Source: a virus. Taken from it: a stretch of 64,000 nucleotides of DNA. How positions within the stretch are numbered: the first letter of the stretch is position 1; each line of letters begins with the position of its first letter. The notes under the pieces were generated by a model that was given only the letters and a program-made list of their open reading frames with translations, was not told the origin of the DNA and did no database searches. This document shows, piece by piece, positions 1 through 64,000 of the stretch. The translations under genes were made by a program, and so were the position numbers. The DNA is taken from positions 1 to 64,000 of the IMG/VR virus record IMGVR_UViG_3300021373_002342; one strand, 5' to 3'.

Positions 1-2186
1 TCAAATAAATCTTCATGTAATACATATTCTCTATCTATTACTCTAATATTAGAGTAGTTTATAGCATTTGTTGATAAGTCTGCTGTAAACACTGTATACT
101 TTGTACTTGCACCTGCACCAACTTGTGTAAAATCTACTCTAACTCTAGCATTTGTTGCGTTTGTAGCAGTAGTAGAAGTAGCCTGAAATACTGTTCCAAC
201 AGTATTGTTAGCAGCACCTAATGTAGTAAAGTCAAAATCACTACTATCTACAATTTGATAGTATTCGTCAAGAACAATATTATTTGTTGTTACATCAGGG
301 TTATACCAAATTTGATATTCTATGCCATCTTCCATATCAATAGCATCAATCATTTTACCACCCGATATTCTACTGTATCTTGATTCAAACTGATACAGTA
401 CATTATTACCTTGGAATTTACCAATTGGTCCGTAATATCTATTACTGTAGCAATAAATTCTTTGTAAAGAACTACAGTTTAAAAACTTATAATCTCCTGC
501 TGGAGTATATAATAGTCCGTCATCTGTGATACTGCCGCCTCGTTGATAATGATTATAAAAGTTTCTTAATGTAGTTTTTCCTGTTAGATTTGGATTGTTA
601 ATACCCTGATTATTTCCAATATTGATGTAATCAATATCGTTACTATCAATTCTAAAATTAGGTTCAGTTATACTATTAGCATATAAATTAAGCACTCTTA
701 GATTTGGTAATGACATTAGACTATCTGGTATATTATCAAATTGATTACGATATGCATAATAATTTCTACAAGTTATATGTACTTCGGGTAAAAATCCATC
801 TGGGTCTGCACTATCTCTACCAAAAAAGTTTCTTGCTCCGCCTCTACTGTGACTGTTTAAATTAAGCGTAACTAGTTTAGGTAATCCTGTTGTTAAATCT
901 GCGACAGTTCCTGTTCCACCTGCATCAGTGCCTGTTGCAGTAAATGTTTGGTATAGAGCATTTGTTCCAGCACCTACTGTTGCAAAGTTTGAAACTGCTC
1001 CACCTTGACCGTCGTCTAATGTCAATATTGTATACTGTCTTCCAATTACAAGATTTCCGTCTGTAATTGTATCTGGTTTAAAGTTCCCTGTGATAGAACC
1101 ATTGTATGTGTTTCCAAAACGTATTTCAGTTACAGTTTTTGGTATTCTATCAACAACTGCTTGGTTAAAAGATCTAAGATTTGGATCACCACTTAACTCC
1201 ATATTATTTTCACGTATATCTAACAATAGTAGATTTGGTGCAAAAACAGTAAAGTCTGGCATTGTTTTAATTAAGTTCCTGTATATGTATATGTACTGTA
1301 AACTTTCCAAAGAAGCCAATGGTAGTTCTTCAATACCAACTGCATATAACGGAAGTGTTCGAATATTGTTTGGATTATGATATATTTCGATATTTTTACT
1401 TGCAGCCCTAGTGTCTCTATATCTTAAAAAACTTCGAGTAGTATCAGATCCACCAACGTTCTCATATTCTCTAGTTAAGTATTCAGCAGTATTGTTGACA
1501 ATTCTCCAACTTACTGCACCTCTATTAACTAATCTTAGATCACTATCAAGATTTCTAAAGAAACCTTTAAACACCAAAGGAATACCTTTCATAGCATAAA
1601 AATATAAAGTACTACCGTTTAGTTCTATTTCTATTTTGTGTGTCGGAACTTCAGAATCCCTAAAACGAACTGCGATTGGAGGATCTAATAATTCAATTTC
1701 AGGTGTTTTTACAGGCCCATCAACTTCTACAGCACCACCATAAAAAATAGGACTTATTTCTGTAGAGTTTGGACTGTCTGGAGAACTCCAACTAGATATA
1801 CGACTTGTTGAAATATCTGCATATTTTAGTGTTATATCGTCTGCTTTATCAATATATTGATACTTAATACTTGCAGCACCTAGCTGTCCATTAATAGTTA
1901 GGTTGCCTTTTAAAGGCTCTGTTGTTCCTGCTGTTTGATCAATAATACTTGCATATTGTTGTGTATCAGTATAAAGTTTAGTTAGATATGTTTGTACTGG
2001 AACATTAAGGCCACTAAGAGCTCTAACATCATCTGCTGTAATGCCTAAGTCGCCTGCTGCACCACGAATAACATCTAAGTCTTTTATGTCCACGCCTATG
2101 TTTGCTAGAGCTTGCGTATTGTTAACAATATCTGCTAGGTTTCGGTTTACATTAAGTCCAAACTTTAATTCGCCTTCAACTGCCAT
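1..2186 (-). CDS. Partial virion structural protein with leucine-rich repeats (C-terminus beyond window)
   Basis: An uninterrupted frame runs from an ATG at 2186 to the window edge with no stop, so the C-terminus is missing and about 728 residues are visible. The N-terminus reads MAVEGELKFGLNVNRN. The middle contains leucine-rich-repeat units such as FAPNLLLLDIRENNMEL and LPNLRVLNLYANSIT, separated by Asn/Tyr-rich stretches typical of phage fibre proteins. It lies 4 nt downstream of the 1150-residue gene, so the two are co-transcribed. I infer a receptor-facing fibre or baseplate-appendage protein from the context and the repeats. The exact role cannot be told from sequence alone. Confidence 0.85.
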   Translation of the reverse strand, partial: MAVEGELKFGLNVNRNLADIVNNTQALANIGVDIKDLDVIRGAAGDLGITADDVRALSGLNVPVQTYLTKLYTDTQQYASIIDQTAGTTEPLKGNLTINGQLGAASIKYQYIDKADDITLKYADISTSRISSWSSPDSPNSTEISPIFYGGAVEVDGPVKTPEIELLDPPIAVRFRDSEVPTHKIEIELNGSTLYFYAMKGIPLVFKGFFRNLDSDLRLVNRGAVSWRIVNNTAEYLTREYENVGGSDTTRSFLRYRDTRAASKNIEIYHNPNNIRTLPLYAVGIEELPLASLESLQYIYIYRNLIKTMPDFTVFAPNLLLLDIRENNMELSGDPNLRSFNQAVVDRIPKTVTEIRFGNTYNGSITGNFKPDTITDGNLVIGRQYTILTLDDGQGGAVSNFATVGAGTNALYQTFTATGTDAGGTGTVADLTTGLPKLVTLNLNSHSRGGARNFFGRDSADPDGFLPEVHITCRNYYAYRNQFDNIPDSLMSLPNLRVLNLYANSITEPNFRIDSNDIDYINIGNNQGINNPNLTGKTTLRNFYNHYQRGGSITDDGLLYTPAGDYKFLNCSSLQRIYCYSNRYYGPIGKFQGNNVLYQFESRYSRISGGKMIDAIDMEDGIEYQIWYNPDVTTNNIVLDEYYQIVDSSDFDFTTLGAANNTVGTVFQATSTTATNATNARVRVDFTQVGAGASTKYTVFTADLSTNAINYSNIRVIDREYVLHEDLF

Positions 2187-2190
2187 TTGT

Positions 2191-5100
2191 TTATGCTTCC
2201 TTAGTTGTAATACTTACGCTTACAAGATTTTCGTCATTGTTTTCTAAACTTCTTGCTGTTACGAAAGTTGCTGTTGTATTTAACACTCCCGGCGATATGG
2301 TTGTTCTATCTGGGCCATAAACACTATCTAGTTTAAATGAGTTACTTTTGTTTGGTGCAACATAAAGGGTATCTTTTAGTATACCTGGTCTTAAAGGTTG
2401 AACATTTTGTACATCAACACTTGTACTTGCTAATCTTTCTTTTTCAAGATAGTTTGCAGCAGGAACATTAGTTAAAGAACTTCCGCTTGTAACAATTTCT
2501 ATGCCGTCATTTGTAAGCCACTCTGGGCTAAATGCTCTTGTTGTTCCATTAATAAACTCAGTAATAGTAATATTATTTACTTCGGCATTGTCGCGCATCC
2601 ATATAGTTGCATACAATGGTTTTGGTTGGAAACTAAAGATTTTTGATTTTGAAATATATTTTCTATCGTCGCCAGTTAATGATTTATCTTCAATTCGAAT
2701 TGGACTTAGTTTTAAGGTAAACGAAGCATTTTGAGGGTCGCCGCTTATTGGAGCATAATATGCAATAGCTTGACTTTGAGCATTTGCAATATAGTCGTCA
2801 ATTTCGCCGGTAAAGAATAATCCACTTGAATTATCTCCTATACCAAACTCTCCTCCTGTTAGTAAAAAGTCGCCTAATAGTTCACTTGGCTCTGACTCCC
2901 AAATAATATAATGTCCATCTTCTTGTTGTGTAACAGGATTAACAGTTTGATAGTTAACTTGGAATTCAAGCCTGTCATCTATAGTAATTGTTACGCCAGA
3001 ACAAACTCCAGAATCTGCACCTGCTGGTCGAGGCAATCTATAATCAATATCTAATCTAACACCTGCTGGTGAATCGCCTTCATTTTCTTCATAGCCGTCT
3101 CTGTCTCTATATATACTTGACTGTGTAAACTCTGCATATAGTACATCGCCTAATGCAGGATCATCATTTGTTATACCATCCTTGCGTTGAAATTTTAATT
3201 TTTCAACTGGTGTACCTTGTGGATTTAGTTCTGAAACTAGTACTGGTTTCTTTTCTGTTACTCCAACTATAAATTCACAAAAATGACCAAAAGACTCTCT
3301 TCTTACAGGATTTAAAAAATTAATATCAAAAGCATTTCCTGTAATAGGATATGTTGCTCCTGCTACAGCATCATAATAACTTGTAAATCTAACTTGTGTT
3401 AGGTCTAATGTAGTAAGCTCTACAACACCGTCTATTCCTCCTGCTATACGCACTTCTTGTGGTAATACATCAGGAGCCTTAACGTAAAGGTCTTCTAAAC
3501 CAATTCTTTGAAAAGTACCACCATCTTCGCCTGATGGATCTGCATATGTACTGAATACTCCATCAACAATCAATTTTGCATCATCATCAATAGTTCTTAA
3601 TATAGGATACCCTGCGGCAGTACCTCCACTAACGTAATCACCATATAAACTACTGTCAACCGCGAGAGTTAAATTAGCATCTGTGTAAAGGCCAAATGTA
3701 GTATCACTGAATACATAAACATAATACTCGTAAGTATTAACTTCAGTCATACCAACAACGTCTTCAATAGTAACTTTTTGTTTATCGTAGTATCCGTGTG
3801 CTGTTGCAGTAGTTACTGTTGCATACGAATCTTTAGTAATATTAGTTATAGCAATTGGATCTTGTGGATTAATAGTAAAGTTTTGTCCAGAAGCATCAAC
3901 GTTAATACTTCTAATTTGTCCATTTTGAGTTGCATGTAAACTAGGACTATAATGATGTCCAAAGCCAGGACATCCGTCAATCTCTCTTACTTCTAGTTGT
4001 GTTAATTGATCTGCATCTACTTTTAAATCTACAGGGTACACGTTCTTTTTATTTGGCTTTGCAATACCGTCTTGGTTTCTAATAACTTGCTTAGGATATA
4101 TTCCTAAAATACTATTATCTCTTGCAGCATTTACTGGCTTGCTATCTGCAGAATAAGTGTAAAATTTACCTGCTGAATTATCACCACCGTCAATATAACA
4201 CGAAGCACCATACTTATACAAGTATTGTGGAGTTCTAACACTTGAAGTATCATTAATATCTTGTAGATATAAGAATTTAAAATAAGGATCTTGCAAACAT
4301 GGTTCGCCTAATTGGTTTTCGATTGTTAATGTGTGTATTAACACCCATCGTGCATCTCCATTGTCTACAGGAACATATGCATAAAATTTTGCACCAATAG
4401 CACCGTACCAACCAAATTCAATTTTATACATAGTAACTTTAGTTGGATCAAGTAAGTATCCACTACGTCCATTACCATTTAACGGATCACCATTAAAGAA
4501 CTCTCTTTGAATAACTAGTTCGTAAAATTCATCTTCGCTATACGGTTCTCTAGATTGAACAACTACTTGATCTTCAGGTTGGAAGCCCATATTATTTAAT
4601 ACTTCGTTTGGAAGTCTAACAGTACTACGTCTAACAATGTTAAATTGTGGACCTCTAATTTGAAACACATATTGATCAGTAGGATTACCTATTCCCCATT
4701 CTATAATATTTTCTAATGATGCTTCGTCACGTGAGCAACGGAAACCATATGTAAATCCTGAAATACGTCCTGGCTGATATCTGTATGCTTTTTTACTTGT
4801 TAATTGTCCGTAATATTTGTTAGTACTGCTTGCACCTGGACGAGTGTTTGTAGCGTCATATCCGTCTGGAAATTTAATAGGCTTACCTGTGCCAGGATGT
4901 AGCAATAAACTATCACGCATATCCATCCATGCTTGACACCATACTTCTATTAGGTCATATCCGTATTGCTCGTCTTCAGGGTATATAATTTCATCATCTT
5001 GTTCGTAAACTAGAGCAGGATCTAAGAAATTATTTTTAGCAAAATCAGGATACACGCCAGTAAATTCTTGGAACATAATATTTCCAAGTTCTACAAATTT

Positions 5101-5643
5101 TGTATACCTTGCCCATTGCTGAACATTGTAGTTAGGATAGTTTGGGCCATTTGGTGCAGTAAATGCTACAGGAAAACTTTCAATTGTTAATGCTTGTTCA
5201 TTAATATTTTCTACAAGGCGAGTATAATAATGGTCGCCATAAATTTTATTGTTGCGTCTATACCATCCGACCGGACGTCCAAATACGCCATTAAATTGAT
5301 AAAACTCCCATTCTTCAGGATTACGACCATATGTTGATACGTCTGAGAATAAACTTAACTGTACTTCGCCTCTAGGTATACCTAATAATGTTGTAGAAAC
5401 TTCCGATGTTTCAGCAAATATTTCTTGTATACCTAAAGATGTATCAGGTGCTTCGTTGTTTACTACAACACTTAAAGAGTTTTCTGCTTTAGATAATGCT
5501 TCTACAGGACCTTCTTCTTCTGTTACAAGGATATTCCCATTACTATCACGTAGAGGAACACCTTGTACAATATCATAAAGCGGAACAAGGGTTTTAACTG
5601 TAGGTATGGGTATAATATCATGACCTATCTTAATCTGAGGCAT
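2191..5643 (-). CDS. Large virion structural protein (1150 aa), paralogue of the next gene
   Basis: The 1150-residue protein has the Gly/Asn/Asp/Tyr-rich, beta-rich composition of T4-like marine phage fibre or baseplate-associated proteins. It shares several blocks with the 1920-residue neighbour: LLGIPRGEVQLSLFSDV near residue 85, WYGAIGAKFYAYVPVDNGD near residue 415, and YGASCYIDGGD near residue 480. The corresponding neighbour blocks are LLGIPRSEVALGIFADV, WYGAVGALFLAYVPVDNGD and YGASYYIDGGD. The two genes are therefore old duplicates. It starts 3 nt after the neighbour's stop and ends 4 nt before the LRR gene. No enzymatic motif is seen. The virion role is inferred from composition and neighbours. 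Confidence 0.9.
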   Translation of the reverse strand: MPQIKIGHDIIPIPTVKTLVPLYDIVQGVPLRDSNGNILVTEEEGPVEALSKAENSLSVVVNNEAPDTSLGIQEIFAETSEVSTTLLGIPRGEVQLSLFSDVSTYGRNPEEWEFYQFNGVFGRPVGWYRRNNKIYGDHYYTRLVENINEQALTIESFPVAFTAPNGPNYPNYNVQQWARYTKFVELGNIMFQEFTGVYPDFAKNNFLDPALVYEQDDEIIYPEDEQYGYDLIEVWCQAWMDMRDSLLLHPGTGKPIKFPDGYDATNTRPGASSTNKYYGQLTSKKAYRYQPGRISGFTYGFRCSRDEASLENIIEWGIGNPTDQYVFQIRGPQFNIVRRSTVRLPNEVLNNMGFQPEDQVVVQSREPYSEDEFYELVIQREFFNGDPLNGNGRSGYLLDPTKVTMYKIEFGWYGAIGAKFYAYVPVDNGDARWVLIHTLTIENQLGEPCLQDPYFKFLYLQDINDTSSVRTPQYLYKYGASCYIDGGDNSAGKFYTYSADSKPVNAARDNSILGIYPKQVIRNQDGIAKPNKKNVYPVDLKVDADQLTQLEVREIDGCPGFGHHYSPSLHATQNGQIRSINVDASGQNFTINPQDPIAITNITKDSYATVTTATAHGYYDKQKVTIEDVVGMTEVNTYEYYVYVFSDTTFGLYTDANLTLAVDSSLYGDYVSGGTAAGYPILRTIDDDAKLIVDGVFSTYADPSGEDGGTFQRIGLEDLYVKAPDVLPQEVRIAGGIDGVVELTTLDLTQVRFTSYYDAVAGATYPITGNAFDINFLNPVRRESFGHFCEFIVGVTEKKPVLVSELNPQGTPVEKLKFQRKDGITNDDPALGDVLYAEFTQSSIYRDRDGYEENEGDSPAGVRLDIDYRLPRPAGADSGVCSGVTITIDDRLEFQVNYQTVNPVTQQEDGHYIIWESEPSELLGDFLLTGGEFGIGDNSSGLFFTGEIDDYIANAQSQAIAYYAPISGDPQNASFTLKLSPIRIEDKSLTGDDRKYISKSKIFSFQPKPLYATIWMRDNAEVNNITITEFINGTTRAFSPEWLTNDGIEIVTSGSSLTNVPAANYLEKERLASTSVDVQNVQPLRPGILKDTLYVAPNKSNSFKLDSVYGPDRTTISPGVLNTTATFVTARSLENNDENLVSVSITTKEA

Positions 5644-5646
5644 GGA

Positions 5647-8600
5647 TTATTGCTCCTCCCATGTAAAGCTCGCACTTAACGAAACCTGTGTATCAGTTGT
5701 AGCTGTTTGGTTACTATATGCTGCTAACCAAAGTGTTGCGATCTCGTCAGTAAGTGGATAACTTATATACTCCTTATTATAATCAAAATATGTTGCTAAG
5801 TCAAATTCTTCTGCACCTGGTGCAATGTAGTAACTTGCTAAAGAAATACCTGTTCCTGGAATAGGTGCTTGCGCTCTTAGTGCTACTTCTACAGAACTTA
5901 AACGTTCTTTTTCAAATGTAGTTTCGCTTGGATTTAATTCATTTCCATTTGGATCAAAAACACCGTCTTTTAAGAAAGTTGCGCCCGATGCAAGAACTAG
6001 TGTACCGTTATAAATTTCAGTTGGATAAAAATGATATGCATCACTTTCTTTTTCTAATCTACCCAATACATTAATTAATGTTTCACTGCCGTTTAGACTT
6101 GCTAAGAACCAACCATAAGTAAAGTCACCGTTTTCTTTTAAATAAGTGATGTTATCTACAGGAATAGTATAACTTGCGTTTACATCAGATTCTGCTGTAA
6201 CACTAAGTGTGCCAACTGTTTGTACATTATTTTGATATATTGGTGTTTTAAGTAATGTTAGTTTAGCATTAACATTACCTGAAGATCCTACACTTAAACG
6301 TGTTGGATAAACCTGTACACGGTTACGCACATCATCACCGTCACCTGATACAATATTATCTTTAGTTTTTAAACCGTATACCAGTGCTGGTCTGTCAACA
6401 ATAACACTTAATGAACTAACTTGGCTAATTGGTTTGTTCAAATACAAGTAACCGTTTGCTGTATCAATCCAAACAACTTTTACGTTTTGGTCTTGTGAGT
6501 TACCAGTAATAACTTGTGCGCCAATATAAAATGTACTTACTACTGGAGCTTCTCTGTTTCCACTATCAAATGGTCCACGGTTAGTAACTTGTATGTAAGG
6601 TGATACTGGATCGTCAGCATTTGCACTGTCTACTCCTAGTGTATATCTCGATCCATTTATATCAGTTGGTGTGTCTGAACTATGATTAAACAATCTTACA
6701 GTACCACGGTCACCACCATCAATATAGTATGAAGCACCATACTTAACAAGGAACTCTGAATATGTACCATATGGATTAGCAAGTCTTGAGCTATTTGCTA
6801 TACCAAATCTATTTTCACTACCACCGCCATAAACTAGATATGTAATTGGAAGTGTTGCGTTACCTAGCGAAGATATCTTCAACTGGTTTGAACAACGTAG
6901 ATGGTGTACTCTTACCCAACGAGCATCACCGTTGTCTACAGGAACATATGCTAAGAATAGAGCACCAACCGCACCATACCAACTAAATTCAACTTTAAGC
7001 ATAGTTACCTTACTAAAGTCAAAGTCCCAAACTGATGTTTGCTCTGCTGCTACATCACCGTTTCTAAATACTTCACCTGCACGTTTGTCTAGTACATTAT
7101 CTGAATAAACTGCTGTACGTGTTTGTCCATCTAGGGCATCACCACTAAATCTTGATCTACCTACTCTATATTCATATACGCTAAAGTAAGTTGGATCTAC
7201 GTTATCTCTAACCCATGTTTTATATTTAAAGTTAAGATCGTCAATTTGTGTTTTTAGTTGTGCTGCATTTTGTGCAGTATCAATAGCAGTATCAATAAAT
7301 CCTGCTGTAATTGAGTTTGCATCTGCAGGTAGTGTTCCTGTATCTGTGTACATATATGGGAACATACCGTCATAACGTCTTTGTCCTAGTGTCCACGCTG
7401 GATCAACATCTTCGTATACGTTAGGTACAATAAACGGAACAGGTGTTTCAATGTAGTGTGGCCCGTTGCCTGTTGCTGTTATATCAATTACAGCATCGTC
7501 TGGGTTAACGTCAAACTCATTAAATCCTGCTTCTGTTGGATCTCTTAACTGTATTACAGTACCTTTAGGTCCAGTTACATTTGCAACGAAGTATGTCTTA
7601 CCATTTACTAAGTCTGGACAATCTCCATAATAGTTTACGTAAGAACCTATGATAACTGGTTCGCCTGCATAAGCAATAGCATTGTTGTCTACATCAAGTT
7701 TTGCTGGTGCCTTGTATTTCTTCTTAAGTAATGAAGGATCATAAACTGCTGCATGAACCATTATTAATCCATCACGTAAAATAACTAAATCGCCAAACTG
7801 TCCTGCTGAGCCAAATTCTACAGAACCTGTGTATTCGTTATTAAAGTTGTTTATAATAATTGTTGCTAGATCTGTTAATCTAACTTTTTGTGCATCGCTT
7901 AGTGCAAAGAATGTGCAAACATCAGTATAACCTGATAGTGAAAACGTAGTTTGTGTTCCACTGAATACTTCACCCGGTTGTTGTCCTGTCAATAACCATA
8001 ATAAGTATTTGTGTCTTTCAACTTCTGCAACAACACCATTTCCGTCAGTTTGTGAATAAACTTTTAGCTCGCCATCTGAGTAATATTTCTTAGCATTATA
8101 CGCTGTGGCTGCATTGCCACCGTACTGTAAGTCACTAGCATAACCTCTAACAACATACTTAACATCTCTTAAACACTTAAATTTAAGAACATCTTCGTAT
8201 GCTTGTGCATCTGCGTATGAAAATCCTTTTTCTGCATTTACAAATTGAGTAGCATCGTATGCTAAACTTTCACCAATTAAATAACCTAGGTACTTGTCAT
8301 AAACGCTAAAGATTGTATCAAGTTTTGGTTTTTGACCATATGTTGCTGCTGCAACCTGTGCTTGTGTGATAGCACCTGTAGTTCCATCAGGTCCTGGTAC
8401 TGGAGGATACTTACTACCCGGAGTACCATTTTTAGTTACTGCTTGAAGCATATATGCTGCAAGGTCTGCTACTTTATCTCTAGCTTCTAATTCGCCTAAT
8501 TTATATAATTCGTCTCTTAGCACATAACGGAAGTAGTAGTGTGTTTCGCCTTCACGTTCTGCATCTAATAATAATGCTGTTTGATACGTAGTAGCATTTG

Positions 8601-11409
8601 TAATTGTATGACCATTACCGCCCCAACGCAAGTCAGCAATATATGCATCTAGTGCAAATTCTAAGTCACGTAAACATTTAACATCATCTGTACTGCTTAG
8701 ATTAATTGGAGCAACTGTGTCTAATATTGTTTGCTTGTTTGCATCAATAGCATCTGCTGCGTCAGTTAATGAACCGGCACCTCTCCAACTTCTATCTGGT
8801 ACATCTCTGTTACCAGGCAAGCTCTTAATAATATCGCCTTCCTTGATAACACCTAAAATAATTGCCATCAAATCTGTTGCTTTTTTAGCTTCTGCAATAG
8901 TACCTACATTTGCAGTATTTTGTGATTGACTGTTTTGTGTGTAACCACTATAAGCTGTTGCACTTGCACTTGTTGCAATAGTGTTTGCATCTGTGTCAAT
9001 TGCTGTTTTAGCATTTGTTAGTGAAGCAGCCGCCCATGATGTATCTGGAGTAACAACTGCTGGTAAACCTGTATCGTTTTCTGCATCAATTGCATCTACA
9101 ACAATTTGCACAAGAGCTTCTGTCGCTGCACCGTCTGCTATGTCTGCATCAGTACCTGAAGTAACCTGTGTTACTGTATTACCTGGTGAACGTGTAATAG
9201 TAGTTCCTTCAACAACATCACCAATAATTGCTACTAGTCTTTCATATGCTGCAACTGTTTGGTTTTTATGCACATCTGAAGTTTGAGCAAAGTCTTCGTA
9301 GAAGAAGAACTCTGTTGCTTCTACAGTAGCAAAGTTACCACCGTAACACATATCGTGTGCAACTGCGTTTGCTACAAACAACACATCACGAGTACATTTT
9401 GCAACTGGGTGTTTTGAGTTAGGATACTGTTGTTCTACCCAAGCATTTATTTCTGCTGTTAAGAAATCATAGTTTGCTTGAATTTTATCTTTACATGCTA
9501 ATTGACTTGCTGTACGTCCGCTTGATGGATTTGTAAATGTAATAGCTTTTAAGAAATCAATTTGTTTTTGCTGTGTTTCTGAATAGTATTCAACACGAGT
9601 ATTTTGATCTGCTGAAACTGCTCTTAAATTGTCATAGAATGTGTCAACTTCTAAATCTGCTGTTGCATCTACACCTGCTAATGCTTTAACTTGAGTTTCT
9701 GTGTCATTAATTGCTCCAACAACTCTAGCCCATGGTGCAGTAACACTGCCATCAGCTGAACTTAGTGCTGCACTACTATCTTCAGGATATTCAGAACTGT
9801 TAGACTCTGCAAGCCCTAAGAAAGTTGCATGATAGTTAGTACCTAGTGTAATATCGTAACCAACACCTTCTAGTATGTACTCCAAGTCTCTAGTACAACG
9901 TGCTTGCGGAGCGTATGCTTGCCCTAAGATAATATCGTCGATTACACCTTTTAAGTGCTTATATGCAAGAACAGTTTGTTCTGTAACTGCTAGTGTTTGA
10001 TCACTTTTGCTAAATCCATCGTAAAAGAAGAAACGTGCTGCGTCATGTGTAGCACTGTTACCGCCATATAATACATCATATGCAACTGCTTGTACTGCAA
10101 ACAATACATCTCTTTCGCACTTGGCTTCAATTTGTCCTGTGTGAGATGAAAAGTAGTTTCCAATGAAACTGTTAACTTCTTCTGTTAAAAAATCTAAGTT
10201 AGCAAGAATTGCATCTTTAGCTGCAATTTGTCCTGCTGTTGCACCACTAGTTGGGTTTGTATATGTAATACCTTTTAAGAAGTTTATTTGTTCTGTTTGT
10301 GTTGCAGAACTATAGTCTACTTTAGTTGGACCATCTACACAAATTGCTTCTATCCTATCAAAATAGATATCTACTGCTGCATCACCTGTTGTATCTACAC
10401 CATCTAGTGCTTTAACTTCTGACCTTGTATTAGCAATAGCAGTAATAACTTCTGCAGGAAGTGTATTATCATCTTGATACTCATTTGAGTTCGCTTCTGC
10501 TAGACCTTGGAATGTAGCATTATAGTTTGTTCCTAGTGTTATGTCAAGTCCTGCACCATCTAAGAAATAGCCTACATCTCTGTGACACTTAACTGCTTCA
10601 TTTTGTATAACAGATTTTTCAATAATACTGAATCTATTTTCGCTTAGATATTTTGTAGCAGTTGGATATTGATTAAAATTACTTGCTTCTTGTGCTGGCG
10701 GCTTACCACCTAGTGCATGATCTTCTAACTGTTCACCTGCTTGATTACCAAACGGCAATGGATTAACTCTAATAATAGATTGTGTACGTCTTACTACACG
10801 GAACTGGTCGCCTTCGCCTGTGTCGCTTGTTTCCCAATAGTAACCATCAAACTTATCAAAAATACCGTATTTGTTTACGCCCGGATTACGAATCTGTGGA
10901 CGCTGTTCACTTCCTAACACATCGCCTTGGTAGCTTGAACTTTTAATACCAAAGGTTGCTGCAGAAACACGTCCTGGCTGATAACGGAAAAAACGCTTGG
11001 ATGTTAATATTGCAACTTCGTCTGGTGGAGCAATTACCATTGCACCTGATTCTTCTGGCAAGTGCTTAACTCCCCATCCTAAGTTACCGCCTATTCCTGA
11101 ATACTGCGGTAGTGTGTTAGACACTTCGGAATACTCTAATGGCTCCGAAGACCATTCTGTTGGGTTAACATCATATGTGTTAACATCTGCAAAAATACCT
11201 AATGCAACTTCTGATCTTGGAATACCAAGTAACGAAAGTGCAACTTCTGATTGTATTTTATTCTGTTCTACAACAGGAATAGCTGTTTGGTCTGTTGCAA
11301 CAACAACTGGAATACTCTTTGCCGCAGGTTGTGCGCCCGGAGTAACTGGTGTTGTTCGACCAACGTTTACTACTGATGTGTTATTGTTTATATTGTTCAA
11401 GCTAGACAT
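5647..11409 (-). CDS. Giant virion structural protein (1920 aa) with internal tandem duplication
   Basis: The N-terminus (MSSLNNINNNTSVVNVGRTT) is Asn/Thr-rich, as in T4-like marine phage structural proteins. Residues about 275-735 contain two consecutive related units of roughly 230 residues, each opening with a C-x-R-D motif followed by GYDITLGTNY-type or GLDITLGTNY-type sequence. More distant CLRD copies lie near residues 910 and 1080. The C-terminal third carries the blocks shared with the 1150-residue gene. The ATG overlaps the stop of nothing but shares base 11409 with the upstream gene's stop, so translation is probably coupled. I infer a tail-fibre or baseplate-wedge-associated protein. 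Confidence 0.9.
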   Translation of the reverse strand: MSSLNNINNNTSVVNVGRTTPVTPGAQPAAKSIPVVVATDQTAIPVVEQNKIQSEVALSLLGIPRSEVALGIFADVNTYDVNPTEWSSEPLEYSEVSNTLPQYSGIGGNLGWGVKHLPEESGAMVIAPPDEVAILTSKRFFRYQPGRVSAATFGIKSSSYQGDVLGSEQRPQIRNPGVNKYGIFDKFDGYYWETSDTGEGDQFRVVRRTQSIIRVNPLPFGNQAGEQLEDHALGGKPPAQEASNFNQYPTATKYLSENRFSIIEKSVIQNEAVKCHRDVGYFLDGAGLDITLGTNYNATFQGLAEANSNEYQDDNTLPAEVITAIANTRSEVKALDGVDTTGDAAVDIYFDRIEAICVDGPTKVDYSSATQTEQINFLKGITYTNPTSGATAGQIAAKDAILANLDFLTEEVNSFIGNYFSSHTGQIEAKCERDVLFAVQAVAYDVLYGGNSATHDAARFFFYDGFSKSDQTLAVTEQTVLAYKHLKGVIDDIILGQAYAPQARCTRDLEYILEGVGYDITLGTNYHATFLGLAESNSSEYPEDSSAALSSADGSVTAPWARVVGAINDTETQVKALAGVDATADLEVDTFYDNLRAVSADQNTRVEYYSETQQKQIDFLKAITFTNPSSGRTASQLACKDKIQANYDFLTAEINAWVEQQYPNSKHPVAKCTRDVLFVANAVAHDMCYGGNFATVEATEFFFYEDFAQTSDVHKNQTVAAYERLVAIIGDVVEGTTITRSPGNTVTQVTSGTDADIADGAATEALVQIVVDAIDAENDTGLPAVVTPDTSWAAASLTNAKTAIDTDANTIATSASATAYSGYTQNSQSQNTANVGTIAEAKKATDLMAIILGVIKEGDIIKSLPGNRDVPDRSWRGAGSLTDAADAIDANKQTILDTVAPINLSSTDDVKCLRDLEFALDAYIADLRWGGNGHTITNATTYQTALLLDAEREGETHYYFRYVLRDELYKLGELEARDKVADLAAYMLQAVTKNGTPGSKYPPVPGPDGTTGAITQAQVAAATYGQKPKLDTIFSVYDKYLGYLIGESLAYDATQFVNAEKGFSYADAQAYEDVLKFKCLRDVKYVVRGYASDLQYGGNAATAYNAKKYYSDGELKVYSQTDGNGVVAEVERHKYLLWLLTGQQPGEVFSGTQTTFSLSGYTDVCTFFALSDAQKVRLTDLATIIINNFNNEYTGSVEFGSAGQFGDLVILRDGLIMVHAAVYDPSLLKKKYKAPAKLDVDNNAIAYAGEPVIIGSYVNYYGDCPDLVNGKTYFVANVTGPKGTVIQLRDPTEAGFNEFDVNPDDAVIDITATGNGPHYIETPVPFIVPNVYEDVDPAWTLGQRRYDGMFPYMYTDTGTLPADANSITAGFIDTAIDTAQNAAQLKTQIDDLNFKYKTWVRDNVDPTYFSVYEYRVGRSRFSGDALDGQTRTAVYSDNVLDKRAGEVFRNGDVAAEQTSVWDFDFSKVTMLKVEFSWYGAVGALFLAYVPVDNGDARWVRVHHLRCSNQLKISSLGNATLPITYLVYGGGSENRFGIANSSRLANPYGTYSEFLVKYGASYYIDGGDRGTVRLFNHSSDTPTDINGSRYTLGVDSANADDPVSPYIQVTNRGPFDSGNREAPVVSTFYIGAQVITGNSQDQNVKVVWIDTANGYLYLNKPISQVSSLSVIVDRPALVYGLKTKDNIVSGDGDDVRNRVQVYPTRLSVGSSGNVNAKLTLLKTPIYQNNVQTVGTLSVTAESDVNASYTIPVDNITYLKENGDFTYGWFLASLNGSETLINVLGRLEKESDAYHFYPTEIYNGTLVLASGATFLKDGVFDPNGNELNPSETTFEKERLSSVEVALRAQAPIPGTGISLASYYIAPGAEEFDLATYFDYNKEYISYPLTDEIATLWLAAYSNQTATTDTQVSLSASFTWEEQ
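9200..10590 (-). repeat. Tandem protein-level duplication inside the 1920-aa structural gene
   Basis: Two consecutive segments of about 230 codons encode related sequence. Unit 1 runs from about 10590 to 9905 and unit 2 from about 9904 to 9200. Shared landmarks are ITLGTNY-ATF, QI-FLK-IT-TNP-SG, C-RDVLF-AVA-D--YGGN and FFFY-DF. The units differ at many positions, so this is an ancient coding duplication and not an assembly repeat. Confidence 0.75.
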
Positions 11410-14400
11410 TAGTTAATTTTCCCTTTGACGACTACAAAATTATTTTGTATTAGTATTCTTCCTGTTGTTCCGTTTGCTACATCTGTTATATCACCAAACG
11501 TATCACCAAAATCAATACTTACAGTCTTGTTAGTAGTATTTATTGCTGTTATCTCTCCGTCCTGTGATGCATTGGGTGGAGTTGTTGCGTGATTTTCGAG
11601 TCTGATAATTGTTCCTATAGTTAATCCAGTCAAGTCATTTACTGTTACAACAAACGGCCCTCCTGGTTGTTGATTACCTTCTGATACAATACTTGCTGTA
11701 CCATTGTAAACATATTCTGTTGCAACAATTCTGTATACTAAACCTTGTGAATTTGGATTAGCTGCACTTAGTGATGCATAGTTTGCTCTACCAAGTAAAT
11801 CATTTACTTTTGCTTGCGTAATTCTAAAAGCAAAATTACCCTGTTGCATGTCGGCTGCTGATTGTATAAATTCAGCATATGGATTACCTACAATATCTTC
11901 TGAATAATCTGTTGAAAGTTCTTCAACATTGTTAGTTTTTACTAGTTCATTTATAAACATTGTAAGACGTCCTTGATTTGCTGTAAAATCAAAGAACTGG
12001 CCATTTTCTTGGTATACATATTGTGTACTATTGTAATCTGCATTTTGTTCTATTTGAATATTAACTTGATCGTATTCTGAATTCAATACATCTGGATTTT
12101 GTATAAACTCGCCTGCTGCACCAAGTATAACGTTTGGAGTAAGAATAATTTTACTTGCGCCATATGCAAATATACCCGAACCACAGTCATCAACTACATT
12201 AGGACTTACAATTCCTTTTTGTACTGCACCAATACTAACTGGTCCTGGAAACCCTCTAAATGTATTATGAGCTATTTTAACATTCCTACATTCGTCAAAG
12301 AATACAGGACCATATCCCTCATATACATATGTTAGTGTTCCATTTGTTATTTCGCAATTTAAAAGTGTAAGGTCTTGTGTAATTGAAGGGTCAAAGCTGT
12401 ATACTCCTCCACCAATTACATTTTGTATTTCAACATTTTCGATCAATATATCTTGACCATACATATGAACTGCATAGTTTAGATACGGATTTGCAATGTC
12501 TGAAGCAAGGAATTGGTTTACAAAGTTTCCATCAATTCGAAGATTCTTAAGACTTACATTTTTAAAACTGGTATAATTGTCGTCATCTAGTCTAATTATT
12601 GAGTTACTTGCTGTTGCAGTATTCATTGACCATGGAGTTTTAATTAATTGAGTTTGATCGCCTTGACCATAAAAAGTAAAATCTGATGGTAAATTAAGTT
12701 CTTTAACATAGTATGTTCTATTTTCTAGTTCAACACTGTTTCTGTTTTGTGATTTAGCTTGATTAATAGATGCTTGAAGATTTATAGTATCGTCAATAAC
12801 AATGCTTGTCGAAGCTGAACTTGATACAAAACTATCATCTAGTTCAAGTTGATTGTTATCAAGGTCGATGCTAGTAATTCGTGTGTCTATCCAACCTTTT
12901 ACAGGATTAGCAGGCGGAACGAGCGGAACATGTACTACTCCACTAGTTTCAGTAAATGCATTTGTAAAATCTTTGCCAGCCCAATCTACTCTATCAAAAT
13001 CATAATAGTCAGTCCACTGTATGTTACTTAAATTTGCTTGAAGTTCTTTTGGACCTAATACATAAATTAATTTATGCTGTACTTCTGCACCAACTTTTCT
13101 GTAAACACAGATTGCGTGGTTAGCACTTTGTCTACTCAATGTTAATTGCACATTGTTGTTATTGTTAAACCCGCTTAGTGCTGCACTTGGAAGATCAACA
13201 ATAGCACTAATTGTTGCTGAACTAATTTTACCTGTTGTTATGTCCATTTGTGCAATTCGATAATCAAATGGTGTTTCGTCGCCAGCATCTGGCTCTCCAA
13301 ATCCAACTGCTGCTACCGCTAAAGATAGATTTGTTGTTGTTTGATCTAAAGGTGGAATAGGAAGATTATCCTCATCAAGCTCTGTTGGACTTGCATTATA
13401 TAATCTTACATATTGATTTGCTTTAAAATAGGATATATCGTTAGCGTTAACTGTAACAATATTTGTTAATGTATCTGTTAAAGTTTGAACTTGTAATAAC
13501 GCACTTGTATCAAATGTTTGATCTACGTCAATTGATCCGCTAACTAAAAGATTACCGCGAATACTTACACCACCGTCAACACTTAATGCACCAGTATCAA
13601 AGTCTAATGCACTTTGAGTACTATTAATTTTAACATCAACACCTTGTGCAATGTTTAATAGATTCGCTGATAGTGTTGCACTTTCAATACCACCGGTTGT
13701 AAATGTAAGTGTATCTTCGTCTGCACCAGCAGATGATTCAGTGGTAATTGTAGTATCTTGGTCGGCATCTTTAACGCCTCCTAGGCTACCCCAATATGTT
13801 CCGTCAAAGCCTTCATATGCATTTAATTCTGAATTAAATCTAATACCGCCTGCAGGTATAGTTCCTCTTTCTGCTGTGGTTCCTGATGGAATAACAACTG
13901 CATTAGTTCCTAAAATACCTAAATAACCTGTACCTTTTGCATTTATAGTTACATTTGTATTATCTGAAGTTGATGATATTGTTGTACCTGAAAATGACAA
14001 TCCTTTGATACTGTTTAATTCAACAAAACTAAAGTTTCCAGAACCATCTGTAACTAGATAATCATCAGCATTACCGTCTGTAATACTTAAATCTAACAAT
14101 GATGTAGGTATAACAGGCTTATCAGTTAGGTCATTATAACTTACTGCACCTGCTTCTGGTAGTGTTCTGTATTCTAAATCTCCACCACTATTAATAGTTA
14201 GGTACTGACCTTCAACACCGTCGTTTGCGATTTTTAATTTTATTTCAGATACAAAATCATCTTGAATTTGATTAAGACCAATTGTACCACTTAATTCTAA
14301 GAAATTAGATGCACCACCGCCTCCGCCAGTGCCTCCTGTCATTGTTATAAACTGTAGGTTACCAGCGCCGTCTGTTGCAAGAACTTGACCTGACTGACCT

Positions 14401-14804
14401 TCTACAACATCCAACTCGTTAACGCCAACAGTATTTGCTCGGATTTGAGCAGTGCTTGCTGTTCCGCTTAAATCGCCTCCAACAACAGGATCTTGTAAAG
14501 GTATGTTTTGAAAACTAATTATTCCAGAGCCGTTTGTTGTTAAAACTTGTCCAGATGAACCATCTAATATTCCAAGCTCTAAAATTGTACTTGGAATAGC
14601 TGGTTTATCGCTTAGTTCTTCGTAACTACCAGTAAATTCGGTGTCTTGAATTACAATTCTCTGTGCTTCAACTGTACCAATTGCACTAATGTTTAGTGCA
14701 TTTACAATACTACTGCCAGTTAATAAAAGATTGTCACCTTCGGGTAATTCACGAAACTGGTTTCCGTTTGTGGTGTCTACTATAATTGGATATCTATTTG
14801 CCAT
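11409..14804 (-). CDS. Virion protein with central beta-helix (pectate-lyase-like) domain (1131 aa)
   Basis: The first 600 residues are low-complexity fibre-type sequence with repeated VLTTNGSG and LATDGAGN motifs. Residues about 690-900 look like a right-handed parallel beta-helix: short beta-strand units such as FKNVSLKNLRIDGNF, ILIENVEIQNVIGGGV, LTLLNCEITNG and NVKIAHNTFRG. Such domains occur in phage tailspikes that bind or degrade polysaccharide. No catalytic acid pair can be assigned by eye. A TAAATA element 21 nt upstream and an AGGATT ribosome site support the ATG at 14804. I infer an adhesin or depolymerase-like fibre component. Confidence 0.88.
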   Translation of the reverse strand: MANRYPIIVDTTNGNQFRELPEGDNLLLTGSSIVNALNISAIGTVEAQRIVIQDTEFTGSYEELSDKPAIPSTILELGILDGSSGQVLTTNGSGIISFQNIPLQDPVVGGDLSGTASTAQIRANTVGVNELDVVEGQSGQVLATDGAGNLQFITMTGGTGGGGGASNFLELSGTIGLNQIQDDFVSEIKLKIANDGVEGQYLTINSGGDLEYRTLPEAGAVSYNDLTDKPVIPTSLLDLSITDGNADDYLVTDGSGNFSFVELNSIKGLSFSGTTISSTSDNTNVTINAKGTGYLGILGTNAVVIPSGTTAERGTIPAGGIRFNSELNAYEGFDGTYWGSLGGVKDADQDTTITTESSAGADEDTLTFTTGGIESATLSANLLNIAQGVDVKINSTQSALDFDTGALSVDGGVSIRGNLLVSGSIDVDQTFDTSALLQVQTLTDTLTNIVTVNANDISYFKANQYVRLYNASPTELDEDNLPIPPLDQTTTNLSLAVAAVGFGEPDAGDETPFDYRIAQMDITTGKISSATISAIVDLPSAALSGFNNNNNVQLTLSRQSANHAICVYRKVGAEVQHKLIYVLGPKELQANLSNIQWTDYYDFDRVDWAGKDFTNAFTETSGVVHVPLVPPANPVKGWIDTRITSIDLDNNQLELDDSFVSSSASTSIVIDDTINLQASINQAKSQNRNSVELENRTYYVKELNLPSDFTFYGQGDQTQLIKTPWSMNTATASNSIIRLDDDNYTSFKNVSLKNLRIDGNFVNQFLASDIANPYLNYAVHMYGQDILIENVEIQNVIGGGVYSFDPSITQDLTLLNCEITNGTLTYVYEGYGPVFFDECRNVKIAHNTFRGFPGPVSIGAVQKGIVSPNVVDDCGSGIFAYGASKIILTPNVILGAAGEFIQNPDVLNSEYDQVNIQIEQNADYNSTQYVYQENGQFFDFTANQGRLTMFINELVKTNNVEELSTDYSEDIVGNPYAEFIQSAADMQQGNFAFRITQAKVNDLLGRANYASLSAANPNSQGLVYRIVATEYVYNGTASIVSEGNQQPGGPFVVTVNDLTGLTIGTIIRLENHATTPPNASQDGEITAINTTNKTVSIDFGDTFGDITDVANGTTGRILIQNNFVVVKGKIN

Positions 14805-14809
14805 TCGAA

Positions 14810-14962
14810 TTAATCCTGTTTTTTATATTTATCGGAATCCGTTACTTTAGGATTTCCGTTAATCTTTACTTGCAAACGAGGACCCCTGTTTGCAATAACT
14901 GTAGTTCGTTTACCGTTTTCGTGTACAAAACTTTTGCCCTGTTTTCTTTTACTACTAGACAT
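14810..14962 (-). CDS. Small basic protein (50 aa) between structural genes
   Basis: ATG at 14962 overlaps the TAA of the 3064-residue gene (TAATG), so translation is probably coupled. The product is lysine/arginine-rich (MSSSKRKQGKSFVHENGKRT) with no cysteine or membrane segment. The 3' part of the gene contains the TAAATA element of the downstream beta-helix gene. I do not recognise a family. Confidence 0.65.
   Translation of the reverse strand: MSSSKRKQGKSFVHENGKRTTVIANRGPRLQVKINGNPKVTDSDKYKKQD
14826..14833 (-). promoter_or_regulatory. T4-type late promoter motif upstream of the beta-helix gene
   Basis: The minus strand reads GATAAATA. The TAAATA core lies 21 nt before the ATG at 14804 and is followed by an AGGATT ribosome site. 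This is the leadered class of late motif in this genome. Confidence 0.6.
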
Positions 14963-17900
14963 TAGACTCTACCTACTACAACTTCAACAATGCCTTTTCC
15001 GTCATCGTCTTTTGTTCCAACTGCTTTACCAATTACTCTGCCTATGCTTGGATTATTATCTACCATTGCATATCCTGGTATTGCACTTGTTACAAGCATA
15101 TCACCTTTAGAAACTTTACCGATTACTTTACATGGTACACGACCTTGTAATGCAATGCCAGTAACGTGATCTCCTTCTAAATGTGAGTTCATTAAATAAG
15201 CAGGATTAGTTGTTACAACACCAGCAACACGATGGTCGCCTTTTGTATTAGTTACAGTAACTTCTGCATCACCGCCAAATACTAGTACTGTTCCTGATTC
15301 GTATTCTGCATCACCTAAATAGTTTTCTGCCAAGTCAGCATATTGTGCTTGTGTTGCTGTACCATAGAATGTAGTAGCATACATTGCTTGGAATTTTTTA
15401 CTTGCAGTGCCAACAGTATTAGTGCCGTCATTGCCTCTATTTAAAATGTTGTTAGCAATTACATCTCCGCCAATAAGTGCATCATTAGCAAACCATGCAT
15501 CACCTGTTTCTTCATTAAGTATAATTTTATACGAATCAAGTGTGCCACTGCCGTTGTTACCAGTATTTGTAATTCTAATTAAATCTCCAGACGCTGCTGC
15601 TGCTGTTGTTGGATTGTTACCTGTTTTTGCACCCCAATCAGTACTTCCTTTGGATGCAATATAATATAGTGTATCAATATTGCCAGCATTGTCTGTTATT
15701 TCTGTAGCAGATCCTACTTGGAAACCATTTGTAATTTCGATGTCGTCTACATAAAGAGTTTTGTATCTATTATCATCTGTACCAATATCGTATGTAGAAT
15801 CAAGATCTGGGAATGTACCAGTACTATCAAAAGTAAATGGTATCTTAACTGTATTGTTGCTGCTGTCGCCGACTACAAATCCAATTTGGCCTTCACCGCC
15901 ACCTGCTGCACCATTACCTAGTGCAATACCAGTACTTGCTAGTCCCTTTTCTCTCGGAGTTTCAATAAAGGAAGTATACATCCAATCAGCAGCAATAAAT
16001 GGACTAGTTGCTGCAATCTCTGAAGCTTCTTGAAGTGTGCTGCGAGTAAAGTTATTTGCTACTTGTACAGTTCCATCTCCGTTTCCGGTATTGTTTGCAA
16101 TAAATGTATCGCCAACTTTCCAATCGCCATTAGCAGATCTTTGATCAGCTGCTGCAACACAATTATTCCAGTTGGTAGGGGTTTGACCTACATCGTCGCC
16201 TAACGAAAGGATTTCATACATAGTACTTGCTGTTAGAGAACTAGCAGAAATTTCATTAGGATCTCCCATTTTACCAATATTAACGTTTCCAGGAATCTTA
16301 ACATCGGGTCCAAATCCATCAGCAGTCATATCACCTGCTGCTGATAATATAAGTCCACCTTGTATATTGCTGAGTTTTAAACCATCAGCTGTAGTAGTTG
16401 TAAGAACTGTTGGACTAGAACCTGTTCCAATTTTATAACTGTCAGCAGTAATACCACTGTTAGTATCAGTTTTTACAACAGAGTTTTTAGCACCTGCTGT
16501 GGTAAATGGTGCAACTCGATAACTGTCGTTACCAGTACGTTCCATTATACCTGCTGTTGCATAGTCAGCTGGTGATGCTAGATCGCCATTAATATCTACT
16601 GTATTGAAGTTATCATGTTGTAGGCCGTTGCCTTCATCAACTACTGTATCAAATGTTACTTCAGCAACATTTGCACTTGACGCTGCACTATTACCTAATA
16701 CAGTATCACTACCAATTTTTTTAATTTTATCTAAAGTAATACCGTTGTTTTTTAATTGTACATAACCTCTAGTAACTCTAAAGTTGGCAAAGTCAAATGT
16801 TGATAAACCTAGCTCTGCTTGGTTGTTTTGTCTTGTAACTGTACCCTTTGGTAATGTAGAAGTACTTATTACACGTTTTACAGTACCGGTTGTAGTAGCA
16901 CCTACACCTGTTAATACTGCTACAAATGTTTGGTTAGCAACATATGTATCTCCAGTAGTTCCTGCTGCATTATTCCATTGTGTTTGTGTTGTATCACCTA
17001 GACTAACAATTTGATATGTATATCCTTGTACAATGTCTGCAATGCTTTCAGTTGGAATATCTGTTTGAACTGTTACAAAGTTATCTGCTTCTTGTAGATA
17101 TAATTTAGACTGTTCAATATCAGCTGCTATATTAACATCAGCATTTACAATAACTTCTGGATTGATCTGCATGTCAAAGTATGCTGTAGGTGTATCCAAT
17201 ATAGTTGGAGTACCTGCTTGATCGTCGTTTTCTAATCTACGTGTAGTTAAAGATATGTCACTTACAGGTTGTGTGCCGCCTTGGCCATCATCAACAAATG
17301 GTTCTTCTGAAATATTAATCATTTCAGCAAACGGCCCTGTAATTACTAAACCATTACGTGTGCCACTTGTAGTGATGCCAGTTAGATTTCCGTCAACATC
17401 AAATGTTCCGTCGCCGTCATAGATCGGTGTTGGATTTTCGTCTGGTGTAACTAGATCGTATGAATCTGGTCCTGCTTCAAAACTTACAACAATAACATTA
17501 CCTATCGAAATATCTAACTTAGAGTAGTTGCCTACAATTTTACCAAAGTTTTGAGATCCTGTAACGTCAGTTAAATATTTTCCAACTCCAAATGTTGCAT
17601 TTACACCTAGCTCACTTGTTTCTGATGAGATGTAAATGGTTTTAGTATTGGTAAATCCTAAGAACTCGTTTGTTGTGGCGCCTTCGTTTTCAACATCTCT
17701 TAGACTAGTTGCTGCTGCATATTCTTGAGTTTGTAGATCAACATAGTCTCTGTTTACTGCTGTTGTTCCTGGTGTACTATTAATGTCAACTGGAGCAATG
17801 TTTTCAATGGTGTTACCATTCATTTTCAAGTTGCCTAACATCGGAACAGCACCATTCTGTGTAATCACTGATGGACCTAACGGATTTGGAACAGAATTAC

Positions 17901-20900
17901 CAGCTTGGTCGTAACCTAAACGTCTACTTACATAACCACGTACTGCTGATTCTGTTGGAACAGTATCGTCAGCATTATCGCTCATTGCACTGTCTGTTGA
18001 GAATTCAGTAACAACAACACCACGTTTAAATCCAATACCGTCAACATCTGAAAGTGCAATACTTGCCGCAAATGTAACTGTACCTGTACCTTGGTCAACT
18101 GTAAAGAATCTTCCAACTCGGAAGAAACCATCTTGGTCAGTACTTACATAGAACACACGACCTTTGTTACGTTCTTGTATTTCATTTTCTTGTAATGGTT
18201 GTGTGGAAGGGAAACCTAAAATAACATTCGGATAGTTACTTTGGTTAAACGATCCTGTACCAATATCAAGGAAGTCGTGGCCTGTTGCACGACAAGTTGA
18301 AATATCAATTGTAATTGTAGCAGGTGAACCATCTTGCAAGCCCGCACGTAGTGTAATGGTTCCTGAAAAGCCTTGTGTGAGTGGTCTAACAATACCAGTT
18401 GCCTGGTTTGTAATATTTGACTCTCTAATAATTTGTGCTGATGGAATTACAGGATCACCATTTTGATCTACCATTGCAGTCCATGAACCAGTAGCTGGAT
18501 CTGGATCTGCTGGATCACCTTCCCAAACTTCTAAAGCACCAGTTGTGTTAAAGTTTACACCACTCCACTCGTATAATTTGATTTCGTCTGCTCTATTGCC
18601 TGCAATTTTAACAACACCCCAAGCAGTTTGATTTCCTACCTGTCTAATTCTTGCTTCTGAAATCCCACCTAGATAAGATACTATTCTTGGAAATGTTGTT
18701 CTTAGAGGAACATCTTCGCCGTTAACATCAACTAAGTCAAACGTTAATTTAACTTCTTCAATTTCTTTAAGATCAACTACTGCAAATAAATGATTTTCGT
18801 TATATACTTTTCTTTGATCATTATATAAGTTAGTTGTATCATTAAAAACAAATTCTCTATAGTTATATACATAATGTTTCTTACCATTCCATACAATAAC
18901 TTTAGGAAGCTCACCAGTAAAATCATAATTTCTACTACCGTCAGTTAACCCTGATGGTCTGTAGTTTGCATCTGTTAAGAAGTTGTTATTAATTCTCCAG
19001 ATGTCTCTAATTTCAGTTAGTTTATTAATTGCTATGCTTACATCACCTGTTGTGTTACCAAGTGTAGTTCCATTAATTGGAATTGATATTTGAGCTCCGT
19101 CAAAGTCTGCAGGTGTAAGATCAATTCTTTCTCTAGCAACATTTAATCTAATATAGTCATAGCCTGAATCAAAACCAACCAATGACTGATCAATATCTAA
19201 CTCGCCGCCTGCAGAATCATTAGAACCAAAACTAATTGATCTATATGTGTATGCAAAGTCTTCTTGGAAATTAATTGCTGTACTTGGTCTAATAGTTAGA
19301 TCGCCTGTACTTTCAATTTCAGAGAACGTATGTGTATTGTTTTGTCTAATTGTTAGATACTGTCCGGTTGGAATATCGGCTAGTAGACCGTCATTATCAA
19401 AAGTATCATTTGAAGTACTAAAGTTTGCCTTATACACTTGACCATTACGTAAAGGAGTATAGCCTGGAATTATATTAATATCACCAGAAATACTTAAACT
19501 TCTAATAGAACCAGTATTAATGCCTAAGTCAAAATTTTCTCTACTTTGATTAATTCTAGTAACTGTTACTGTAGCATCGTGATTTGGTGCAGCACCGTCA
19601 GTGCCGCCTAGTTTGCTGCCTTTAATTGTAAATGTGTCGCCAACTTTATAATGTTCACCTTTTTCATTATTGAATATAGCTACATTATATTTTCCACCTT
19701 CTGCTCTTACTTTTGTAATAATAATTTGTGCTTCTGTAACTGCTGTTACTGGGTCTGTTTCGTCTATTGTTCTGTTAGCTGGATCATATTCGCCAAATGC
19801 TGTAGGCGAACCCGATGGTCCTAAGTCAGCACAGTCAATTCTATATCCATCAACAGTAATTTCGTCTACAACTTCGATATTTGCTAGTTCATACCTTGCA
19901 ATTCTATCTAAAGGTGTTGCACCATCAAAGTGATAATATTCAATTTCACCTTTGTTAGTTGGAATATGTTCTATTTCATACAAGTGTATTGCTAGTGATT
20001 CTTCTTTATTCTCATATGAAGTTGTGTCGAGTATAGCAATATCTACACCAGCTGCCGGTGTACCATTGATAATAATTTCTTCACCAACAGCATATGTTCC
20101 TGTAACATCTTTTAGGAATATCTGATTTCCTACTGTAGGGAATATTACTGTACCACTACCTGTGTTATTTGAGCAGGTAATTATATCATCAACTGCAACT
20201 GTTTGTTCTGTTGTTAATGTGAGTACAACCTGCGCACTAAATGTAACAGCACCTTGCACCATGTCATTTGTTGAAACAACATCATCTGGTACCTCGTTTG
20301 GATCACTACCTTCTGATACTAGTCCATAAACACCGTTAGCGTTTGAACCTGCTACAGAACGTATTTGTCCACCGTTACCTGCATAGTACGCTGTATGACA
20401 GTAGTATGTAAACATAGATACCATTTCAGACAAGCCGCCGTTGATAGTAACAAGACCGTAACCTAAGTCGTTAACTTGTGTAAAGTCGTTACCTAACTGT
20501 GATCGGTTACCAGCAGTTTGTAGTGTAATATCGTATCCGTCTGGATACAATACAATGTTGGTTGGGTCTGGCTCAAATCCTAAAAACTCTGTTACATTAT
20601 CTGGATTAATCTTACCTGAACGTGCATCAAGTACAAGCGTTGCAGTAGCAGGACCGTTAATACCACCTCTGTCATATTCAATAATATCATTAACCTGATA
20701 TCTAATACCGTCAATATAAAACGGTGCAGGTGTTTGTGGTTTTCTAATATACAAGCCCGAATTCTTTTCTGCCTCAACTCTTAATCTAAAGTTATTAATT
20801 TTACTTGTAACTTTCATCGGAGTGTTAGCACAGAAAGCATCAACTAACATACCACCTCTAAATGCTTGTCTGTTTAAAGTCTGAGAGAAACTTGAACCTG

Positions 20901-23900
20901 TTTGAATATATGGAGATTTAGTAAGTATTTGTCCTTCCGGATCAAGCACACACATAAATCCACCGTGACCTTGAACTGTCATATTACGCAAAATTGTTGC
21001 ATCATTCATTAAGAACACGTCTAAGTCTGTTGACAATTTTGCACAGTTATAGTTTGTTTCGTCAGTAGTAACTGCTGGCTCAATAGCAAAGTCAAGTAAA
21101 GATACTTGTTTGTCTAGTATTTCTGAGTCTGCATCAATACCGTCCTCAACAACAAGATTTGTGTTGATGTATTGAACAGGATGTCCTGCTCCTCTGTACG
21201 GCTGAACAAAATTATCTACCCAAACTAGGTTGTTAACCATATCTTGCATCATTTGCAACATATTAATCAAAGAACCAGCAAGTACCTGATCTTCATCTGG
21301 ATATTCTTGTAACTCAAAGAAGATATTAGCCTGAGCTTCTAATACATTTAAATTTTCGCCTTCTCGCAAGTCTTTTGTAATAGCGTCTACCCAAGCACCG
21401 ACATAATTTCTATATCTATCTTTTGCTTGATCATTAAAACTAGGATTGAATACATTTATAAAGCCTGCAAAGTTTGCAGCAATTCTATACTCAATAAACG
21501 CAATAATTTCTTCTTGAATAAACTCTCTGTTCTTTTCAATTAGAGTTGCTGCATTTACATAGCTACCTGGATTATCAAAAGCAAGAGTACCTAATCTGTC
21601 AACGTTTTTAGGGGCACCTGGTTTAACTAGATAGTGTCGACCAAAGTAACCATCAACTTCACCTGTTAAAGGATTTGTGTATGCCTCGCCTGATGTTGGT
21701 AAGTTTGTATCAGCTATACCAGTAACACTAGTATTTGGATTACCAGTTAAGCCATCAAATTCTTGATCTCTATAGAAGTATGTAGAAGCCCAAGGTGACT
21801 GAGACGTTCTACGACGTGGTCTTATGATAACACGTCTAAATTCATCACCAACTAATGATACATTTGGTGGAACTTTAATTGGATAGTCTTCGTAGTATGT
21901 GCCTGTTTCTATCTTAATGGTAATATTTCTCTCGTTCACAATATTACCATACTCTAAATTTTCTCCAACAATAAACTCAATTGGTTTTAGTAGTTCCAAT
22001 TCGACTCTGTCATCATCGGAACCTGGATTATTAACAGCATCAGCACCTGTGTAATAAGAAATAATTCTACCTAGTGCTCCGGATGTCTTACCTCTAATAA
22101 TTTTACCAACTCTTAAATCTCTGTTTTGCGGATTACCTTGATCAACAAAGCCTGATTCACTTACACCGTTTACAGTATTTGAGAAGAACATAACAAAACG
22201 TGTACCTGTAGTAGGAACATCACTTGCACTAAAGACTCCATTTTTAATAATGTTACGCTGTAATTGAAGTGTGCCAGAATCACCAGCAACAAATGCTAGA
22301 TCGTCTAGATCTGGAACGTCTGCACCAAAACTTATGTACTGCTGGTCGTATATACTTTGATAAACAGGATCAACTTGTGATTGAATAATTATACTACCAA
22401 CTAGTGATCTTGTTCTTTCAAGTAATGTAGCAAAGACTTCTTTAATTAAGCCAGCTTGTGACCTTCCATATTCGTCTTGATAGTATTCAATTGCTGCTCT
22501 ATTTGATAAGAAGTTAACTGAGTTACCACTTAGATAATCAAGTGTTGATGCATTGATTGATTTAAGGAGCTCGTCTTCAGCTAATTTTACATCAAATACA
22601 CGCCCTGTCCAGTCTACAACAATATCAGCAAGATTAGTTGTAACTTTGTTTGTTATTTGTGTTTGTGCCCATGCAATAACTTCTGCAATAATAAAGTCTA
22701 TGTTAGCATCAATAATAGTTTTTGTATTTTGTCTGTTAACATTGCCACCGACACTAATGCCGCCGGTTTGTACTCTTGATTTTTCAATTACTGGAGGAGA
22801 ATTAGGATCAATAGTTCTTGAACTAATAATATCCTGCATGTAAGGACCTGGCTCATATGACGATGCAATTTGTATTGCTTCTGCTTTTCTTGCTGCTGCG
22901 CCTAGTGTTCTATATGCGTATGCTAATGATGCACCTTCTTTACCTGGAGGCGCAATCAACTGATCATCGTCACCTACTGTACTAACAAAAAGGTTAGCAC
23001 TTGATTCTTGTGATTGACTATCAACATATAATTTTGAAACTGCTTGTAAGTCATCGTCGCCATTAGGAGATCCTGCACCTGCTAAATCACCTGGGTGATC
23101 ATGCAAGATAAGAGCACCTTCCATTTTATCACCTTGTCGTCTAACAACACTTTCTCTTGGCATTACTTGCTTACGTAAGAAGAACCCTTCAAGAGTTTCA
23201 TCATAGTTTGCATCTTGTAATTTTAATTCTTGAGAATCGATAAGTGATAATTTAAGACGTAATCTTTCTCTATTTGCTACATCTGAATCCAATGCATCGG
23301 CAGCATTAAACCAAAGTCCGATGTTGTTTACATCAATAACACCAATGTACACTGTGTCACCGTTTTGAACTTTGTTATAAATTAAATTTCCATCTTCGTC
23401 TGTATCTAAAGAACTCTGAGAAACAAATTGTTGTTCAGCTTCGTCAAAAACAGTTCTTGACCAATTTAGGCCAGCACCTGTTGTTTTAAAAATATATGGA
23501 GCGCCGTCAGAACCTCTAGTTAGTCCGTGTGCTGTGACATTAGCTCTATTATCACCTGTTAAAACACTAAAACTAAATTCGTAGTCTACTTGATCTGCAG
23601 GTTCTTCTGGAACATTAATTGTTTCGCCTGGCAATTGGCGTGGAATATATGATTTATCAGCAAACTTTTTATCAATTACAATATCATCAACTGAAAGAGC
23701 AGTACCGTGTACGTTGTTAAACGCAGAAATATTTGCAGTATCAACATTAGCAATAACTTGTCCAGCAGCATTTAAAGGACCACCTAGTGTTGGTGCTGGA
23801 TCAGTAATCAATCTAACATTAGCAATACTAAGAATAAGTTTACCATCAACAGATACATCAAATTGAATAGTGTCTACAGCACCCTCACCAAAGGCGCTGT

Positions 23901-24156
23901 CCGATGCTAGTTCAGATATTCTAATTCCTGTAGCGTCTTGTTTTACTACGGGTATAAATGCTTTTACTCCGCCGCCTTCAAACTCGTCTAAGGTGTCTGG
24001 TGTATCAGACAAACTAGTAAAACTAATTTGGCCACCTTTACCTACAACTGCATATATTTCTCTGAAGTTTTCGTTTACCTTACGAAACGACTCGCGGACG
24101 CTATCACCGGTTCCGTCATTACCTTCAACGCCGATATCTACTTCTTGTCTTGCCAT
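14962..24156 (-). CDS. Giant tail-fibre-type structural protein (3064 aa)
   Basis: The N-terminus MARQEVDIGVEGNDGTGDS followed by RESFRKVNENF is a signature seen in T4-like cyanophage and pelagiphage fibre proteins. Near residue 350 it has the block RRQGDKMEGALILHDHPGD. Near residue 750 there is a beta-helix-like segment (YPIKVPPNVSLVGDEF). Many fibre repeats follow. The last 120 residues (ADLAENYLGDAEYESGTVL onward, ending EVVVGRV) resemble the conserved fibre C-terminal domain of marine myoviruses, which may be involved in trimerisation or cleavage. It starts 1 nt after the HesB-like gene's stop. At 9.2 kb it is the largest gene in the window. Confidence 0.93.
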   Translation of the reverse strand: MARQEVDIGVEGNDGTGDSVRESFRKVNENFREIYAVVGKGGQISFTSLSDTPDTLDEFEGGGVKAFIPVVKQDATGIRISELASDSAFGEGAVDTIQFDVSVDGKLILSIANVRLITDPAPTLGGPLNAAGQVIANVDTANISAFNNVHGTALSVDDIVIDKKFADKSYIPRQLPGETINVPEEPADQVDYEFSFSVLTGDNRANVTAHGLTRGSDGAPYIFKTTGAGLNWSRTVFDEAEQQFVSQSSLDTDEDGNLIYNKVQNGDTVYIGVIDVNNIGLWFNAADALDSDVANRERLRLKLSLIDSQELKLQDANYDETLEGFFLRKQVMPRESVVRRQGDKMEGALILHDHPGDLAGAGSPNGDDDLQAVSKLYVDSQSQESSANLFVSTVGDDDQLIAPPGKEGASLAYAYRTLGAAARKAEAIQIASSYEPGPYMQDIISSRTIDPNSPPVIEKSRVQTGGISVGGNVNRQNTKTIIDANIDFIIAEVIAWAQTQITNKVTTNLADIVVDWTGRVFDVKLAEDELLKSINASTLDYLSGNSVNFLSNRAAIEYYQDEYGRSQAGLIKEVFATLLERTRSLVGSIIIQSQVDPVYQSIYDQQYISFGADVPDLDDLAFVAGDSGTLQLQRNIIKNGVFSASDVPTTGTRFVMFFSNTVNGVSESGFVDQGNPQNRDLRVGKIIRGKTSGALGRIISYYTGADAVNNPGSDDDRVELELLKPIEFIVGENLEYGNIVNERNITIKIETGTYYEDYPIKVPPNVSLVGDEFRRVIIRPRRRTSQSPWASTYFYRDQEFDGLTGNPNTSVTGIADTNLPTSGEAYTNPLTGEVDGYFGRHYLVKPGAPKNVDRLGTLAFDNPGSYVNAATLIEKNREFIQEEIIAFIEYRIAANFAGFINVFNPSFNDQAKDRYRNYVGAWVDAITKDLREGENLNVLEAQANIFFELQEYPDEDQVLAGSLINMLQMMQDMVNNLVWVDNFVQPYRGAGHPVQYINTNLVVEDGIDADSEILDKQVSLLDFAIEPAVTTDETNYNCAKLSTDLDVFLMNDATILRNMTVQGHGGFMCVLDPEGQILTKSPYIQTGSSFSQTLNRQAFRGGMLVDAFCANTPMKVTSKINNFRLRVEAEKNSGLYIRKPQTPAPFYIDGIRYQVNDIIEYDRGGINGPATATLVLDARSGKINPDNVTEFLGFEPDPTNIVLYPDGYDITLQTAGNRSQLGNDFTQVNDLGYGLVTINGGLSEMVSMFTYYCHTAYYAGNGGQIRSVAGSNANGVYGLVSEGSDPNEVPDDVVSTNDMVQGAVTFSAQVVLTLTTEQTVAVDDIITCSNNTGSGTVIFPTVGNQIFLKDVTGTYAVGEEIIINGTPAAGVDIAILDTTSYENKEESLAIHLYEIEHIPTNKGEIEYYHFDGATPLDRIARYELANIEVVDEITVDGYRIDCADLGPSGSPTAFGEYDPANRTIDETDPVTAVTEAQIIITKVRAEGGKYNVAIFNNEKGEHYKVGDTFTIKGSKLGGTDGAAPNHDATVTVTRINQSRENFDLGINTGSIRSLSISGDINIIPGYTPLRNGQVYKANFSTSNDTFDNDGLLADIPTGQYLTIRQNNTHTFSEIESTGDLTIRPSTAINFQEDFAYTYRSISFGSNDSAGGELDIDQSLVGFDSGYDYIRLNVARERIDLTPADFDGAQISIPINGTTLGNTTGDVSIAINKLTEIRDIWRINNNFLTDANYRPSGLTDGSRNYDFTGELPKVIVWNGKKHYVYNYREFVFNDTTNLYNDQRKVYNENHLFAVVDLKEIEEVKLTFDLVDVNGEDVPLRTTFPRIVSYLGGISEARIRQVGNQTAWGVVKIAGNRADEIKLYEWSGVNFNTTGALEVWEGDPADPDPATGSWTAMVDQNGDPVIPSAQIIRESNITNQATGIVRPLTQGFSGTITLRAGLQDGSPATITIDISTCRATGHDFLDIGTGSFNQSNYPNVILGFPSTQPLQENEIQERNKGRVFYVSTDQDGFFRVGRFFTVDQGTGTVTFAASIALSDVDGIGFKRGVVVTEFSTDSAMSDNADDTVPTESAVRGYVSRRLGYDQAGNSVPNPLGPSVITQNGAVPMLGNLKMNGNTIENIAPVDINSTPGTTAVNRDYVDLQTQEYAAATSLRDVENEGATTNEFLGFTNTKTIYISSETSELGVNATFGVGKYLTDVTGSQNFGKIVGNYSKLDISIGNVIVVSFEAGPDSYDLVTPDENPTPIYDGDGTFDVDGNLTGITTSGTRNGLVITGPFAEMINISEEPFVDDGQGGTQPVSDISLTTRRLENDDQAGTPTILDTPTAYFDMQINPEVIVNADVNIAADIEQSKLYLQEADNFVTVQTDIPTESIADIVQGYTYQIVSLGDTTQTQWNNAAGTTGDTYVANQTFVAVLTGVGATTTGTVKRVISTSTLPKGTVTRQNNQAELGLSTFDFANFRVTRGYVQLKNNGITLDKIKKIGSDTVLGNSAASSANVAEVTFDTVVDEGNGLQHDNFNTVDINGDLASPADYATAGIMERTGNDSYRVAPFTTAGAKNSVVKTDTNSGITADSYKIGTGSSPTVLTTTTADGLKLSNIQGGLILSAAGDMTADGFGPDVKIPGNVNIGKMGDPNEISASSLTASTMYEILSLGDDVGQTPTNWNNCVAAADQRSANGDWKVGDTFIANNTGNGDGTVQVANNFTRSTLQEASEIAATSPFIAADWMYTSFIETPREKGLASTGIALGNGAAGGGEGQIGFVVGDSSNNTVKIPFTFDSTGTFPDLDSTYDIGTDDNRYKTLYVDDIEITNGFQVGSATEITDNAGNIDTLYYIASKGSTDWGAKTGNNPTTAAAASGDLIRITNTGNNGSGTLDSYKIILNEETGDAWFANDALIGGDVIANNILNRGNDGTNTVGTASKKFQAMYATTFYGTATQAQYADLAENYLGDAEYESGTVLVFGGDAEVTVTNTKGDHRVAGVVTTNPAYLMNSHLEGDHVTGIALQGRVPCKVIGKVSKGDMLVTSAIPGYAMVDNNPSIGRVIGKAVGTKDDDGKGIVEVVVGRV

Positions 24157-24157
24157 T

Positions 24158-24535
24158 TTATTTGAGCTCCAAAATTTGTATGTTGTCTTCTAATGACTGA
24201 TTGTTGAAATTAACACTCACTCCACAGCCACATGCACTTTGTGCATTAGGATTGTTTACAACAAACTGTTGTGCAAACACGTCTGTAGTGTAATCAATTT
24301 CACTACCAAATAAGTACATTAAACTCATAGAATCAATAACTAAATTACCTTGACCACAGTCAATAATTTCATCATTAACACCTACTTTGTCTTTATCGAT
24401 CATATCCCATTCGTATTCAAACCCTGCACAACCTCCGCCTTTTAAGCCTAAATGCACACCAAAACTATCAGGTTTTGCTTTACAAAGTTCAATTATTTTG
24501 CTTTTTGCAGCTTCAGTAAGGGTAACTACGAACAA
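24158..24535 (-). CDS. HesB/IscA-like iron-sulfur cluster protein (125 aa)
   Basis: A-type Fe-S carrier fold proteins accept and donate iron-sulfur clusters. The three expected cysteines are present: one in GGGCAGFEY near residue 36 and the CGC pair in SACGCGVSVNF near residue 104. The start is a TTG at 24535, supported by AGGAGA 6 nt upstream and by correct family length. A TAAATA element lies 20 nt upstream. The gene ends 1 nt before the 3064-residue fibre gene, so it is read with the late structural genes. HesB-like genes are known in marine T4-like phages. The client protein is not evident. Confidence 0.88.
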   Translation of the reverse strand: MFVVTLTEAAKSKIIELCKAKPDSFGVHLGLKGGGCAGFEYEWDMIDKDKVGVNDEIIDCGQGNLVIDSMSLMYLFGSEIDYTTDVFAQQFVVNNPNAQSACGCGVSVNFNNQSLEDNIQILELK

Positions 24536-24555
24536 TATGGTCTCCTAATTTAATG

Positions 24556-24591
24556 TATTTATCGATCTGTTTTATAATCTTAATGTAAATA
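24556..24591. promoter_or_regulatory. Divergent pair of late promoter motifs
   Basis: In the 61-bp gap between hesB-like and the zinc-ribbon gene, the minus strand has GATAAATAC (core 24556-24561, leadered) and the plus strand has GTAAATATAG (core 24586-24591). The plus-strand core ends 5 nt before the ATG at 24597, so the plus transcript would be leaderless. Confidence 0.6.
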
Positions 24592-24596
24592 TAGTT

Positions 24597-24884
24597 ATGT
24601 TTATAAAAGAAATTTCAATTAGAGAGCGGCATCAAAGACGTAGTAAAAACGGTCATATGCACAATTACTACAGAGACAAAAGAGTAGTAATACTAAGATG
24701 TGATAATTGTGATACTGAATTTGAAAGAGAACGTGGAAAAATGGATCCAAAACGTCTAAACAACAATTACTTTCACGTATGTAATAATTGCGATAGTAAG
24801 AAGTTTGCTCAGAAAAAGGGAGTAGAACGAAAACAAGTATGGAACTTGCCTGCGAGCTCTGATCTCCCTATTAGTAAGTTGTGA
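24597..24884 (+). CDS. Zinc-ribbon protein (95 aa)
   Basis: Two CxxC pairs (CDNCDTEFERERGKMD... and HVCNNCDSKKF) about 30 residues apart form a likely zinc ribbon. The N-terminus is basic (RERHQRRSKNGHMHNYYRDKR), suggesting nucleic-acid binding. There is no ribosome-binding site; the TAAATA motif ends 5 nt before the ATG. The stop abuts the convergent small membrane gene. Specific function unknown. Confidence 0.8.
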   Translation: MFIKEISIRERHQRRSKNGHMHNYYRDKRVVILRCDNCDTEFERERGKMDPKRLNNNYFHVCNNCDSKKFAQKKGVERKQVWNLPASSDLPISKL

Positions 24885-25052
24885 TTATTTTTCTTTTTTG
24901 AACATAGTCCATGCACCATATGCAATAGCGCCATATGCTACGAGACTTGCGATTGGCTTAAAGATTAAGAACGCAATACCAGCACCTACCAATACAGCAC
25001 CGTCTAATGTAGTACGTTCGCCTAGTCTATCAACAATAAATTTCTTAACCAT
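24885..25052 (-). CDS. Small membrane protein (55 aa)
   Basis: The frame from ATG 25052 encodes MVKKFIVDRLGERTTLDGAV, then one or two hydrophobic helices (VLVGAGIAFLIF and ASLVAYGAIAYGAW), ending in a lysine-rich tail. AGGAG lies just upstream, and a TAAATA element is 21 nt upstream. It converges on, and exactly abuts, the zinc-ribbon gene. Similar short proteins occur in marine T4-like phages. Role unknown. Confidence 0.75.
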   Translation of the reverse strand: MVKKFIVDRLGERTTLDGAVLVGAGIAFLIFKPIASLVAYGAIAYGAWTMFKKEK

Positions 25053-25073
25053 TTTTAATCTCCTGTTGTATTA

Positions 25074-25086
25074 TATTTAGTAAATA
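25074..25086. promoter_or_regulatory. Back-to-back late promoter motifs (TATTTA-G-TAAATA)
   Basis: A 13-bp inverted repeat places a minus-strand TAAATA (25074-25079) and a plus-strand TAAATA (25081-25086) one base apart. They drive the genes at 25052 and 25110 respectively, with spacers of 21 and 23 nt that contain ribosome sites. Confidence 0.6.
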
Positions 25087-25109
25087 ATTGTTCCTATAGG
25101 AGGAAAATT

Positions 25110-25388
25110 ATGATAAATTGGTTAAAGAAACTTTTAGGTATTGGAACTTCAGATCCAGTTGTGCCAGCAGCAGAGCCTGCACCAGCTGTAGAGAAAAAGG
25201 TATCTAAGCCTAAAACTACTAAAAAATCCTCTGCCAAGTCTACCAAGAAAAAAGGCTCAGGCAAAGGTTGCGATTTTGATAAGTTAACTAAAACTCAACT
25301 TCTTAAAGAAGCAAAGCATAGAGGCGTTCCTGCCAATGCAAGTCTTAAGAAGGATGAAATTTTAGCTAGACTTAAGAGCGCGAAATAG
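25110..25388 (+). CDS. Lys-rich protein with C-terminal SAP/Rho-N-like domain (92 aa)
   Basis: An N-terminal amphipathic segment (MINWLKKLLGIG) is followed by an Ala/Pro/Lys-rich linker like a histone-H1 tail (PKTTKKSSAKSTKKKG). The C-terminus (LTKTQLLKEAKHRGVPANAS, then KKDEILARL) matches a SAP or Rho N-terminal helix-extended-loop-helix. I infer DNA or RNA binding. AGGAGG 7 nt upstream and the TAAATA element support the start. The 3' end overlaps the convergent gene by 17 nt. Confidence 0.8.
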   Translation: MINWLKKLLGIGTSDPVVPAAEPAPAVEKKVSKPKTTKKSSAKSTKKKGSGKGCDFDKLTKTQLLKEAKHRGVPANASLKKDEILARLKSAK

Positions 25389-25662
25389 CAGACTGTAATT
25401 GACTAATTGCAGTTTCTTGGCGAGCGAGCTTACGTTCTAAAACGTTTATAGCCGCTCGCTGTTTTTTTGACTGTTCTTCTAGTGATCGCACATATTGAAG
25501 TGTAGGAAGTTCTTGGCTTGAACCATCTTCTCCTAACATAGTGATAGTATCTACACCTTGAGCACGAAGCCCACCAGTAACACGATTTGGATTTTTATCA
25601 GATGATGATTGGGTCTGGTCCGTAGGCTTTTTGCGCCCGTACATTTGATTCAAATAGTTCAT
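25372..25662 (-). CDS. Small coiled-coil protein (96 aa)
   Basis: ATG 25662 (MNYLNQMYGRKKPTDQ) is chosen over an upstream start because AAGGAAG lies 5 nt before it and a TATAAATA element lies 20 nt before it, both inside the 3' end of uvdE. The C-terminal half (SLEEQSKKQRAAINVLERK onward) is a coiled coil. Overlaps uvdE by 65 nt in another frame. Unrecognised family; the late promoter suggests a late or virion role. Confidence 0.75.
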   Translation of the reverse strand: MNYLNQMYGRKKPTDQTQSSSDKNPNRVTGGLRAQGVDTITMLGEDGSSQELPTLQYVRSLEEQSKKQRAAINVLERKLARQETAISQLQSAISRS

Positions 25663-26695
25663 AATCTTCCTTTGCGTCTTTGTATTTATATAAGTCAATG
25701 CTTGCAAGATTCTTGCATTTAGACTCGACCATGATGTCTGCATAGTCTAAAAATTCTAATGCCCAATCATTTACAGCATCATTCCACATATAATCAGAAT
25801 GTGCTCTTAGTTTAGCTTTTTTGTATCCTTGTTCAAGTAATGCACCCATGTCTGGTCGTATATTTGAATTAAAACCTGTGAGTACATCTTCACGGCTAAC
25901 ACTGTAATGAATGACAGGACGCACACCGCGCCAACTATCGATAACACGTTCAAAGCGTTCATCATTAGGTTCAATATATTCTCCTTCCCTACACCAATGA
26001 TGGTGTATGTCTAGCACCAAAGCGAGATCGTCTGCAAGCTCAAGGCTGTGTTCGAGTCCCCATTTGTTTTCGTCGTTTTCGATTGTAATACAGTTTCTTG
26101 CCTCCGGCGAGAGGCGTTTAAGTGCGTCTTTGATACCGGCTGGACCTTTGCGGCCTGAGATGTGTACGTTGCACTTGAAGTCTTGGAACTTGCGTCCATA
26201 ACCCATCCAGCGGATGACATCGGTGTGATATTCAAATTCTTCTATGCTCCTCTCAACAATTTCCGGATTATCTGAGGCAAGTACAGTAAATTGTCCCGGA
26301 TGCATTGATAGTCGGACATCGAGTGCTCTTGCTGTTTCTCCAACTTTTGCAAATTCTTTGTCGCAATATTCAATAACATCTGGCTTGCGCCAAAAATAAC
26401 ACCAAGTAGGCTCGGTATAAACAGGAAGTACATCACTACCCAATCTGACCATTCTAAGTTGAGGGGGAAGACTTCCAACATACTCAATCAACCTTTTGTA
26501 TGACGCAATGTTATGGACCATAATGTCCCACAAGCGTTCTTCAGCAACATCACGTGTCTGTCTGTTGAGCCACTGTACTGTTGTGCTACGAGTATTTAGC
26601 GGACGTTGTATTTCCTCTAGTAACTTTTTCTTTTGTGTTTGATCAGGATGCATGTACTTACATGCAAAACCGATACGTTTTTGTGTCTGCGACAT
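25598..26695 (-). CDS. uvdE: UV-damage endonuclease UvdE/UvsE (365 aa)
   Basis: UvdE is a TIM-barrel endonuclease that nicks 5' of UV photoproducts and other lesions. The protein shows the family opening (KRIGFACKYM), the metal-binding barrel motifs LSMHPGQFTVLAS, CITIENDENKW, LVLDIHHHWC and PVIHYSVSRE, and an HSDYMW block near the end. I place the start at ATG 26695 (GGAG 5 nt upstream). The earlier in-frame TTG at 26755 is the -35 hexamer and the ATG at 26728 overlaps the -10 of a consensus sigma70 promoter, so neither can be in the mRNA. Probably early-expressed DNA repair for a surface-ocean phage. Confidence 0.93.
   Translation of the reverse strand: MSQTQKRIGFACKYMHPDQTQKKKLLEEIQRPLNTRSTTVQWLNRQTRDVAEERLWDIMVHNIASYKRLIEYVGSLPPQLRMVRLGSDVLPVYTEPTWCYFWRKPDVIEYCDKEFAKVGETARALDVRLSMHPGQFTVLASDNPEIVERSIEEFEYHTDVIRWMGYGRKFQDFKCNVHISGRKGPAGIKDALKRLSPEARNCITIENDENKWGLEHSLELADDLALVLDIHHHWCREGEYIEPNDERFERVIDSWRGVRPVIHYSVSREDVLTGFNSNIRPDMGALLEQGYKKAKLRAHSDYMWNDAVNDWALEFLDYADIMVESKCKNLASIDLYKYKDAKEDYELFESNVRAQKAYGPDPIII
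25683..25690 (-). promoter_or_regulatory. Late promoter TATAAATA inside uvdE
   Basis: Perfect T4 late motif TATAAATA on the minus strand. Its core lies 20 nt before the ATG at 25662, with a ribosome site in between. Confidence 0.65.
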
Positions 26696-26726
26696 ATAGT
26701 CTCCGCAAGTTGTAAATTTCAAATCC

Positions 26727-26755
26727 ATTATAACACCTTTATTTCCAATTGTCAA
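26727..26755 (-). promoter_or_regulatory. Consensus sigma70 promoter for uvdE
   Basis: Minus strand TTGACA, 17-nt spacer, TATAAT: a perfect match to the bacterial housekeeping consensus. It overlaps the last codons of the upstream glycosyltransferase gene. Confidence 0.85.
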
Positions 26756-27452
26756 TCACCCAATCATCGTTACATTCTCGAGGATTAGGTTGTCCGTGAA
26801 ATACTGCTATGCTTGTATCTTTCTTAATGTACGGATGTCCTTTTTCAGCAAATGTTCGAACTCCGTCTATTCTAGTTATCTTTGCCATGTTGCGCATTTC
26901 CCACTTATAACTTTGTGCCCAACTGTCAGGATACAATTGATATAAATGATTACCTTTTATAACTTGTTCGTAGATATAATCTTGATCGCCGTGATGTAAT
27001 CTTATGTGCTTGCGAGGATCTTTAATAAAATTTTCATAAACGTAAGAATGACTGCCGACTTCTAATCTAAAAATGCTGCTGTTAAACTTAGGCCAATCGG
27101 GGCGCATTTTTCTTGTAAAGTCTCTAAGTATACAAAACTTGTTAGGATACACATCATAAAATTTGCCAATGTCATTAAAGATTATGACGTCTAGGTCTGA
27201 ATATAATATTGTACCTTGAGTAGGTAAATCAGGTTTAAAAAATAAAGGCTTGTACCACCAACCTGTTACATTGCCAACAAATGGTAAATCAAAAGTTTCA
27301 ATATCTTTATTAATATTATTTCTGTTATCGGTGTAACAAGCAAAACGAACATCACTAGGTGCATTTCGTTTGAACATAGAATGCAGAGTATTCACATACT
27401 CTGCATCATACTTAGTTCCGTGCTTTAAGCATACGAACCAGCGGTCTTGCAT
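26739..27452 (-). CDS. Glycosyltransferase-like protein (237 aa), GT-A/GT8-like
   Basis: The sequence has a GT-A-like layout: an N-terminal strand (RWFVCLKHGTKYDAEYV), a DxD-type motif in ILYSDLDVIIFND near residue 85, and a late histidine motif (AVFHGQPNPREC) that often completes the metal site. The start ATG directly follows the QueD-like stop. Phage glycosyltransferases modify DNA or surface glycans. Target unknown. A second GT of similar type lies at 43.9 kb. Confidence 0.75.
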   Translation of the reverse strand: MQDRWFVCLKHGTKYDAEYVNTLHSMFKRNAPSDVRFACYTDNRNNINKDIETFDLPFVGNVTGWWYKPLFFKPDLPTQGTILYSDLDVIIFNDIGKFYDVYPNKFCILRDFTRKMRPDWPKFNSSIFRLEVGSHSYVYENFIKDPRKHIRLHHGDQDYIYEQVIKGNHLYQLYPDSWAQSYKWEMRNMAKITRIDGVRTFAEKGHPYIKKDTSIAVFHGQPNPRECNDDWVIDNWK

Positions 27453-27902
27453 TTATGCCTCGTAGATAGCTGAGTTTGCTCCGTGTTCTGCACACTCGAC
27501 TCGTACACAATAACAACGATTGTCTGTTGCTTCACGTATAAGTTTGTCTGCAAAGTTAAATGCGTGTTCAGCAAACTTCTCTGCTCCTACACCATCAAAA
27601 ACACGAATCTCTGCTAGATCCATTTCTTCAAGTTCACGCATCTTATCTAAATGCGGATCATTTTTATCAACTGCTACTTTGTGATCGAAGTGATCCTCTA
27701 ACCAAGCCTTCAAAGGTTTTAGTCCTCCAAAGTCTACTGCCCAGTTTTTGTTGTCTAAGTGATCACAACCAAATGTAAATGTAAATGCTAGACTGTAACC
27801 GTGTAGTAAATGACAGTGTGAATGATCTGCGTTTGGTTGACGGAACACTGCTGATAAGCCAATGTTGTGTCCGTAATGTTTAGTGCTTAAATGTCTTGCC
27901 AT
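27453..27902 (-). CDS. queD: QueD/6-pyruvoyl-tetrahydropterin synthase-like protein (149 aa)
   Basis: T-fold enzymes of this family make 6-carboxytetrahydropterin (queuosine/7-deazaguanine pathway) or pyruvoyl-tetrahydropterin. Visible motifs are the catalytic-Cys region HSHCHLLHGYSL (Cys30, His34), DFGGLK, and a C-terminal CVRVECAEHG block. The position usually held by the second zinc His of HGH is Tyr36. I chose ATG 27902, which has GGAG 8 nt upstream, not the longer frame. A sigma70 promoter lies about 70 nt upstream. No other deazapurine gene is seen here, so the product may feed host tRNA or DNA modification. Confidence 0.82.
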   Translation of the reverse strand: MARHLSTKHYGHNIGLSAVFRQPNADHSHCHLLHGYSLAFTFTFGCDHLDNKNWAVDFGGLKPLKAWLEDHFDHKVAVDKNDPHLDKMRELEEMDLAEIRVFDGVGAEKFAEHAFNFADKLIREATDNRCYCVRVECAEHGANSAIYEA

Positions 27903-27963
27903 ATATTTTCTCCTATAAATATGTGGCGGCAGAATTAGAAGGGTTGACGCCAAGTCCTATTAG

Positions 27964-28563
27964 TTAGTCTTTATTATATATGATATTACTTATATTGTCA
28001 ACCTTTACATTAGGATAATTCCAGGCTGTTGGCATTTCCCAATTGTCGGTTTGATATATAACAAACTGAATTTTAGGAAAACAGTTAAAAATCATACCTG
28101 TTTGATGTATCCAATATCTTGGATCTACTGCTCTTTTATTAGATATCGAATAGTTAGGTGTGTTTTTATAGATGTTATTAACAAGTTTGTCTTTACTGTA
28201 TAGGTCAAAACCTATTAGATTGACAAATCCTTCTTTTGCATACATTGCAGCAATAAGTATAGCATACGGTCCGCTACCCCAATGAAAGGGTTCGTCTGCT
28301 CTTTCGTCACCTTTATAAGGCAATGGCGGAACTGGACGAACACGTTCTGCTATAAATCTATCATACCAATCAGATCTTGTATATAGTAATGTGCCTTTGC
28401 CATTTACGTTTGCTCGCAAACATTCTGACATCATACGTTTATCAACACATACTAGATAATCAGTGTAGTAATCTCTCCATAGGGCATTACACCCTACTTT
28501 TGGACCTTCGAGAAGATCAATCTTGATCGGAGTCCGGCTCTCTCCGTTGCCTATTGCCCACAT
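27964..28563 (-). CDS. Putative glycosyltransferase, sialyltransferase/DUF115-like fold (199 aa)
   Basis: The N-terminus MWAIGNGESRTPI resembles the nucleotide-sugar-binding GNGPS-type loop of GT42 and DUF115-like enzymes. It is followed by GCNALWRDYYTDYLVCVDKRM and, later, GSGPYAILIAAMYAKEGFV-NLIGFD, another Rossmann-like block. Function is inferred from these loops only. The start overlaps the preceding membrane protein gene by 47 nt. With neighbours at 26.7 and 43.9 kb it suggests glycan or nucleotide-sugar handling. Confidence 0.7.
   Translation of the reverse strand: MWAIGNGESRTPIKIDLLEGPKVGCNALWRDYYTDYLVCVDKRMMSECLRANVNGKGTLLYTRSDWYDRFIAERVRPVPPLPYKGDERADEPFHWGSGPYAILIAAMYAKEGFVNLIGFDLYSKDKLVNNIYKNTPNYSISNKRAVDPRYWIHQTGMIFNCFPKIQFVIYQTDNWEMPTAWNYPNVKVDNISNIIYNKD
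27973..28001 (-). promoter_or_regulatory. Sigma70 promoter for the queD-like gene
   Basis: TTGACA, 17-nt spacer, TATAAT on the minus strand, overlapping the 3' end of the upstream gene. The untranslated leader would be about 65 nt. Confidence 0.8.
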
Positions 28564-28831
28564 CTTTTTTTATCTCGCTTAGTTCATTTTTTATTGCTTC
28601 AAAATTACTCTCTACTCTGTGAGAACATTTTATCATATATACTATTTTACTTATCGCCCACCACCACCAGAATACACTGGTTGCGACAAATGTAACAGCG
28701 ATTATGACTGATGTAGGTGCTGTATCAAAGCCTAGTAGTTTTTCGCCTATAAGGATGGCTAGTGCGACAAATGGTAGTGTCCACGCCGCATAACGCCAGT
28801 ATTGTGCCTGTTTTTCTGTTTTTTTATACAT
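28517..28831 (-). CDS. Two-TM membrane protein with cytoplasmic tail (104 aa)
   Basis: Two hydrophobic helices (residues about 12-33 and 40-65, the second ending in a WWWWAIS run) are followed by a charged helical tail (NFEAIKNELSEIKKDVGN). AGGGA lies 7 nt before ATG 28831, and TATAAATA lies 38 nt upstream. Unrecognised; the topology is holin-like, but the family is not clear. Confidence 0.75.
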   Translation of the reverse strand: MYKKTEKQAQYWRYAAWTLPFVALAILIGEKLLGFDTAPTSVIIAVTFVATSVFWWWWAISKIVYMIKCSHRVESNFEAIKNELSEIKKDVGNRQRREPDSDQD

Positions 28832-28869
28832 AGATTTCCCTTTCTAGAAACTTAGTGTTCTAGCACAAA

Positions 28870-28877
28870 TATTTATA
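28870..28877 (-). promoter_or_regulatory. Late promoter TATAAATA
   Basis: Perfect TATAAATA on the minus strand before the 104-residue membrane protein. The leader contains a short CTAGAA/TTCTAG hairpin. Confidence 0.6.
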
Positions 28878-28905
28878 GTGATTATTGTTAGGATTATGTT
28901 TAGTT

Positions 28906-30045
28906 TTAAACCGATATAGAACCAAAAGTTTTCCATTCGCCTGGAGTTCCGCTTTTAACGCATACCCATCCTACATATGATGTAGGTCTTGGATCTGAAT
29001 TCCAAACAATGTCGCCTTTGTTCCAATTTCCGTCTACAGGTTCTGTATTAGATACTGCAAACTTTTTACCTTCAAATCTAACAGAACCGTTAGTTTCTAG
29101 AGATACATCATTAACTGATGTTACTCCAATACCAAGTTTGCCGTGTATATTTACATCTGCTGAATTAGCACCTCTAATACCGAATTCAACCTTGCCTGAT
29201 TTACTAATACTAATTCTAGGAGTATCATCTGTAATTAAATGAACACCTGAATTACTAAATGCACCAATACGAATGTCAGTGTCGTCTACATCAACTACAA
29301 ACTCACTTCCCCAGCCTTGCACTGCGAAGTTACCATTTGGTTGCTCAGTACCAATACCTAGTCTATCAGTATCAGTATTATATCTAAAACCATCGCCAAA
29401 CGAAACATGTCCAGCAACATCTAAAGACTCAAGTGTACCTACAGATCTTAGTTTGCTTGATCTAACGCTATTTCCTAATCCTGATGATGATATTACCGGC
29501 TCACTACCGATATAATAAGCAGCATCTCTAGCCATATCAATACTAATACTAGACCACAGTCTGACTGGATTATTCTTTAATACTAGTTGTTTTGATGTGC
29601 CATCGCCTTGCCACAACAAACCTTTGTTGTATACTGTTCCGTCTGTAGCACTAAACTCTAAGGATTTTGAAGAACTATTTCTTAGGTCGCCTGCAATTTC
29701 ATCTGCATATATTTTGCGGACAGTAAGATCACCGTCTACATCTAAGTTTCCGGATACTGTAGTATCGCCTACTACTTCGTCAACATCTATTTTATCTGTG
29801 CTAATACCATCGTCGTCTATTAGTACAGATAACTTAGTAGCACTGTCTTTAATACCAACAGAACTAAAATTACTAATAGTTCCGCCATTAATTTTATTTC
29901 CGCTTATTCCACCCTGAGGAATATCGTCCACATTAGGCTTTACATCACTTGGCACTGTTGCTAGTGTTCCTAGCAATTCTGCTAACTGAATCAAACCTTC
30001 TTGCGAATGTTTTAGAGTTATTGGGTCAACTGATTTGTTCTTCAT
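28906..30045 (-). CDS. Tail-fibre-like structural protein (379 aa)
   Basis: Fibre-type repeats (DSATKLSVLIDDDGISTDKI, SGNLDVDGDLTV) and the C-terminus WKTFGSISV, preceded by KGDIVWNSDPRPTSYVGW, resemble short fibre or neck proteins of marine T4-like phages. The annotated start is ATG 30045 (MKNKSVDPITLKHSQ), not the upstream TTG. A GATAAATA element ends 5 nt before the ATG and there is no ribosome site, so the late mRNA may be leaderless. It is isolated from the main structural block. Confidence 0.85.
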   Translation of the reverse strand: MKNKSVDPITLKHSQEGLIQLAELLGTLATVPSDVKPNVDDIPQGGISGNKINGGTISNFSSVGIKDSATKLSVLIDDDGISTDKIDVDEVVGDTTVSGNLDVDGDLTVRKIYADEIAGDLRNSSSKSLEFSATDGTVYNKGLLWQGDGTSKQLVLKNNPVRLWSSISIDMARDAAYYIGSEPVISSSGLGNSVRSSKLRSVGTLESLDVAGHVSFGDGFRYNTDTDRLGIGTEQPNGNFAVQGWGSEFVVDVDDTDIRIGAFSNSGVHLITDDTPRISISKSGKVEFGIRGANSADVNIHGKLGIGVTSVNDVSLETNGSVRFEGKKFAVSNTEPVDGNWNKGDIVWNSDPRPTSYVGWVCVKSGTPGEWKTFGSISV

Positions 30046-30050
30046 ATAAC

Positions 30051-30058
30051 TATTTATC
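30051..30058 (-). promoter_or_regulatory. Late promoter GATAAATA abutting the start codon
   Basis: The TAAATA core ends 5 nt before ATG 30045. In T4 the transcription start is about 6 nt after this motif, which would place it at the start codon. Confidence 0.6.
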
Positions 30059-31349
30059 AAGATACCTTTAGAAGCACTGTATCAGGATTACAGCGACCAT
30101 TTAGTTTGGTATCTGTTGTATTAATATTATCTAAGAACTTGCGTAGTGCTACTTTACCTGCGGCTTTGAACTCTTTTAATTGTTCGGGTGGCTTACGCAA
30201 AGTCTTTTGAATACTCTGTGCTTCATCAAATCCGATAATAGTTGTACCTTTGACACTAAGTCCAGTGCCGTCACGCATTAGTCCTTTTGGATCTACATTT
30301 GACGCAACATACTTACCTAGTTTCCGTGTTTTAACATTAAATACCCAAAGTTCGTTTGCACCTACAATAAGTGTAGGATCAATTGATGCAAGTGAATACT
30401 TGTCATCTGCTTTGTTAAACTTGAGCTTTTCAACAATCTTACTTGCTGAACGTTGCTTAGGCTTACGTGGTTTACGTGTTGCTTTTGCTTGTTCAATAAT
30501 AAAGTCAAGCTCTGCATTTACAGTCTCAATTGCTTTGCGATACTTTGCAATGTCTGATTTTTTAAGATGACTATAACCTTCTTTAAGTTGTGCCCATTGA
30601 TCTGCTTCAAACTCGCTCATCTTCTTAAGTTGGCCAGCAGTAGGGAATCGTTCTAGTTCGTTAAAGTCTTCAAGTTCAGACTCCCAAAAAGATCGCATTT
30701 TACGAGCATGTGCTTGGCTAGGTTGTATCTTTTTAAAATGTTTTTTAAAGTCAAATCCTTTAGGATCAAAGTTATCTTTATCGCTAATCCAAACTTCTAA
30801 CCATTCATCAATTGGTTCTGCCATTTCGTATGCTTGATCGCGAATACGTTCTTGAATCGTAGGAACATGCTTCTTAGCTTCGTTTTTGGCTTCTTCTTTC
30901 TTTTCAACAACAACCTTTGAGCCTTCTTCGATATAATGTTCAATTCTTTTTTGTAAAAATATCTTTGGATCTTTTGCTTCGCCTATTGTTCCTGGAAGAC
31001 TTTGCCAATATTCATCTTCAGCTTTTACATACCCCGGCATTCCATTTAGAAACTGCTTTGCAACAATAGCACTTGTAACACTAATAAAAGTGTTAGGCAT
31101 TGCTTTTGCATGTTTAATTTGTTCTTTAGTATACTCGCCACTCTTTTCCATCCATTCAAAAATTGCAGGATAAAGATCTGCGGGTTTAAATTCTTCGTAA
31201 TAGAACTGACGGGTGTGTTGTCTGTGACGATGAATCTGCTGACCAGTCCATTCTTCCCAGCCGTCCCAACCCGGTGCTTCGATTTTACCACCTCGTTTGA
31301 TACGAGGAGCAGCTCTAGGTGCTTTACGTTTTGTTTTTGGAAGTGCCAT
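30057..31349 (-). CDS. Large conserved phage protein of unknown function (430 aa)
   Basis: The protein opens with a strongly basic tail (MALPKTKRKAPRAAPRIKRG). Long charged helices follow, including a Lys/Glu-rich segment near residue 150 and RKPRKPKQRSASKIVEKLKF near residue 300. The C-terminal region is more globular (LIVGANELWVFNVKTRKLG). The basic tail suggests nucleic-acid contact. It has its own sigma70 promoter about 40 nt upstream plus an AAGGAC ribosome site, so it is probably early or middle. I do not recognise the family. Confidence 0.85.
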   Translation of the reverse strand: MALPKTKRKAPRAAPRIKRGGKIEAPGWDGWEEWTGQQIHRHRQHTRQFYYEEFKPADLYPAIFEWMEKSGEYTKEQIKHAKAMPNTFISVTSAIVAKQFLNGMPGYVKAEDEYWQSLPGTIGEAKDPKIFLQKRIEHYIEEGSKVVVEKKEEAKNEAKKHVPTIQERIRDQAYEMAEPIDEWLEVWISDKDNFDPKGFDFKKHFKKIQPSQAHARKMRSFWESELEDFNELERFPTAGQLKKMSEFEADQWAQLKEGYSHLKKSDIAKYRKAIETVNAELDFIIEQAKATRKPRKPKQRSASKIVEKLKFNKADDKYSLASIDPTLIVGANELWVFNVKTRKLGKYVASNVDPKGLMRDGTGLSVKGTTIIGFDEAQSIQKTLRKPPEQLKEFKAAGKVALRKFLDNINTTDTKLNGRCNPDTVLLKVS

Positions 31350-31381
31350 TGTATTGTCCTTGCAATTTCAATTATTTTACT

Positions 31382-31410
31382 ACTATATAGCCACTATGCT
31401 ACAAAGTCAA
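31382..31410 (-). promoter_or_regulatory. Sigma70 promoter for the 430-aa gene
   Basis: TTGACT, 17-nt spacer, TATAGT on the minus strand; overlaps the last codons of the deaminase gene. Confidence 0.75.
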
Positions 31411-31810
31411 GTATTTTTGACTCATCTTCAGACCAAAAAACTCTTTTAATGCCATAGCTCTTGATTATATTAGAACAGCCTGCACAGGGTTTAGCAAGAC
31501 CGTATACCCACCTGTTAGACGCAATATGCGGTCGTTTAACACGTACTATGTGTAAGTCGCACTGTTTGAGTTGCTCGGGTGTAATCAAGCGTAGAGCGTT
31601 GCGTATAGCGTCTACTTCGGCATGCATAAACAGTTGATCTGTGCGGTATCCTTCACCTAACATCATTGGGTGAGTTTTTCTTCGATTAACACCTGTAGAA
31701 ATGAGATGTTTCTTATAGGTAATGCCAGCAGCCATTGGCACTCTTCGACTTGATTCAAATCCGCCCGAACTAATAGCCAGCCGAGTAAGCATTTGATTTA
31801 TACGATTCAT
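31394..31810 (-). CDS. Cytidine/deoxycytidylate deaminase-family protein (138 aa)
   Basis: Zinc-dependent deaminase motifs are present: HAEVDAIRNAL (His ligand and catalytic Glu) near residue 63 and PCAGC (two Cys ligands) near residue 108. In T4-like phages dCMP deaminase supplies dUMP for dTMP synthesis. The protein is shorter than T4 Cd, so the exact substrate (dCMP, cytidine or another base) is inferred. The start overlaps the upstream gene's stop by ATGA-type coupling. Confidence 0.85.
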   Translation of the reverse strand: MNRINQMLTRLAISSGGFESSRRVPMAAGITYKKHLISTGVNRRKTHPMMLGEGYRTDQLFMHAEVDAIRNALRLITPEQLKQCDLHIVRVKRPHIASNRWVYGLAKPCAGCSNIIKSYGIKRVFWSEDESKILDFVA

Positions 31811-32049
31811 TGTGCTTTCTTTAATTCGTAGAATGTAGCATACTTATCTTTGAGTGTGCCAATAATCTTAATGCGGTGTCCATAGGTGTGAGGGTTTGGA
31901 GTAGAAGTCCAGTATACATCTTCTGCTTTTTCCATTGCCCATTTGCCTTCGGGTGTCTGCTGCCAGTTATAAATAGGCTCTGCTACATAGATTTCTACAT
32001 CATCCACATCGCCCATTGTAAACTCGTGTAAGACATACTTAGCCTTCAC
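31807..32049 (-). CDS. Conserved small phage protein (80 aa), unknown
   Basis: Compact mixed alpha/beta sequence (MKAKYVLHEFTMGDVDDVEI..., YGHRIKIIGTLKDKYATFY) without cysteines or membrane helix. It overlaps the deaminase start by 4 nt and lies 29 nt after the ligase gene start region, so it belongs to one transcription unit with both. No family recognised. Confidence 0.75.
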   Translation of the reverse strand: MKAKYVLHEFTMGDVDDVEIYVAEPIYNWQQTPEGKWAMEKAEDVYWTSTPNPHTYGHRIKIIGTLKDKYATFYELKKAQ

Positions 32050-32078
32050 GTTCTAGATCCCACACACAAATATTTGGT

Positions 32079-33386
32079 TTAGATTTTTTCGCCGACTTCA
32101 AATCCGCGGAAGGTTTTGAACCTTGGGAAACGAAGCGAATAAGTGCCGTCTTGATTTTGCGTAATAGCATCTGCTCGTACCTCTACTAAATTGCCGATAA
32201 TATCATCACGGCTGTTCCAAAAATCGTCACGATTAGCATCAGTGAAGCCGCTGCCAACATTAACGTGAATATGTCTTCCGTCGTCGATTCCCTCGCAGAC
32301 AAACGCTCCAAGGCGTCCTTCGTTGCGGCCAGTACCTTCTTCAATCTCCTTTACCTCCAATGTTACTTCAATAAATGGCTTTGCTTTGAGCCAAGCATGA
32401 GTACGCTTACATTCATACGGTGCATCAGGATCTTTGATCATAACTCCTTCATATCCACCGTCTACAGCCGCTTTATTAAGCTCTACAAAGCGTTGTTGTC
32501 CTTCGGGTGTGTCCAAGTTAACATCTTCCCATTCAAGTGCCTGTACGTGCTTTAAAACGCTTTGATGATCACGTACCCAATGGCTAGTAATAAGGCTTCT
32601 AAAACTCTGTGGTTTATCCCACTCGCCTTTTAAGAAACAACCTAATGGAATAGTATCAAACAAGTGTAGCACAGCATCATTCGCTTTTACGTTGTCCTTA
32701 CGGTGCACCTGCTTCATAAGATCTTGAAAGTTAGCACTCATTACTTCTCCGTCTAAAACAAGCGGATAAGGTACAGGATGTTCTTTTAGCACCTCTTTGA
32801 TTTCGTTAATGATATGATCAAAGTTGTGAAATTGTTTACCATTACGACTAAACATTTCTACTTTGTCACCTTTAATAACTGTAAGTACTCGAACACCGTC
32901 TAGTTTAATTTCAATCTGCTTAGGACCTACCATTTTCTTTTCGTGCTTGGCACTATCATGAGCAAGAGCACAAGTAAACACAGGTACAGTTCCAGGTACT
33001 ACTTTGTTTACAGTCTTTTCACTAACACCGCAACGTAAGTCCTTGATAAGGATACGACGGTACCAATCATTCCACTGTTCTGTAGTAGCAACACCCATTG
33101 CTAGTTCAATAGCATCACGTGCCGCATGTCCAGTTAGCTCACGCTGTTGTAGTTTTTCAGCAAGTTCTTTAAACACTTCCCAAGACAATCCTTGTCCAGT
33201 TAATATGTCTGAACGCTCAGGGACTTGTTTTACACCAAATGTAATGAGAGGATCTAGGGCCATTGTAAGACCTTCAAAAAACTCTGGCAATCCTTCGTCG
33301 TATGCCGCTCGAATAATGCCTTCTTTGTCTAAGCGACTGTTGTGGATTTCAAGTTGACGAATAATTGCGTCTGGTTGTGTTCTCAT
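32079..33386 (-). CDS. lig: ATP-dependent DNA ligase (435 aa)
   Basis: The nucleotidyltransferase motifs are in order: motif I EIKLDGVRV (the lysine that becomes adenylated, near residue 159), FSRNGK, motif III-IV region LVLDGEVM, motif IV GGYEGVMIKDP and motif V AWLKAKPF, followed by an OB-fold-like C-terminus (RLGAFVCEG, VEVRADAI). It resembles T4 gp30-type ligases at a somewhat shorter length. It seals nicks in replication and repair. The ATG overlaps the SWIM gene stop by 4 nt. A sigma70 promoter sits about 260 nt upstream inside the 99-residue gene. Confidence 0.93.
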   Translation of the reverse strand: MRTQPDAIIRQLEIHNSRLDKEGIIRAAYDEGLPEFFEGLTMALDPLITFGVKQVPERSDILTGQGLSWEVFKELAEKLQQRELTGHAARDAIELAMGVATTEQWNDWYRRILIKDLRCGVSEKTVNKVVPGTVPVFTCALAHDSAKHEKKMVGPKQIEIKLDGVRVLTVIKGDKVEMFSRNGKQFHNFDHIINEIKEVLKEHPVPYPLVLDGEVMSANFQDLMKQVHRKDNVKANDAVLHLFDTIPLGCFLKGEWDKPQSFRSLITSHWVRDHQSVLKHVQALEWEDVNLDTPEGQQRFVELNKAAVDGGYEGVMIKDPDAPYECKRTHAWLKAKPFIEVTLEVKEIEEGTGRNEGRLGAFVCEGIDDGRHIHVNVGSGFTDANRDDFWNSRDDIIGNLVEVRADAITQNQDGTYSLRFPRFKTFRGFEVGEKI

Positions 33387-33607
33387 GCCATTGCCCTTTC
33401 AACTTTCTTTAATACTGCTTGTGAATGCTTGCAAGCACCTCTAAATGTAAATCCAGGACAATCGCAGTTAAAACCTTTGTCATGTAGTTCTACATTATAA
33501 ACATTATCTTTACTACCTTGCATAGGCCAGATAGTGCCTACCATCCAATGGCCCTTAGGCGAAAAGACGGTAGGTCTTAGATAGCGTTCAAACTTTGACT
33601 TTTTCAT
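33383..33607 (-). CDS. SWIM-type zinc-finger protein (74 aa)
   Basis: The motif FNCDCPGFTFRGACKHSQAV fits the SWIM signature CxCxnCxH, a zinc-binding module used for DNA or protein contact. The rest is a short beta-rich segment. It is overlapped 4 nt on each side by the ligase and 99-residue genes, implying translational coupling and a possible role with the ligase. Confidence 0.85.
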   Translation of the reverse strand: MKKSKFERYLRPTVFSPKGHWMVGTIWPMQGSKDNVYNVELHDKGFNCDCPGFTFRGACKHSQAVLKKVERAMA

Positions 33608-33903
33608 ACTTGCCTCGGTGTTGTGCCTGTTGCTGTATATAACTTCATTATTATACCATCAACTTCAGCTTCTGTCAACCATCCTTTTATTGTATCGCCT
33701 TCATTAGTAATACCTGGAAGTTCTACCATATCCGAAGCAACACCATCATTGGCATCAAACACGCCGATTTCGTATTTTCCTTGACTGCCGCCATATGAGA
33801 AATCGCTCTTGACAATACTCAAGTGATATTTGCCAAAGTCAAGAACTGCTTGTACACCTTTAGGTACATCAGTTTCCAATAGTTTGAAATCCTTCAGTTT
33901 CAT
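33604..33903 (-). CDS. Conserved phage protein (99 aa), unknown
   Basis: Beta-rich sequence (VQAVLDFGKYHLSIVKSDFS, GKYEIGVFDANDG) with no recognised motif. It is coupled to the SWIM gene (4-nt overlap). Its coding sequence hosts a sigma70 promoter for the genes downstream. Confidence 0.75.
   Translation of the reverse strand: MKLKDFKLLETDVPKGVQAVLDFGKYHLSIVKSDFSYGGSQGKYEIGVFDANDGVASDMVELPGITNEGDTIKGWLTEAEVDGIIMKLYTATGTTPRQV
33650..33678 (-). promoter_or_regulatory. Intragenic sigma70 promoter upstream of SWIM-ligase genes
   Basis: TTGACA, 17-nt spacer, TATAAT on the minus strand, entirely inside the 99-residue gene. Confidence 0.7.
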
Positions 33904-34066
33904 AATATTCTGGCTCCATTTCTAGTGATTCGTGGTAATCAAAAACTGTATATCCTTGTAGTGCATACCACGTCGCTTGTTTAGGTGTAGCAAGAGCAGT
34001 AAGTCTATCAGTAATCTTACCGCCCTGCCACTTTTCAAACTCATACAATCGGTGTTCGTAAAGCAT
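33869..34066 (-). CDS. Small phage protein (65 aa), unknown
   Basis: Tyr/Glu-rich sequence (MLYEHRLYEFEKWQGGKITD...EPEYYETEGFQ). It overlaps the phosphoesterase stop by 26 nt and the next gene by 35 nt. No clear ribosome site, so the exact start is uncertain; an internal TTG start is possible. Confidence 0.6.
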   Translation of the reverse strand: MLYEHRLYEFEKWQGGKITDRLTALATPKQATWYALQGYTVFDYHESLEMEPEYYETEGFQTIGN

Positions 34067-34565
34067 CTAAGTTCACCGGAGTGTAATTAATTTGCTCTAC
34101 GCAAACACATTTGTAAGGTCCTTCCGGTGAAGGATTACTATGAACGTGTCCGTGTACGTTTACAACATCTTGTCCGTCCCAGCGCAACTTTTCACCTAGT
34201 GTTTGCGGGTGCAAAGGCATGTGGGTAAACACCAAGTTATCAATGTTGTACCAGTACTGTATATCTTTGAAGAATGGAGCAAGGTGCTTAACATTATCGT
34301 GATTGCCTAGTGCAAGTTTTTTCTTGCCAGGCAACTTAGCAAAGTTTGCCTCCATCCATGCAACCTTATCCATACCAAACAACACATCTCCACAGTGAAT
34401 AACTGTATCGCCGTCTTTAACAGTATCGTTCCAGTTGTCTAACATGCACTGATTCATCTCGTCTACATTAGCAAACTGCCTTGTGGGCTTGCCATCGTAA
34501 TCACAAAACTCTAAAATTTTAGCGTGGTTGAAGTGAGTGTCGCTTAAAACCCAAATATCTGCCAT
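34041..34565 (-). CDS. Calcineurin-like metallophosphoesterase (174 aa)
   Basis: The dimetal phosphoesterase motifs are complete: LSDTHFNH (D-x-H), CGDVLFG (GD), LGNHDN (GNHD), THMPLHP, and HGHVHSN (GHxH). Length fits the single-domain YfcE/phage phosphoesterase type. The substrate is unknown (phosphodiester, cyclic nucleotide or RNA end are possible). A sigma70 promoter lies 37 nt upstream. Confidence 0.9.
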   Translation of the reverse strand: MADIWVLSDTHFNHAKILEFCDYDGKPTRQFANVDEMNQCMLDNWNDTVKDGDTVIHCGDVLFGMDKVAWMEANFAKLPGKKKLALGNHDNVKHLAPFFKDIQYWYNIDNLVFTHMPLHPQTLGEKLRWDGQDVVNVHGHVHSNPSPEGPYKCVCVEQINYTPVNLDALRTPIV

Positions 34566-34601
34566 CTTGTGTGCCTCTGTGTGTGCCTAATTAATATAAC
34601 T

Positions 34602-34630
34602 ATTATAAGCTCATTTTATGCTGTTGTCAA
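34602..34630 (-). promoter_or_regulatory. Sigma70 promoter for the phosphoesterase gene
   Basis: TTGACA, 17-nt spacer, TATAAT on the minus strand; overlaps the last codons of the sulfotransferase gene. Confidence 0.8.
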
Positions 34631-35134
34631 CTGAAAAAGCTCTAAATCTTTGGCGTAAAAGTCATTGATTTTATTATAGTTTGCGTGTTCAGTTACATAA
34701 TTTCTAATTTTTACTTTGTTTCTGTTACCATCAATTGTATTAATAATGTCTAGAGTTGCAGTCTTTCTAAAACAGTTCCAATCTTCTTGCATACGATGCA
34801 AAAGATTAGGTTCGAACTGATATAACTTTGTTCTGTTTGGATCGAGCATTTCAATAAATGTATGTTGCGGTTGTGTGTGCTTGTCTAGATGCAGTTTTTC
34901 TAAATTAAAACTTCTAATATCTGTATTATCAAACTGCTGACATCTCCATAGGTACTCTGTTGCACCACTAATCCATCTATCTATTGGATCTCGTATTACA
35001 GCAATGTATGTGCGTCTATTGATGTGCTTGTAGTCAGTAGGTGTCCAACTACAGTATGCAGAGATTGCGGTGCTTGCATTCTTTGGAATTAATACAATAC
35101 ATGCTTTGTCATTGTAAAAGCCAGTTCTAAACAT
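34616..35134 (-). CDS. Sulfotransferase-family protein (172 aa)
   Basis: The PAPS-binding 5'-phosphosulfate loop is visible as VLIPKNASTAI, and the 3'-phosphate loop as YIAVIRDPIDRWISG. These mark the sulfotransferase family, which moves sulfate to carbohydrate or other acceptors. Start ATG 35134 is chosen because upstream sequence is tRNA-Arg. A TAAATA motif ends 4 nt before this ATG and lies between it and the tRNA CCA end. The acceptor is unknown; a virion or host-surface glycan is plausible. Confidence 0.82.
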   Translation of the reverse strand: MFRTGFYNDKACIVLIPKNASTAISAYCSWTPTDYKHINRRTYIAVIRDPIDRWISGATEYLWRCQQFDNTDIRSFNLEKLHLDKHTQPQHTFIEMLDPNRTKLYQFEPNLLHRMQEDWNCFRKTATLDIINTIDGNRNKVKIRNYVTEHANYNKINDFYAKDLELFQLTTA

Positions 35135-35138
35135 GCTG

Positions 35139-35144
35139 TATTTA
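35139..35144 (-). promoter_or_regulatory. Late promoter motif TAAATA between tRNA-Arg and the sulfotransferase
   Basis: The core lies 4 nt before ATG 35134 and 4 nt after the tRNA-Arg CCA end (35148), giving a leaderless late transcript. Confidence 0.5.
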
Positions 35145-35147
35145 CAT

Positions 35148-35224
35148 TGGCGCGGCTGAAGAGATTCGAACTCCTGACCCTTGGTTTCGTAGACCAATGC
35201 TCTATCCAGCTGAGCTACAGCCGC
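35148..35224 (-). tRNA. tRNA-Arg (anticodon ACG)
   Basis: 77-nt cloverleaf with acceptor GCGGCTG/CAGCCGC, anticodon stem TTGGT/ACCAA around loop CTACGAA, T-arm GGTTCGAATC-type loop, and encoded CCA. Reads CGU, and CGC/CGA after inosine conversion. Confidence 0.97.
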
Positions 35225-35234
35225 GTAAAATAAT

Positions 35235-35263
35235 ATTATAGTTGACTTTCATCTAAATGTCAA
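35235..35263 (-). promoter_or_regulatory. Sigma70 promoter immediately upstream of tRNA-Arg
   Basis: TTGACA, 17-nt spacer, TATAAT on the minus strand, 11 nt before the tRNA-Arg 5' end. The spacer contains an inverted copy of the -35 region (TTGAC...GTCAA), a possible operator. Confidence 0.8.
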
Positions 35264-35266
35264 CCA

Positions 35267-35340
35267 TGGAGTGAGAGGTGAGAATCGAACTCACATACAA
35301 GGATTTGCAATCCTCTGCGTAACCATTCCGCCACTCTCAC
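35267..35340 (-). tRNA. tRNA-Cys (anticodon GCA)
   Basis: 74-nt cloverleaf with acceptor GTGAGAG/CTCTCAC, anticodon loop TTGCAAA and encoded CCA. Confidence 0.97.
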
Positions 35341-35345
35341 ATAAT

Positions 35346-35422
35346 TGGTCGGGGATGCAGGATTCGAACCTGCGACCTCTCGCTCCCAAAGCGAGCGCAC
35401 TACCAGACTGTGCTAATCCCCG
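35346..35422 (-). tRNA. tRNA-Pro (anticodon TGG)
   Basis: 77-nt cloverleaf with acceptor CGGGGAT/ATCCCCG, anticodon stem CTCGC/GCGAG around TTTGGGA, and encoded CCA. It directly abuts tRNA-Trp. Confidence 0.97.
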
Positions 35423-35496
35423 TGGCATAGGTGGAGGGAGTCGAACCCCCGCTTGCAGTTTTGGAGACTGCCGTGCTACCATAACACTTCACCCAT
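35423..35496 (-). tRNA. tRNA-Trp (anticodon CCA)
   Basis: 74-nt cloverleaf with acceptor ATGGGTG/CACCTAT (one G-U pair), anticodon stem GCAGT/ACTGC around CTCCAAA, and encoded CCA. Its first base follows the U-run of the upstream terminator with no gap. Confidence 0.95.
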
Positions 35497-35528
35497 AAAA
35501 AAAGCCCCTTGCTTTCGCTTGGGGCTTT
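35497..35528 (-). terminator. Intrinsic terminator (attenuator) directly before tRNA-Trp
   Basis: Minus strand AAAGCCCC, a loop containing GCGAAAGC, then GGGGCTTT ending in a run of seven U. The 8-bp GC-rich stem plus U-run is a canonical intrinsic terminator. Its 5' arm (35521-35527) can alternatively pair with GGGGCTT at 35563-35557 in the leader. Confidence 0.85.
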
Positions 35529-35549
35529 CTCACGTACTCAAATATCACG

Positions 35550-35612
35550 TCAAGACAAGCCCCTACCTCTTGGCGGGCACCAACGAAAATTTGTTGTAAC
35601 TGTCTTGAACAT
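35550..35612 (-). CDS. Candidate leader peptide (20 aa) with Arg-Trp-Cys-Pro-Pro codons
   Basis: ATG 35612 is preceded by AGGA at a 7-nt spacing and opens a 20-codon frame ending in TGA at 35550. Codons 10-14 are CGT TGG TGC CCG CCA (RWCPP). These are exactly the codons read by tRNA-Arg(ACG), Trp, Cys and Pro(TGG) encoded just downstream. Codons 11-14 overlap region 1 of an RNA hairpin (35578-35572 with 35567-35559). Stalling there would free region 2 (35563-35557) to pair with the terminator's 5' arm. Finishing translation would place the ribosome over region 2 and allow termination. The peptide itself probably has no function. The mechanism is inferred from sequence only. Confidence 0.72.
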   Translation of the reverse strand: MFKTVTTNFRWCPPRGRGLS

Positions 35613-35641
35613 GTAAGTATCCTTTTGTTTAGTATGTTACT

Positions 35642-35670
35642 ACTATAGTATCAGTATTTAGCTTTGTCAA
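35642..35670 (-). promoter_or_regulatory. Sigma70 promoter of the attenuated tRNA operon
   Basis: TTGACA, 17-nt spacer, TATAGT on the minus strand. Predicted start near 35635. The spacer also contains a TAAATA element. Confidence 0.8.
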
Positions 35671-35678
35671 CCATTATT

Positions 35679-35807
35679 TTAAGATGCAGCGTAAATTATA
35701 AATACCGGTAGCATTAAAATTAGTGCTGGAACTGCCGTTGCCGATATTGCCTCACAAATTTCGCAAACTGATCGATTATTTTTTAATCTAATTATCAAGT
35801 CCGTCAT
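35679..35807 (-). CDS. Tiny membrane protein (42 aa)
   Basis: ATG 35807 opens MTDLIIRLKNNRSVCEICEA followed by one hydrophobic helix (PALILMLPVFIIYAAS). The N-terminal CEIC is a potential metal or disulfide pair. Overlaps the previous gene by 20 nt. Last gene of a run of four tiny overlapping genes. Confidence 0.55.
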   Translation of the reverse strand: MTDLIIRLKNNRSVCEICEAISATAVPALILMLPVFIIYAAS

Positions 35808-35949
35808 TAGTTTTGTTTTCTCCTGTATGTCTGTGTTGTCGTTCGGCTTCTCTCATTGCTAGAACATATCTTAGATCATGCATAGGAGCATATTTTAGGT
35901 AAACAAAAGAAACAATTATACAAGCAATAAAAATTAAGAATTCTATCAT
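35788..35949 (-). CDS. Tiny membrane protein (53 aa)
   Basis: ATG 35949 is preceded by a very strong GAGGAGGAGGA ribosome site. An N-terminal helix (MIEFLIFIACIIVSFVYLKY) is followed by a charged tail (REAERQHRHTGENK). Coupled by ATGA overlap to the 37-residue gene upstream. Small inner-membrane protein of unknown role. Confidence 0.65.
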   Translation of the reverse strand: MIEFLIFIACIIVSFVYLKYAPMHDLRYVLAMREAERQHRHTGENKTNDGLDN

Positions 35950-36059
35950 TCCTCCTCCTCATCCTGCATTGGTTGTTTCCTCCATTGCCAACCTGTATTC
36001 CAAGGTAGTATCCAATAATGAAAAAACCATTCTGCCCAACTTTTTTTCTGTGTTATCAT
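35946..36059 (-). CDS. Tiny aromatic-rich protein (37 aa)
   Basis: ATG 36059 overlaps the upstream stop (ATGA). Trp/Phe-rich (AEWFFHYWILPWNTGWQW), probably membrane-interfacial, with an acidic tail encoded by the purine run that is also the next gene's ribosome site. Unknown role. Confidence 0.55.
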   Translation of the reverse strand: MITQKKSWAEWFFHYWILPWNTGWQWRKQPMQDEEEE

Positions 36060-36163
36060 AGTGGATTTACTCCGTATAAAGTCATCAAAAAAATACTCAC
36101 TAGAAATCCTACTTCAATACGATCTCGTAGTGTACTTTCGTCTAACAGTTTTTTTGATTTCAT
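36056..36163 (-). CDS. Tiny one-TM protein (35 aa)
   Basis: ATG 36163 opens MKSKKLLDESTLRDRIEVGF and one hydrophobic helix (FLVSIFLMTLYGV). No ribosome site is visible. First gene of the four-gene cluster; TATAAT-like and GATAAATA sequences lie just upstream. Confidence 0.55.
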   Translation of the reverse strand: MKSKKLLDESTLRDRIEVGFLVSIFLMTLYGVNPL

Positions 36164-36257
36164 TTATAATTAGTAGTTATAATATATTATAATCATATAT
36201 TATGTTTTTCACGCTTATTTATCATTTAGAATAAAAAAACAGTAGAAAACTGGTAGT
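36164..36257 (-). promoter_or_regulatory. Intergenic region with weak terminator and late-type promoter
   Basis: Downstream of the 92-residue gene a CAGT/ACTG hairpin is followed by seven U (about 36232-36252), a weak terminator. GATAAATA (36216-36223) and TATAAT-like sequences precede the tiny-gene cluster. Confidence 0.4.
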
Positions 36258-36536
36258 TTAAATATTATCAGGCGGAGCATAGGTTTCAGCAAGAGGTTTG
36301 TAACTTGCAGGATATTTAGACAACGTTAATTGTTCACCGTCCCAAATGCACCAAATTGAAGGACGCACACCTACTTTAAATTCATGTACTTCGTAATCTC
36401 CTAAGAGAGACTCAGGAAGTATATTGCCTTTGCGATCTCGCATTGGCCCTGTTCCACTAATGTATGTAACCTGGGCACTACCCCATCTATTCCACGCTTC
36501 ATCAACTAGATCAAAGCAGTCTGTCATGTGTTCCAT
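36258..36536 (-). CDS. Small phage protein (92 aa), unknown
   Basis: ATG 36536 has AAGGAAA 4 nt upstream and begins 15 nt after the tRNA-Ala CCA end, so it is expressed from the tRNA transcript. Soluble, with two cysteines (CFDLVDEAWNRWG, SIWCIWDGEQL). No family recognised. Confidence 0.75.
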   Translation of the reverse strand: MEHMTDCFDLVDEAWNRWGSAQVTYISGTGPMRDRKGNILPESLLGDYEVHEFKVGVRPSIWCIWDGEQLTLSKYPASYKPLAETYAPPDNI

Positions 36537-36550
36537 ACTATTTCCTTATT

Positions 36551-36626
36551 TGGTGGAGCCGACAGGGGTCGAACCTGCGACCTTCTGGATGCAAACCAGA
36601 CGCTCTCCCAACTGAGCTACGGCCCC
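36551..36626 (-). tRNA. tRNA-Ala (anticodon TGC)
   Basis: 76-nt cloverleaf with acceptor GGGGCCG/CGGCTCC, anticodon stem TCTGG/CCAGA around TTTGCAT, and encoded CCA. Confidence 0.97.
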
Positions 36627-36632
36627 TTAAAC

Positions 36633-36708
36633 TGGTGCCGGATGCAAGAGTCGAACTCGCGACCTTCTCATTACAAGTGAGCTGCTCTACCAACTGAGCT
36701 AATCCGGC
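36633..36708 (-). tRNA. tRNA-Thr (anticodon TGT)
   Basis: 76-nt cloverleaf with acceptor GCCGGAT/ATCCGGC, anticodon loop CTTGTAA and encoded CCA. The outermost anticodon-stem pair is a G-A mismatch. Confidence 0.95.
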
Positions 36709-36709
36709 T

Positions 36710-36784
36710 TTATCTTTTTACTCTACAATTAGGACAAAAGTCATTGTATCCTAACTCTGTCTTACATTCTGGACAAGTATTCAT
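36710..36784 (-). CDS. Minimal zinc-ribbon peptide (24 aa) between tRNA genes
   Basis: ATG 36784 opens MNTCPECKTELGYNDFCPNC and ends RVKR. Two CPxC pairs 10 residues apart are exactly a zinc ribbon. AGGA lies about 13 nt upstream. It sits between tRNA-Ser and tRNA-Thr with 1 nt to spare, so it was probably kept deliberately. Confidence 0.55.
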   Translation of the reverse strand: MNTCPECKTELGYNDFCPNCRVKR

Positions 36785-36804
36785 ATTTTACTTATCCTAG
36801 TTTT

Positions 36805-36894
36805 TGGCGGAGAGTGAGGGATTCGAACCCTCGATACGCTTTCACGTATGCACCCTTAGCAGGGGTGTGCTTTCGACCACTCAGCCAACTCTCC
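36805..36894 (-). tRNA. tRNA-Ser (anticodon GCT)
   Basis: 90-nt class II tRNA with a long variable arm, acceptor GGAGAGT/ACTCTCC, anticodon stem CACCC/GGGTG around CTGCTAA, and encoded CCA. Confidence 0.97.
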
Positions 36895-36896
36895 AA

Positions 36897-36952
36897 TTAC
36901 ACTCCTAGTTTATCAGTCTAGTGCAAGTTGCTATGCTTCCTGCTGAGTGTAA
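36897..36952 (-). repeat. Inverted repeat filling the tRNA-Ser/tRNA-Asn spacer
   Basis: Perfect 8-bp arms TTACACTC (36897-36904) and GAGTGTAA (36945-36952) bracket the whole spacer between the two tRNAs. It would form a stem in the precursor RNA, possibly a processing signal. Confidence 0.5.
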
Positions 36953-36955
36953 AAT

Positions 36956-37031
<76 letters not shown>

Positions 37032-37054
37032 ATACTCTTTACTTACCTACTTGT

Positions 37055-37447
37055 TTAATTTTTATCAAACAAATCGGCTGTAGTCATTAGAGGCTGTTCT
37101 TCCTCTCTTAGGTCATCGTCATCATATGTTTTCTTCATGATATCACTGGCCATAATTTTTACATCTTTACCAGCAAGACGATATTCCATTTCTTTGCGAA
37201 GTACCTTTTCAACTGATCCTGGTCCTTCCCAAATTTCATTTAATGCTTCGTTAATTTTTTCAATTTTAACTCGGCTAAGTCGAATAACACCAAAATGGTG
37301 TTGCAAGAAGCCTTTGAATACTTCTGGAATTCTGCTATGTTCTGTTATAGCAAATGTTCCGTCAAATCCATTTACATAATAAGGCTTGTCAATATCCTTG
37401 GCATAGAATGCTATTCTATCTTCCATGATACCTTGTATATCTAACAT
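37055..37447 (-). CDS. Conserved phage protein (130 aa), unknown
   Basis: Soluble alpha/beta protein (IAFYAKDIDKPYYVNGFDGT...) with an acidic C-terminus (YDDDDLREEEQP). AGGAGA precedes the ATG. It ends 24 nt before tRNA-Asn with no terminator visible, so the second tRNA cluster is probably transcribed with it. Unrecognised. Confidence 0.8.
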   Translation of the reverse strand: MLDIQGIMEDRIAFYAKDIDKPYYVNGFDGTFAITEHSRIPEVFKGFLQHHFGVIRLSRVKIEKINEALNEIWEGPGSVEKVLRKEMEYRLAGKDVKIMASDIMKKTYDDDDLREEEQPLMTTADLFDKN

Positions 37448-37455
37448 AAGTTCTC

Positions 37456-37623
37456 CTATACATCTATTATTAATGTTGCAAAAAATAGCAGTCCTACAAC
37501 TGCCCCTAAAAAACCTAAAATTAAAAGAAATCCGAAAAGCATAAAATTAAAAATAGTAGGCTTAGGTGGGTCTTCTGGTAAACTACCTACACCTATTAAT
37601 GCTTTTAGTACTTCTTTGATCAT
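37456..37623 (-). CDS. Small membrane protein (55 aa)
   Basis: ATG 37623 overlaps the upstream TGA (ATGA). Two adjacent hydrophobic helices (IFNFMLFGFLLILGFLGA and VVGLLFFATLIIDV) follow a Pro-rich turn (LPEDPPKPT). Role unknown. Confidence 0.7.
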   Translation of the reverse strand: MIKEVLKALIGVGSLPEDPPKPTIFNFMLFGFLLILGFLGAVVGLLFFATLIIDV

Positions 37624-37814
37624 ACTTTCAAAATATGGTCACTATAATAAGTGTCCATTAACCTTTGTAACTCTTGTGACTTTGCATCTTTGCCTAGGTC
37701 TTGTTCAACAGTTTCTAAGTAATCGTACATGTCTTGACCGTTAAGTAAACGATGTTCAACCCATTGTTGCATATCATCTAGAATTAAATGTTCTAAAATT
37801 TGTCCTTCATCCAT
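37620..37814 (-). CDS. Small acidic helical protein (64 aa)
   Basis: I chose ATG 37814 (MDEGQILEHLILDDMQQWVE), which overlaps the upstream stop by 8 nt. A longer frame from 37856 lies wholly inside the upstream gene. Acidic helices, no motif. Part of a tight overlapping operon running from 39.9 to 37.1 kb. Confidence 0.65.
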   Translation of the reverse strand: MDEGQILEHLILDDMQQWVEHRLLNGQDMYDYLETVEQDLGKDAKSQELQRLMDTYYSDHILKV

Positions 37815-38010
37815 CACTCTGCCTTCCCATAATTTGATGGATAATTTTTTCTGCATCAGGATACGATGTCATAGATTGGATTTGCTCTTCAAGAAAATCC
37901 ATACGTGCAATTTCATTCATTACATTGATTTGTTTAATGGGGTCTGGCCAAGTGTAGCCGTAATAAGGTTGTGTCCAACTAAAACTATAACTAAAATCTT
38001 CAGGATTCAT
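37807..38010 (-). CDS. Small phage protein (67 aa), unknown
   Basis: The N-terminus is aromatic (MNPEDFSYSFSWTQPYYGYT) and the rest helical (MNEIARMDFLEEQIQSM). It overlaps the WYL_2-like gene by 11 nt and the next gene by 8 nt. Unrecognised. Confidence 0.7.
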   Translation of the reverse strand: MNPEDFSYSFSWTQPYYGYTWPDPIKQINVMNEIARMDFLEEQIQSMTSYPDAEKIIHQIMGRQSDG

Positions 38011-38338
38011 TTTGCTCGTCCTCTATAATTCTTATTGACTTTAAACGATCGTATCGAAAACTTCTAAAGCCTTTTGCATCTATTACCCATACTGCAACTA
38101 CTTCTTCGTTTAGTTCTCGAACTTTCTTTTGGGTAATAGGATCATCTTTTTTGGCAGGAGGTAAGTATGACTCTTGTAGTGTACAAGGCATAACTCTTTC
38201 ATCACCGTTTAATTTAGTAAAAGTAACTTCTACTATATTTTCTTTAAGTAATGCTACTAGTTCTTCTCTAGTAGGAATACCTTTTTTATCTGCAACAAAC
38301 TCTTTTAGTTTGTCGGCATGCCAAATCGCTGCACTCAT
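38000..38338 (-). CDS. WYL_2/Sm-like SH3-fold protein (112 aa)
   Basis: The block IVEVTFTKLNGDERVMPCTL followed by LPP matches the small Sm-like SH3 beta-barrel proteins (WYL_2-like) that are widespread in T4-like marine phages. The C-terminus (VIDAKGFRSFRYDRLKSIR) continues the barrel. Such proteins are thought to bind ligand or nucleic acid; the role is not established. ATGA coupling with the membrane gene upstream. Confidence 0.78.
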   Translation of the reverse strand: MSAAIWHADKLKEFVADKKGIPTREELVALLKENIVEVTFTKLNGDERVMPCTLQESYLPPAKKDDPITQKKVRELNEEVVAVWVIDAKGFRSFRYDRLKSIRIIEDEQNES

Positions 38339-38499
38339 AGTTCTTCTAAAATGCCTAGTACTTCAGCGGCTGCAAAAAAGATTACAAACCAACCAATTGC
38401 GTTAGTAGCAAAGGCTGCGCCGCAACCTGCTAGTCGAAGGCCGCTTTTAGCCATGCTCATATAAAAATGCTTTTTGCTTACGTCTACTGGTTCTACCAT
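38335..38499 (-). CDS. Small membrane protein (54 aa)
   Basis: ATG 38499 overlaps the clpP stop (TAATG). One hydrophobic helix (NAIGWFVIFFAAAEVLGIL) follows a Gly/Ala-rich amphipathic segment (SGLRLAGCGAAFA). Tight coupling to clpP could mean a membrane partner of the protease, but this is only context. Confidence 0.7.
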   Translation of the reverse strand: MVEPVDVSKKHFYMSMAKSGLRLAGCGAAFATNAIGWFVIFFAAAEVLGILEEL

Positions 38500-39116
38500 T
38501 ATCTATTCTCCACTACTTTATCAGCAAAGCCGTTTTCTACTGCTTCGTCTGCTGTTAGGAATGTATCAAACTTCATTGTTTCAAACAATTCCTCATATGT
38601 TTTGCCTGCAGAGTTGTGTTTTACATATAGCTCTGTCAGACGCTTGTTAACTTTCTGTGACTCTTCGTAGTGACGTTTGATATCTTCCATTTGCAGTTCT
38701 TGAATATGAACACTACCGCTTGTACCAGGAGTGCCTGAACTTACACGGTGAATCATTGTACGGCTTTCAGGTAATACAACTCGTTTACCTTCTGTACCTG
38801 CTTGTGCTAAGAAACTGCCCATTGAACATGCTTGACCCATTACAATAGTGCGTACATCACATTTAATAAACTGCATGGTATCATAAATTGCTAGTCCTGC
38901 TGTTACAGCACCGCCTGGTGAATTAATATACAAATTAATATCTTTATCAGGGTTTTCACTTTCTAAAAATAACATTTGTGCTACAATTAGATTTGCCATA
39001 TTATCCTCAACAGGACCATTTAGCATAATAATACGATCTTTCAGCAATCGACTGTAAATATCGTATGAACGTTCTCCTCGAGCTTCTTGCTCAACTACCA
39101 TAGGTATAAGTGGCAT
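38499..39116 (-). CDS. clpP: ClpP serine protease subunit (205 aa)
   Basis: ClpP forms the barrel protease of Clp machines. The nucleophile Ser98 is in GQACSMGSF, the His123 in [10 protein letters not shown], and the Asp184 in [30 protein letters not shown] forms the oxyanion and handle region. The spacing from His to Asp is longer than in E. coli ClpP. No Clp ATPase is seen in the window, but a ClpS adaptor is at 61.5 kb, so it probably works with host ClpA/ClpX. An intragenic sigma70 promoter lies 175-200 nt upstream. Confidence 0.95.
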
Positions 39117-39352
39117 TAGTATCTCCCCTTTGTATTAACTGATCTAATAACTTTAGGACCAGTAGTTGTTAATTCCATTCCATGTATGCTACCAACATAA
39201 ATTCGGCCAGTCCATTTCATATGAATCTTTTCCCCGGCAACGAATGCGTTAAGCGATACGTTTTCTTTTAAGTCTGCTACTTCAGCTTCTATTGTAACAT
39301 CAGTACGAGTGTTTGTCAACTGTGCTGTAGTACTGTAAATATCTTGTCTCAT
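39116..39352 (-). CDS. Small beta-rich phage protein (78 aa), unknown
   Basis: Sequence such as [38 protein letters not shown] suggests a small beta-barrel. It ends 1 nt into clpP. The gene carries an internal sigma70-like promoter. No family recognised. Confidence 0.72.
39291..39319 (-). promoter_or_regulatory. Intragenic sigma70-like promoter upstream of clpP
   Basis: TTGACA, 17-nt spacer, TACAAT on the minus strand inside the 78-residue gene. Confidence 0.6.
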
Positions 39353-39621
39353 TTTTTTCCTAACAATTTTAAATTTAATACGAAGTTCTCAACTAATAGT
39401 TTAACAATAATTGCGCCATCTGTCAAGTGATTTCTTTCCATTTGTAGCACATGTGTTGCCATCATTATGTAGGCTTGTTCTTCTGTTATCGCAAGTTCGC
39501 CCCAGTCAATTGGATCGACACCCTCGCATTCTTTTGCAAGTATAACAAGATTTCGGATTGCTTCGTCGTCTACATCAAACATATTTTGATGATTTTCTGC
39601 ATCTTCTCTAAGTGTACTCAT
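39349..39621 (-). CDS. Small helical phage protein (90 aa), unknown
   Basis: Helical, acidic N-terminus (MSTLREDAENHQNMFDVDDE). ATGA-type overlaps on both sides show co-translation with its neighbours. The gene hosts a sigma70-like promoter. Not recognised. Confidence 0.72.
   Translation of the reverse strand: MSTLREDAENHQNMFDVDDEAIRNLVILAKECEGVDPIDWGELAITEEQAYIMMATHVLQMERNHLTDGAIIVKLLVENFVLNLKLLGKK
39398..39426 (-). promoter_or_regulatory. Intragenic sigma70-like promoter
   Basis: TTGACA, 17-nt spacer, TAAACT on the minus strand, inside the 90-residue gene and 46 nt before the next ATG (39352). Confidence 0.6.
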
Positions 39622-39935
39622 CGTTTAAATAACTCCCAGAATCTTCCAAGTAATATTAGTGCGCCTCCAAAAGCAAACCATCCAAAGACAGCACCAAATC
39701 CATCATAATACCAAATAAATGGCATTGCACCTATCCATACTGCTTTAGCAGTATAACTTTTCCAGTTCCATAACACATAAAGCAAGCCATCGAAACTCCA
39801 TAGTTTTTCAGGTTTTTCTGGTCCAAAGTCTAATTTAGCATCTCCATATTGGTTTTTAAACCAACCTAAACGCCAAAATATTAAGCAAGGTAAACCTATG
39901 ACAAGTAGTATTCCTAGTACTTCGTGTAACTCCAT
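39618..39935 (-). CDS. Membrane protein (105 aa)
   Basis: Three hydrophobic segments (VLGILLVIGLPCLIFWRLGW, AVWIGAMPFIWYY, GFAFGGALILLG-type near the end) with Trp-rich linkers. ATG 39935 overlaps the upstream gene's stop. Unknown role. Confidence 0.72.
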   Translation of the reverse strand: MELHEVLGILLVIGLPCLIFWRLGWFKNQYGDAKLDFGPEKPEKLWSFDGLLYVLWNWKSYTAKAVWIGAMPFIWYYDGFGAVFGWFAFGGALILLGRFWELFKR

Positions 39936-40348
39936 TATACTACATAACTCTGTACTAAGTTCATTGCAACTGCTGTACCGCTGATACTCGAGCCAATCAT
40001 AATAGCTCTGTCACTCCATACCATGCCAACAAACACCCAGCACATGCTGGATACGAGATATGCTATTTGACCGTACTGTGTAAAGCCTGCGCTAATTGTA
40101 AATACACCTGCTACAGCGAGTATAGTAGCGATCCACTTTACATACCAGTCTGGTGTACCAGTAGGAGTAGTAGGCGTTAAGTCTTCTACTTCTGTTTGCA
40201 GTTCAGCAAGTTCCGCTTTCAGTCGCTTTCGTTCTTTAGACAATTCCATCGCAAGGTTGCGAGCTCTTGTCTGCGAAGAGATCTCTTTGTATTCTTCTTG
40301 CGTTGTTTTGTCGTCTAATTCCAATTCTTCAATCCCAGAGGTTTTCAT
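39935..40348 (-). CDS. Coiled-coil plus two-TM membrane protein (137 aa)
   Basis: Start ATG 40348 (MKTSGIEELELDDKTTQEEY) has GGAAA upstream; the earlier ATG at 40375 lacks a site. Residues about 25-60 form a coiled coil (ELSKERKRLKAELAELQTEV), followed by two or three hydrophobic helices (WIATILAVAGVFTISAGF, IAYLVSSMCWVFVGMVW). Conserved-looking phage membrane protein without known function. Confidence 0.75.
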   Translation of the reverse strand: MKTSGIEELELDDKTTQEEYKEISSQTRARNLAMELSKERKRLKAELAELQTEVEDLTPTTPTGTPDWYVKWIATILAVAGVFTISAGFTQYGQIAYLVSSMCWVFVGMVWSDRAIMIGSSISGTAVAMNLVQSYVV

Positions 40349-40982
40349 AATATTTTCCAAATAGTCGGAACCCATTACTTATTCTTTCTTGATATTTCTT
40401 TCTACCTTCCCAATCATACTCTCTAGTATGCTTAGGTCCATTTACCATTTCGTAGTTACCATCTTCCAGTTTCTTCCACTGTAGATCGCTTTCACCTGAC
40501 TCGAACTGTTCTTCCCAGCGTCCATCATCTACTTTAGTTTCAAACGCAAAGATCATTTCGTCTAACACCCAATCCCAACGTTCAAAGTGTGTGCTGTCAG
40601 TTTCGTGATTGTCTTTCTGTTTCTTAGTCTGCTTCTTAGGCTGTAGCTCTTTAGGCACATCCTTAGGATCAACAAATGGAGCACCGTGCTTGGTTTCTTT
40701 TAGTTGTTTGAGCATGGGAAGCACAATAAGGGCAAGAGTATGATCCATACTCCACGTATCCCAGCGGTCTATGCGTACTTTTACTGTCTGTGTGCGTCTG
40801 TCAAACCAAATCCAGTTGAACACATTGTAAAAGTCTTGTACACGATCCTCCAGCCATTCAAGACTGCGTTCGAATCGTGTTTGTTCTGTGGGCCAATCCA
40901 CGTAGCCATATTTACGATCCATATAACGAGTATGGAATCGAGACATAAGTCTGTTAGGATAATTAGAAATTTTAACCTTCAT
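40329..40982 (-). CDS. Conserved phage protein (217 aa), unknown
   Basis: Trp/Arg/Glu-rich soluble protein (KISNYPNRLMSRFHTRYMD, DWVLDEMIFAFETKVDDGRW). Similar sequences occur among T4-like marine phage hypothetical proteins. No catalytic signature. Embedded in a long overlapping operon. Confidence 0.78.
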   Translation of the reverse strand: MKVKISNYPNRLMSRFHTRYMDRKYGYVDWPTEQTRFERSLEWLEDRVQDFYNVFNWIWFDRRTQTVKVRIDRWDTWSMDHTLALIVLPMLKQLKETKHGAPFVDPKDVPKELQPKKQTKKQKDNHETDSTHFERWDWVLDEMIFAFETKVDDGRWEEQFESGESDLQWKKLEDGNYEMVNGPKHTREYDWEGRKKYQERISNGFRLFGKYYENLWD

Positions 40983-41160
40983 AATAATCTACCACCATTA
41001 CCATCTCTGGCCTGTCAGGATGTTGAAATGTTTTTGCAAACTCCATTGCTTCTTCTGCATCTTCAAACAGTTCAGGTTGCAAGTCCCAACAGTGCTCTGT
41101 TTGTTTAGTAACATAAATCCAATCGTCCTTGCCGTCAAGACATACCATCACTGCGTACAT
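40972..41160 (-). CDS. Small phage protein (62 aa), unknown
   Basis: Start ATG 41160 (MYAVMVCLDGKDDWIYVTKQ) is preceded by GAGGAGAAG. Ferredoxin-like beta-alpha-beta layout (ELFEDAEEAMEFAKTFQ). Overlaps both neighbours. Unrecognised. Confidence 0.7.
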   Translation of the reverse strand: MYAVMVCLDGKDDWIYVTKQTEHCWDLQPELFEDAEEAMEFAKTFQHPDRPEMVMVVDYYEG

Positions 41161-41407
41161 GCTTCTTCTCCTCATAATCGTGCATTAACATTGTCAGTTC
41201 GTCTACAGGTGTAGTTGTGCTTAATATTTCAGGACACTTCGTTGCCAAGTAGTCTAGGTTATAGCCACCTGGATAATGTCGTAAACAATAGTATGCCTGT
41301 TGTCTAATAGCCTTAGGCACACGAGGCGTTTTCTTAGGATCTAGTAGATCAACAAGAAACTGTTCAGTTCTTTGTAGAGCATGATATCGTTCGCAAGGTA
41401 GTGTCAT
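41135..41407 (-). CDS. BPSL0761-like small protein (90 aa)
   Basis: Start ATG 41407 overlaps the upstream TGA. The N-terminus MTLPCERYHALQRTEQFLVD, TPRVPKAIRQQAYYCLRHYP matches the BPSL0761-like family of small helical proteins found in proteobacteria and phages. Its function is unknown; membership is from motif recognition. Confidence 0.7.
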   Translation of the reverse strand: MTLPCERYHALQRTEQFLVDLLDPKKTPRVPKAIRQQAYYCLRHYPGGYNLDYLATKCPEILSTTTPVDELTMLMHDYEEKKHVRSDGMS

Positions 41408-41784
41408 GATAAATCCGTGATTAGCAAATAGTTTTCCCATGCTTTTTGTTGCGCAGGAGTATGATCTTCTTGTGGTACAACACACTCTAACCAGTGATAT
41501 GGCATTCTTGGAGGATGAGCACCAAACTGACGAGGCTGATGTAACTTACCTGTTTTGTATAGTTCCATTAGGATATCGTGCATTTCTCGTTCTCTATCTT
41601 CTAGGCCTGACCACTCTGCACGGCTAAGTCCACCGTACAAGTAACCTTCCCAAATCTGACTCCAGTGTTCATCATTGAAAGGATCTACATCTGTACGTGC
41701 TACAATAACTAGCACATCGTGTAGATCTACTTTATTTTCAAGAATGTCGCGCATACAGCGACTAAGGCTTAGACCTATTTTCAT
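41404..41784 (-). CDS. Conserved phage protein (126 aa), unknown
   Basis: Start ATG 41784 (MKIGLSLSRCMRDILENKVD) overlaps the upstream TGA. The opening looks like a conserved marine T4-like phage protein (LSRC-RDI---VD--DV--I). Helical, no metal or catalytic motif visible. Confidence 0.75.
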   Translation of the reverse strand: MKIGLSLSRCMRDILENKVDLHDVLVIVARTDVDPFNDEHWSQIWEGYLYGGLSRAEWSGLEDREREMHDILMELYKTGKLHQPRQFGAHPPRMPYHWLECVVPQEDHTPAQQKAWENYLLITDLS

Positions 41785-42011
41785 TGTTTTCTTACCCATC
41801 TATAAAATTCATGTTCAAAATTTTGTCCTACGTACAAGTTTTCAAAGTAGAATGTATCCTCGTATATGTCCGTCCATTTCACATGATTCCATTCGCACTT
41901 TTCTAACTGCTTGCACCAATCCTTTGCTTTACTTCTTAAGTCACTGTGTATAGGAACAGTATAACCCGGCATCCAACGTTGCTTGTATTCAAATATTTCT
42001 TGTGGTGTCAT
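41781..42011 (-). CDS. Small phage protein (76 aa), unknown
   Basis: Start ATG 42011 (MTPQEIFEYKQRWMPGYTVP) overlaps the upstream TAA (TAATG). Trp/Tyr/Cys-containing helical protein (KAKDWCKQLEKCEWNH). Tightly coupled on both sides. Confidence 0.7.
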   Translation of the reverse strand: MTPQEIFEYKQRWMPGYTVPIHSDLRSKAKDWCKQLEKCEWNHVKWTDIYEDTFYFENLYVGQNFEHEFYRWVRKQ

Positions 42012-42244
42012 TAGTGTATAGTCTCCGAAAAATCGTCTTGCCAAAAATCATCTTCTTCACGCTCTTCTTCGAAGTTCATTCCGAAGTACTGTTCCATAAT
42101 TACAATTATTGCTTCAGGTACTTCATCCTCGTCACTTCCGTCTGGTATAAACAATCCTTTTAGTTTTCCATCACCATCAATTACAATAGCCCAATCATCA
42201 TTACCTAGTTGTTCTTCTAATGTTTTCTTTTTATCATCGTCCAT
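42011..42244 (-). CDS. Small acidic phage protein (77 aa)
   Basis: Very acidic (MDDDKKKTLEEQLGNDDWAI, FEEEREEDDFWQDDF). Acidic small phage proteins often mimic DNA or inhibit host enzymes, but nothing specific is shown. Overlaps the upstream gene by 11 nt. Confidence 0.7.
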   Translation of the reverse strand: MDDDKKKTLEEQLGNDDWAIVIDGDGKLKGLFIPDGSDEDEVPEAIIVIMEQYFGMNFEEEREEDDFWQDDFSETIH

Positions 42245-42683
42245 AAGAATAGTCCCCTATTGCTACTAGGTCGTCAATATCTTTAGCAATGAACTTGCCG
42301 TTAGTAATTCGCATAACAACATTACATCCACTAGACCTAATATACTGTCGGCCGCCGTCAATCATTTTGTCTCCTACTACCTTATAATCATGATGTGATT
42401 GACTGTAATAGTACTTACCGTCTACTTCGATCATACCAAACTCAAGTGACTCTACAATGTCTGCGTTTGTAATCATAAGATGACCTCTAACGTGATCGTG
42501 ATACAAGCCAAAATAACGATTACCAAACTCAGGATGAGGCGTTTCTCTATAATACACATCAACAGGCACATCACTAGCATTAAGATCTGTAGTGCAAACA
42601 TATGTCACAGGTACTCCGTCTTTTTTACTATAATGTTCTGTAATAAGTGCTACATCAAAATTGGGTTTATGTTCAATGTTCAT
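42234..42683 (-). CDS. Phage protein (149 aa), unknown
   Basis: Beta-rich protein with His/Tyr-rich centre (VDVYYRETPHPEFGNRYFGL, YYYSQSHHDYKVVGDKM). Overlaps both neighbours by about 11 nt. Not recognised. Confidence 0.75.
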   Translation of the reverse strand: MNIEHKPNFDVALITEHYSKKDGVPVTYVCTTDLNASDVPVDVYYRETPHPEFGNRYFGLYHDHVRGHLMITNADIVESLEFGMIEVDGKYYYSQSHHDYKVVGDKMIDGGRQYIRSSGCNVVMRITNGKFIAKDIDDLVAIGDYSYGR

Positions 42684-42822
42684 TTGGTCTCATACCTTTT
42701 CGTGTAAATTCTTTTGCTCTTTTATTAAGATCCTTATCGCTCAACTTGCTAGTTGCAAGATGTTGTTTCCATTCTTTTAGTAATTTTTTACTCTGCTCTT
42801 TAGAGAGTTTGTTCTGGGTCAT
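42673..42822 (-). CDS. Small basic helical protein (49 aa)
   Basis: Start ATG 42822 (MTQNKLSKEQSKKLLKEWKQ) lies inside the tilS 3' end, giving a 23-nt overlap. Strongly basic helices with a DKDLNKRAKEFTRKG tail. Possibly RNA or DNA binding; unknown. Confidence 0.6.
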   Translation of the reverse strand: MTQNKLSKEQSKKLLKEWKQHLATSKLSDKDLNKRAKEFTRKGMRPNEH

Positions 42823-43408
42823 CAGCACGTACCTTTTTTGCAATATTTTTATAAATGCCTGGATTGACATGCAATACATGAGGCATCATTTCATGCCTAA
42901 TATAGTTTCTAGTATAACACGTATCTGTGTTGCTGTCATCCTCTACATAAGGTACTTGTTTTAAATTTTTCCAAAGTTCTAAGTCACGTTTGCGGGTAAG
43001 GCGAAAAGGACGAATAACATTACGATTGCGATACGGAATAATTTTTCCTTGTCCATGCATACTGCTCCATACCCATGTTTCTACACAATCATCTAAATGA
43101 TGTGCTGTAATAATTGGTGCGTCAATACTATGAAAGAATTTGTATCTTTCATTACGCCAAAATTCTTCTGGGCTTTGTTCTTTAGGTTTTTCTTTGTTAA
43201 GAACACCTAGAAGTAACGGAATAGAGTTTACATGACAATACCAATTGACAAACTCATGTGCTTGGTCACTAGCTAGTGTTCCATGATTGTAGAAGCATAT
43301 AGTTACATCGTGATTATTACGCAAAAAGTCAACAATAGCCATACTGTCGACTCCGCCACTACATGCTACAAAAACTTCTCTTGGTAACTTAGTTTGAAGT
43401 TTGATCAT
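42800..43408 (-). CDS. tilS: TilS-like PP-loop ATPase (202 aa)
   Basis: TilS adds lysine to C34 of tRNA-Ile(CAU), changing it to read AUA. The PP-loop ACSGGVDSMAIVDF is at the N-terminus. TilS-specific blocks follow: ITAHHLDDCVETW, RPFRLTRKRDL, and EDDSNTDTCYTRNYIRHEM with MMPHV. The protein stops after the catalytic domain; bacterial TilS usually has extra C-terminal domains and about twice the length. No tRNA-Ile(CAT) is in this window, so the substrate is a tRNA of the host or of the rest of the phage genome. Confidence 0.88.
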   Translation of the reverse strand: MIKLQTKLPREVFVACSGGVDSMAIVDFLRNNHDVTICFYNHGTLASDQAHEFVNWYCHVNSIPLLLGVLNKEKPKEQSPEEFWRNERYKFFHSIDAPIITAHHLDDCVETWVWSSMHGQGKIIPYRNRNVIRPFRLTRKRDLELWKNLKQVPYVEDDSNTDTCYTRNYIRHEMMPHVLHVNPGIYKNIAKKVRADDPEQTL

Positions 43409-43607
43409 CGCACCACTCGGTCCAAGGGATGATCTCCATATTATTACCGTGCCCTTGTGTTTTAATTACTTTTTGCTCAATTAAACTATCGATCACTTTT
43501 TCAGCTACACTTTTTACAGCATATTTGTAACCAATATAAAGACCAAATAAAGTTCCTACAACATAAGCAAGAAGTAGCCAAGTATGATCTGCACTAAAAA
43601 AGTCCAT
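43389..43607 (-). CDS. Small membrane protein (72 aa)
   Basis: ATG 43607 (MDFFSADHTWLLLAYVVGTL) has AAGGAAA 6 nt upstream. One N-terminal hydrophobic helix and a helical soluble tail (VAEKVIDSLIEQKVIKT). Overlaps tilS by 20 nt. Confidence 0.72.
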   Translation of the reverse strand: MDFFSADHTWLLLAYVVGTLFGLYIGYKYAVKSVAEKVIDSLIEQKVIKTQGHGNNMEIIPWTEWCDDQTSN

Positions 43608-43608
43608 A

Positions 43609-43860
43609 TTAATTTCCTTCAATCTCACGAATTAATTTTTCGTTTTCTCTGTCAATTTCGTCCTTTGACATCTGCCAGGTAAGTCTTATCATCATAGCTA
43701 AACTCGGAATAATTATCATACTAGCAAGTATAGCAACAAACCCCCACTTACCATATAAGTCTTCAGCAAAGTTAGCAATCGAAAAGGCAATTACCACGTA
43801 TACCATCATACCAATTGGTTCTGCAATTTTACGCAGAAAACGTTTTGTAACTCTATCCAT
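43609..43860 (-). CDS. Two-TM membrane protein (83 aa)
   Basis: Two helices (IGMMVYVVIAFSIANFA and WGFVAILASMIIIPSLAMMI) follow a basic N-terminus (MDRVTKRFLRKI), and a charged tail ends the protein. Overlaps the glycosyltransferase by 8 nt. Unknown role. Confidence 0.75.
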   Translation of the reverse strand: MDRVTKRFLRKIAEPIGMMVYVVIAFSIANFAEDLYGKWGFVAILASMIIIPSLAMMIRLTWQMSKDEIDRENEKLIREIEGN

Positions 43861-44536
43861 TTTTAATCTCCATCATATCAAAAAGTTCATTCTTCCATAG
43901 TTGTGAAAATTCACAATTTCTGTAGTTTTCAAACCAAGGTCCACCTTCTGTGTAGTGTATCAACTTTGGATTCTCAATGTCATCATAAACTCCAACAAGG
44001 TAATTCCAAGTATGATCTAATTTGCCAATTTCTTCATCTGTTAACCAACTAAATCTATGCAGATATGCTCCGTTTATTTCTGGACTATTTACTAAGTCCA
44101 TTGTAAGTGCAGCATTACTTGGATGCGCACAATTAAACAACATTACACTTGACCAGTTTTTACGTGGATATGTAGTTTGCTTTTGTCCATCCATTTTAAA
44201 ACGTTCTTTAGGTGTGTAATCATGTTGTACACACATGACAGCATATTGATCATCTGTTTGATCAAACAGCTCTTTAATGTCTGTTGTAAGGATCATGTCG
44301 CAATCCATAAACAGTGCCCAACCCTTATAGTCTGCAAGAGCTGGAACTAAGAATCTTGTAAAAGTAAATTCTGTACTTGCTAATTTGTCAACATCCCTGT
44401 AATACCAACCTGCATCACGTAGTTCTTTTTGATTTAAAGGACTTACTTCTGCATTAGGTTGCTTTGATAAGATACTATGCTTACACACTTGATAAGCAAT
44501 ATCTTCTCTTGTATCATATCCTATGAATACCTTCAT
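43853..44536 (-). CDS. Glycosyltransferase, GT8-like GT-A fold (227 aa)
   Basis: The N-terminus MKVFIGYDTREDIAYQVCKH and the DxD motif in WALFMDCDMILTTDI are typical of GT8-like enzymes, and a C-terminal IHYTEGGPWF supplies the late histidine of the metal site. It would transfer a sugar from a nucleotide donor. The acceptor is not known: phage DNA, virion protein or host surface are possible. Related in fold to the gene at 26.7 kb. Confidence 0.85.
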   Translation of the reverse strand: MKVFIGYDTREDIAYQVCKHSILSKQPNAEVSPLNQKELRDAGWYYRDVDKLASTEFTFTRFLVPALADYKGWALFMDCDMILTTDIKELFDQTDDQYAVMCVQHDYTPKERFKMDGQKQTTYPRKNWSSVMLFNCAHPSNAALTMDLVNSPEINGAYLHRFSWLTDEEIGKLDHTWNYLVGVYDDIENPKLIHYTEGGPWFENYRNCEFSQLWKNELFDMMEIKNG

Positions 44537-44537
44537 T

Positions 44538-45413
44538 TTAAACCTTATATAATCTTACGTAGTTTAAACGAGACTCGTCTGCGCTAAACATACGGTTTTT
44601 ACTTTGAGCTTTTACTTTGGCTTTGATTCGTTTCATTGTGCCAACTTCGTGTGCATACTTGTTCATAAAACTAACAAGGTTGCCATCCATAACTGCAACA
44701 TAGTTATAAGACTCCCAGCGAGAACTCCAAACTCTATCAAGAAACTTAATAACGCCTTCTACTGAATCGCCTACGTTGCCTACGTATTTGCTGTCGCGAT
44801 ACTCTACACGAATTTCTTTTTTAAGACCTGACTCTTGCATATCACGTTTAATAAACTGCGGAGCAAATGCAATACGTCCCATACCAACAACACGAACTTC
44901 ATCTTGCGACAGTTCTTTTACCATGTCTGCTTTAAAGTCATCTAGATCGCCAAGGCCTAGCATTACATAACGCTTCATCCACTTGCGAGCTTCTTCTACT
45001 TTAGCATAATCTTCTTCAGTAGGTTCAAACATTACAAAGTCTGTAGGAAGATACTGTGCTTCGTTAGTGTTTAATTTCTTAGTCCAGTAGTAACGAACAA
45101 GACTTTTGTTATCAAACTGTGTTGGATTGTCTTCACTGAAGCGACGAGTATCTTTGATATATTGTTCGTTGTTAATGCGAAATGCCGCATATGCTACAGC
45201 AAGAGCTTCTGTAAGGGGTACAGTCTTAGGAGGAAGAGGCTTATCGTAACGAACCTGTTTGCCAGACTCGTCTGCAAGCTCGTATTCAAGTTCCCAACGT
45301 TTGAACTCGCTCTTGCTCATTGATCCCCAATCTAGTGTATTTGGATCTGGAAGTGTATTTTTCTTCATTTGATTTGCCCATCCAATTGGTTTATAAATTG
45401 TCGTTGCTGACAT
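44538..45413 (-). CDS. Conserved phage protein (291 aa), unknown
   Basis: Soluble mixed alpha/beta protein with basic C-terminal part (MKRIKAKVKAQSKNRMFSAD). No recognisable catalytic motif. Its start lies 23 nt inside the GIY-YIG-like gene, and a sigma70 promoter sits 38-66 nt upstream. Confidence 0.78.
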   Translation of the reverse strand: MSATTIYKPIGWANQMKKNTLPDPNTLDWGSMSKSEFKRWELEYELADESGKQVRYDKPLPPKTVPLTEALAVAYAAFRINNEQYIKDTRRFSEDNPTQFDNKSLVRYYWTKKLNTNEAQYLPTDFVMFEPTEEDYAKVEEARKWMKRYVMLGLGDLDDFKADMVKELSQDEVRVVGMGRIAFAPQFIKRDMQESGLKKEIRVEYRDSKYVGNVGDSVEGVIKFLDRVWSSRWESYNYVAVMDGNLVSFMNKYAHEVGTMKRIKAKVKAQSKNRMFSADESRLNYVRLYKV

Positions 45414-45801
45414 GTTGTGCCTCTTCCAATTTGCCTATTAACTCTTCTATAGTATATACTGTTTCTCCGTCTGTGTCAACCGAAAAAACATGATAATGAT
45501 AACCTTTGATAGTTTCGTTAATCTGTTCTAGAATTTTATCTTCTGTTTCGTAAACCCATTCTGTAAAGCCACGTCCTTCAAATTGAATAGCATATCCAAA
45601 TTGATTCTTAAGTGTCTTTTCAAGTTCCTTAACAGGATTGTCTTCACCATACCACACACGATTAAATGTAGCAAGGTGACTCTTACCTGGAAATGAGTTT
45701 TGGTATGTGCCAAGTCTTACCTTGGCACTGCGAAATGATGTTATTCCAATCTTGTTAGCATCACTGCCAAACGGGTCACGCATTAAGTATAAAAGTTTCA
45801 T
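45391..45801 (-). CDS. GIY-YIG/T5orf172-like protein (136 aa)
   Basis: The opening LLYLMRDPFGSDANKIGITS, RLGTYQNSFPGKSHLATF resembles the T5orf172 branch of the GIY-YIG superfamily: a first strand, then KIGIT, then R-x-x-x-YQ. Such domains are DNA nucleases in homing and restriction contexts. The full catalytic set cannot be confirmed by eye. The adjacent gene encodes a second domain of the same type. Confidence 0.7.
   Translation of the reverse strand: MKLLYLMRDPFGSDANKIGITSFRSAKVRLGTYQNSFPGKSHLATFNRVWYGEDNPVKELEKTLKNQFGYAIQFEGRGFTEWVYETEDKILEQINETIKGYHYHVFSVDTDGETVYTIEELIGKLEEAQHVSNDNL
45451..45479 (-). promoter_or_regulatory. Intragenic sigma70 promoter for the 291-aa gene
   Basis: TTGACA, 17-nt spacer, TATACT on the minus strand inside the GIY-YIG-like gene. 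Confidence 0.7.
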
Positions 45802-46349
45802 TCTAGTACCTCAAAAAAATTGTTAAAAGACTCACTTGCAAGTTTAGGCAAGTATTCTGCACCAGGCAATTGGTCCCAATCTCTGTAAAATATAGTATCC
45901 TTGTTGCCTTCTTTAAATACATCAATTGTATGAACATATCTAATGTTTGAAATCGTTTCAAACAGTGTTTCAATTACTGAATATGTTTGATTGCAATCTA
46001 ATTTAAACAACTCAGTACCAATTACTTCTGGACCCGCATAATATTTACGTAACAAACGATGTATTTGTGATTCTAGCCTTTTCACATTATTTCTTGAATT
46101 GGTTGTTACACTCCAAAAAAGTCTAGTGTCACTGCCTACTTGATTATATGCACGTTGTCTGTTAGCAATGCTTTGTGCTTTTCCTATTTTGGTAAAATCT
46201 GATGGAAACCATTCACCATTAATTCTAAAGTAAGGTTTCATTGCATATACACCCCATGGGCATCCTGTACCATAATCCAATTCTGTTGCAGTAACACAAT
46301 ATTCATTCATTAAGATTTCTCTAGTATCAAAAACATCAATACCTTGCAT
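45798..46349 (-). CDS. Second GIY-YIG/T5orf172-like protein (183 aa)
   Basis: The core FTKIGKAQSIANRQRAYNQV, TRLFWSVTTNSRNNVKRLES, QIHRLLRKYY is T5orf172-like: KIGKA, R-x-x-x-YN, then a long helix with E and H. ATG 46349 is 2 nt after the upstream stop; a GTG at 46364 is an alternative start. Paired with the 136-residue homologue directly downstream. Confidence 0.7.
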   Translation of the reverse strand: MQGIDVFDTREILMNEYCVTATELDYGTGCPWGVYAMKPYFRINGEWFPSDFTKIGKAQSIANRQRAYNQVGSDTRLFWSVTTNSRNNVKRLESQIHRLLRKYYAGPEVIGTELFKLDCNQTYSVIETLFETISNIRYVHTIDVFKEGNKDTIFYRDWDQLPGAEYLPKLASESFNNFFEVLE

Positions 46350-46351
46350 AA

Positions 46352-47455
46352 TTACCACCGACACTGTGCTGTTGGAAGTTGAATGCGTTTAATTTTCTTG
46401 TTGTACAAGTTAATAATCGCATCATACACACGCCACTGATCGTGGTCTCGAGGCTCCTTAAAGCCATTTGTATGCAGTTCGTTGTAGTATTCGTCCTTAA
46501 GACTTTGCTGTACTGTGTTAGGATCGCCATACAACTTAACAAACAAATTGCCTAGTTCAATATCAAACTGTTCGTCTAATACAAAGCCTTGTAATTCTGC
46601 TTCTTTGTAAAGCAGTGCCATAGGACGCCATACTTCTAGTTCTGCAGGTGCCAAGTCCCAGGTACGCTTATGGAACTGTAGAGCACGTTTGAAATATTTG
46701 CCCCTGCTACCATATTCGTCTGTCATATCAAAGATTGCTTGTCCACTCTTAATCTGACTAAATGCATTGTTTGTGTTTGCATTACGCTTAGGAGTAAATC
46801 CTGCGGCAGTTAAGATATTGTTCATTTGAACAGTATGTGTATCTTTTGTTTCTAACAAAATCATAAACTCATCGTATGCGTGTAGTTTACGCTTGTTACG
46901 ACTGTTAATACGGATCATGTTCTGTCCTGCAAGCCACACACCGTATTCTACTTTGTCGTCAAATCCTGCGGCACTAACTTCGTCATCTGTGATTAAGTCG
47001 GTATCAATGTACCATACAGGAAACGCTGTATAATTTTGTCGCTTCATTGCTTGTGCAGTGTGATGTCCGTCCCACAGCATGTACTTGCCATTAATTTTAA
47101 TTGCTGTTGGAACAATCACACAGGTAGGATCAAAATCTTGTTCAATTTTGTATAAATGGTTTGGCGCAACATCACGTTGGAATCGCGGCCAAAGAAATAA
47201 TTCTTCCCAAGTTACGTATGCAAATTTGACTACGCCATCGCGAGGATCAAATGGATCACGTTCTTGTGGATGTTTTTGAGGACCTAGCACAATATCAATT
47301 GCTTCTGCAATATCTGCTAGTGGAATAATACCATTCTCGTAGTTGTCTGCCATTGTACGTGTGTCAATAGCATCGTCTTTCATTTCAAAAGACACATTAA
47401 ATTTAGATTGGTATTTGTTAATTTCAACCAGACGGTTGTAAGGTTTCGTTTTCAT
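46352..47455 (-). CDS. ParB/Srx-like nuclease-domain protein (367 aa)
   Basis: Residues about 85-150 contain a ParB-like fold: LWPRFQRDVAPNHLYKIEQD, VPTAIKINGKYMLWDGHHTA, QAMKRQNYTAFPVWYIDTDL. The DGHHTAQAMK block corresponds to the ParB (V/I)DGHHR motif. The rest is helical and unrecognised. ParB-like domains in phages act as nucleases or CTP-binding adaptors. It sits directly upstream of two GIY-YIG-like genes. AAAGGAA precedes the ATG, and a promoter-like TTGACA lies 90 nt upstream. Confidence 0.8.
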   Translation of the reverse strand: MKTKPYNRLVEINKYQSKFNVSFEMKDDAIDTRTMADNYENGIIPLADIAEAIDIVLGPQKHPQERDPFDPRDGVVKFAYVTWEELFLWPRFQRDVAPNHLYKIEQDFDPTCVIVPTAIKINGKYMLWDGHHTAQAMKRQNYTAFPVWYIDTDLITDDEVSAAGFDDKVEYGVWLAGQNMIRINSRNKRKLHAYDEFMILLETKDTHTVQMNNILTAAGFTPKRNANTNNAFSQIKSGQAIFDMTDEYGSRGKYFKRALQFHKRTWDLAPAELEVWRPMALLYKEAELQGFVLDEQFDIELGNLFVKLYGDPNTVQQSLKDEYYNELHTNGFKEPRDHDQWRVYDAIINLYNKKIKRIQLPTAQCRW

Positions 47456-47520
47456 GTTTTTTCCTTTGCTACTTTACTTTTGCGTTTAGTGTAGTGCGTA
47501 ACGAATTACTGGCTACAACT

Positions 47521-47550
47521 ATATAATAACATCTATAGGTTAGATGTCAA
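47521..47550 (-). promoter_or_regulatory. Probable sigma70 promoter for the ParB-like gene
   Basis: TTGACA (47545-47550), 18-nt spacer, TTATAT (47521-47526) on the minus strand. It gives a roughly 60-nt leader in the otherwise empty gap 47456-47553. Confidence 0.5.
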
Positions 47551-47553
47551 CCA

Positions 47554-48033
47554 TTAAATGACTTCTTGAGTCCATTTATATTTTGCTAGATCGTTTGCTT
47601 CAGCCCACTGAATAAACAAGCCTGCTTCTCGGCCGTGTGCTTCAATTTCCCAAGGCATATCCCAATAGTTAAGATTTTTGCTAACCCACTTTCCTTGCCA
47701 ACGTTGCTTTGCAAGACGTGTGCTGTCGTACAGCTCACCTTTTGCATACTGTTTAGCATGTACCATTTCATGTGCAACAGTTTCAAGAACTCTACGTAGA
47801 CGCATATTCTTGTGTACTTCGATCATAAAATGTCGTGGACGATCTGAACGTTCGGATTCGCCATCTGGATCAGAAGTACAAAATCCATACGCATGTTGCT
47901 TTGTGAGATCTTTTAGATGGATTCTAATTTCGACTACGTCTTTGATACGTGGCATAAACTTATCTACACAAAACTGTGCTAGACTAGCCACATGCTTTTT
48001 TTGACTCTTAGATCCACCAAATACTGTAATCAT
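47554..48033 (-). CDS. SprT-like zinc metallopeptidase (159 aa)
   Basis: The motif ETVAHEMVHAKQYAKGEL contains HExxH followed by a downstream glutamate (WEIEAHGRE), as in SprT/Wss1-like zinc proteases. These can cleave DNA-protein crosslinks. The N-terminus lacks a signal peptide, so it is cytoplasmic. A sigma70 promoter lies 33-61 nt upstream. The family assignment rests on the HEMVH and spacing. Confidence 0.78.
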   Translation of the reverse strand: MITVFGGSKSQKKHVASLAQFCVDKFMPRIKDVVEIRIHLKDLTKQHAYGFCTSDPDGESERSDRPRHFMIEVHKNMRLRRVLETVAHEMVHAKQYAKGELYDSTRLAKQRWQGKWVSKNLNYWDMPWEIEAHGREAGLFIQWAEANDLAKYKWTQEVI

Positions 48034-48065
48034 TAGATTAGTTCCTTTGTTGTGTTTATTTGTAT

Positions 48066-48094
48066 ATTATACACTATTCAGGAGGTGTGGTCAA
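48066..48094 (-). promoter_or_regulatory. Sigma70 promoter for the metallopeptidase gene
   Basis: TTGACC, 17-nt spacer, TATAAT on the minus strand in the gap 48034-48137. No other feature is seen in that gap. Confidence 0.75.
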
Positions 48095-48137
48095 GTAAAA
48101 TCGTAATTTTAAATTCTAGTAGAATCAATGACTTACG

Positions 48138-48356
48138 TTAAAGTCTGAAAATAATTCTGCCTTTTGACAGATCATATGGGCTCATTTCTACTCGTACTTT
48201 GTCGCCCAATATCATTCTTATTTTATACTGACGCATTTTTCCGCCCGTATATGCAGTTATTTCATGTCCGTTTTCCAAACGTACTTTGAACATTTGATTA
48301 GGGAGAACATTAACTATTTCTCCTTCTATTTCTAATAACCCTTTATCTTTTGACAA
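48138..48356 (-). CDS. infA: Translation initiation factor IF-1 (72 aa)
   Basis: The sequence is a full-length IF-1 OB fold: [21 protein letters not shown], then [18 protein letters not shown] and [20 protein letters not shown]-1 binds the ribosomal A site during initiation. The start is a TTG at 48356: an in-frame stop lies just upstream, and there is no ATG at the right length. GGAG lies about 11 nt upstream. It is the last gene of a late-promoter operon with an AbrB-like and a 67-residue gene. A phage IF-1 could bias initiation towards phage mRNAs; that is inference. Confidence 0.93.
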
Positions 48357-48365
48357 TTTTAGTTT

Positions 48366-48569
48366 TTACTCCTTGACCCAGTCAATTTTAATACCGCGTC
48401 TTTTTAGTTCGTTTATGCACTTTTGCTTTAATTTTGGCTTTGTGCTAGTTTTATTAATTGCTTCAAAAAGTTCTTCTTTTGAAGTATTTTTTATATAGTG
48501 TCGTTGTATGGACTTCTTACCTGTTTTTCTATCAACTGTTATCGAGTCCTCCTTGAATTTCACTGGCAT
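48366..48569 (-). CDS. Small basic phage protein (67 aa), conserved
   Basis: The opening MPVKFKEDSITVDRKTGKKS resembles a short conserved protein of T4-like marine phages. Lysine-rich helices with one cysteine (LKQKCINELKRRGIKIDW). Overlaps the AbrB-like gene by 38 nt and precedes infA by 9 nt. Possibly RNA binding; unknown. Confidence 0.72.
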   Translation of the reverse strand: MPVKFKEDSITVDRKTGKKSIQRHYIKNTSKEELFEAINKTSTKPKLKQKCINELKRRGIKIDWVKE

Positions 48570-48756
48570 CGTCGTTCTCCTTAACTTCTGTGATTATGAC
48601 CGTTCCGTGGTCGCCAATTTCAAATTTTAGATTAGTTCCTTCAACCCAACCTTGGGCATCTAAAATTTCTTGTGGGATATTCATTAGAATGTTTTCATCA
48701 TCTCCTGGTATATCTTCAAAAATTTCTTCTGCTTTATATGTAAATGTCTTACTCAT
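48532..48756 (-). CDS. AbrB/SpoVT-like small protein (74 aa)
   Basis: The block MNIPQEILDAQGWVEGTNLK, FEIGDHGTVIITEV matches the swapped-hairpin AbrB/MazE fold: a proline-ended strand, a helix, W--G--L, then two strands. Such proteins bind DNA as dimers. GGGAGA lies 7 nt before the ATG and a TATAAATA motif 24 nt before it. First gene of the infA operon; may be a late regulator. Confidence 0.75.
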   Translation of the reverse strand: MSKTFTYKAEEIFEDIPGDDENILMNIPQEILDAQGWVEGTNLKFEIGDHGTVIITEVKENDDASEIQGGLDNS

Positions 48757-48776
48757 TTTCTAGTCTCCCAATAAGG

Positions 48777-48786
48777 TAAATATTTA
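48777..48786. promoter_or_regulatory. Palindromic bidirectional late promoter TAAATATTTA
   Basis: A perfect 10-bp palindrome carries TAAATA on both strands. The plus copy ends 5 nt before ATG 48788 (leaderless class). The minus copy starts the AbrB-like/infA operon with a 24-nt leader. Confidence 0.65.
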
Positions 48787-48787
48787 T

Positions 48788-49213
48788 ATGAAAGATGAAT
48801 ACACAACAGTATTCTTTGATGCTGTACGTGAAACCCAGACTTCAACAGGGTATGAACTGCCCGAACATATAGAAGCATACATTGTAATGCTTTTAAGCAG
48901 TTATGTGGATAAAGAAGATTTTCCGCCTGACTTAACATTTACCGAACAATACCTTACTCTCAAAAACTCTTATCAAGCCAAAGAGCTTGGTGATACCTGT
49001 TTGTTTATAAGCGGAGCATTTCCTCATTTTAAAAAACGTCGCGGAATGAATAGACGATTTTATATAGATATTGGATCATCGTCATACGAAATAGCAAGCA
49101 CAATGAACAATGATTTGTTTCCTGTGCTTGCTACTCATTTTGTATTTTTATCCGAATTTATAGAAACTACTATTCATTCGCCCAAACGTAAGCTGAATAG
49201 CCTTTTCCGTTAG
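48788..49213 (+). CDS. Phage protein (141 aa), unknown
   Basis: Soluble protein (MKDEYTTVFFDAVRETQTST..., KKRRGMNRRFYIDIGSSSYE). No ribosome site; the TAAATA core ends 5 nt before the ATG. The 3' end overlaps the convergent 239-residue gene by 44 nt. No family recognised. Confidence 0.75.
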   Translation: MKDEYTTVFFDAVRETQTSTGYELPEHIEAYIVMLLSSYVDKEDFPPDLTFTEQYLTLKNSYQAKELGDTCLFISGAFPHFKKRRGMNRRFYIDIGSSSYEIASTMNNDLFPVLATHFVFLSEFIETTIHSPKRKLNSLFR

Positions 49214-49889
49214 TATCGCCGCCGTTGTTGTCAACTTCCTGATCATCATAATGAACTTCCGTAATAACATCTTCACCATTTGGATATTCAGTTGTAACAA
49301 ACTTTAGTTTTTTAGGATCAAAGTCTCCATAAGTTTCAATGACACCGTCCCAGAAGCCGCCTTTTTCTGCGCTATAGAACTGTAAAACATATTCCATGTC
49401 GTCTGGTCCCATGTCTTCGTCACCTTCAACTTGTTCGACTTCCCAGTCAGTTTCTTCACCAATTCTATCAATGAATGAACTTACTTCCTCGCCTTCTATT
49501 ACATCAGCAACAAAACTTGAGCCCCAGCCATCGCCGTCGACTTCTTCAACAGTTAGATATGCACTGTCATATGAAACTCCATACTGGTGAATTTCTTCAG
49601 TAGGTGCTTCGTACCATTGTGATTTAAAATCATCTTCTGTTAAAAAGTCAGCTTCTTCCGGTACTCCGTCAATATCATCGAAATCGTATTCTTCTGGATC
49701 ATCAGTTACACAATAGTTAACTAGATCAGAATCTCCATATTCGTCGCAAACATTATTCCAAAAATCAAATGCTTCTTTGGTTAATTTAATATATGCTGCT
49801 TCACCACCGTATCCACTAAGTGATAATCTATAATAACGTCTTCCTTTTAATGCGTCGACTGTTTCTTGTCTTTCTTCTGGGCTTGCCAT
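49170..49889 (-). CDS. Acidic phage protein (239 aa), unknown
   Basis: Strongly acidic throughout (DDPEEYDFDDIDGVPEEADF), with Trp/Tyr and a C-terminus ending GYSAYVWANE. AAGGA precedes the ATG. Highly acidic composition suggests protein or cation binding or DNA mimicry; no motif supports more. Eleven nt after the peroxiredoxin start region, so likely co-transcribed. Confidence 0.75.
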   Translation of the reverse strand: MASPEERQETVDALKGRRYYRLSLSGYGGEAAYIKLTKEAFDFWNNVCDEYGDSDLVNYCVTDDPEEYDFDDIDGVPEEADFLTEDDFKSQWYEAPTEEIHQYGVSYDSAYLTVEEVDGDGWGSSFVADVIEGEEVSSFIDRIGEETDWEVEQVEGDEDMGPDDMEYVLQFYSAEKGGFWDGVIETYGDFDPKKLKFVTTEYPNGEDVITEVHYDDQEVDNNGGDTNGKGYSAYVWANE

Positions 49890-49899
49890 AATATAATCC

Positions 49900-50451
49900 T
49901 TATGCTGGCTCTAACACGCTTTCAAAATATGCAATAACGTTTTCAGGTGAAGTTTCTCCATATGGATCAGGATCATCTGCTGTGCCTACTGGTTCAACAA
50001 ATGATTTTACTACTACACCATCCTCTAGGACAACTGCAAAACGTCTAGAACGCTTGCCAAAGCCTACATCACTCATATCAATAAACATACCTAAACTATC
50101 AGCAAATTCCCCATTTCCGTCTGGAATAACTTTTACATTTTTAATATCTAGATAATCAGCCCAGGCGTTCATAACAAAGCCGTCATTTACTGATGATACA
50201 TAGATTTCATCTACTTTGTACTTTTCACAGATTTCATCATAGTTTTCTTCAAAGCCTGGTAATTGGTATGTTGAACAGGTTGGAGTGTATGCGCCCGGTA
50301 GGCTGAATACAATTACTCTTTTTCCTGCAAACAAATCTTCTGTTGTGGTGGGAACAAACTCGCCACCAATTGGACAGCCACCATCTTCGGGGGCTTCATC
50401 ACCTTCTCTATACATAAAGGTGATATCTGGGATCACTTTACCTTCAATCAT
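49900..50451 (-). CDS. Peroxiredoxin, Prx5/AhpE-like redoxin (183 aa)
   Basis: Peroxiredoxins reduce peroxides with a peroxidatic cysteine. The motif FSLPGAYTPTCSTYQLPGFE gives Cys59 in the PxxxTxxC context of the Prx5 subfamily, with EICEKYKV (Cys near 73) as a possible resolving or second cysteine. Arg of the active site is probably in RSRRFAVVLEDGVV. AGGAGAT and a sigma70 promoter lie upstream. It probably protects phage replication from host or light-driven oxidants. Confidence 0.9.
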   Translation of the reverse strand: MIEGKVIPDITFMYREGDEAPEDGGCPIGGEFVPTTTEDLFAGKRVIVFSLPGAYTPTCSTYQLPGFEENYDEICEKYKVDEIYVSSVNDGFVMNAWADYLDIKNVKVIPDGNGEFADSLGMFIDMSDVGFGKRSRRFAVVLEDGVVVKSFVEPVGTADDPDPYGETSPENVIAYFESVLEPA

Positions 50452-50508
50452 ATTTTATCTCCTGTGTGTATGACTGTATGGCGAGATGTTTATCATCTCA
50501 CACTACTA

Positions 50509-50536
50509 ATTATACACAATAATAATCTATTGTCAA
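50509..50536 (-). promoter_or_regulatory. Sigma70 promoter for the peroxiredoxin gene
   Basis: TTGACA, 16-nt spacer, TATAAT on the minus strand. The leader also contains a GAGATG/CATCTC hairpin (about 50483-50499). Confidence 0.8.
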
Positions 50537-50561
50537 CCATTTTCTTTATATTTTTTAAAGA

Positions 50562-50567
50562 TAAATA
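50562..50567 (+). promoter_or_regulatory. Late promoter motif abutting the plus-strand small-gene cluster
   Basis: GATAAATA on the plus strand; the core ends 5 nt before ATG 50573. No ribosome site, hence leaderless class. Confidence 0.6.
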
Positions 50568-50572
50568 TTAAT

Positions 50573-50749
50573 ATGAAGCAAGATCCAGAACTAATAAGTC
50601 AACCCGAGGGCGCGATGATATATGAAAAATGTGTGGTGTGCGGCCATGCATGTCATCACGGGGATGTCTGCAAAGTTAAGGACTGTTCTTGCGGAGTTTG
50701 CTATCACGAAGTTGAAGAGGTAGATGATTATATAAACATGGAGGGCTAA
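50573..50749 (+). CDS. Cys/His-rich zinc-binding protein (58 aa)
   Basis: Cysteine/histidine spacing (KCVVCGHACHHGDVCKVKDC, then SCGVCYHEV) offers seven cysteines and three to four histidines, enough for two metal sites. First gene of a plus-strand cluster; its TAA overlaps the next ATG (TAATG). Unknown family. Confidence 0.72.
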   Translation: MKQDPELISQPEGAMIYEKCVVCGHACHHGDVCKVKDCSCGVCYHEVEEVDDYINMEG

Positions 50750-51027
50750 TGGATTTTTTATCATTAGTAAGTGAAGTAGGATTTCCTATTGCGGGGGCTA
50801 TTGCGGCAGGATATTTTGTATATCTTACACTAAGATTTATTTTAGCAGGTGTTACTGGATCGGTAACTACACTTAAAAATATCATAGGACAACTAGACAA
50901 TCGTGTACAAACAATGAACAACGATCTTGTTAAAATAGATGCACTACTATCTTATACACTTGGTGTAAAACCCAATGTGGATCGTATTGCAGCAAACGAA
51001 GGTAAAGAAGACGCAAGGAGAGATTAA
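50749..51027 (+). CDS. YvrJ/holin-like membrane protein A (92 aa)
   Basis: The N-terminal motif VSEVGFPIAGAIAAGYFVYL resembles YvrJ-type short proteins (VGFPI then one membrane helix). The soluble part contains LDNRVQTMNNDLVKIDALL, a coiled-coil-like helix. It is clearly paralogous to the gene at 51159 (DLGFPIVAALGMGYFIY). One-TM topology plus a helical tail is holin- or UviB/BhlA-like, so lysis is a reasonable guess, not a demonstration. Coupled by 1-nt overlaps on both sides. Confidence 0.78.
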   Translation: MDFLSLVSEVGFPIAGAIAAGYFVYLTLRFILAGVTGSVTTLKNIIGQLDNRVQTMNNDLVKIDALLSYTLGVKPNVDRIAANEGKEDARRD

Positions 51028-51158
51028 TGTCAAATATCGTTGAAATAGTAGATAACATAAAAAATAGATTAGAGCAGAAAGCATTAGAAGAGACGCCGCC
51101 CGAATTAATTAAAATAACAGATAATAGTACTGCTGTTGAATCAAAAAAGAAAAAATAA
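51027..51158 (+). CDS. Small phage protein (43 aa), unknown
   Basis: ATG 51027 overlaps the upstream TAA and follows AAGGAG. A single amphipathic helix (IVEIVDNIKNRLEQKALEET) and a KKKK terminus. The gene stops directly before the second YvrJ-like gene. Confidence 0.6.
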   Translation: MSNIVEIVDNIKNRLEQKALEETPPELIKITDNSTAVESKKKK

Positions 51159-51521
51159 ATGGAAGCTGACCTCGCAACAACAATTAAGGATTTAGGATTC
51201 CCAATAGTGGCAGCACTAGGAATGGGATACTTCATCTACTTCATTTGGAAGTGGGTAACAGAAACTATTGATCCTATTATTGGCGAGACAATGGGAACAC
51301 TTATTAAACTAGTTGACCGTGTTCGTATGTTAGATAATGATATGATACGTATGAATATGAAACTAGCAATGGTGTTAGAGCATAGACATTTATTAGAAGA
51401 AAAATTGTCGCCAGAACAAGTTAGCGAACTAGATGAAATAATTACTCGTTACCAAAGTAGAAATAACGAATTTGACTCTACAGGGAAAGCTCCGGGAGGA
51501 AGCGATGAGCCAAAAAAGTAA
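51159..51521 (+). CDS. YvrJ/holin-like membrane protein B (120 aa)
   Basis: MEADLATTIKDLGFPIVAAL and GMGYFIYFIWKWV form the membrane helix, paralogous to the gene at 50749. LVDRVRMLDNDMIRMNMKLA parallels the partner's LDNRVQTMNNDLVKID. Longer hydrophilic tail. The pair may form a hetero-oligomer such as holin/antiholin; this is inferred from duplication and context. Confidence 0.78.
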   Translation: MEADLATTIKDLGFPIVAALGMGYFIYFIWKWVTETIDPIIGETMGTLIKLVDRVRMLDNDMIRMNMKLAMVLEHRHLLEEKLSPEQVSELDEIITRYQSRNNEFDSTGKAPGGSDEPKK

Positions 51522-51666
51522 CTACTTGCCAGAAGAAAAAAAGTACGATTCCATGGATCGGTTTATTGAGTTTCTATGCAAGCACGATGATTGGATTATT
51601 ACTTTTGGGATTGTTAGTTCTATAATGGCGTTATTTCAAGCAGTATGTTTTTTGGGGATTATATAA
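51505..51666 (+). CDS. Small membrane protein (53 aa)
   Basis: ATG 51505 has GGGAGGA 5 nt upstream. A charged N-terminus (SNYLPEEKKYDSMDRFIEFL) and one hydrophobic helix (ITFGIVSSIMALFQAVCFLG). Overlaps the previous gene by 17 nt. Confidence 0.7.
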   Translation: MSQKSNYLPEEKKYDSMDRFIEFLCKHDDWIITFGIVSSIMALFQAVCFLGII

Positions 51667-51831
51667 ATGTTTAAATCTAAATGGGATATATGGTTAGAAA
51701 ACCAAAACGAAGCTACTAGAGTTTATCTAAAAAATCAAATGAAAGAAGATGATAAACTTATTTGGCTCGGTTTTGGTTTAGGCATACCTGTAGGATTATT
51801 ACTAGCAGTTATTATTTACTCTGCGCTATAA
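51667..51831 (+). CDS. Small membrane protein (54 aa)
   Basis: ATG 51667 directly follows the previous stop. MFKSKWDIWLENQNEATRVY precedes a C-terminal helix (LIWLGFGLGIPVGLLLAVII). The 3' end overlaps the convergent cyclase by 20 nt. Possibly part of a lysis or membrane module. Confidence 0.7.
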   Translation: MFKSKWDIWLENQNEATRVYLKNQMKEDDKLIWLGFGLGIPVGLLLAVIIYSAL

Positions 51832-53851
51832 ACACACCGTTCCAATCTTTAGGTAACTTTTGCGTTTTCTGGAACTCACAGCGTTCAATCCACATTTTAT
51901 AATAACCTTCCATTTTTCCATCAAAATGCCGCATAAGTTTATTACATTCTGTAATTGCTTGATCAAACTTTTGTGCTCTATAACAATCGTGCATACGTTC
52001 GTGTATTTCTTTGCTTTTTAGTTGTGCAGGTGTTCCAGCAATATCTAATACTGTATAAATGCTTAGTCCAACACTTTTACCTTTAACTTGTAGATCATCT
52101 ACTTTTAAGTAGAAGAAGTCATTTTTAGTTTCTTTGTAGGTTGATTCTCCGACAAGGAGTAAGCATCCGTATTCTTTACACTTTGACTCAATTCTTGCTG
52201 CTGTGGAAACAGCGTCTCCCAAAACGTCATATGAGTGTCTTTTTGTTGAGCCCATTTCACCAAGATATCCAAGGCCTGTGTTGATACCGGCTCCCATTCC
52301 AACTGGCGGCCTTCCTTCTGCTGTAATTTTGTCATTAAACTTCTCCACTGCTCGCAACATTTCTAGCCCACATTGTACTGCTGTTTTAGGATGATCTGGA
52401 TCTTCTATAGGTGCATTATGTATATGCATACTTGCATCGCCTATGTATTTGATAATCATTCCGTCCATATCAAGTACAGGCTGTGTGATAGCATCCATAT
52501 ATCCATTCATGATTTTTGTTAGTCCTTTAACATCGTCGCCAAAACTTTCACCTAATGGTGTAAAGCCACGCAAGTCTGAGAATAAAATACTAACTTCTCG
52601 TTTCATACCTTCTTTAATAAGTGCAGGATTTTCTTGTAATAGTCTTACTACAGTAGGTGATGCATAACCTGCAAACTGTTTCTTTATCGCTTGTTTTTCA
52701 AGGAACTCACGAACAAACTTAATTCCGTATACTTGTAATGCAATAATAACCAAAGTAATGATAGGTGCTGTAACATCAATTAACGCCTTTTCTGTTGCAA
52801 ACATATGCCATGAGTAAGGTAGTACTCCACTAATTAATCCTACTGTAACTACTAGTCCTACTAGCATCCATCGACTGAGTAAAATCAATAATAAACCACC
52901 TATAGCAAGCCCTACAAGCTCTGCTGTTGGCGCCCAGTCAGGTCGTTGTATATTTGTACCGTTAAACATTGTACCTATTACTGCGGCTTGGGTAGTACCT
53001 GCAAACTGTGCGCCTGTTGCTGTAGGAACAGGATTAGCAATACCTGCTGCTGTTACATCTACAATAACAACTGCTCCGCCAAAATCACTAGGCAAGTCTG
53101 CTACACTTACACGTTTTGATTGTTGACTCCAGTCAATCCACACACGCCCTTCTGAATCAGTAGGTATAGGACCAAACTGAGGTATACGCATTTTTTCTAC
53201 GCCAAACTGATTTAACTTAATTTGAAAGTTTGGATCGCCTGCTATAACACGCAGTGTTTCTAATGCTAAACTAGGATATAATGTGCCGTCAACTACTGCT
53301 ACAGTTGGCATACGTCTTACTACACCGTCAATTTCGGGCTCTGTACTTACAATACCTGCTCCAACACTGCTGTTTTCTAGTATAGGAATATTAGCAATAA
53401 TGCCACCATATGGAAGTATACGATCTAAGTATTGAGGTTGTAGAATTGCTGCTCCAGGATTAATAGGCAAGTTAACAGTTTTATCGCTAGGACGACTTGC
53501 TAGTATTACAGGCAATGCCATCATAGTTTCTGCTAATTCTGTATCACCTCCAAAGCGATCTTTTTCAGGCATCATTACGTTCCATATAACTATACCTGCT
53601 CCTCTGTTATATAGATCTTTTATAATGTCTGAATATATGTTTCTAGGAAAAGGATACTGTCCATAACGTTCTAATGCAGCGTCATCTATTTCTGCTACAT
53701 AGATATTGTTTTCTACAGGTTCCTGATTTACAATAAGTTGATCAAAATAATTTAATTTAACACTTTGGAAAAAAGCAGGCGGTGTCATAAACAAATATAT
53801 TAGAGCAGATAGTGTTAATAATGCCCACCACGGACTTAGTAATTTTTTCAT
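51812..53851 (-). CDS. CHASE2-domain class III adenylate/guanylate cyclase (679 aa)
   Basis: Architecture: N-terminal TM (residues about 8-25), a CHASE2 sensor outside the membrane (about 30-310), two or three TMs (about 315-400), then a class III cyclase domain (about 415-600). The metal aspartates are in SILFSDLRGFT and KYIGDASMHIH. The adenine-selecting Lys (IIKYIGD) and Asp (SYDVLGD) are present, suggesting ATP as substrate. The transition-state Arg is kept (AARIES), but the usual Asn four residues before it is Ser (AVSTAAR). A phage-encoded membrane cyclase is very unusual. It is downstream of the FecR/curli-type genes. Confidence 0.92.
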   Translation of the reverse strand: MKKLLSPWWALLTLSALIYLFMTPPAFFQSVKLNYFDQLIVNQEPVENNIYVAEIDDAALERYGQYPFPRNIYSDIIKDLYNRGAGIVIWNVMMPEKDRFGGDTELAETMMALPVILASRPSDKTVNLPINPGAAILQPQYLDRILPYGGIIANIPILENSSVGAGIVSTEPEIDGVVRRMPTVAVVDGTLYPSLALETLRVIAGDPNFQIKLNQFGVEKMRIPQFGPIPTDSEGRVWIDWSQQSKRVSVADLPSDFGGAVVIVDVTAAGIANPVPTATGAQFAGTTQAAVIGTMFNGTNIQRPDWAPTAELVGLAIGGLLLILLSRWMLVGLVVTVGLISGVLPYSWHMFATEKALIDVTAPIITLVIIALQVYGIKFVREFLEKQAIKKQFAGYASPTVVRLLQENPALIKEGMKREVSILFSDLRGFTPLGESFGDDVKGLTKIMNGYMDAITQPVLDMDGMIIKYIGDASMHIHNAPIEDPDHPKTAVQCGLEMLRAVEKFNDKITAEGRPPVGMGAGINTGLGYLGEMGSTKRHSYDVLGDAVSTAARIESKCKEYGCLLLVGESTYKETKNDFFYLKVDDLQVKGKSVGLSIYTVLDIAGTPAQLKSKEIHERMHDCYRAQKFDQAITECNKLMRHFDGKMEGYYKMWIERCEFQKTQKLPKDWNGVFIAQSK

Positions 53852-53861
53852 TATAATATTC

Positions 53862-53966
53862 CTAAATAAACAGCATACCTATTAAAAATCCAATATTAAG
53901 TCCTAGTGAACAATACAATAAAAGATCTTTCCCATAACTGTAAGGTTGGTATTCTACTTCGTTCAT
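53862..53966 (-). CDS. Tiny membrane protein (34 aa)
   Basis: ATG 53966 overlaps the upstream TGA (ATGA). MNEVEYQPYSYGKDLLLYCS followed by a hydrophobic helix (LGLNIGFLIGMLFI). AGGA of the cyclase lies in its 3' end, so it may couple to cyclase translation. Could be a cyclase partner; only context supports this. Confidence 0.62.
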   Translation of the reverse strand: MNEVEYQPYSYGKDLLLYCSLGLNIGFLIGMLFI

Positions 53967-54262
53967 GCCCTTCTTCCCATTAGTTTTGCTTTTAACGCAT
54001 TCATTTCTGCATCTCTGCTTGTTTTTTCAGATGTTGTACCCAAGTCTTTTTGCGTAACATTTGTTTCCTTGGGTTGGCGTATATCTCTGGGTGTCGAATA
54101 ACGATTAAGTCGTCTGTTCTGTTCTGCAATTCTTCTTCTGATATCTCGAACTTTGGCTTCAAGATCCACGGTACTATTTTGTCTGTCACTGTTTGCCCTT
54201 TCTGCGACTGTGTCTGTCGCGCCCTTATTTCCACAAATGATTCTGCACAACCATTGCCTCAT
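53963..54262 (-). CDS. Small helical protein (99 aa), unknown
   Basis: Arg/Lys-rich helical protein (DIRRRIAEQNRRLNRYSTPR). Two N-terminal cysteines (LCRIICGNKG). TATAAATA ends 4 nt before ATG 54262, with no ribosome site: leaderless class. Coupled to the 34-residue gene. Confidence 0.65.
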   Translation of the reverse strand: MRQWLCRIICGNKGATDTVAERANSDRQNSTVDLEAKVRDIRRRIAEQNRRLNRYSTPRDIRQPKETNVTQKDLGTTSEKTSRDAEMNALKAKLMGRRA

Positions 54263-54266
54263 AACG

Positions 54267-54274
54267 TATTTATA
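54267..54274 (-). promoter_or_regulatory. Late promoter TATAAATA abutting ATG 54262
   Basis: Perfect T4-type motif; the core ends 4 nt before the start codon. It lies within the last codons of the upstream tiny gene. Confidence 0.65.
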
Positions 54275-54374
54275 TTACACCTAAGAAGGCTAGCCTAAGA
54301 ATTGCTAGCCAAGCTGTTACTGATACTAACAGCCACAAGTAATGTCTATAAGTTGTGTCCTTATAGTGCCACAT
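54270..54374 (-). CDS. Tiny membrane protein (34 aa)
   Basis: ATG 54374 has GAGGG 7 nt upstream and TAAATA 18 nt upstream. MWHYKDTTYRHYLWLLVSVT, AWLAILRLAFLGVI: one aromatic hydrophobic helix. Its last codons contain the TATAAATA of the next gene. Confidence 0.65.
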   Translation of the reverse strand: MWHYKDTTYRHYLWLLVSVTAWLAILRLAFLGVI

Positions 54375-54392
54375 TTATACGCCCTCTAAACG

Positions 54393-54398
54393 TATTTA
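54393..54398 (-). promoter_or_regulatory. Late promoter motif TAAATA
   Basis: AATAAATAC on the minus strand, 18 nt before ATG 54374. It overlaps the end of the curlin-like gene region. Confidence 0.5.
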
Positions 54399-54400
54399 TT

Positions 54401-55084
54401 TTAATTATTACGATTAACTGTGACTGAACAGCCACCTAATGTTGCACAAGTACCTGTAATGCTAAATGAATCAGAAGCAGTAGTAACATTTTGAGTAAGA
54501 GTATAATTGTAGGCTCCGCCACCGTTTGTTAGATCTATTGCGGCACTTGCACTTTTGCTTCCACGCTGATCAACATCTACACTATGACCATCACCTGTAA
54601 GAACTATGTCAGCCCACTTTTGTCCGCCGTTGCCTCTTTGCAGTAAATCTACAGTATTACCGTCGCCTTGTATTTCTACAAATCCATCGTGTCCTGCTTT
54701 GCCCATTTGTATGTGTTCAACTGTATTGCTGTCACCATTTACAATGTTTGCTAGATGATGCGGTGCTCCGCCTCCGCCACCTCTATTTTCATCTGTTTGA
54801 TAACTGGCTACTGTGTTTCCATCTCCAGTTACAGTCCAGTATGCTTCGTGGCCGCCTGTTTCGTCTTGATCTATTGTACCATCTTTGTGCATGCCTTGAC
54901 GTATTGTAATATTATTGTTTGGTCCAGTAGAATTCAAACTAACGTAGTTGTCTACACTACGTTGTTGTATTTCTAAGTCGAGATTATCTCCACTTTGTGT
55001 TACATAAATTTCGTTAGCACTACTTTTGAATGATATTAATGTTGTTGTTACCAACACCAAGAAGGTAGTCATAAACTGCTTCAT
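54401..55084 (-). CDS. Curlin-repeat secreted protein B (227 aa)
   Basis: Start ATG 55084 (MKQFMTTFLVLVTTTLISFK, signal peptide to ANEIYVTQ) has GGAG/AAGG upstream. The mature part has curlin-like beta repeats of the form V-x-Q-x-G-x-x-N-x-V/I (EIYVTQSGDNLDLEIQQ, GDGNTVDLLQRGNGG, GDGHSVDVDQRGSKS), plus a Gly-rich loop (RGGGGGAPHH). In curli such repeats stack into amyloid. It overlaps the FecR gene by 65 nt. Likely a substrate of the CsgG pore. Confidence 0.85.
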   Translation of the reverse strand: MKQFMTTFLVLVTTTLISFKSSANEIYVTQSGDNLDLEIQQRSVDNYVSLNSTGPNNNITIRQGMHKDGTIDQDETGGHEAYWTVTGDGNTVASYQTDENRGGGGGAPHHLANIVNGDSNTVEHIQMGKAGHDGFVEIQGDGNTVDLLQRGNGGQKWADIVLTGDGHSVDVDQRGSKSASAAIDLTNGGGAYNYTLTQNVTTASDSFSITGTCATLGGCSVTVNRNN

Positions 55085-56153
55085 CGCCTTGCTCCACGTT
55101 AAGTTTGTATCCATAATTTCCGTTCAAATATAAATCTATTGTATTTTCTACACTAGAATCTTGTCTTTTAATATGCCACATAGGATCTTCGTAATCTAAG
55201 AAAAATCCTGTTTCTTCGTCATAACCTAATTGACGCTGTCTAAAAAATTCTTGGTTTTGAGCTTCTAGTTCGTCTTTAAAACTATTTAGTAATGCTTGAT
55301 TAAGAGCATCTATCATATCAACAAGTATTTCTCTAAGATAATAATCTGCTCCTTTATCTAATTCTGTTACCCAAATATCTTTAATGCTATCAGCTAGTGC
55401 ATCTTGATCAAGATCATCAAATTTTAAAAAATCAAAATCTAATACACTTACACTAGCTTCTTGTTGCAGCTCTTTTTCTATTGCTGCATCAATAGGATCT
55501 TTACGCCTTACAATAAGCATACCAGTAATTTGTGGCTCTGTTAGCTCAACAATAATAGGAGGGCTAGGAGACTTCCAAAGACTTTCTACACGAGTCATTT
55601 GGAATGGTTGATTCATTATAACCATTCCTGCATCATTCTCAACACTAATTTCACCTGTCACGCACTCTAACTCTACGCCGTTTTCTGTTTGACAACTAGG
55701 TAATAGTGTTACATAACTTTCGCCTATTTCATTTACAATCATAGCAAAGTCTGTACCACGAACTGATATAGTTGCAGTTGGTGTTCTTAGTCTTACATTT
55801 TGTCTTGAGTTTTTTGCAATTTGTCCACTTGCATAACGAACAGCACCTAGTGTTGCTCGCATATCTAACACGCCCTTGCCCGAAGCTGGATCATATATAA
55901 ATTCATCAATAACAACTCTACTATGATCAACTACATCAAGTCGAGTGTCATCAACAAAATCAATACGCATTTTACCTGCATTAGTAACGGCTTCGTCCAA
56001 TTGTTGGACGCTAGTGCCTACTTCGTTACCTGCATTGTTTCTGTCGCGTAAGATTTGTCCATCCCCGTCTAGTTCAGTAACGGTACCAATTGAGGACTGT
56101 GCCGCAGATGCGACAGAGAAAAATAAACTAAAGAGTAAGACTAGCACTCTCAT
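55020..56153 (-). CDS. FecR-domain secreted protein (377 aa)
   Basis: A signal peptide (MRVLVLLFSLFFSVASAAQS) is followed by a FecR-type domain (IGTVTELDGDGQILRD, VQQLDEAVTNAGKMRIDFVD, RTPTATISVRGTDFAMIVNE) over about residues 20-190. The C-terminal part is acidic and helical (DLDQDALADSIKDIWVTEL). FecR domains bind ligand or partner proteins in the periplasm. Here it sits between two curlin-like genes and upstream of a CHASE2 cyclase, so it may link secreted fibre status to the cyclase; that is inference. Confidence 0.85.
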   Translation of the reverse strand: MRVLVLLFSLFFSVASAAQSSIGTVTELDGDGQILRDRNNAGNEVGTSVQQLDEAVTNAGKMRIDFVDDTRLDVVDHSRVVIDEFIYDPASGKGVLDMRATLGAVRYASGQIAKNSRQNVRLRTPTATISVRGTDFAMIVNEIGESYVTLLPSCQTENGVELECVTGEISVENDAGMVIMNQPFQMTRVESLWKSPSPPIIVELTEPQITGMLIVRRKDPIDAAIEKELQQEASVSVLDFDFLKFDDLDQDALADSIKDIWVTELDKGADYYLREILVDMIDALNQALLNSFKDELEAQNQEFFRQRQLGYDEETGFFLDYEDPMWHIKRQDSSVENTIDLYLNGNYGYKLNVEQGDEAVYDYLLGVGNNNINIIQK

Positions 56154-56160
56154 ACTAGTC

Positions 56161-56916
56161 TTAATCTATTTGTGTGATGTCAATAGTACTACCGTTTGTT
56201 GTAGCATCAATATCAATAACGTTATCGTATACTCCGCCTTGCGAAATAGTGAATACATTGCCGCCGCCTGTTAAATCTAGATTGATAAAGTGGCCGTTTG
56301 CATCTCCATCGCCGTCTACGTCGATATCAATAATGTTACCTGCATTAGATGCACTCAAACTTACGTCTGTAGCACTAGTTGCGCCTGTTGTGTGTAAACT
56401 TGCACTATTATTAACAACAACTGTGATATCTGAATCAACACCATCAACATCTGCATCAACTACGTTGTCGTCACCTGTTACTGTAAACGCAACTGTTGAC
56501 GAACCTGCGTCTGCATTTTCGCCGATGTAGAATTTAAATGTGTTATCGTCACCTGTAGTTGTAATATCTAGTTGTACACTTTCACAATTTCCTGCACCTG
56601 CTGTTCCTAAACTGTCACACTTCATGTCTACGACATTAGTATTGCCAGTGAAACTCCAAGTACCTGTGTATGAATCACCATTGATGATTGCTGCAATATC
56701 ATTAGTATCACCTGTTTGGGTAATAGAAAATACCATGCTGTCACCTGTTAAAGTCACACCCGTGGTGCTGTCACCAAACTGGTTATTCTGCCCATCTTGA
56801 GTAATGTCTAAATCTAAGCTATCACCAACTTGCGTAATGTAAATATCATTCGCTAGGGCTGGTGTCGCTAGTAGCACTGTCATCAACGCCGATAATGTCA
56901 ACGTCTTCAACTTCAT
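56161..56916 (-). CDS. Curlin-repeat secreted protein A (251 aa)
   Basis: Signal peptide MKLKTLTLSALMTVLLATPALA is followed by NDIYITQVGDSLDLDITQDG and many G-D-x-N-x-V/F repeats (TGDDNTFKFYIG, TGDDNVVDADVDG, GGGNVFTISQGG), ending in STIDITQID. This is curlin-like but longer than CsgA and richer in Asp and Thr. AGGAGGGA lies 4 nt before ATG 56916. The start overlaps the csgG 3' end by 71 nt, so expression is tied to the secretion channel. Confidence 0.87.
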   Translation of the reverse strand: MKLKTLTLSALMTVLLATPALANDIYITQVGDSLDLDITQDGQNNQFGDSTTGVTLTGDSMVFSITQTGDTNDIAAIINGDSYTGTWSFTGNTNVVDMKCDSLGTAGAGNCESVQLDITTTGDDNTFKFYIGENADAGSSTVAFTVTGDDNVVDADVDGVDSDITVVVNNSASLHTTGATSATDVSLSASNAGNIIDIDVDGDGDANGHFINLDLTGGGNVFTISQGGVYDNVIDIDATTNGSTIDITQID

Positions 56917-57718
56917 AACTTCCCTCCTGTTGGAACTTCCAAAGTCCCTTTCTTTCGCCTTCGTAAACTAGTTCAACTACCGCTTGCTCGATAGCAGCCC
57001 TCGTAGCATAATTTACGGGCTCATTAACTGAAAAACCTGTTTCAGTCTCGAGTAACTCAGTTCCCATGTCCAAGAACTTAAATACATCCGCTCCGGACTG
57101 GTGGCTTGCAATCGTTTTTTCGGTTGCAATACTTAAAAGTACTTTCCCTGTACTTACACTTACAATTCTTAAAGAAATTGTAACTGTATCGATGCGATAT
57201 TGCGTATTTGCGCCAACACCTAACCATCTTGCGCCGACACCGCCTACTGCGACATTACTATCGTAGCCAATTATCCCCCCTTCTAATAAAAGTCCTGCAA
57301 ATAGCAAGGGTTTTAATTGTGGTGCATCTGGGCCTTCGTATTGATCTCTAGTCTGTCTTATTAGTTGTCTTTCTTTGATAAGATTGTCCATCCCTACTCG
57401 CTCAACTACGTCAAACCATCCTTCGTCGCCTACATCTTGCAGAGCCTTAATTACCCAAACTTCTCCACCTTGCGTGACTGCTGAGCTTAATTTTGCTACA
57501 CCGTCACTTGGTTTACGTTGTCCTGTTTTATCACTAAACTGATAAACAGCAATAGTAATTTTAGGTCCGTCAATTTTTGGTACATCTTCAAGACGTTGCT
57601 GAATTGGAGATGGTTGTACTATCGGTGATGTCTCTGCTTCCTGTAGTTTTAATAAACTCGGAGTCATTGCACAACCGCCTAGTAGAGCTAAAGATAGTAC
57701 GAGAAACAGATGCTTCAT
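56846..57718 (-). CDS. csgG: CsgG outer-membrane secretion channel lipoprotein (290 aa)
   Basis: CsgG forms the nonameric outer-membrane pore for curli subunits. The lipobox LALLGGC puts the lipidated cysteine at 16. Canonical blocks follow: YQFSDKTGQRKPSD, SSAVTQGGEVWVIKALQD, WFDVVERVGMDNLIKERQ, LLFAGLLLEGGIIGYDSN, GARWLGVGANTQYRIDTV, SLRIVSVSTGKVLLSIATEK. Length matches CsgG. csgF precedes it with a 1-nt overlap and a curlin gene follows. In pelagimyophages CsgG/CsgF genes are known; roles in lysis or uptake have been proposed. Confidence 0.96.
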   Translation of the reverse strand: MKHLFLVLSLALLGGCAMTPSLLKLQEAETSPIVQPSPIQQRLEDVPKIDGPKITIAVYQFSDKTGQRKPSDGVAKLSSAVTQGGEVWVIKALQDVGDEGWFDVVERVGMDNLIKERQLIRQTRDQYEGPDAPQLKPLLFAGLLLEGGIIGYDSNVAVGGVGARWLGVGANTQYRIDTVTISLRIVSVSTGKVLLSIATEKTIASHQSGADVFKFLDMGTELLETETGFSVNEPVNYATRAAIEQAVVELVYEGERKGLWKFQQEGSYEVEDVDIIGVDDSATSDTSPSE

Positions 57719-58170
57719 TAGAAACTAAAGTCTCCTTCTGCCGGAATAGTAATCTCTGTAACTGTGCCATCTTCTTGGACAATAGTTATAGTGATCATTC
57801 CGTCTGCCTTTACCCAAGTAATTGTTGACCCTTCAATCTCTGCTGTGCCTGTGTTAGAACATGTATCTGTGCAATCAGCAAACATAGCGTCAACCATCTG
57901 TTTGGATAATTGGGCATATATTCTTGATTCAACATTCCGAATAAACTTATTCAAAATGCTATTTTCTAGCTCACGTTCAATTCTTCTAGCCTCTGCTTCT
58001 GCCTTGTCTTTAATATCTTGCTTGCGATTGAACGATAATTGTTCTGTACTTAAAACGTGTGCAGAATAACCTTGTCCACTAAAACTTGGGTTTTTAAATC
58101 CCCAAACTAATTCGCTTGCCTGAGCTACAGAGCTCATAAAGAACAACGTGAGTACGGCATATTTAATCAT
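57718..58170 (-). CDS. csgF: CsgF-like curli assembly factor (150 aa)
   Basis: A signal peptide (MIKYAVLTLFFMSSVAQAS) leads to ELVWGFKNPSFSGQGYSAHV, the CsgF N-terminal segment that inserts into the CsgG pore. The middle is a charged helix (KDKAEAEARRIERELENSIL), and the C-terminus is beta-rich and diverged (WVKADGMITITIVQEDGTVT). First gene of the csgF-csgG-curlin-FecR-curlin operon; AGAGGGA and AATAAATA lie upstream. Confidence 0.9.
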   Translation of the reverse strand: MIKYAVLTLFFMSSVAQASELVWGFKNPSFSGQGYSAHVLSTEQLSFNRKQDIKDKAEAEARRIERELENSILNKFIRNVESRIYAQLSKQMVDAMFADCTDTCSNTGTAEIEGSTITWVKADGMITITIVQEDGTVTEITIPAEGDFSF

Positions 58171-58190
58171 AATGGATTCCCTCTTTCATA

Positions 58191-58198
58191 TATTTATT
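58191..58198 (-). promoter_or_regulatory. Late promoter of the csgF-csgG operon
   Basis: AATAAATA on the minus strand; the core is 20 nt before ATG 58170, with GAGGGA in between. Confidence 0.6.
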
Positions 58199-58217
58199 AA
58201 AACGTTGCCCTAATCAC

Positions 58218-58238
58218 GTAAATACACTTGTATTTATC
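58218..58238. promoter_or_regulatory. Inverted-repeat bidirectional late promoter motif
   Basis: GTAAATAC-ACTT-GTATTTATC places TAAATA on both strands facing each other between the curli-type operon and the Fis-like gene. Confidence 0.55.
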
Positions 58239-58243
58239 TGATG

Positions 58244-58263
58244 GGTGTTAAAATTCTAACACC
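58244..58263 (+). promoter_or_regulatory. Perfect 7-bp hairpin in the Fis-like gene leader
   Basis: GGTGTTA, AAATTC loop, TAACACC. No U-run, so it is not a terminator; it may be an operator or RNA structure 27 nt upstream of ATG 58290. Confidence 0.55.
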
Positions 58264-58289
58264 ATATTACTTCGATAGGAACAAGACAA

Positions 58290-58538
58290 ATGAAAGATAA
58301 AATGACTGAAGACGAATTACGAGCGGCTGAGCAAGATGCCCTTTGGAGAATATGTGAAGAACTAAGTGCCTATCATGATACAAGGCCTGTGGATTTGTCT
58401 CAAGAAGTTAGCGAATTAGAACAACAAGAGATTGAACGTGCATTAAGAGCGTGTGATGATAATCAAACAAAGGCAGCTAAATTATTAAAACTTAATCGCA
58501 CTACACTTCTTGCTAAAATGAAAAAGTACAATATTTAA
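58290..58538 (+). CDS. Fis-family HTH DNA-binding protein (82 aa)
   Basis: The C-terminal 40 residues (EIERALRACDDNQTKAAKLL, KLNRTTLLAKMKKYNI) match the Fis/NtrC-type HTH_8. The N-terminus is acidic (KMTEDELRAAEQDALWRICE). TAGGAAC lies upstream. It is divergent from the csgFG operon and convergent with the 554-residue gene (4-nt overlap). Probably a DNA-bending regulator; control of the adjacent secretion operon is plausible from position only. Confidence 0.88.
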   Translation: MKDKMTEDELRAAEQDALWRICEELSAYHDTRPVDLSQEVSELEQQEIERALRACDDNQTKAAKLLKLNRTTLLAKMKKYNI

Positions 58539-60199
58539 GAAGCAATATATCCAGGTGTTGGCGTTTGCTGATCGTCGTTCCAGTTAAAGCCGCCGCCTGT
58601 TATAATTTTATCTCCGCCCATTTGCTGTACTAAATCATCAGCGTCTTTAAAGATAACATAGTTTAGATTGTCTGTTCTAAGCAACATAACAGTAGTAATA
58701 CCATCTGCTAAATGATAACTTGAATACGCAATTTTAGAATATGCTATATTCATTTTCTTCATATCAACTGTACCGTCATCGTTAATAGCATCAGCAATAA
58801 GTTCGCCCGGATTAAATGGTTTATGATGTTTGTTACCTGCTTGTTCTTTGCTTAACTTATCATAGTTTTGTACTAGTGCTTTGATAGTAGATTCAAAGAG
58901 TTCATATGTTTCTCTCTTGTTAGCATAAGGTTGTAAGACTTCAATATTAAGTGCTTTGAAACCTGAATTGTTCCAGTTGTATTTTGAACCTTCTTTTGCT
59001 TTCTTTTTGATAACGTTATATCTATTACCGTTATACTTTCTTGCAGGTACTAGTTTTTCTGAACCATCTTTTTGTGTAACAGAGACTGTTGCGTCTTCTG
59101 GTGCATTCTGCATTATTTGATTAATACCTTTTGCCCACGTAGACCAACCTGTTGTTGCTTTTGCAATAGCCTTACTATTAAATCGTCCACCAGTCTTTGC
59201 ACTTGCTTTAATTTCAACTTCTTCGTCACCTATCTTAAGATCACCCTTTTTGCCTTTTTCAGCAGGGTTACCCATCATTGACAGTGCCATTTCGCCTGGA
59301 CCGATTGCACCTGATGTTGTACCTGGAGAATAACTAAAAATGTTTTCTTCAACAAATACATCAAACACTTTTTGGTATTTAGGATTTACATGATTCTTAA
59401 TGTTACCCTCTGATCTACTAATAACATCAAGCATGTTAATAACATCGCCTTTTACACAGGCACCTAAAAAATCTTTTATTTCTTCACTTGTTACATCGCT
59501 GCCTTCTTGTATGTCAAGTATTTTACCAAACAGTGCTTGCTTTAGTGTCTTGGTAAACTTTTCTGCATTAACAGCCATCTTTTTATATGAAGCTCTGTCT
59601 GTTGATGTCATTGCAGAAGTGTCTGCATCTGCTGAATAGCCTTGTACCTTGTTTCCTAATGTGACAAGAATACCAGTTACTTCTTTTACAAAATTTATAG
59701 CTTCATCACGCTCTGATCTTGCTTGATCACGTTGCGCACGAACTACTTCAAATTCTTTTACTAATTGATCTAATGGTTTATTGATGTCTGCAATAACTTT
59801 TTCTTTTTGTGCATCATCAATAGGTAATTTAGCAACTGCCGAAACTGCATCTTTAATTTCTTTAATTGCTTTTTCAGCTCTTGCATCAGCTGCTTCATAA
59901 TCCTTAATTGAATATAACTTCTTTTGTACTTGTGGATTTGCTTTAGCTTCTTGTTGTTGTGGTTGTGGAGCAGACTTTGCTTGATTTGTAACTCTGTTAA
60001 CAAATGCTGTAACATCTTTAGCCATTTTTTCTAGTTTAGAAACTAGAGTCATTTTAGCATCTACTTTTTCAGTAGGTATTTGTGATATAGAAGAACTAAT
60101 GGCTTCTAAATCGTGTAACGTGTGTTGTGTTTCTAAACCAGCATTAGCTGCTTTATTTTCTGCAAGTTGAATTGATACTTTGATGTCACTAAAACGCAT
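58535..60199 (-). CDS. Large protein with PD-(D/E)xK-like nuclease motif (554 aa)
   Basis: The N-terminal 200 residues are coiled-coil-rich (VAKLPIDDAQKEKVIADINK, RDQARSERDEAINFVKEVTG). Residues about 290-340 hold GAIGPGEMALSMMGNPAEKG and then KKGDLKIGDEEVEIKASAKT-GGR, which fits the D...ExK core of PD-(D/E)xK nucleases. The remainder is globular. TATAAATA is 25 nt upstream with AGGAAAT, so it is late-expressed. Nuclease or DNA-processing function is inferred from one motif. Confidence 0.82.
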   Translation of the reverse strand: MRFSDIKVSIQLAENKAANAGLETQHTLHDLEAISSSISQIPTEKVDAKMTLVSKLEKMAKDVTAFVNRVTNQAKSAPQPQQQEAKANPQVQKKLYSIKDYEAADARAEKAIKEIKDAVSAVAKLPIDDAQKEKVIADINKPLDQLVKEFEVVRAQRDQARSERDEAINFVKEVTGILVTLGNKVQGYSADADTSAMTSTDRASYKKMAVNAEKFTKTLKQALFGKILDIQEGSDVTSEEIKDFLGACVKGDVINMLDVISRSEGNIKNHVNPKYQKVFDVFVEENIFSYSPGTTSGAIGPGEMALSMMGNPAEKGKKGDLKIGDEEVEIKASAKTGGRFNSKAIAKATTGWSTWAKGINQIMQNAPEDATVSVTQKDGSEKLVPARKYNGNRYNVIKKKAKEGSKYNWNNSGFKALNIEVLQPYANKRETYELFESTIKALVQNYDKLSKEQAGNKHHKPFNPGELIADAINDDGTVDMKKMNIAYSKIAYSSYHLADGITTVMLLRTDNLNYVIFKDADDLVQQMGGDKIITGGGFNWNDDQQTPTPGYIAS

Positions 60200-60224
60200 T
60201 AAATTATTTCCTAAATGTTTTTAG

Positions 60225-60232
60225 TATTTATA
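60225..60232 (-). promoter_or_regulatory. Late promoter TATAAATA for the 554-aa gene
   Basis: Perfect motif; its core is 25 nt before ATG 60199. It overlaps the stop of the bilin-reductase reading frame. Confidence 0.65.
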
Positions 60233-60925
60233 CTATTTTAGGAAATAACATATCCGTGCAGAATTTATCTACATCTGCTTCTGGTAATCCTAAACTTTTC
60301 ATTGTACGTGGAGTGTGCGGATTTTGTTGTTGATTATGACAATAATAGTTTTGTGCGGCAGCAACTAATGGTACTTCACCTGAACCATCGCTTTGACCTA
60401 TTTCATCAAAATATGCACGAAGATTGTTTAATGCTAGTTCTACGATAGCAACTGCTTCTTCTTAGTGTTTACATTACCTGCGGCAACCATTTTATCAGTA
60501 AAAATATTTTTAGCCCACTGCGGAAGCTCACGTTGTTTCTTAGGAATAAAATCTGCTACTGCTTCATAATAGCCTTGTATCATATCATGATCTTCATTGG
60601 TAGTAGGAGAAAAATCATGGAATGCTCCTGTCATTTTATTCTTACCTGCAATCACATCAAAGCCATATATTGGTCCGTCATTATTTAAATTAGGAAAGAC
60701 ACATACATGCATCATCCAAAGGCCTTTGCTATCTCTAGCATCCACAACGTCAATGTGTGCCCTGCGAACACTACTGTTAGCCCACACACGGTTAATCCAA
60801 CCGTTATCAGGTTGGTTAAAAGCATCAAGTCCTTCTTCATTATATTCTGTTGCTTTTTCGTTGAATATATTTATAATTTCGTCTTGACATTCAATTAGTT
60901 TAGTCCAAATAATACTCAAGAGCAA
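60228..60925 (-). pseudogene. Ferredoxin-dependent bilin reductase (PcyX/PebS/PcyA type), frameshifted
   Basis: The first frame (60925-60440) contains the bilin-reductase core: RRAHIDVVDARDSKGLWMMH, VCVFPNLNNDGPIYGFDVIA, AFHDFSPT. It ends in TAG after NVNTKKKQLLS. A second frame, shifted by one base, runs on to 60228 and supplies the missing C-terminus (VAIVELALNNLRAYFDEIGQ, AAAQNYYCHNQQQNPHTPRT, LFPKI), which fits this family. Adding a single A in the AAGAAGAAG run near 60454-60464 restores one frame. It is either a real inactivating indel or a base-call error. The likely start is a TTG near 60925, inside the heme-oxygenase 3' end. The family reduces biliverdin to bilins. Confidence 0.83.
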
Positions 60926-61469
60926 CCTCCATCATTTCTTGAAATAATTCTGTAGCAGATGTAAACACCCATTTGGCTTCTTCTGCTTGTCCGTCGTGTG
61001 TATATGTTCTTAAATTTTCTTTAAGATCTTTTACATCACCTTTAAACTGATACATGCGGCCTTCACCAGGTATCTTCTTTTTAATCATTTGCCCGCCACT
61101 AAGGTCACCCATATGTAGTACATATACGTGTGCCATAAGCAGGTCTTTGTTGTCTTTAATTTCTTCAATTCTATCTAAGTACTTCCAAGTACTAGGTAGT
61201 GTTATTGGTGTCCTATTAGCAATGTCCCAAAGCTCTTGCCAATCATCTTCTATCTTTTTCATTTGTTTGATGTCAAATAATTTTAAATCATCTGCCCAAA
61301 CACCTAACTGATCTAATGCTTCTTCGAGTGCTTCGTACTTCTTCCATTGATTATATAAGTATGTTGCATAAAAATCAGGATTGATTTTACCACTCATTAA
61401 TACTTTGACAAACTCTTGTCTTTCGGCGTTTTGGTGATGCTCCCAAGTTAGCTCTTTTAAATTGCTCAA
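60900..61469 (-). CDS. hemO: Heme oxygenase (189 aa)
   Basis: Heme oxygenase opens heme to biliverdin, CO and iron. The proximal heme ligand is His12 in TWEHHQNAE, and the distal-helix signature MGDLSGGQMIKKK lies near residue 115-127. Length is a little shorter than cyanobacterial HO1. ClpS precedes with no gap and the bilin reductase follows with overlap, so the pair forms a heme-to-bilin pathway like the phage HemO-PcyX or Ho1-PebS pairs. Iron or bilin supply during infection are possible roles. Confidence 0.93.
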   Translation of the reverse strand: MSNLKELTWEHHQNAERQEFVKVLMSGKINPDFYATYLYNQWKKYEALEEALDQLGVWADDLKLFDIKQMKKIEDDWQELWDIANRTPITLPSTWKYLDRIEEIKDNKDLLMAHVYVLHMGDLSGGQMIKKKIPGEGRMYQFKGDVKDLKENLRTYTHDGQAEEAKWVFTSATELFQEMMEVALEYYLD

Positions 61470-61784
61470 TTAGTCCTCCTCTTCCATTTTGATTTGCAAT
61501 GGAAAGCCTTTTTGTCTACTTGCCTGAACAGCTTCGTTGGTCTTTGTTTCAGCAATTTCAAAACTATACACGCCTGCTATTCCACTTCCTTCTGTATGTA
61601 TCGTCATTGTAAGTTGTTCTGCAGAAATATGGCTGTGTTTGAATACAACAGTAAGTAATTCTATTACCCATTCTACCGGAGTATGATTATCATTTAAAAA
61701 AATAACTTTGTAGCGTTTTGGAACTTCAACAGTCTTTTCTATTTTTTCATCAATTTGAATATCTTCTACAATATCTGTACTCAT
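61470..61784 (-). CDS. clpS: ClpS N-end-rule adaptor (104 aa)
   Basis: ClpS hands N-degron substrates to ClpAP. The core YKVIFLNDNHTPVEWVIELL, followed by HSHISAEQLTMTIHTEG and VYSFEIAETK, is canonical, including the ligand-binding Asn/Asp pair and the His. AAGGA precedes the ATG. It starts an operon with hemO and the bilin reductase, after an intrinsic terminator. With phage ClpP at 38.5 kb it could redirect the host ClpA machine. Confidence 0.94.
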   Translation of the reverse strand: MSTDIVEDIQIDEKIEKTVEVPKRYKVIFLNDNHTPVEWVIELLTVVFKHSHISAEQLTMTIHTEGSGIAGVYSFEIAETKTNEAVQASRQKGFPLQIKMEEED

Positions 61785-61802
61785 TTATTTTTCCTTAAAA
61801 TG

Positions 61803-61830
61803 TTAGGGGAGACAATGCTCCCCTAACAAC
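61803..61830 (-). terminator. Intrinsic terminator after hsp20
   Basis: A 10-bp perfect stem (GTTAGGGGAG/CTCCCCTAAC) with a 6-nt loop, followed by ATTTT on the minus strand. It lies between hsp20 and clpS. Confidence 0.75.
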
Positions 61831-61834
61831 TCTA

Positions 61835-62293
61835 TTACTCGACTTCGCCGTTAATTACAGGTGAACCAACATTGATGTTGATTTTCTTAGGTTGTAGTTC
61901 TTCAGGTACTTCACGAACTAAAGTAATGTTTAACATACCTAGTTCAAGATTTGCCTGCTCTACTTCCATATGATCTGCAAGTGTAAATTCTCTACGGAAA
62001 TTACGTCCTGCAATACCTTTGTGCAAGTAATTTACATCATCGTCACCCTTTGGTGCTAAACCTTCTACACGAAGAATATTACCCTCTTTAGTAATATCCA
62101 ACTCGTCCATAGCAAAGCCTGCAACGGCAAGTGAGATTACATACTCATCATCAGATATCTGTACAATATTATACGGAGGATATCCTGTTGATTGTGAATT
62201 AGAAAATTGTCTTTCTAATTCGTTAAACATTCTATCAAAGCCAATTGTGGCCCTGTGAAAATGTGGTAGGTCTAAAGTTGTTAGTCTTGTCAT
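61835..62293 (-). CDS. Small heat-shock protein Hsp20/IbpA-like (152 aa)
   Basis: The alpha-crystallin domain is intact: PYNIVQISDDEYVISLAVAG, FAMDELDITKEGNILRVEG, YLHKGIAGRNFRREFTLADH, then LELGMLNITLVREVPEE. The N-terminal FDRMFNELERQF is IbpA-like. AAGGAGA precedes the ATG. Hsp20 genes are common in T4-like marine phages. It holds unfolded proteins for DnaK, which is encoded just upstream. Confidence 0.93.
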   Translation of the reverse strand: MTRLTTLDLPHFHRATIGFDRMFNELERQFSNSQSTGYPPYNIVQISDDEYVISLAVAGFAMDELDITKEGNILRVEGLAPKGDDDVNYLHKGIAGRNFRREFTLADHMEVEQANLELGMLNITLVREVPEELQPKKININVGSPVINGEVE

Positions 62294-62304
62294 TTTATTT
62301 CTCC

Positions 62305-62345
62305 TTATTAAGCAAGATTAATGTGTAGAGCCCAAATGGCACTCT
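62305..62345 (-). terminator. Hairpin downstream of dnaK
   Basis: GTGTAGAG/CTCTACAC (8-bp stem, 11-nt loop) lies between the dnaK stop and hsp20. The following ATTAATCTT is a poor U-run, so it may be a partial terminator or an mRNA 3' stabiliser. TAATAAATAA overlaps the dnaK stop. Confidence 0.5.
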
Positions 62346-62358
62346 ACACAATTATTTA

Positions 62359-64000
62359 TTAAGATGCTTCGTCAAACTCTGCATCAATTATATCCTCAGC
62401 TTCAATTGGACCTTCGTCTGTTGCTGCTGAAGAATCTTTTTGCTGTTTAGCCGCCATTACTGCGCCGGCTGCGGTAGCAAACTCCGTGATCTTAGCGTTG
62501 ATAGCATCTGTATCATCGCCTTTAACTGCTTCTTCTAATGCATCACGTGCTTCAGTATAAGCAGTAACTTGTTCTTCTGTTAAGTCTGCTTGCACTTCTT
62601 CAAAGTCACGGTTGGCTTGAGCAATGTGTTGCTCTGCACCATTACGTGCTTCAACAAGGGCTCTACGCTTCTTGTCTTCTTCTGCATTAGCTTCTGCATC
62701 TTTCACCATTTGTTCAATTTCAGACTCAGACAAGCCGCCGTCACTTTGAATAGTTAACTTTTGTTCTTTGCCTGTGCCTTTGTCTGTAGCACTTACACTT
62801 AGAATACCGTTTGCATCAATATCAAATTTTACTTCAATTTGAGGAATACCACGCATTGCTGGTGCAATACCTTCTAAGTTAAACATGCCAAGATGTTTGT
62901 TATCTCTGATAAACTCACGCTCACCTTGTGCTACATTAATTGTAACTGCTGGTTGGTTGTCTTCTGCTGTTGAGAAAACTTGTGACTTTGATGTAGGAAT
63001 AGTTGTATTCTTATCAATCAATTTAGTCATAATGCCACCCATTGTTTCAATACCTAGTGACAATGGAGTAACGTCTAATAATAGTACGTCCTGCTTGTCG
63101 CCTGCTAGTACTGCACCCTGGATCGCTGCACCTGCTGCAACTGCTTCATCTGGATTTACATCCTTGCGTGGAGCCTTACCAAAGTATTTTTCAACAGCCG
63201 TTTGTACTGCTGGCATACGTGTTTGGCCACCTACAAGAATAACTTCGTCAATGTCACTTGGCTTTAGTCCTGCATCTTTAACTGCAACTTTACATGGCTC
63301 AATTGAACGTGCAACAAGGTCATTCACCATTGCTTCGTACTTTGAACGTGTAAGGTTAATAGCCATATGCTTAGGACCACTAGCATCAGCAGTCACATAC
63401 GGAAGGTTAATTTCAGTTTGTTCTGTGCTTGATAGTTCTACTTTTGCCTTTTCTGCCGCTTCCTTCAAACGCTGAAGAGCCATTTTATCTGTCGATAGAT
63501 CAACAGCATCTGACTTTTTAAATTCTGCAATCAAATAGTCAATAATTGCTTGGTCAAAATCTTCACCGCCTAAGAATGTGTCGCCGTTTGTAGCAAGAAC
63601 TTCAAACTGCTTTTCACCGTCAACATCTGATATTTCAATAATTGAGATATCAAAAGTACCACCACCTAAGTCGTATACTGCAATCTTCTTATCACCTTTG
63701 CCGCCTTTATCAACACCATATGCTAGTGCTGCTGCCGTTGGCTCGTTGATAATACGTAGGACTTCAAGACCTGCAATCTTACCAGCGTCTTTAGTTGCTT
63801 GACGTTGCGAGTCGTTAAAGTATGCAGGAACTGTAATAACTGCTTGTGTTACAGGCTCACTTAGATATGCTTCTGCATCTTGTTTAATTTTGCGTAGGAT
63901 TTCTGCACTAATTTGCTGTGGTGCATACTTTTCTTCACCTACTTGTACCCATGCATCTTTGTTGTCTGCTTCGACAATTTTAAAGGGCATGTTTTTGATA
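62359..64000 (-). CDS. dnaK: DnaK/Hsp70 chaperone, N-terminus beyond window (547 aa visible)
   Basis: The visible part begins near residue 115 of DnaK ([17 protein letters not shown]). It contains the ATPase motifs [51 protein letters not shown] and [13 protein letters not shown], the interdomain linker [20 protein letters not shown], the substrate domain, and an acidic tail ([14 protein letters not shown]). It is very close to bacterial DnaK, suggesting host acquisition. No DnaJ or GrpE is seen in the window. A functional Hsp70 in a phage probably assists folding of the giant virion proteins. Confidence 0.96.

Follow-up and report, generated by a model that had tools for sequence, protein, structure and literature searches.

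Why does an intrinsic terminator stand directly before the first gene of a phage tRNA operon, at the end of a leader that also carries a reading frame of only 20 codons? The DNA analysed here, called the window (64,000 nucleotides), was taken from an uncultured virus record of 92,205 bases. Its CHASE2-adenylate cyclase (51812-53851) shares 52% identity with that of Methylophilales phage Melnitz and 34% with that of pelagiphage HTVC008M, and FecR, Hsp70 (62359-63990) and Clp protease (38499-39116) are also phage-borne. These proteins indicate that the window phage is a relative of the marine T4-like phages Melnitz and HTVC008M. Its eight tRNA genes form two clusters, both on the minus strand, and the leader precedes the second of them:

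37031-36551, minus strand: upstream tRNA cluster Asn-Ser-Thr-Ala
35642-35670, minus strand: sigma70-type promoter (TTGACA-17-TATAGT, 11/12), predicted to drive the leader and the tRNA operon
35497-35635, minus strand: leader RNA of about 139 nt, predicted from sequence and folding, with the intrinsic terminator at its end
35620-35623, minus strand: Shine-Dalgarno (SD) sequence AGGA of the leader ORF
35602-35613, minus strand: region 1, the start-codon segment CATGTTCAAGAC, which pairs with region 2
35550-35612, minus strand: leader ORF of 20 codons, MFKTVTTNFRWCPPRGRGLS followed by the stop
35571-35585, minus strand: codons CGT TGG TGC CCG CCA
35582-35574, minus strand: sensing codons TGG, TGC and CCG, as modelled from stalling and comparison
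35546-35563, minus strand: region 2, GGGGCTTGTCTTGACGTG, running from the last ORF codons through the stop codon to the 4 nt after it
35563-35557, minus strand: GGGGCTT within region 2
35521-35531, minus strand: region 3, GAGAAAGCCCC, which serves the terminator as 5′ arm and the antiterminator as 3′ arm
35527-35521, minus strand: terminator 5′ arm
35497-35508, minus strand: region 4, the GGGGCTT 3′ arm (35508-35502) and the terminator U-run
35496-35148, minus strand: second tRNA cluster Trp-Pro-Cys-Arg, with the leader directly before it
35423-35496, minus strand: tRNA-Trp(CCA), the first gene, abutting the U-run
35346-35422, minus strand: tRNA-Pro(UGG)
35267-35340, minus strand: tRNA-Cys(GCA)
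35235-35263, minus strand: second promoter (consensus 12/12), directly 5′ of tRNA-Arg and not behind the attenuator
35148-35224, minus strand: tRNA-Arg(ACG), the last gene of the cluster

The first-pass annotation had read this locus as a trp-type attenuator governing the tRNA operon. The parts that it listed (promoter, SD, ORF, codons, GGGGCTT, terminator and the Trp-Pro-Cys-Arg genes) are all present on the minus strand where it had placed them, and the U-run, which ends at 35497, indeed touches the first base of tRNA-Trp at 35496. The proposed control of all four tRNAs needs a qualification for Arg: the 12/12 promoter before tRNA-Arg gives that gene a source of transcription outside the attenuator. 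The leader as a whole folds at -47.3 kcal/mol, better than 200 of 200 shuffled sequences (z -5.0). Region 2 has alternative partners, region 1 or region 3. The antiterminator, GGGGCTT(G)TCTT with GAGAAAGCCCC plus a nested stem, reaches -18.3 kcal/mol (z -3.7). The GGGGCTT/AAGCCCC pairing proposed for it is thus real, but it extends beyond the 7 bp first given: past a one-base bulge, TCTT (35555-35552) forms further pairs with GAGA (35531-35528). Similarly, the hairpin between region 2 and the sensing codons exists only as the inner part of a larger structure; the main 1:2 stem joins the start-codon region (35613-35602, CATGTTCAAGAC) to the stop-codon region (35556-35546, GTCTTGACGTG, which spans the stop codon).

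We consider it very likely that the leader is a ribosome-mediated transcription attenuator which senses the supply of the operon-encoded tRNAs and controls the phage tRNA operon. This rests on anatomy, conservation, covariation and codon-tRNA co-evolution, all read from sequence; the regulation itself is inferred, there being no expression data. RNA polymerase would transcribe the leader with its short ORF. With plentiful aminoacyl-tRNAs, the ribosome would reach the stop codon and cover region 2, the 3:4 terminator would form and the tRNA genes would stay mostly off. If a sensed tRNA were scarce (in the window Trp, Cys or Pro), the ribosome would stall and region 2 would be left free to form the 2:3 helix; without a terminator, the operon would then be transcribed. 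In an untranslated leader, the 1:2 stem would make termination the default. Termination with readthrough and the response to an uncharged or missing tRNA are both inferences. The leader peptide would then be an inventory of the operon's tRNAs, evolving with the operon, and the same device would serve other tRNA operons of related phages.

The first searches of viral contigs for relatives of the leader used the Clp protease close by; later ones used DNA patterns that combine region 2 with the stop codon. Together they yielded 135 loci with 74 non-identical leaders. The window layout recurs in an independent, near-identical contig (L006) and is shared by 73 further non-identical leaders, so that the window leader cannot be put down to chance. 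The common order is promoter, SD, ORF of 18-25 codons, stop, terminator and tRNA-Trp; a sigma70 promoter element and an AAGGA-type SD are present in most homologues, and the ORF with an in-frame TGG in the 74 non-identical leaders. It should be noted that most relatives were found with patterns or a model derived from the leader family itself. Two of the DNA patterns omit the middle of the ORF and the tRNA, and therefore test both unconditionally. All 98 of their matches have the in-frame TGG, and tRNA-Trp follows as 96 ARAGORN calls, one contig ending inside tRNA-Trp and one gene called by eye that ARAGORN missed. The peptide around the TGG varies (CWPP, RWCPEQ, YWCPP, DWCQP, GWPSRK, CIRWFSEG etc.). 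Accordingly, RWCPP is not conserved as a string, and of its codons only the TGG is invariant. The view of Arg, Trp, Cys and Pro as sensors of equal rank was dropped: Trp is invariant and the neighbouring codons follow the operon. Trp alone is, as judged from the comparison, the invariant putative sensor of the window's leader family.

Other searches returned little. The peptide-derived pattern FRWCPPRG matched one near-identical contig and, by chance, GC-rich genes, and the downstream gene used as bait gave only one locus. Against cultured phages, blastn with the leader and tRNA region returned mostly tRNA matches and blastn with one relative's leader returned none. Likewise, three leader peptides gave nothing credible in 50,697 phage records at the sensitivity of tblastn, a scan of bacterial genomes with one leader pattern and a scan of Hsp70-bearing contigs with the covariance model were both empty, and no Rfam family matched the leader at threshold (cmscan).

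The annotation had suggested covariation of the three stems as a check. Both 1:2 and 3:4 co-vary in the homologous leaders. In the terminator (3:4), both-sided pair changes occur at 5 of 11 positions. In the 1:2 stem, a base after the stop codon is the partner of the start codon's first base, and the pair is A-U in 32 leaders and G-C in 14, with no exceptions; leaving out the RWFSEG type, GTG leaders all stop with TAA and ATG leaders all with TGA. This stem is strong and co-varying in the WC and WP families, is present in the minimum free energy (MFE) structure of the window leader, and is weak in RWFSEG-type leaders. For the 2:3 pairing, kept in 96% of cells, the support is of another kind: the main family shows little variation in it, and its two sides change together from one leader type to another. 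The region 2/terminator sets of these types are GGGGCTT/AAGCCCC, GGAGTGTG/CACACCCC and GGAGGG/CCCTCC. Across types, cognate 2:3 pairings average -17.7 kcal/mol, versus -12.8 kcal/mol for non-cognate ones. The terminator and antiterminator are thus mutually exclusive helices that are conserved or co-varying, the evidence for 2:3 covariation coming from differences between types.

Stalling was modelled with the RNA masked as far as 13 nt past the codon in the A site. The full-length MFE structure of the window leader is then the antiterminator only with TGG, TGC or CCG (codons 11-13) in the A site, and the terminator with any earlier or later codon, or the stop, in that position. Thus, of the proposed Arg-Trp-Cys-Pro sensing, the model supports Trp, Cys and Pro; Arg lies just outside the thermodynamic window and would be the weakest sensor. 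With an upstream codon, Arg included, in the A site, the model of the window leader permits the antiterminator until the 3′ arm has been transcribed, and at equilibrium it no longer does. Across the full set of leaders, 2:3 competence is 100% for A-site positions up to W, 61% at W+1, 38% at W+2, 3% at W+3 and nil from W+4. The predicted 2:3 window agrees with the positions at which codons follow tRNAs (see below). In nearly all relatives the terminator is the full-length MFE structure despite a stalled ribosome, and switching must therefore depend on kinetics, as it does in known attenuators. In addition, a ribosome stalled at Trp leaves region 1 uncovered, so that 1:2 could re-form unless blocked. 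Since the TGG is codon 10 to 16 of the ORF, a second, initiating ribosome could occupy region 1, although this is inferred.

Do the leader codons change with the downstream tRNA set, as the first-pass annotation had asked? They do. For example, L034 (..IIGWPS..) precedes the operon Trp-Pro-Gly-Ser-Met-Ile, L059 (..IICWPS..) precedes Trp-Pro-Cys-Ser-Ile and L008 (RWCPE) precedes Trp-Pro-Cys-Glu-Arg. L018, with MMKHIQQYCIRWF, precedes Trp-Ile-Tyr-Lys-Gln-Cys-Met-Phe, and in L261, whose operon lacks Tyr and has His, the leader reads MMKQIKQHCIRWF. In 65 distinct leader/operon combinations, a codon readable by the tRNA lies in W-6..W+3 for 142 of the 167 non-Trp tRNAs, versus a mean of 111.6 and a maximum of 123 when operons were shuffled within leader families (5000 permutations). 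Some tRNAs are never without their codon: Cys (39/39), Tyr (9/9), Phe (6/6) and the UAU tRNA (8/8). When disjoint nearest-neighbour pairs are compared, codon and tRNA changes agree 26 times and disagree twice (P=1.5e-6). Matches are enriched only at W-7..W-1 and W+2, with none from W+4 onward. As a negative control, the tRNAs of unattenuated upstream clusters match the leader codons 29 times, with 30.0 expected. Against the correspondence, some operon tRNAs (e.g. Lys, Ala) lack a leader codon and many leader codons lack an operon tRNA, such as CWPP before Trp-only operons or Pro where tRNA-Pro is absent. Codons without a matching tRNA being common, the implication runs from tRNA to codon.

An ATA codon is present in the leader for 13 of 13 WC/WP-family operons with a CAU or UAU anticodon, and six leaders have ATA without such a tRNA. 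Judged from these codons, the apparent mismatch between Met(CAU) and the leader is weakened. The UAU-anticodon (Ile, AUA) tRNA genes of L016, L034, L059, L235 and L275 have a long, class II-like variable arm, and their presence accompanies ATA codons in the leaders.

The varying peptide also bears on the possibility that the nascent chain itself, W-C-P-P-x-G-R-G, stalls the ribosome through Pro-Pro or a small molecule, codon supply being irrelevant. Such an arrest peptide would fit the WC and WP families, in which Pro-Pro and GRG[LM]S occur often. However, the TGG alone is invariant and the surrounding peptide varies freely and with the tRNA set, no peptide motif is common to the other leader types, and the PP is found no earlier than the end of the stall window and has codons that RNA pairing can account for. 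We regard this explanation as very unlikely.

The attenuator is not confined to tRNA-Trp. Running a covariance model over 50 related records revealed further leaders, and an in-house scan, for an ORF, terminator and 2:3 complementarity before tRNA clusters, revealed more. L026 (..TLGSENPGSDA..) heads the operon Asn-Ser-Glu-Asp-Thr-Leu-Gly-Pro-Ala-Gly, L299 (..AWTPGQSNPGVDL..) heads Asn-Ser-Val-Trp-Ser-Gly-Thr-Leu-Gln-Pro, a second leader of L299 (..KSIRECREYRI..) heads Cys-Met-Glu-Tyr-Lys-Lys-Ile-Arg, and L027 (..MFKQIRKHQMFCIRWYR..) heads Tyr-Ile-Trp-Arg-Cys-Gln-Met-Lys-Arg-His-Phe. In six phages with two leaders each, leaders match their own operon in 120 of 128 cases and the swapped operon in 54 of 128 (Fisher P=5e-20). 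Genome, host and codon bias do not differ in this within-genome swap; the cells are not fully independent, the six phages being relatives of one another.

These results also leave little room for a constitutive partial terminator, or a promoter/stem-loop cassette such as one with a mobile early promoter, with a non-functional ORF and a fixed low tRNA level. Phages do shuffle promoter/stem-loop cassettes, and a strong terminator stands directly 5′ of tRNA-Trp. Yet no homologue has lost the ORF, SD or TGG, start and stop codons are linked by base pairing and co-vary, and both the codon-tRNA co-evolution, with its clean negative control, and the swap test would go unexplained; we find this reading highly improbable. 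An independent gene for a small RNA or protein (the 139-nt terminated RNA or the 20-aa peptide), upstream of the tRNA operon by accident, is scarcely credible: promoter, ORF and terminator do make a complete unit, but tRNA-Trp always follows, the peptide is not conserved, region 2 is conserved as the partner of the terminator, and other leaders precede other tRNA operons. All three explanations were rejected.

Among known systems, trpL and hisL are trp-type leaders, while thrL and ilvL are leaders that serve several amino acids each. Like all four, the phage leaders are short and carry an ORF for translation, whose sensing codons lie where a stalled ribosome would leave region 2 free; they also share with trp-type leaders the mutually exclusive 1:2, 2:3 and 3:4 helices, as predicted from sequence, and the inferred sensing of several amino acids by one leader. 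The principle of ribosome-mediated attenuation is set out in PMC1183508. The testable anatomical features are met, except for the weak 1:2 stem in one leader type: a promoter, an SD-led short ORF and an intrinsic terminator lie upstream of the controlled genes, the sensing codons correspond to the operon's product, and, in the folding model, stalling exposes region 2 and completion covers it. The trp-type logic originally proposed is thus supported by the comparative tests and by folding. Unlike trp-type leaders, these are phage-borne and control tRNA genes rather than enzymes of amino-acid metabolism, what they would sense is the set of tRNAs that the operon itself encodes (1 to about 12 kinds), the two evolving together, there is usually one codon per tRNA without runs, and the main 1:2 stem joins the start- and stop-codon regions.

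In the pheM leader of E. coli pheST, a synthetase operon is attenuated; there, too, the attenuated gene supplies charged tRNA, but it encodes an enzyme and a single amino acid is involved. T-box leaders also control tRNA-related genes by tRNA charging. They bind uncharged tRNA directly and need no ORF, unlike the phage leader, which has one; cmscan against Rfam found no T-box match in the leader, so that T-box membership is not met. In phage Melnitz, a glutamine riboswitch is found on the tmRNA gene (PMC9004378). It likewise represents RNA control of a translation-support RNA gene in a related phage group, but it is a metabolite riboswitch without a leader peptide. The lone tRNA-Trp of Melnitz has no attenuator. 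Some phage tRNAs evade tRNA-cleaving defences (PMC10264068, PMC11555353); these papers concern tRNA sequence and presence, and attenuation or leader control is not treated in PMC10264068. Such a defence is a biological setting in which sensing lost tRNAs would pay.

The claim that no phage tRNA operon was known to be regulated in this way found no contradiction: we found no precedent, and no report of tRNA genes under translated-leader attenuation, in the open literature searched (subscription journals were not covered). As far as sequence can indicate, a group of marine and freshwater viruses of bacteria seems to have turned a classic bacterial switch to a new use. We rate as new the target class (tRNA genes) and the principle (leader as operon inventory); the attenuation logic was already known. 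If the interpretation is true, no tRNA genes regulated through translation of their own codons would have been known before these, and ribosome-mediated attenuation would extend from amino-acid biosynthesis to tRNA genes, in sets of about 10. The purpose of phage-carried tRNAs has been debated for more than 50 years. A leader matching its own operon implies that an infecting phage senses and corrects tRNA supply, in keeping with host shutdown and with host defences that deplete tRNAs; any benefit to the phage is inferred. The question becomes testable, because the leader names the tRNAs that the phage expects to be scarce. We think it rather probable that this is a general phage strategy, in which the large tRNA operons of this phage group are headed by a codon list, the usable level of each tRNA is monitored and only a set running short, through host degradation, anticodon nucleases or starvation, would be replaced. 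The trigger could be amino-acid starvation, host tRNA decay or a tRNA-cleaving defence, among which sequence does not discriminate. The leaders also offer a natural record of codon/tRNA-gene co-evolution, which helps to assign doubtful tRNA identities such as the AUA readers.

The surroundings of the attenuator vary among phages. Between the terminator and tRNA-Trp, eight leaders (L188, L190, L192, L207, L229, L235, L247 and L250) carry a conserved tRNA-like element of about 75 nt; it has a 9-bp acceptor-like stem ACTACACTA/TAGTGTAGT, three inner hairpins and no CCA, and it matches nothing in Rfam. Upstream of the leader, L084, L192 and L207 have no clear sigma70 promoter and instead an AT-rich, TATAAATA-like element resembling a T4 late promoter; the attenuator may therefore serve another time of infection there. 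Extra promoters follow the attenuator in some operons, before tRNA-Arg in the window and in Asn operons. In the Asn operon of L285-L287 and L289, an rrn boxA-like GTTCTTTAACAATTTAGAT accompanies extra sigma70 promoters between the attenuator and the first tRNA. Finally, in the related phages L009, L012, L019, L030, L032, L042 and L043 the promoter lies directly before tRNA-Trp with no leader, and these loci are natural unregulated counterparts.

Follow-up and report, generated by a model that had tools for sequence, protein, structure and literature searches.

The window, a stretch of 64,000 nucleotides from a virus genome, carries a phage gene for a membrane-bound class III cyclase with a CHASE2 sensor, embedded in a set of curli and FecR genes. 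Comparison within this family of aquatic phages and with bacteria indicates that phages exchange the sensor and enzyme halves of this signalling protein, and that a near-invariant residue of its active site changed once, from Asn to Ser, and was then kept. To date, neither the changed active site nor the swapping of halves between phages appears to have been described, and two small membrane proteins, SMP1 and SMP2, appear to be companions of the cyclase that have so far been overlooked. Judging from its sequence, the enzyme is in all probability an active cyclase and probably makes cAMP. We consider it an even question whether it forms the output of a complete relay that would run from the phage's own curli fibre through FecR and CHASE2 to cAMP. 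The features on which the argument draws are listed by position in the window.

50749-51027, plus strand: SMP1, small membrane protein of 92 aa (phrog_18771, E 1.8e-31)
51159-51521, plus strand: SMP2, small membrane protein of 120 aa, SMP1 paralogue (phrog_18771, E 3.5e-26)
51812-53851, minus strand: CHASE2 - transmembrane - class III cyclase protein, 679 aa (Pfam CHASE2 and Guanylate_cyc; AlphaFold2 mean pLDDT 89.7)
52073-52603, minus strand: cyclase catalytic domain, residues 417-593 (Pfam; structural match to CyaB)
52205-52207, minus strand: Ser549 codon, at the transition-state Asn position (alignment, tree)
52673-52933, minus strand: transmembrane helices and signalling helix, residues 307-393 (AlphaFold2 helices)
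within 52673-52933, minus strand: sensor/output recombination junction, near residues 380-400 (jump in sliding identity)
52883-53809, minus strand: CHASE2 periplasmic sensor domain, residues 15-323 (Pfam)
53963-54262, minus strand: small ORF of 99 aa between CurB and the cyclase, resembling by eye a small gene at the same place in some related phages
54401-55114, minus strand: CurB, curlin-repeat protein (Pfam Curlin_rpt, E 2.5e-8; synteny)
55020-56153, minus strand: FecR-domain protein with signal-peptide-like N-terminus and curlin-like C-terminus (Pfam FecR, E 1e-6; PupR-like fold, Z 15.4)
55026-55205, minus strand: FecR C-terminal beta domain, residues 317-376, ending in a curlin-like N-x-I-x-I-x-Q strand (model and motif)
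56161-56916, minus strand: CurA, curlin-like fibre subunit (synteny; homology to annotated Melnitz and HTVC008M curlin proteins)
56846-57718, minus strand: CsgG, outer-membrane secretion pore (Pfam, E 1.8e-51)
57718-58170, minus strand: CsgF (Pfam, E 6e-17)
58290-58538, plus strand: Fis-family (HTH_8) DNA-binding protein of 82 aa, divergent from csgF (Pfam, E 8.5e-12)

The window is part of a 92,205-base IMG/VR virus record that has eight tRNA genes and encodes proteins of the tail fibre and the virion; the virion proteins are most similar to their counterparts in T4-like phages of Synechococcus, for example S-TIM54. The tRNA genes (Arg, Cys, Pro, Trp, Ala, Thr, Ser, Asn) form a cluster at 35148-37031 on the minus strand. 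Among 50,697 phage records searched by tblastn, full-length relatives of the cyclase were present only in the cultured Methylophilales phages Melnitz (53% identity) and Pelagibacter phage HTVC008M (34%), and a scan of viral contigs yielded a further 75 IMG/VR loci with the gene (47-81%). The closest cellular relatives, at 29-41% identity, are alphaproteobacterial proteins from Bradyrhizobium, Methylobacterium and relatives. A first-pass annotation of the window had called the gene a phage-encoded membrane cyclase and had named homologues confined to bacterial contigs as a sign of chimeric assembly; isolate phage genomes and many viral contigs carry the same gene, and that identification stands.

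The curli/T8SS set in the window consists of CsgG, CsgF and a curlin-repeat subunit. The neighbourhood of FecR and curli-type genes reported earlier is thus specified as csgF, csgG, two curlin-like genes and FecR, with CurA giving no Pfam match of its own. The order csgF, csgG, curlin, FecR, curlin, cyclase recurs in nearly every viral locus with enough flanking sequence, and some loci have the cyclase gene in the opposite orientation to the curli genes. CsgE had no match in the record containing the window, which may be a fragment, or in nine related records including two complete phages; the E. coli control was matched. In some phages the second curlin gene is separated from the cyclase by genes for large exported proteins of 635-788 aa without a Pfam match, possibly additional fibre or surface proteins (L011:6849-8756 and L057:7570-9936). 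T4-type late promoters (TATAAATA, CTAAATA) were no more frequent than chance, and a search for riboswitches and other RNAs returned tRNAs only.

This gene set is not new as such, because a pelagiphage module with T8SS/curli, FecR and adenylate cyclase genes was published in mSystems in 2022 (PMC9599517). According to the available passages of that paper, its content and order are those of the window (CsgF, CsgG, curlin, FecR, curlin, cyclase), it has no CsgE, for which the window gave no match either, an alphaproteobacterial origin was proposed, and the module is expressed in marine metatranscriptomes. The cyclase genes of Melnitz and HTVC008M were also already annotated as cyclases, and on both counts the novelty claimed in the first-pass annotation was overstated. 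The same passages are silent on the Asn-to-Ser change, the shuffling of sensor and output, and the curlin-like end of FecR. The Melnitz paper covers the curli pore and not the cyclase, and proposes a lysis role for CsgGF as secretin or pinholin (PMC9004378). In the first 45 kb of phage 023Pt_psg01 (MW574966) there is no annotated curli, FecR or cyclase gene.

Two SMP genes (50749-51521, plus strand) and the Fis-type gene flank the module, all three missed in the first-pass annotation. Each SMP has one hydrophobic segment. Two copies occur in 69 of the 77 cyclase loci, and those that depart from this are on contigs no longer than about 16 kb. A separate scan that started from SMP1 recovered 80 loci, with both copies in 79 and a cyclase in all 32 of those of at least 15 kb. 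Among phage records, SMP2 matched only the six Melnitz and HTVC008M records, and neither protein was found near bacterial CHASE2 cyclases. Searches of Pfam, PHROGs, NCBIfam and PADLOC returned no function for either and detected no holin family. In HTVC008M and Melnitz the SMPs immediately precede csgF, the place at which the published podovirus modules are said to have one or two histidine kinases (PMC9599517); at 92 and 120 aa the SMPs are too short to hold a kinase, though they may be the genes so named there. In the window, the place before csgF is occupied by the Fis-type gene on the opposite strand. Of 77 cyclase loci, 14 have a homologue of it inside or close to the module, at times in antisense orientation between csgG and the first of the curlin genes; the protein is a candidate local regulator.

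The FecR protein probably serves as the partner of the CHASE2 sensor rather than as an iron regulator, because FecR genes also adjoin bacterial CHASE2 cyclases. In FecR and PupR themselves, such domains relay a signal from the outer to the inner membrane. The model of the phage protein (pLDDT 82.6) matches the PupR periplasmic signalling domain over 136 residues at Z 15.4, so that a PupR-type fold is a confident prediction; a weaker match is to 5ix9, a cell-surface anchoring domain (76 residues, Z 6.6). It shares the periplasmic signalling fold with the FecR/PupR anti-sigma regulators but lacks their anti-sigma part: neither a cytoplasmic anti-sigma domain nor a transmembrane helix ahead of the FecR domain was found, and the signal-peptide-like helix runs straight into the FecR beta domain. 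At its other end, the motif N-x-I-x-I-x-Q, defined only after the sequences had been inspected, occurs in 32 of 34 phage FecR proteins (mean 2.8 after shuffling) against one of 32 bacterial ones, and a double-strand pattern in 24 of 34 phage C-termini against none of 139 comparison windows from elsewhere in these proteins. Since the motif is post hoc and Pfam Curlin_rpt has no match on the phage FecR, we treat the curlin-like end as a lead.

In bacteria, FecR lies near the CHASE2 cyclase in 32 of 80 loci, and CsgG or CsgF in none of the 80 fetched flanks. With FecR detected by a phage FecR model in one of the two counts and by Pfam in the other, FecR adjoins the cyclase in 11 of 20 sampled loci against about 0.4 expected by chance from a density of ~0.84 per Mb in the 20 genomes (77 in ~92 Mb). 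All 10 bacterial neighbours checked by Pfam are FecR proteins, and some are fused to cadherin-like, Ig-like or RTX parts where the phage protein has its curlin-like end. The pairing is also on record: FecR accompanies CHASE2 cyclases in Campylobacterota (PMC9239204), and the biofilm-linked Burkholderia BiofilmReg operon encodes a LysM-FecR protein next to a CHASE2 histidine kinase (PMC5192318). That operon resembles the phage arrangement in having FecR adjoin the sensor and differs in its output, a histidine kinase with a response regulator, and in having no described curli genes. The alphaproteobacterial CHASE2 adenylate cyclases, often near FecR, have the phage domain order and keep the Asn in 80 of 80. 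Against the pairing, co-evolution by distance correlation gave a weak result: the FecR-CHASE2 value of 0.39 is only slightly above that for CsgG-CHASE2 (0.32), and of the two ends of the gene it is usually the CHASE2 end that lies closer to FecR.

Taken as a chain, these genes would serve an inner-membrane adenylate cyclase that uses its CHASE2 domain to keep watch on the curli export machine of the phage itself. The infected cell would make the CsgG/CsgF pore and two curlin-like subunits; FecR, exported by its signal peptide, might touch the curlin or assembling fibre with its C-terminus and CHASE2 with its FecR domain; CHASE2 would hand the signal on, by way of the membrane-spanning helices and the signalling helix, to the cyclase dimer, which would alter the cAMP level of the cell; and the effect would be carried onward by a cAMP receptor of the host or by SMP1 and SMP2. 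The two FecR contacts, the direction of control and the downstream target are inferred. A search for cyclic-nucleotide-binding proteins (PF00027) was negative both for the record containing the window and for 14 related phage records, the complete genomes of Melnitz and HTVC008M among them, so a receptor would be host-encoded or of another kind; our literature search found no paper on a cAMP receptor in Pelagibacter. OM43, the published Melnitz host, has no curli genes (PMC9004378), and there would therefore be no host curli circuit to plug into. CHASE2 is a widespread sensor for which, according to PMC5192318, no ligand is known, and the compact, recurrent FecR-CHASE2-curli set suggests one that can be tested, namely a fibre-touching FecR protein. 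The set also bears on the debated function of phage curli.

A signalling cyclase with another input is a less probable reading that we regard as doubtful: CHASE2 would sense the state of the envelope or a small molecule, the enzyme would help to time lysis, and the curli pore would be repurposed, as the Melnitz authors propose for CsgGF (PMC9004378). Several loci, among them L199 and L200, have the cyclase and SMPs and no curli genes in the fetched flank, and the paired small membrane proteins could be lysis proteins. Most loci, however, hold the full fibre set including the curlin-like subunits, the SMPs match no holin family, and the FecR-CHASE2 pairing recurs in bacteria next to adhesin-like proteins.

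The cyclase ORF (51812-53851, minus strand) is intact from ATG through stop, and both Pfam domains score above the cut-off (CHASE2 at 15-323, E 7e-32; Guanylate_cyc, PF00211, at 417-593, E 4e-17). An AlphaFold2 model based on 56 sequences (window, viral and bacterial) shows an N-terminal helix (7-22), a periplasmic domain, membrane and signalling helices (307-327, 329-354, 361-393) and the cyclase domain, with CHASE2 between the N-terminal helix and the subsequent transmembrane helices. This agrees with the sensor, membrane and cyclase parts named in the first-pass annotation. The modelled cyclase domain superimposes on P. aeruginosa CyaB by VIA-align over 189 residues (Z 25.6, rmsd 1.8 Å) and also matches Spirulina CyaC, these solved cyclases scoring at Z 24-26.

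In the active site, D426 and D472 bind metal, K468 and D546 select adenine, R553 is the transition-state Arg, and S549 takes the position of the usual Asn. The metal Asp pair, the adenine pair, the Arg and the fold are among the defining features of class III, and the window protein has these; the loss of Asn leaves family membership unaffected and makes rate and product less certain. The five other residues, described as retained in the first-pass annotation, are indeed invariant in an alignment of 153 sequences (73 viral, 80 bacterial). That alignment also upholds its claim of an Asn-to-Ser replacement and places no Asn at the site: position 549 is N in 80 of 80 bacterial relatives and, among the viral proteins, S in 62 of 73 and N in 11, a viral ratio that is biased because the scan patterns were derived from the window protein. 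On a cyclase-domain tree built without column 549, Ser549 maps to a single change, in one clade of 40 of the 49 dereplicated phage sequences (SH-aLRT 99), with the N-type phages between the bacteria and the S-type clade; HTVC008M forms a long branch whose placement is unsure. The substitution arose once, within one phage clade.

The change did not come alone. G434, I467, S474, H476 and H478, which surround K468 and D472 in the sequence, are fixed alongside S549 in all 40 dereplicated S-type phages and are absent or nearly so in N-type phages and bacteria. Six fixed positions that set the S-type enzymes apart from practically every bacterial and N-type phage sequence could mean that they use a new substrate or metal and make a messenger other than cAMP, such as cGMP or a pyrimidine cyclic nucleotide, and the cyclase domain has a weak score to Pycsar cyclase models (E 5e-15). 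We nevertheless judge a changed product or mode improbable: the adenine-selecting Lys and Asp, from which ATP as substrate and cAMP as product are deduced, are invariant, the Pycsar (PycC) score reflects the shared superfamily only, and Ma1120 of Mycobacterium avium, with a natural Ala at the Asn position, is an active adenylate cyclase that is harmed by restoring Asn (PMC4215837). PADLOC saw no Pycsar effector among the module proteins scanned.

As Ma1120 works with Ala there, loss of the Asn is no evidence of a dead enzyme. The first-pass annotation had left a choice between cAMP signalling and a decoy of a host sensor; signalling gains from the comparison, and a catalytically dead mimic or decoy is very improbable, its one argument being the substituted residue itself. 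The remaining catalytic residues are invariant across diverged phages, and a cyclase dN/dS with median 0.06 and maximum 0.15 (98 pairs) argues against a dead relic; nothing points to a decoy, and sequence constraint disfavours it.

The sensor and the cyclase domain appear to have separate histories. In 49 phage proteins the CHASE2 and cyclase distances correlate at -0.01, against 0.85 and 0.90 for the halves of each domain and 0.51 between the two domains in 78 bacterial proteins. The N/S state, with its single change on the cyclase tree, needs nine on the CHASE2 tree, and a CHASE2 tree constrained to keep the S-type proteins together as a single clade is worse by 406 log-likelihood units (AU p 3e-100). 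Individual pairs illustrate the same pattern. The window protein and that of L027 are 35% identical in CHASE2 and 91% in the cyclase; L021 and L023 are 68% and 91% identical at the DNA level, with the switch near residue 390; and Melnitz joins an HTVC008M-like CHASE2 (54%) to an S-type cyclase (88% to the window). The HTVC008M protein, a CHASE2-cyclase within the same module as in the window, keeps the Asn and lacks the C-terminal tail. Sliding identity puts the junction at a conserved QKQxIKKQF helix, and from these comparisons we conclude that phages exchange the two halves.

A tentative generalization, which we hold as possible, is that FecR and CHASE2 together form a general two-protein device in the periplasm that senses the export of fibres or adhesins and can be coupled to different outputs, a cyclase in some bacteria and phages and a histidine kinase in others. 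Phages would have captured it to watch their own curli fibre, shuffled its halves, remodelled the active site in the main clade (Ser549, H476/H478 and others) and added a paired SMP partner unknown in cells.

The possibility that the genes are a bacterial operon carried along as a passenger and irrelevant to infection, or a chimeric assembly, is close to negligible: the nearest cellular relatives are alphaproteobacterial, but chimerism is ruled out by isolate phage genomes and shared synteny, the 75 viral loci have that synteny in common, the cyclase is under purifying selection, and the pelagiphage module is expressed, according to the available passages of PMC9599517.

Several other genes lie close to the module. 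A ferredoxin-dependent bilin reductase and a heme oxygenase are adjacent on the minus strand (60440-60925 and 60900-61469), and many related phages also have this pair close to the module (families c6 and c7). At higher coordinates on the same strand are a gene for an HSP20 small heat-shock protein (61835-62293) and an HSP70/DnaK gene (62359-63990; Pfam E 1e-213) that is 67% identical to bacterial-type DnaK and has its start cut by the end of the window. On the other side of the module, a peroxiredoxin/redoxin gene (phrog_2281; 49900-50451, minus strand) is likewise found near the module in several related phages.

What the first reader, a model, noticed from the sequence alone, without database searches (positions are those of the whole stretch)
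54401..58170. Complete curli-type secretion cassette in a phage: CsgF, CsgG, two curlin-repeat proteins and a FecR protein
CsgG and CsgF are canonical, and two secreted proteins with curlin-like repeats plus a FecR protein are in the same late operon, with the first curlin start overlapping csgG by 71 nt. CsgG/CsgF genes are known in pelagimyophages. Here the pore has its own putative amyloid substrates, so a bare lysis pore is not the only reading. Virus-directed fibres on the infected cell could aid aggregation, superinfection exclusion or progeny capture.
Basis: partly seen in the sequence, partly recalled or inferred. Interest (0 to 1): 0.75.

Follow-up and report, generated by a model that had tools for sequence, protein, structure and literature searches.

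The report
Phage-carried curli fibre secretion cassette
This marine phage carries a set of genes for building curli-like protein fibres on the infected cell, together with a likely sensor that links the fibre proteins to a signalling enzyme; the gene set is already known from related ocean phages, but the sensor's curlin-like tail and the swappable fibre tips appear not to have been described.

Summary
On the minus strand lie csgF, csgG, curlin 1, a FecR protein, curlin 2, a small ORF and a CHASE2 adenylate cyclase (51812-58170). The six-gene module is not new: phages HTVC008M and Melnitz have it in the same order, and PMC9599517 (2022) describes it, with FecR and cyclase, in ocean myo- and podoviruses. 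'Complete' holds only in the alphaproteobacterial sense: there is no CsgE.

Details I found in none of the papers searched: (1) these FecR proteins end in three ~20-residue strand-turn-strand units resembling curlin repeats, a tail absent from the bacterial FecR proteins sampled; (2) curlin 2 is fast-evolving and modular, in some phages with an N-terminal PA14 (lectin-like) or ThuA-like domain; (3) the cyclase keeps its metal and substrate residues. Best reading: secreted curli-like fibres with a variable adhesive subunit, plus a FecR/CHASE2 branch reporting curlin status as cAMP (inferred).

The parts
57718..58170 (-). csgF, 150 aa, signal peptide; CsgG-associated chaperone/constriction
   Evidence: Pfam CsgF 6.2e-17; phrog_35372 1.5e-51; 55-57% identical to HTVC008M and Melnitz CsgF
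56846..57718 (-). csgG, 290 aa lipoprotein (LLGGC lipobox); outer-membrane secretion pore
   Evidence: Pfam CsgG 1.8e-51; profile matches solved E. coli CsgG at about 1e-63
56161..56916 (-). curlin 1, 251 aa, signal peptide; conserved-length fibre subunit, likely the main one; start overlaps csgG by 71 nt
   Evidence: 52 of 70 orthologues match Curlin_rpt; AlphaFold2 pLDDT 86, pTM 0.81, VIA-align Z up to 17.1 to beta-solenoids and beta-helices over about 197 residues
55020..56153 (-). FecR-domain protein, 377 aa, signal peptide and no other apparent TM segment; PupR-like FecR domain (19-213), helical linker, C-terminal curlin-like solenoid of three strand-turn-strand units (317-376)
   Evidence: Pfam FecR 1.3e-6; model and secondary structure; Z 16.0 to PupR; tail tests
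54401..55114 (-). curlin 2, 237 aa as the longest ORF (true start perhaps at 55084), signal peptide; variable, modular subunit, possible tip or adhesin
   Evidence: Curlin_rpt 2.5e-8; architectures and rates
53963..54262 (-). small ORF, 99 aa, of unknown function between curlin 2 and the cyclase; membership uncertain
   Evidence: no significant family match
51812..53851 (-).
   Evidence: Pfam CHASE2 7.2e-32 and Guanylate_cyc 4.2e-17; 53% identical to Melnitz cyclase; D426, K468, D472 and R553 invariant in 77 of 77

Best explanation
It is a phage-carried type VIII (curli) secretion module of alphaproteobacterial type. During infection CsgG and CsgF form an outer-membrane pore, and the Sec-exported curlins 1 and 2 pass through it and stack into curli-like fibres on the infected cell (components shown by sequence and one predicted structure; secretion and assembly inferred). 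Curlin 1 is the conserved structural subunit. Curlin 2 is a variable subunit that in some relatives carries lectin-like N-terminal domains, so it most likely sets what the fibre sticks to: neighbouring cells, competing phages or progeny (inferred). The FecR protein is a periplasmic relay whose curlin-like tail senses or caps curlin in the periplasm or at the pore; through its FecR domain it passes this to the CHASE2 domain of the cyclase, which makes cAMP in the infected cell (inferred).
For: Families and order. Close match to solved CsgG. Curlin 1 solenoid. Purifying selection on csgF, csgG, curlin 1, fecR and cyclase (omega 0.06-0.21), unlike decaying genes. Curlin 2 changes faster (omega mostly 0.2-0.4) and swaps N-terminal domains: PA14 in 9, ThuA-like in 16 of 86. 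FecR tail: same motif at the end of nearly all orthologues, three strand-turn-strand units at about pLDDT 90, curlin-unit score of the median tail above 99% of shuffles, reciprocal profile finds curlin stretches (55) far more than other ORFs (5). FecR and CHASE2-type cyclase genes lie near each other in about 21 of 74 bacterial loci with no csgG, so they look like a ready-made pair added to a csgFG-curlin core. Precedents: an operon with FecR-domain and CHASE2 sensor proteins controls biofilm in Burkholderia (PMC5192318); an outer-membrane protein signals to CHASE2 cyclases in Sinorhizobium (PMC13001267).
Against: No fibres have been seen: PMC9004378 saw no clumping in cytograms or TEM of Melnitz-infected cultures. 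No CsgE gate. No phage cAMP receptor was found, so the cyclase's target would have to be a host protein, and the host is unknown. The FecR tail match is weak per sequence (no Pfam Curlin_rpt hit in 70 members; only 53 of 105 tails exceed the 99th percentile of shuffles). In 45 of 77 cyclases, this one included, the usual transition-state Asn is Ser.
Confidence: 0.6

Rival explanations
1. CsgG/CsgF is a repurposed gated pore that helps time lysis (PMC9004378); the curlin-like proteins are not fibre subunits.
For: No clumping seen in Melnitz-infected cultures, host lacks curli genes; no CsgE.
Against: That paper held that csgA/B are absent, yet the Melnitz record annotates two curlin-repeat proteins after csgG. 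Curlin genes are kept and constrained across relatives. A bare pore does not explain curlins, FecR or the cyclase.
Confidence: 0.12
2. Pore as a nutrient or cofactor uptake channel, with FecR as an iron-type regulator (suggested in PMC7029224 and PMC9599517).
For: FecR family name; hosts in nutrient-poor water.
Against: This FecR protein has a signal peptide and no other apparent TM segment or cytoplasmic anti-sigma part, so it is not a classical FecR sigma regulator. Does not explain the curlins.
Confidence: 0.07
3. Curli-like fibres are made, and FecR is a fibre part (nucleator, anchor or cap, like CsgB) through its curlin-like tail rather than a sensor; the cyclase responds to something else.
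For: Curlin-like C-terminal units next to a folded domain; no separate csgB-like anchor is obvious.
Against: FecR and CHASE2-type cyclase genes lie near each other in bacteria without curli, which favours a signalling partnership.
Confidence: 0.2

Closest known systems
Pelagiphage T8SS module (PMC9599517), incl. Pelagibacter phage HTVC008M
   Same: Same genes in the same order: csgF, csgG, curlin, FecR, second curlin, adenylate cyclase
   Different: Only 34-56% protein identity; this phage has no close cultured relative found (one virion protein is distantly like S-TIM5-type cyanomyoviruses); podovirus versions add a histidine kinase
Methylophilales phage Melnitz curli operon (PMC9004378)
   Same: Same six genes in the same order; cyclase 53% identical
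   Different: That paper reads the pore as a lysis regulator and reports no csgA/B
Alphaproteobacterial curli operons
   Same: csgF-csgG followed by curlins in four of five loci viewed; 7-residue CsgG constriction loop; CsgE absent according to PMC9599517
   Different: No FecR or CHASE2 cyclase found in the stretches viewed
E. coli csgBAC/csgDEFG
   Same: CsgG pore and CsgF homologous
   Different: No CsgE; no CsgC or CsgD seen in the cassette; the E. coli CsgG constriction loop residues are not conserved
Burkholderia BiofilmReg operon (FecR-domain protein + CHASE2 kinase; PMC5192318)
   Same: Periplasmic FecR-domain protein beside a CHASE2 sensor, tied to biofilm
   Different: Kinase, not cyclase; no curli genes; no curlin-like tail reported in the passages read

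Membership tests
Type VIII secretion (curli) system | CsgG pore lipoprotein | tested here: met
   Pfam 1.8e-51; solved CsgG about 1e-63; lipobox in the sequence
Type VIII secretion (curli) system | CsgF | tested here: met
   Pfam 6.2e-17, over cut-off
Type VIII secretion (curli) system | Secreted curlin-repeat substrates | tested here: met
   Curlin 2 over cut-off; curlin 1 through its orthologues and model
Type VIII secretion (curli) system | CsgE periplasmic gate (enterobacterial systems) | tested here: not met
   None in the record or 14 relatives, which are mostly fragments; alphaproteobacterial systems also lack it (PMC9599517), so this bars 'enterobacterial-type', not 'T8SS'
[quoted passage not shown]
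   Needs Congo red, immunogold or EM of infected or expressing cells
Pelagiphage-type T8SS module | FecR and adenylate cyclase downstream in fixed order | tested here: met
Class III adenylate cyclase | Two metal Asp, substrate Lys, catalytic Arg | tested here: met
   D426, D472, K468, R553 in 77 of 77
Class III adenylate cyclase | Transition-state Asn (not universal in the class) | tested here: not met
   Ser549 here; Ser in 45 and Asn in 32 of 77
FecR-type anti-sigma regulator | Cytoplasmic anti-sigma part plus TM segment before the FecR domain | tested here: not met
   Signal peptide leads straight into the FecR domain
Curlin repeat (FecR tail) | Match to the Pfam curlin repeat | tested here: not met
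   No Curlin_rpt hit in 70 members
Curlin repeat (FecR tail) | Strand-turn-strand units of about 20 residues with conserved Q/G/N ladder positions | tested here: met
   Strands 317-376; G366 and Q376 invariant, Q355, N370, I372 nearly so

The most novel reading that the evidence does not exclude
The FecR protein is a dedicated curlin sensor: its curlin-like tail docks onto or is completed by curlin subunits, and the FecR/CHASE2 pair turns fibre secretion status into a cAMP signal in the infected cell, while curlin 2 supplies exchangeable adhesive tips, giving a virus a self-monitoring, retargetable surface fibre.
Probability: 0.3. Interest if true: 0.75.

Novelty: new member of a known kind. 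Interest (0 to 1): 0.42.

Why it matters
The module gives cells that are not known to have curli genes a surface fibre only while infected. If true, phages decide whether some of the most abundant ocean bacteria clump, and the conserved FecR-curlin-cyclase link gives a testable route from amyloid secretion to second-messenger signalling, an input for CHASE2 sensors that is otherwise mostly unknown.

Tried and rejected
Foldseek of the curlin 1 model against PDB gave no E-value under 0.001, so the solenoid claim rests on the predicted strand ladder and the VIA-align matches; CsgA itself was not among the rows shown. The FecR tail was not covered by the structural matches and could not be folded alone (no jobs left). 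Curlin 2 was not folded for the same reason. A phage cAMP receptor was sought and not found. Promoter scan no better than shuffles. TATAAATA octamers were not pursued as late promoters because the AT-rich sequence makes them likely by chance. No Rfam element other than tRNAs in the window. The CcrColossus CsgG-like gene (27% identity, unrelated neighbours) was set aside as a different kind. Curli cassettes on contigs of bacterial bins (L167-L171, L187) were taken as phage contigs in the bins, not as bacterial operons.

Full report
What is there. On the minus strand, 58170 to 51812, lie csgF, csgG, curlin 1, FecR, curlin 2, a 99-aa ORF and a CHASE2 adenylate cyclase. Curlin 1 alone falls below Pfam's cut-off, but 52 of 70 orthologues match Curlin_rpt. 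The record is a 92,205-base viral contig with tail-fibre and virion proteins.

It is known. HTVC008M and Melnitz carry the same genes in the same order (34-56% identity). PMC7029224 reported csgF, csgG and neighbours and proposed 'sibling capture'. PMC9599517 identified the curlins, FecR and cyclase in ocean myo- and podoviruses, argued for an alphaproteobacterial origin and noted the absence of CsgE. PMC9004378 instead proposed a lysis pore and said csgA/B are absent, although the GenBank record of Melnitz annotates two curlin-repeat proteins.

Survey. Two scans of IMG/VR, one by FecR and one by CsgG, returned 80 loci each. Of 87 with enough flanking DNA, 80 have csgF-csgG-curlin-FecR-curlin-cyclase. 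The loci are the best matches, so distant relatives are under-sampled, and some contigs appear in both scans. Pairwise omega is 0.06-0.21 for csgF, csgG, curlin 1, fecR and cyclase, and mostly 0.2-0.4 for curlin 2, whose dN is often several times that of its neighbours. Between the window and its near relative L008, curlin 2 has dN 0.59 against 0.12-0.20 for the others.

Curlin 1. The AlphaFold2 model (66 sequences) has pLDDT 86 and pTM 0.81 and is all beta after the signal peptide. VIA-align places it with beta-solenoids and beta-helices, Z up to 17.1 over 197 residues. Foldseek E-values are weak. So a stacked solenoid is predicted; amyloid assembly is not shown.

Curlin 2 is modular. Of 86 full-length proteins, 61 are repeats only (102 aa to over 300 aa), 9 carry an N-terminal PA14 domain and 16 a ThuA-like domain. 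The ThuA name rests on one weak Pfam match (0.023). PA14 and GLEYA domains bind sugars in known adhesins (established knowledge, not tested here). The window's own curlin 2 is repeats only. I infer a variable adhesive or tip subunit.

FecR tail. All 70 representatives match Pfam FecR. The model has a PupR-like FecR domain (Z 16.0), a low-confidence helical linker, and six strands at 317-376 with pLDDT near 90, spaced as three units of about 20 residues. Nearly all orthologues end in the same motif. A curlin-unit profile built without FecR scores best in the tail in 96 of 105, and the median tail beats 99% of shuffled tails. The reverse profile, apart from FecR itself, lists 55 curlin stretches and 5 others, though most of these single matches are weak. 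FecR proteins in 74 bacterial loci show no such tail. Against it: no Pfam Curlin_rpt hit. I call it curlin-like, not curlin.

Origin. In about 21 of 74 bacterial loci, FecR and a CHASE2-type cyclase lie near each other with no csgG. Five alphaproteobacterial CsgF loci over the cut-off, out of 385 genomes, have csgF, csgG and curlins but no FecR or cyclase in view. The phage cassette therefore looks like a curli core joined to a FecR/CHASE2 pair, with the tail as the link; this history is inferred.

Cyclase. D426, K468, D472 and R553 are invariant in 77 of 77; the usual Asn is Ser549 here, so activity is likely but not certain. No cNMP-binding receptor is in the phage records searched.

Mechanism. 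Shown by sequence: pore, chaperone, curlins, FecR, cyclase, conserved order, selection. Predicted: curlin 1 solenoid and FecR tail. Inferred: secretion, fibre formation, adhesion, and the relay from curlin through FecR to CHASE2 and cAMP. Published precedents for parts of the relay are in Burkholderia and Sinorhizobium.

Verdict. A member of a published module in a phage for which I found no close cultured relative, with three details I did not find in the papers searched (open-access library only).

Noticed in passing
60900-63990 (-), 38499-39116 (-), 49900-50451 (-): Proteostasis and stress genes in the phage: DnaK (its start lies beyond the window's end), Hsp20, ClpS, heme oxygenase, a ClpP-like protease 65% identical to that of PA5oct-type jumbo phages, and a peroxiredoxin.
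   Followed up: partly
50573-51831 (+): A run of small ORFs, several with a membrane-like stretch, on the opposite strand and converging on the cyclase; one matches phrog_18771 of unknown function.
   Followed up: no
L167, L168, L169, L170, L171, L187: Curli cassettes on contigs binned as Rhodobacteraceae, Pirellulales, Flavobacteriaceae and Pelagibacter genomes, most likely phage contigs in the bins.
   Followed up: partly
L003:8815-11609: GenBank annotates two curlin-repeat proteins in Melnitz, while the paper on it says csgA and csgB are absent.
   Followed up: yes
L204:7812-9356: A FecR-domain protein in a contig titled Pelagibacteraceae single-cell genome, whose genome shows no csgG.
   Followed up: no
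58290-58538 (+): A small Fis-type HTH protein encoded divergently from csgF, sharing its upstream region.
   Followed up: no
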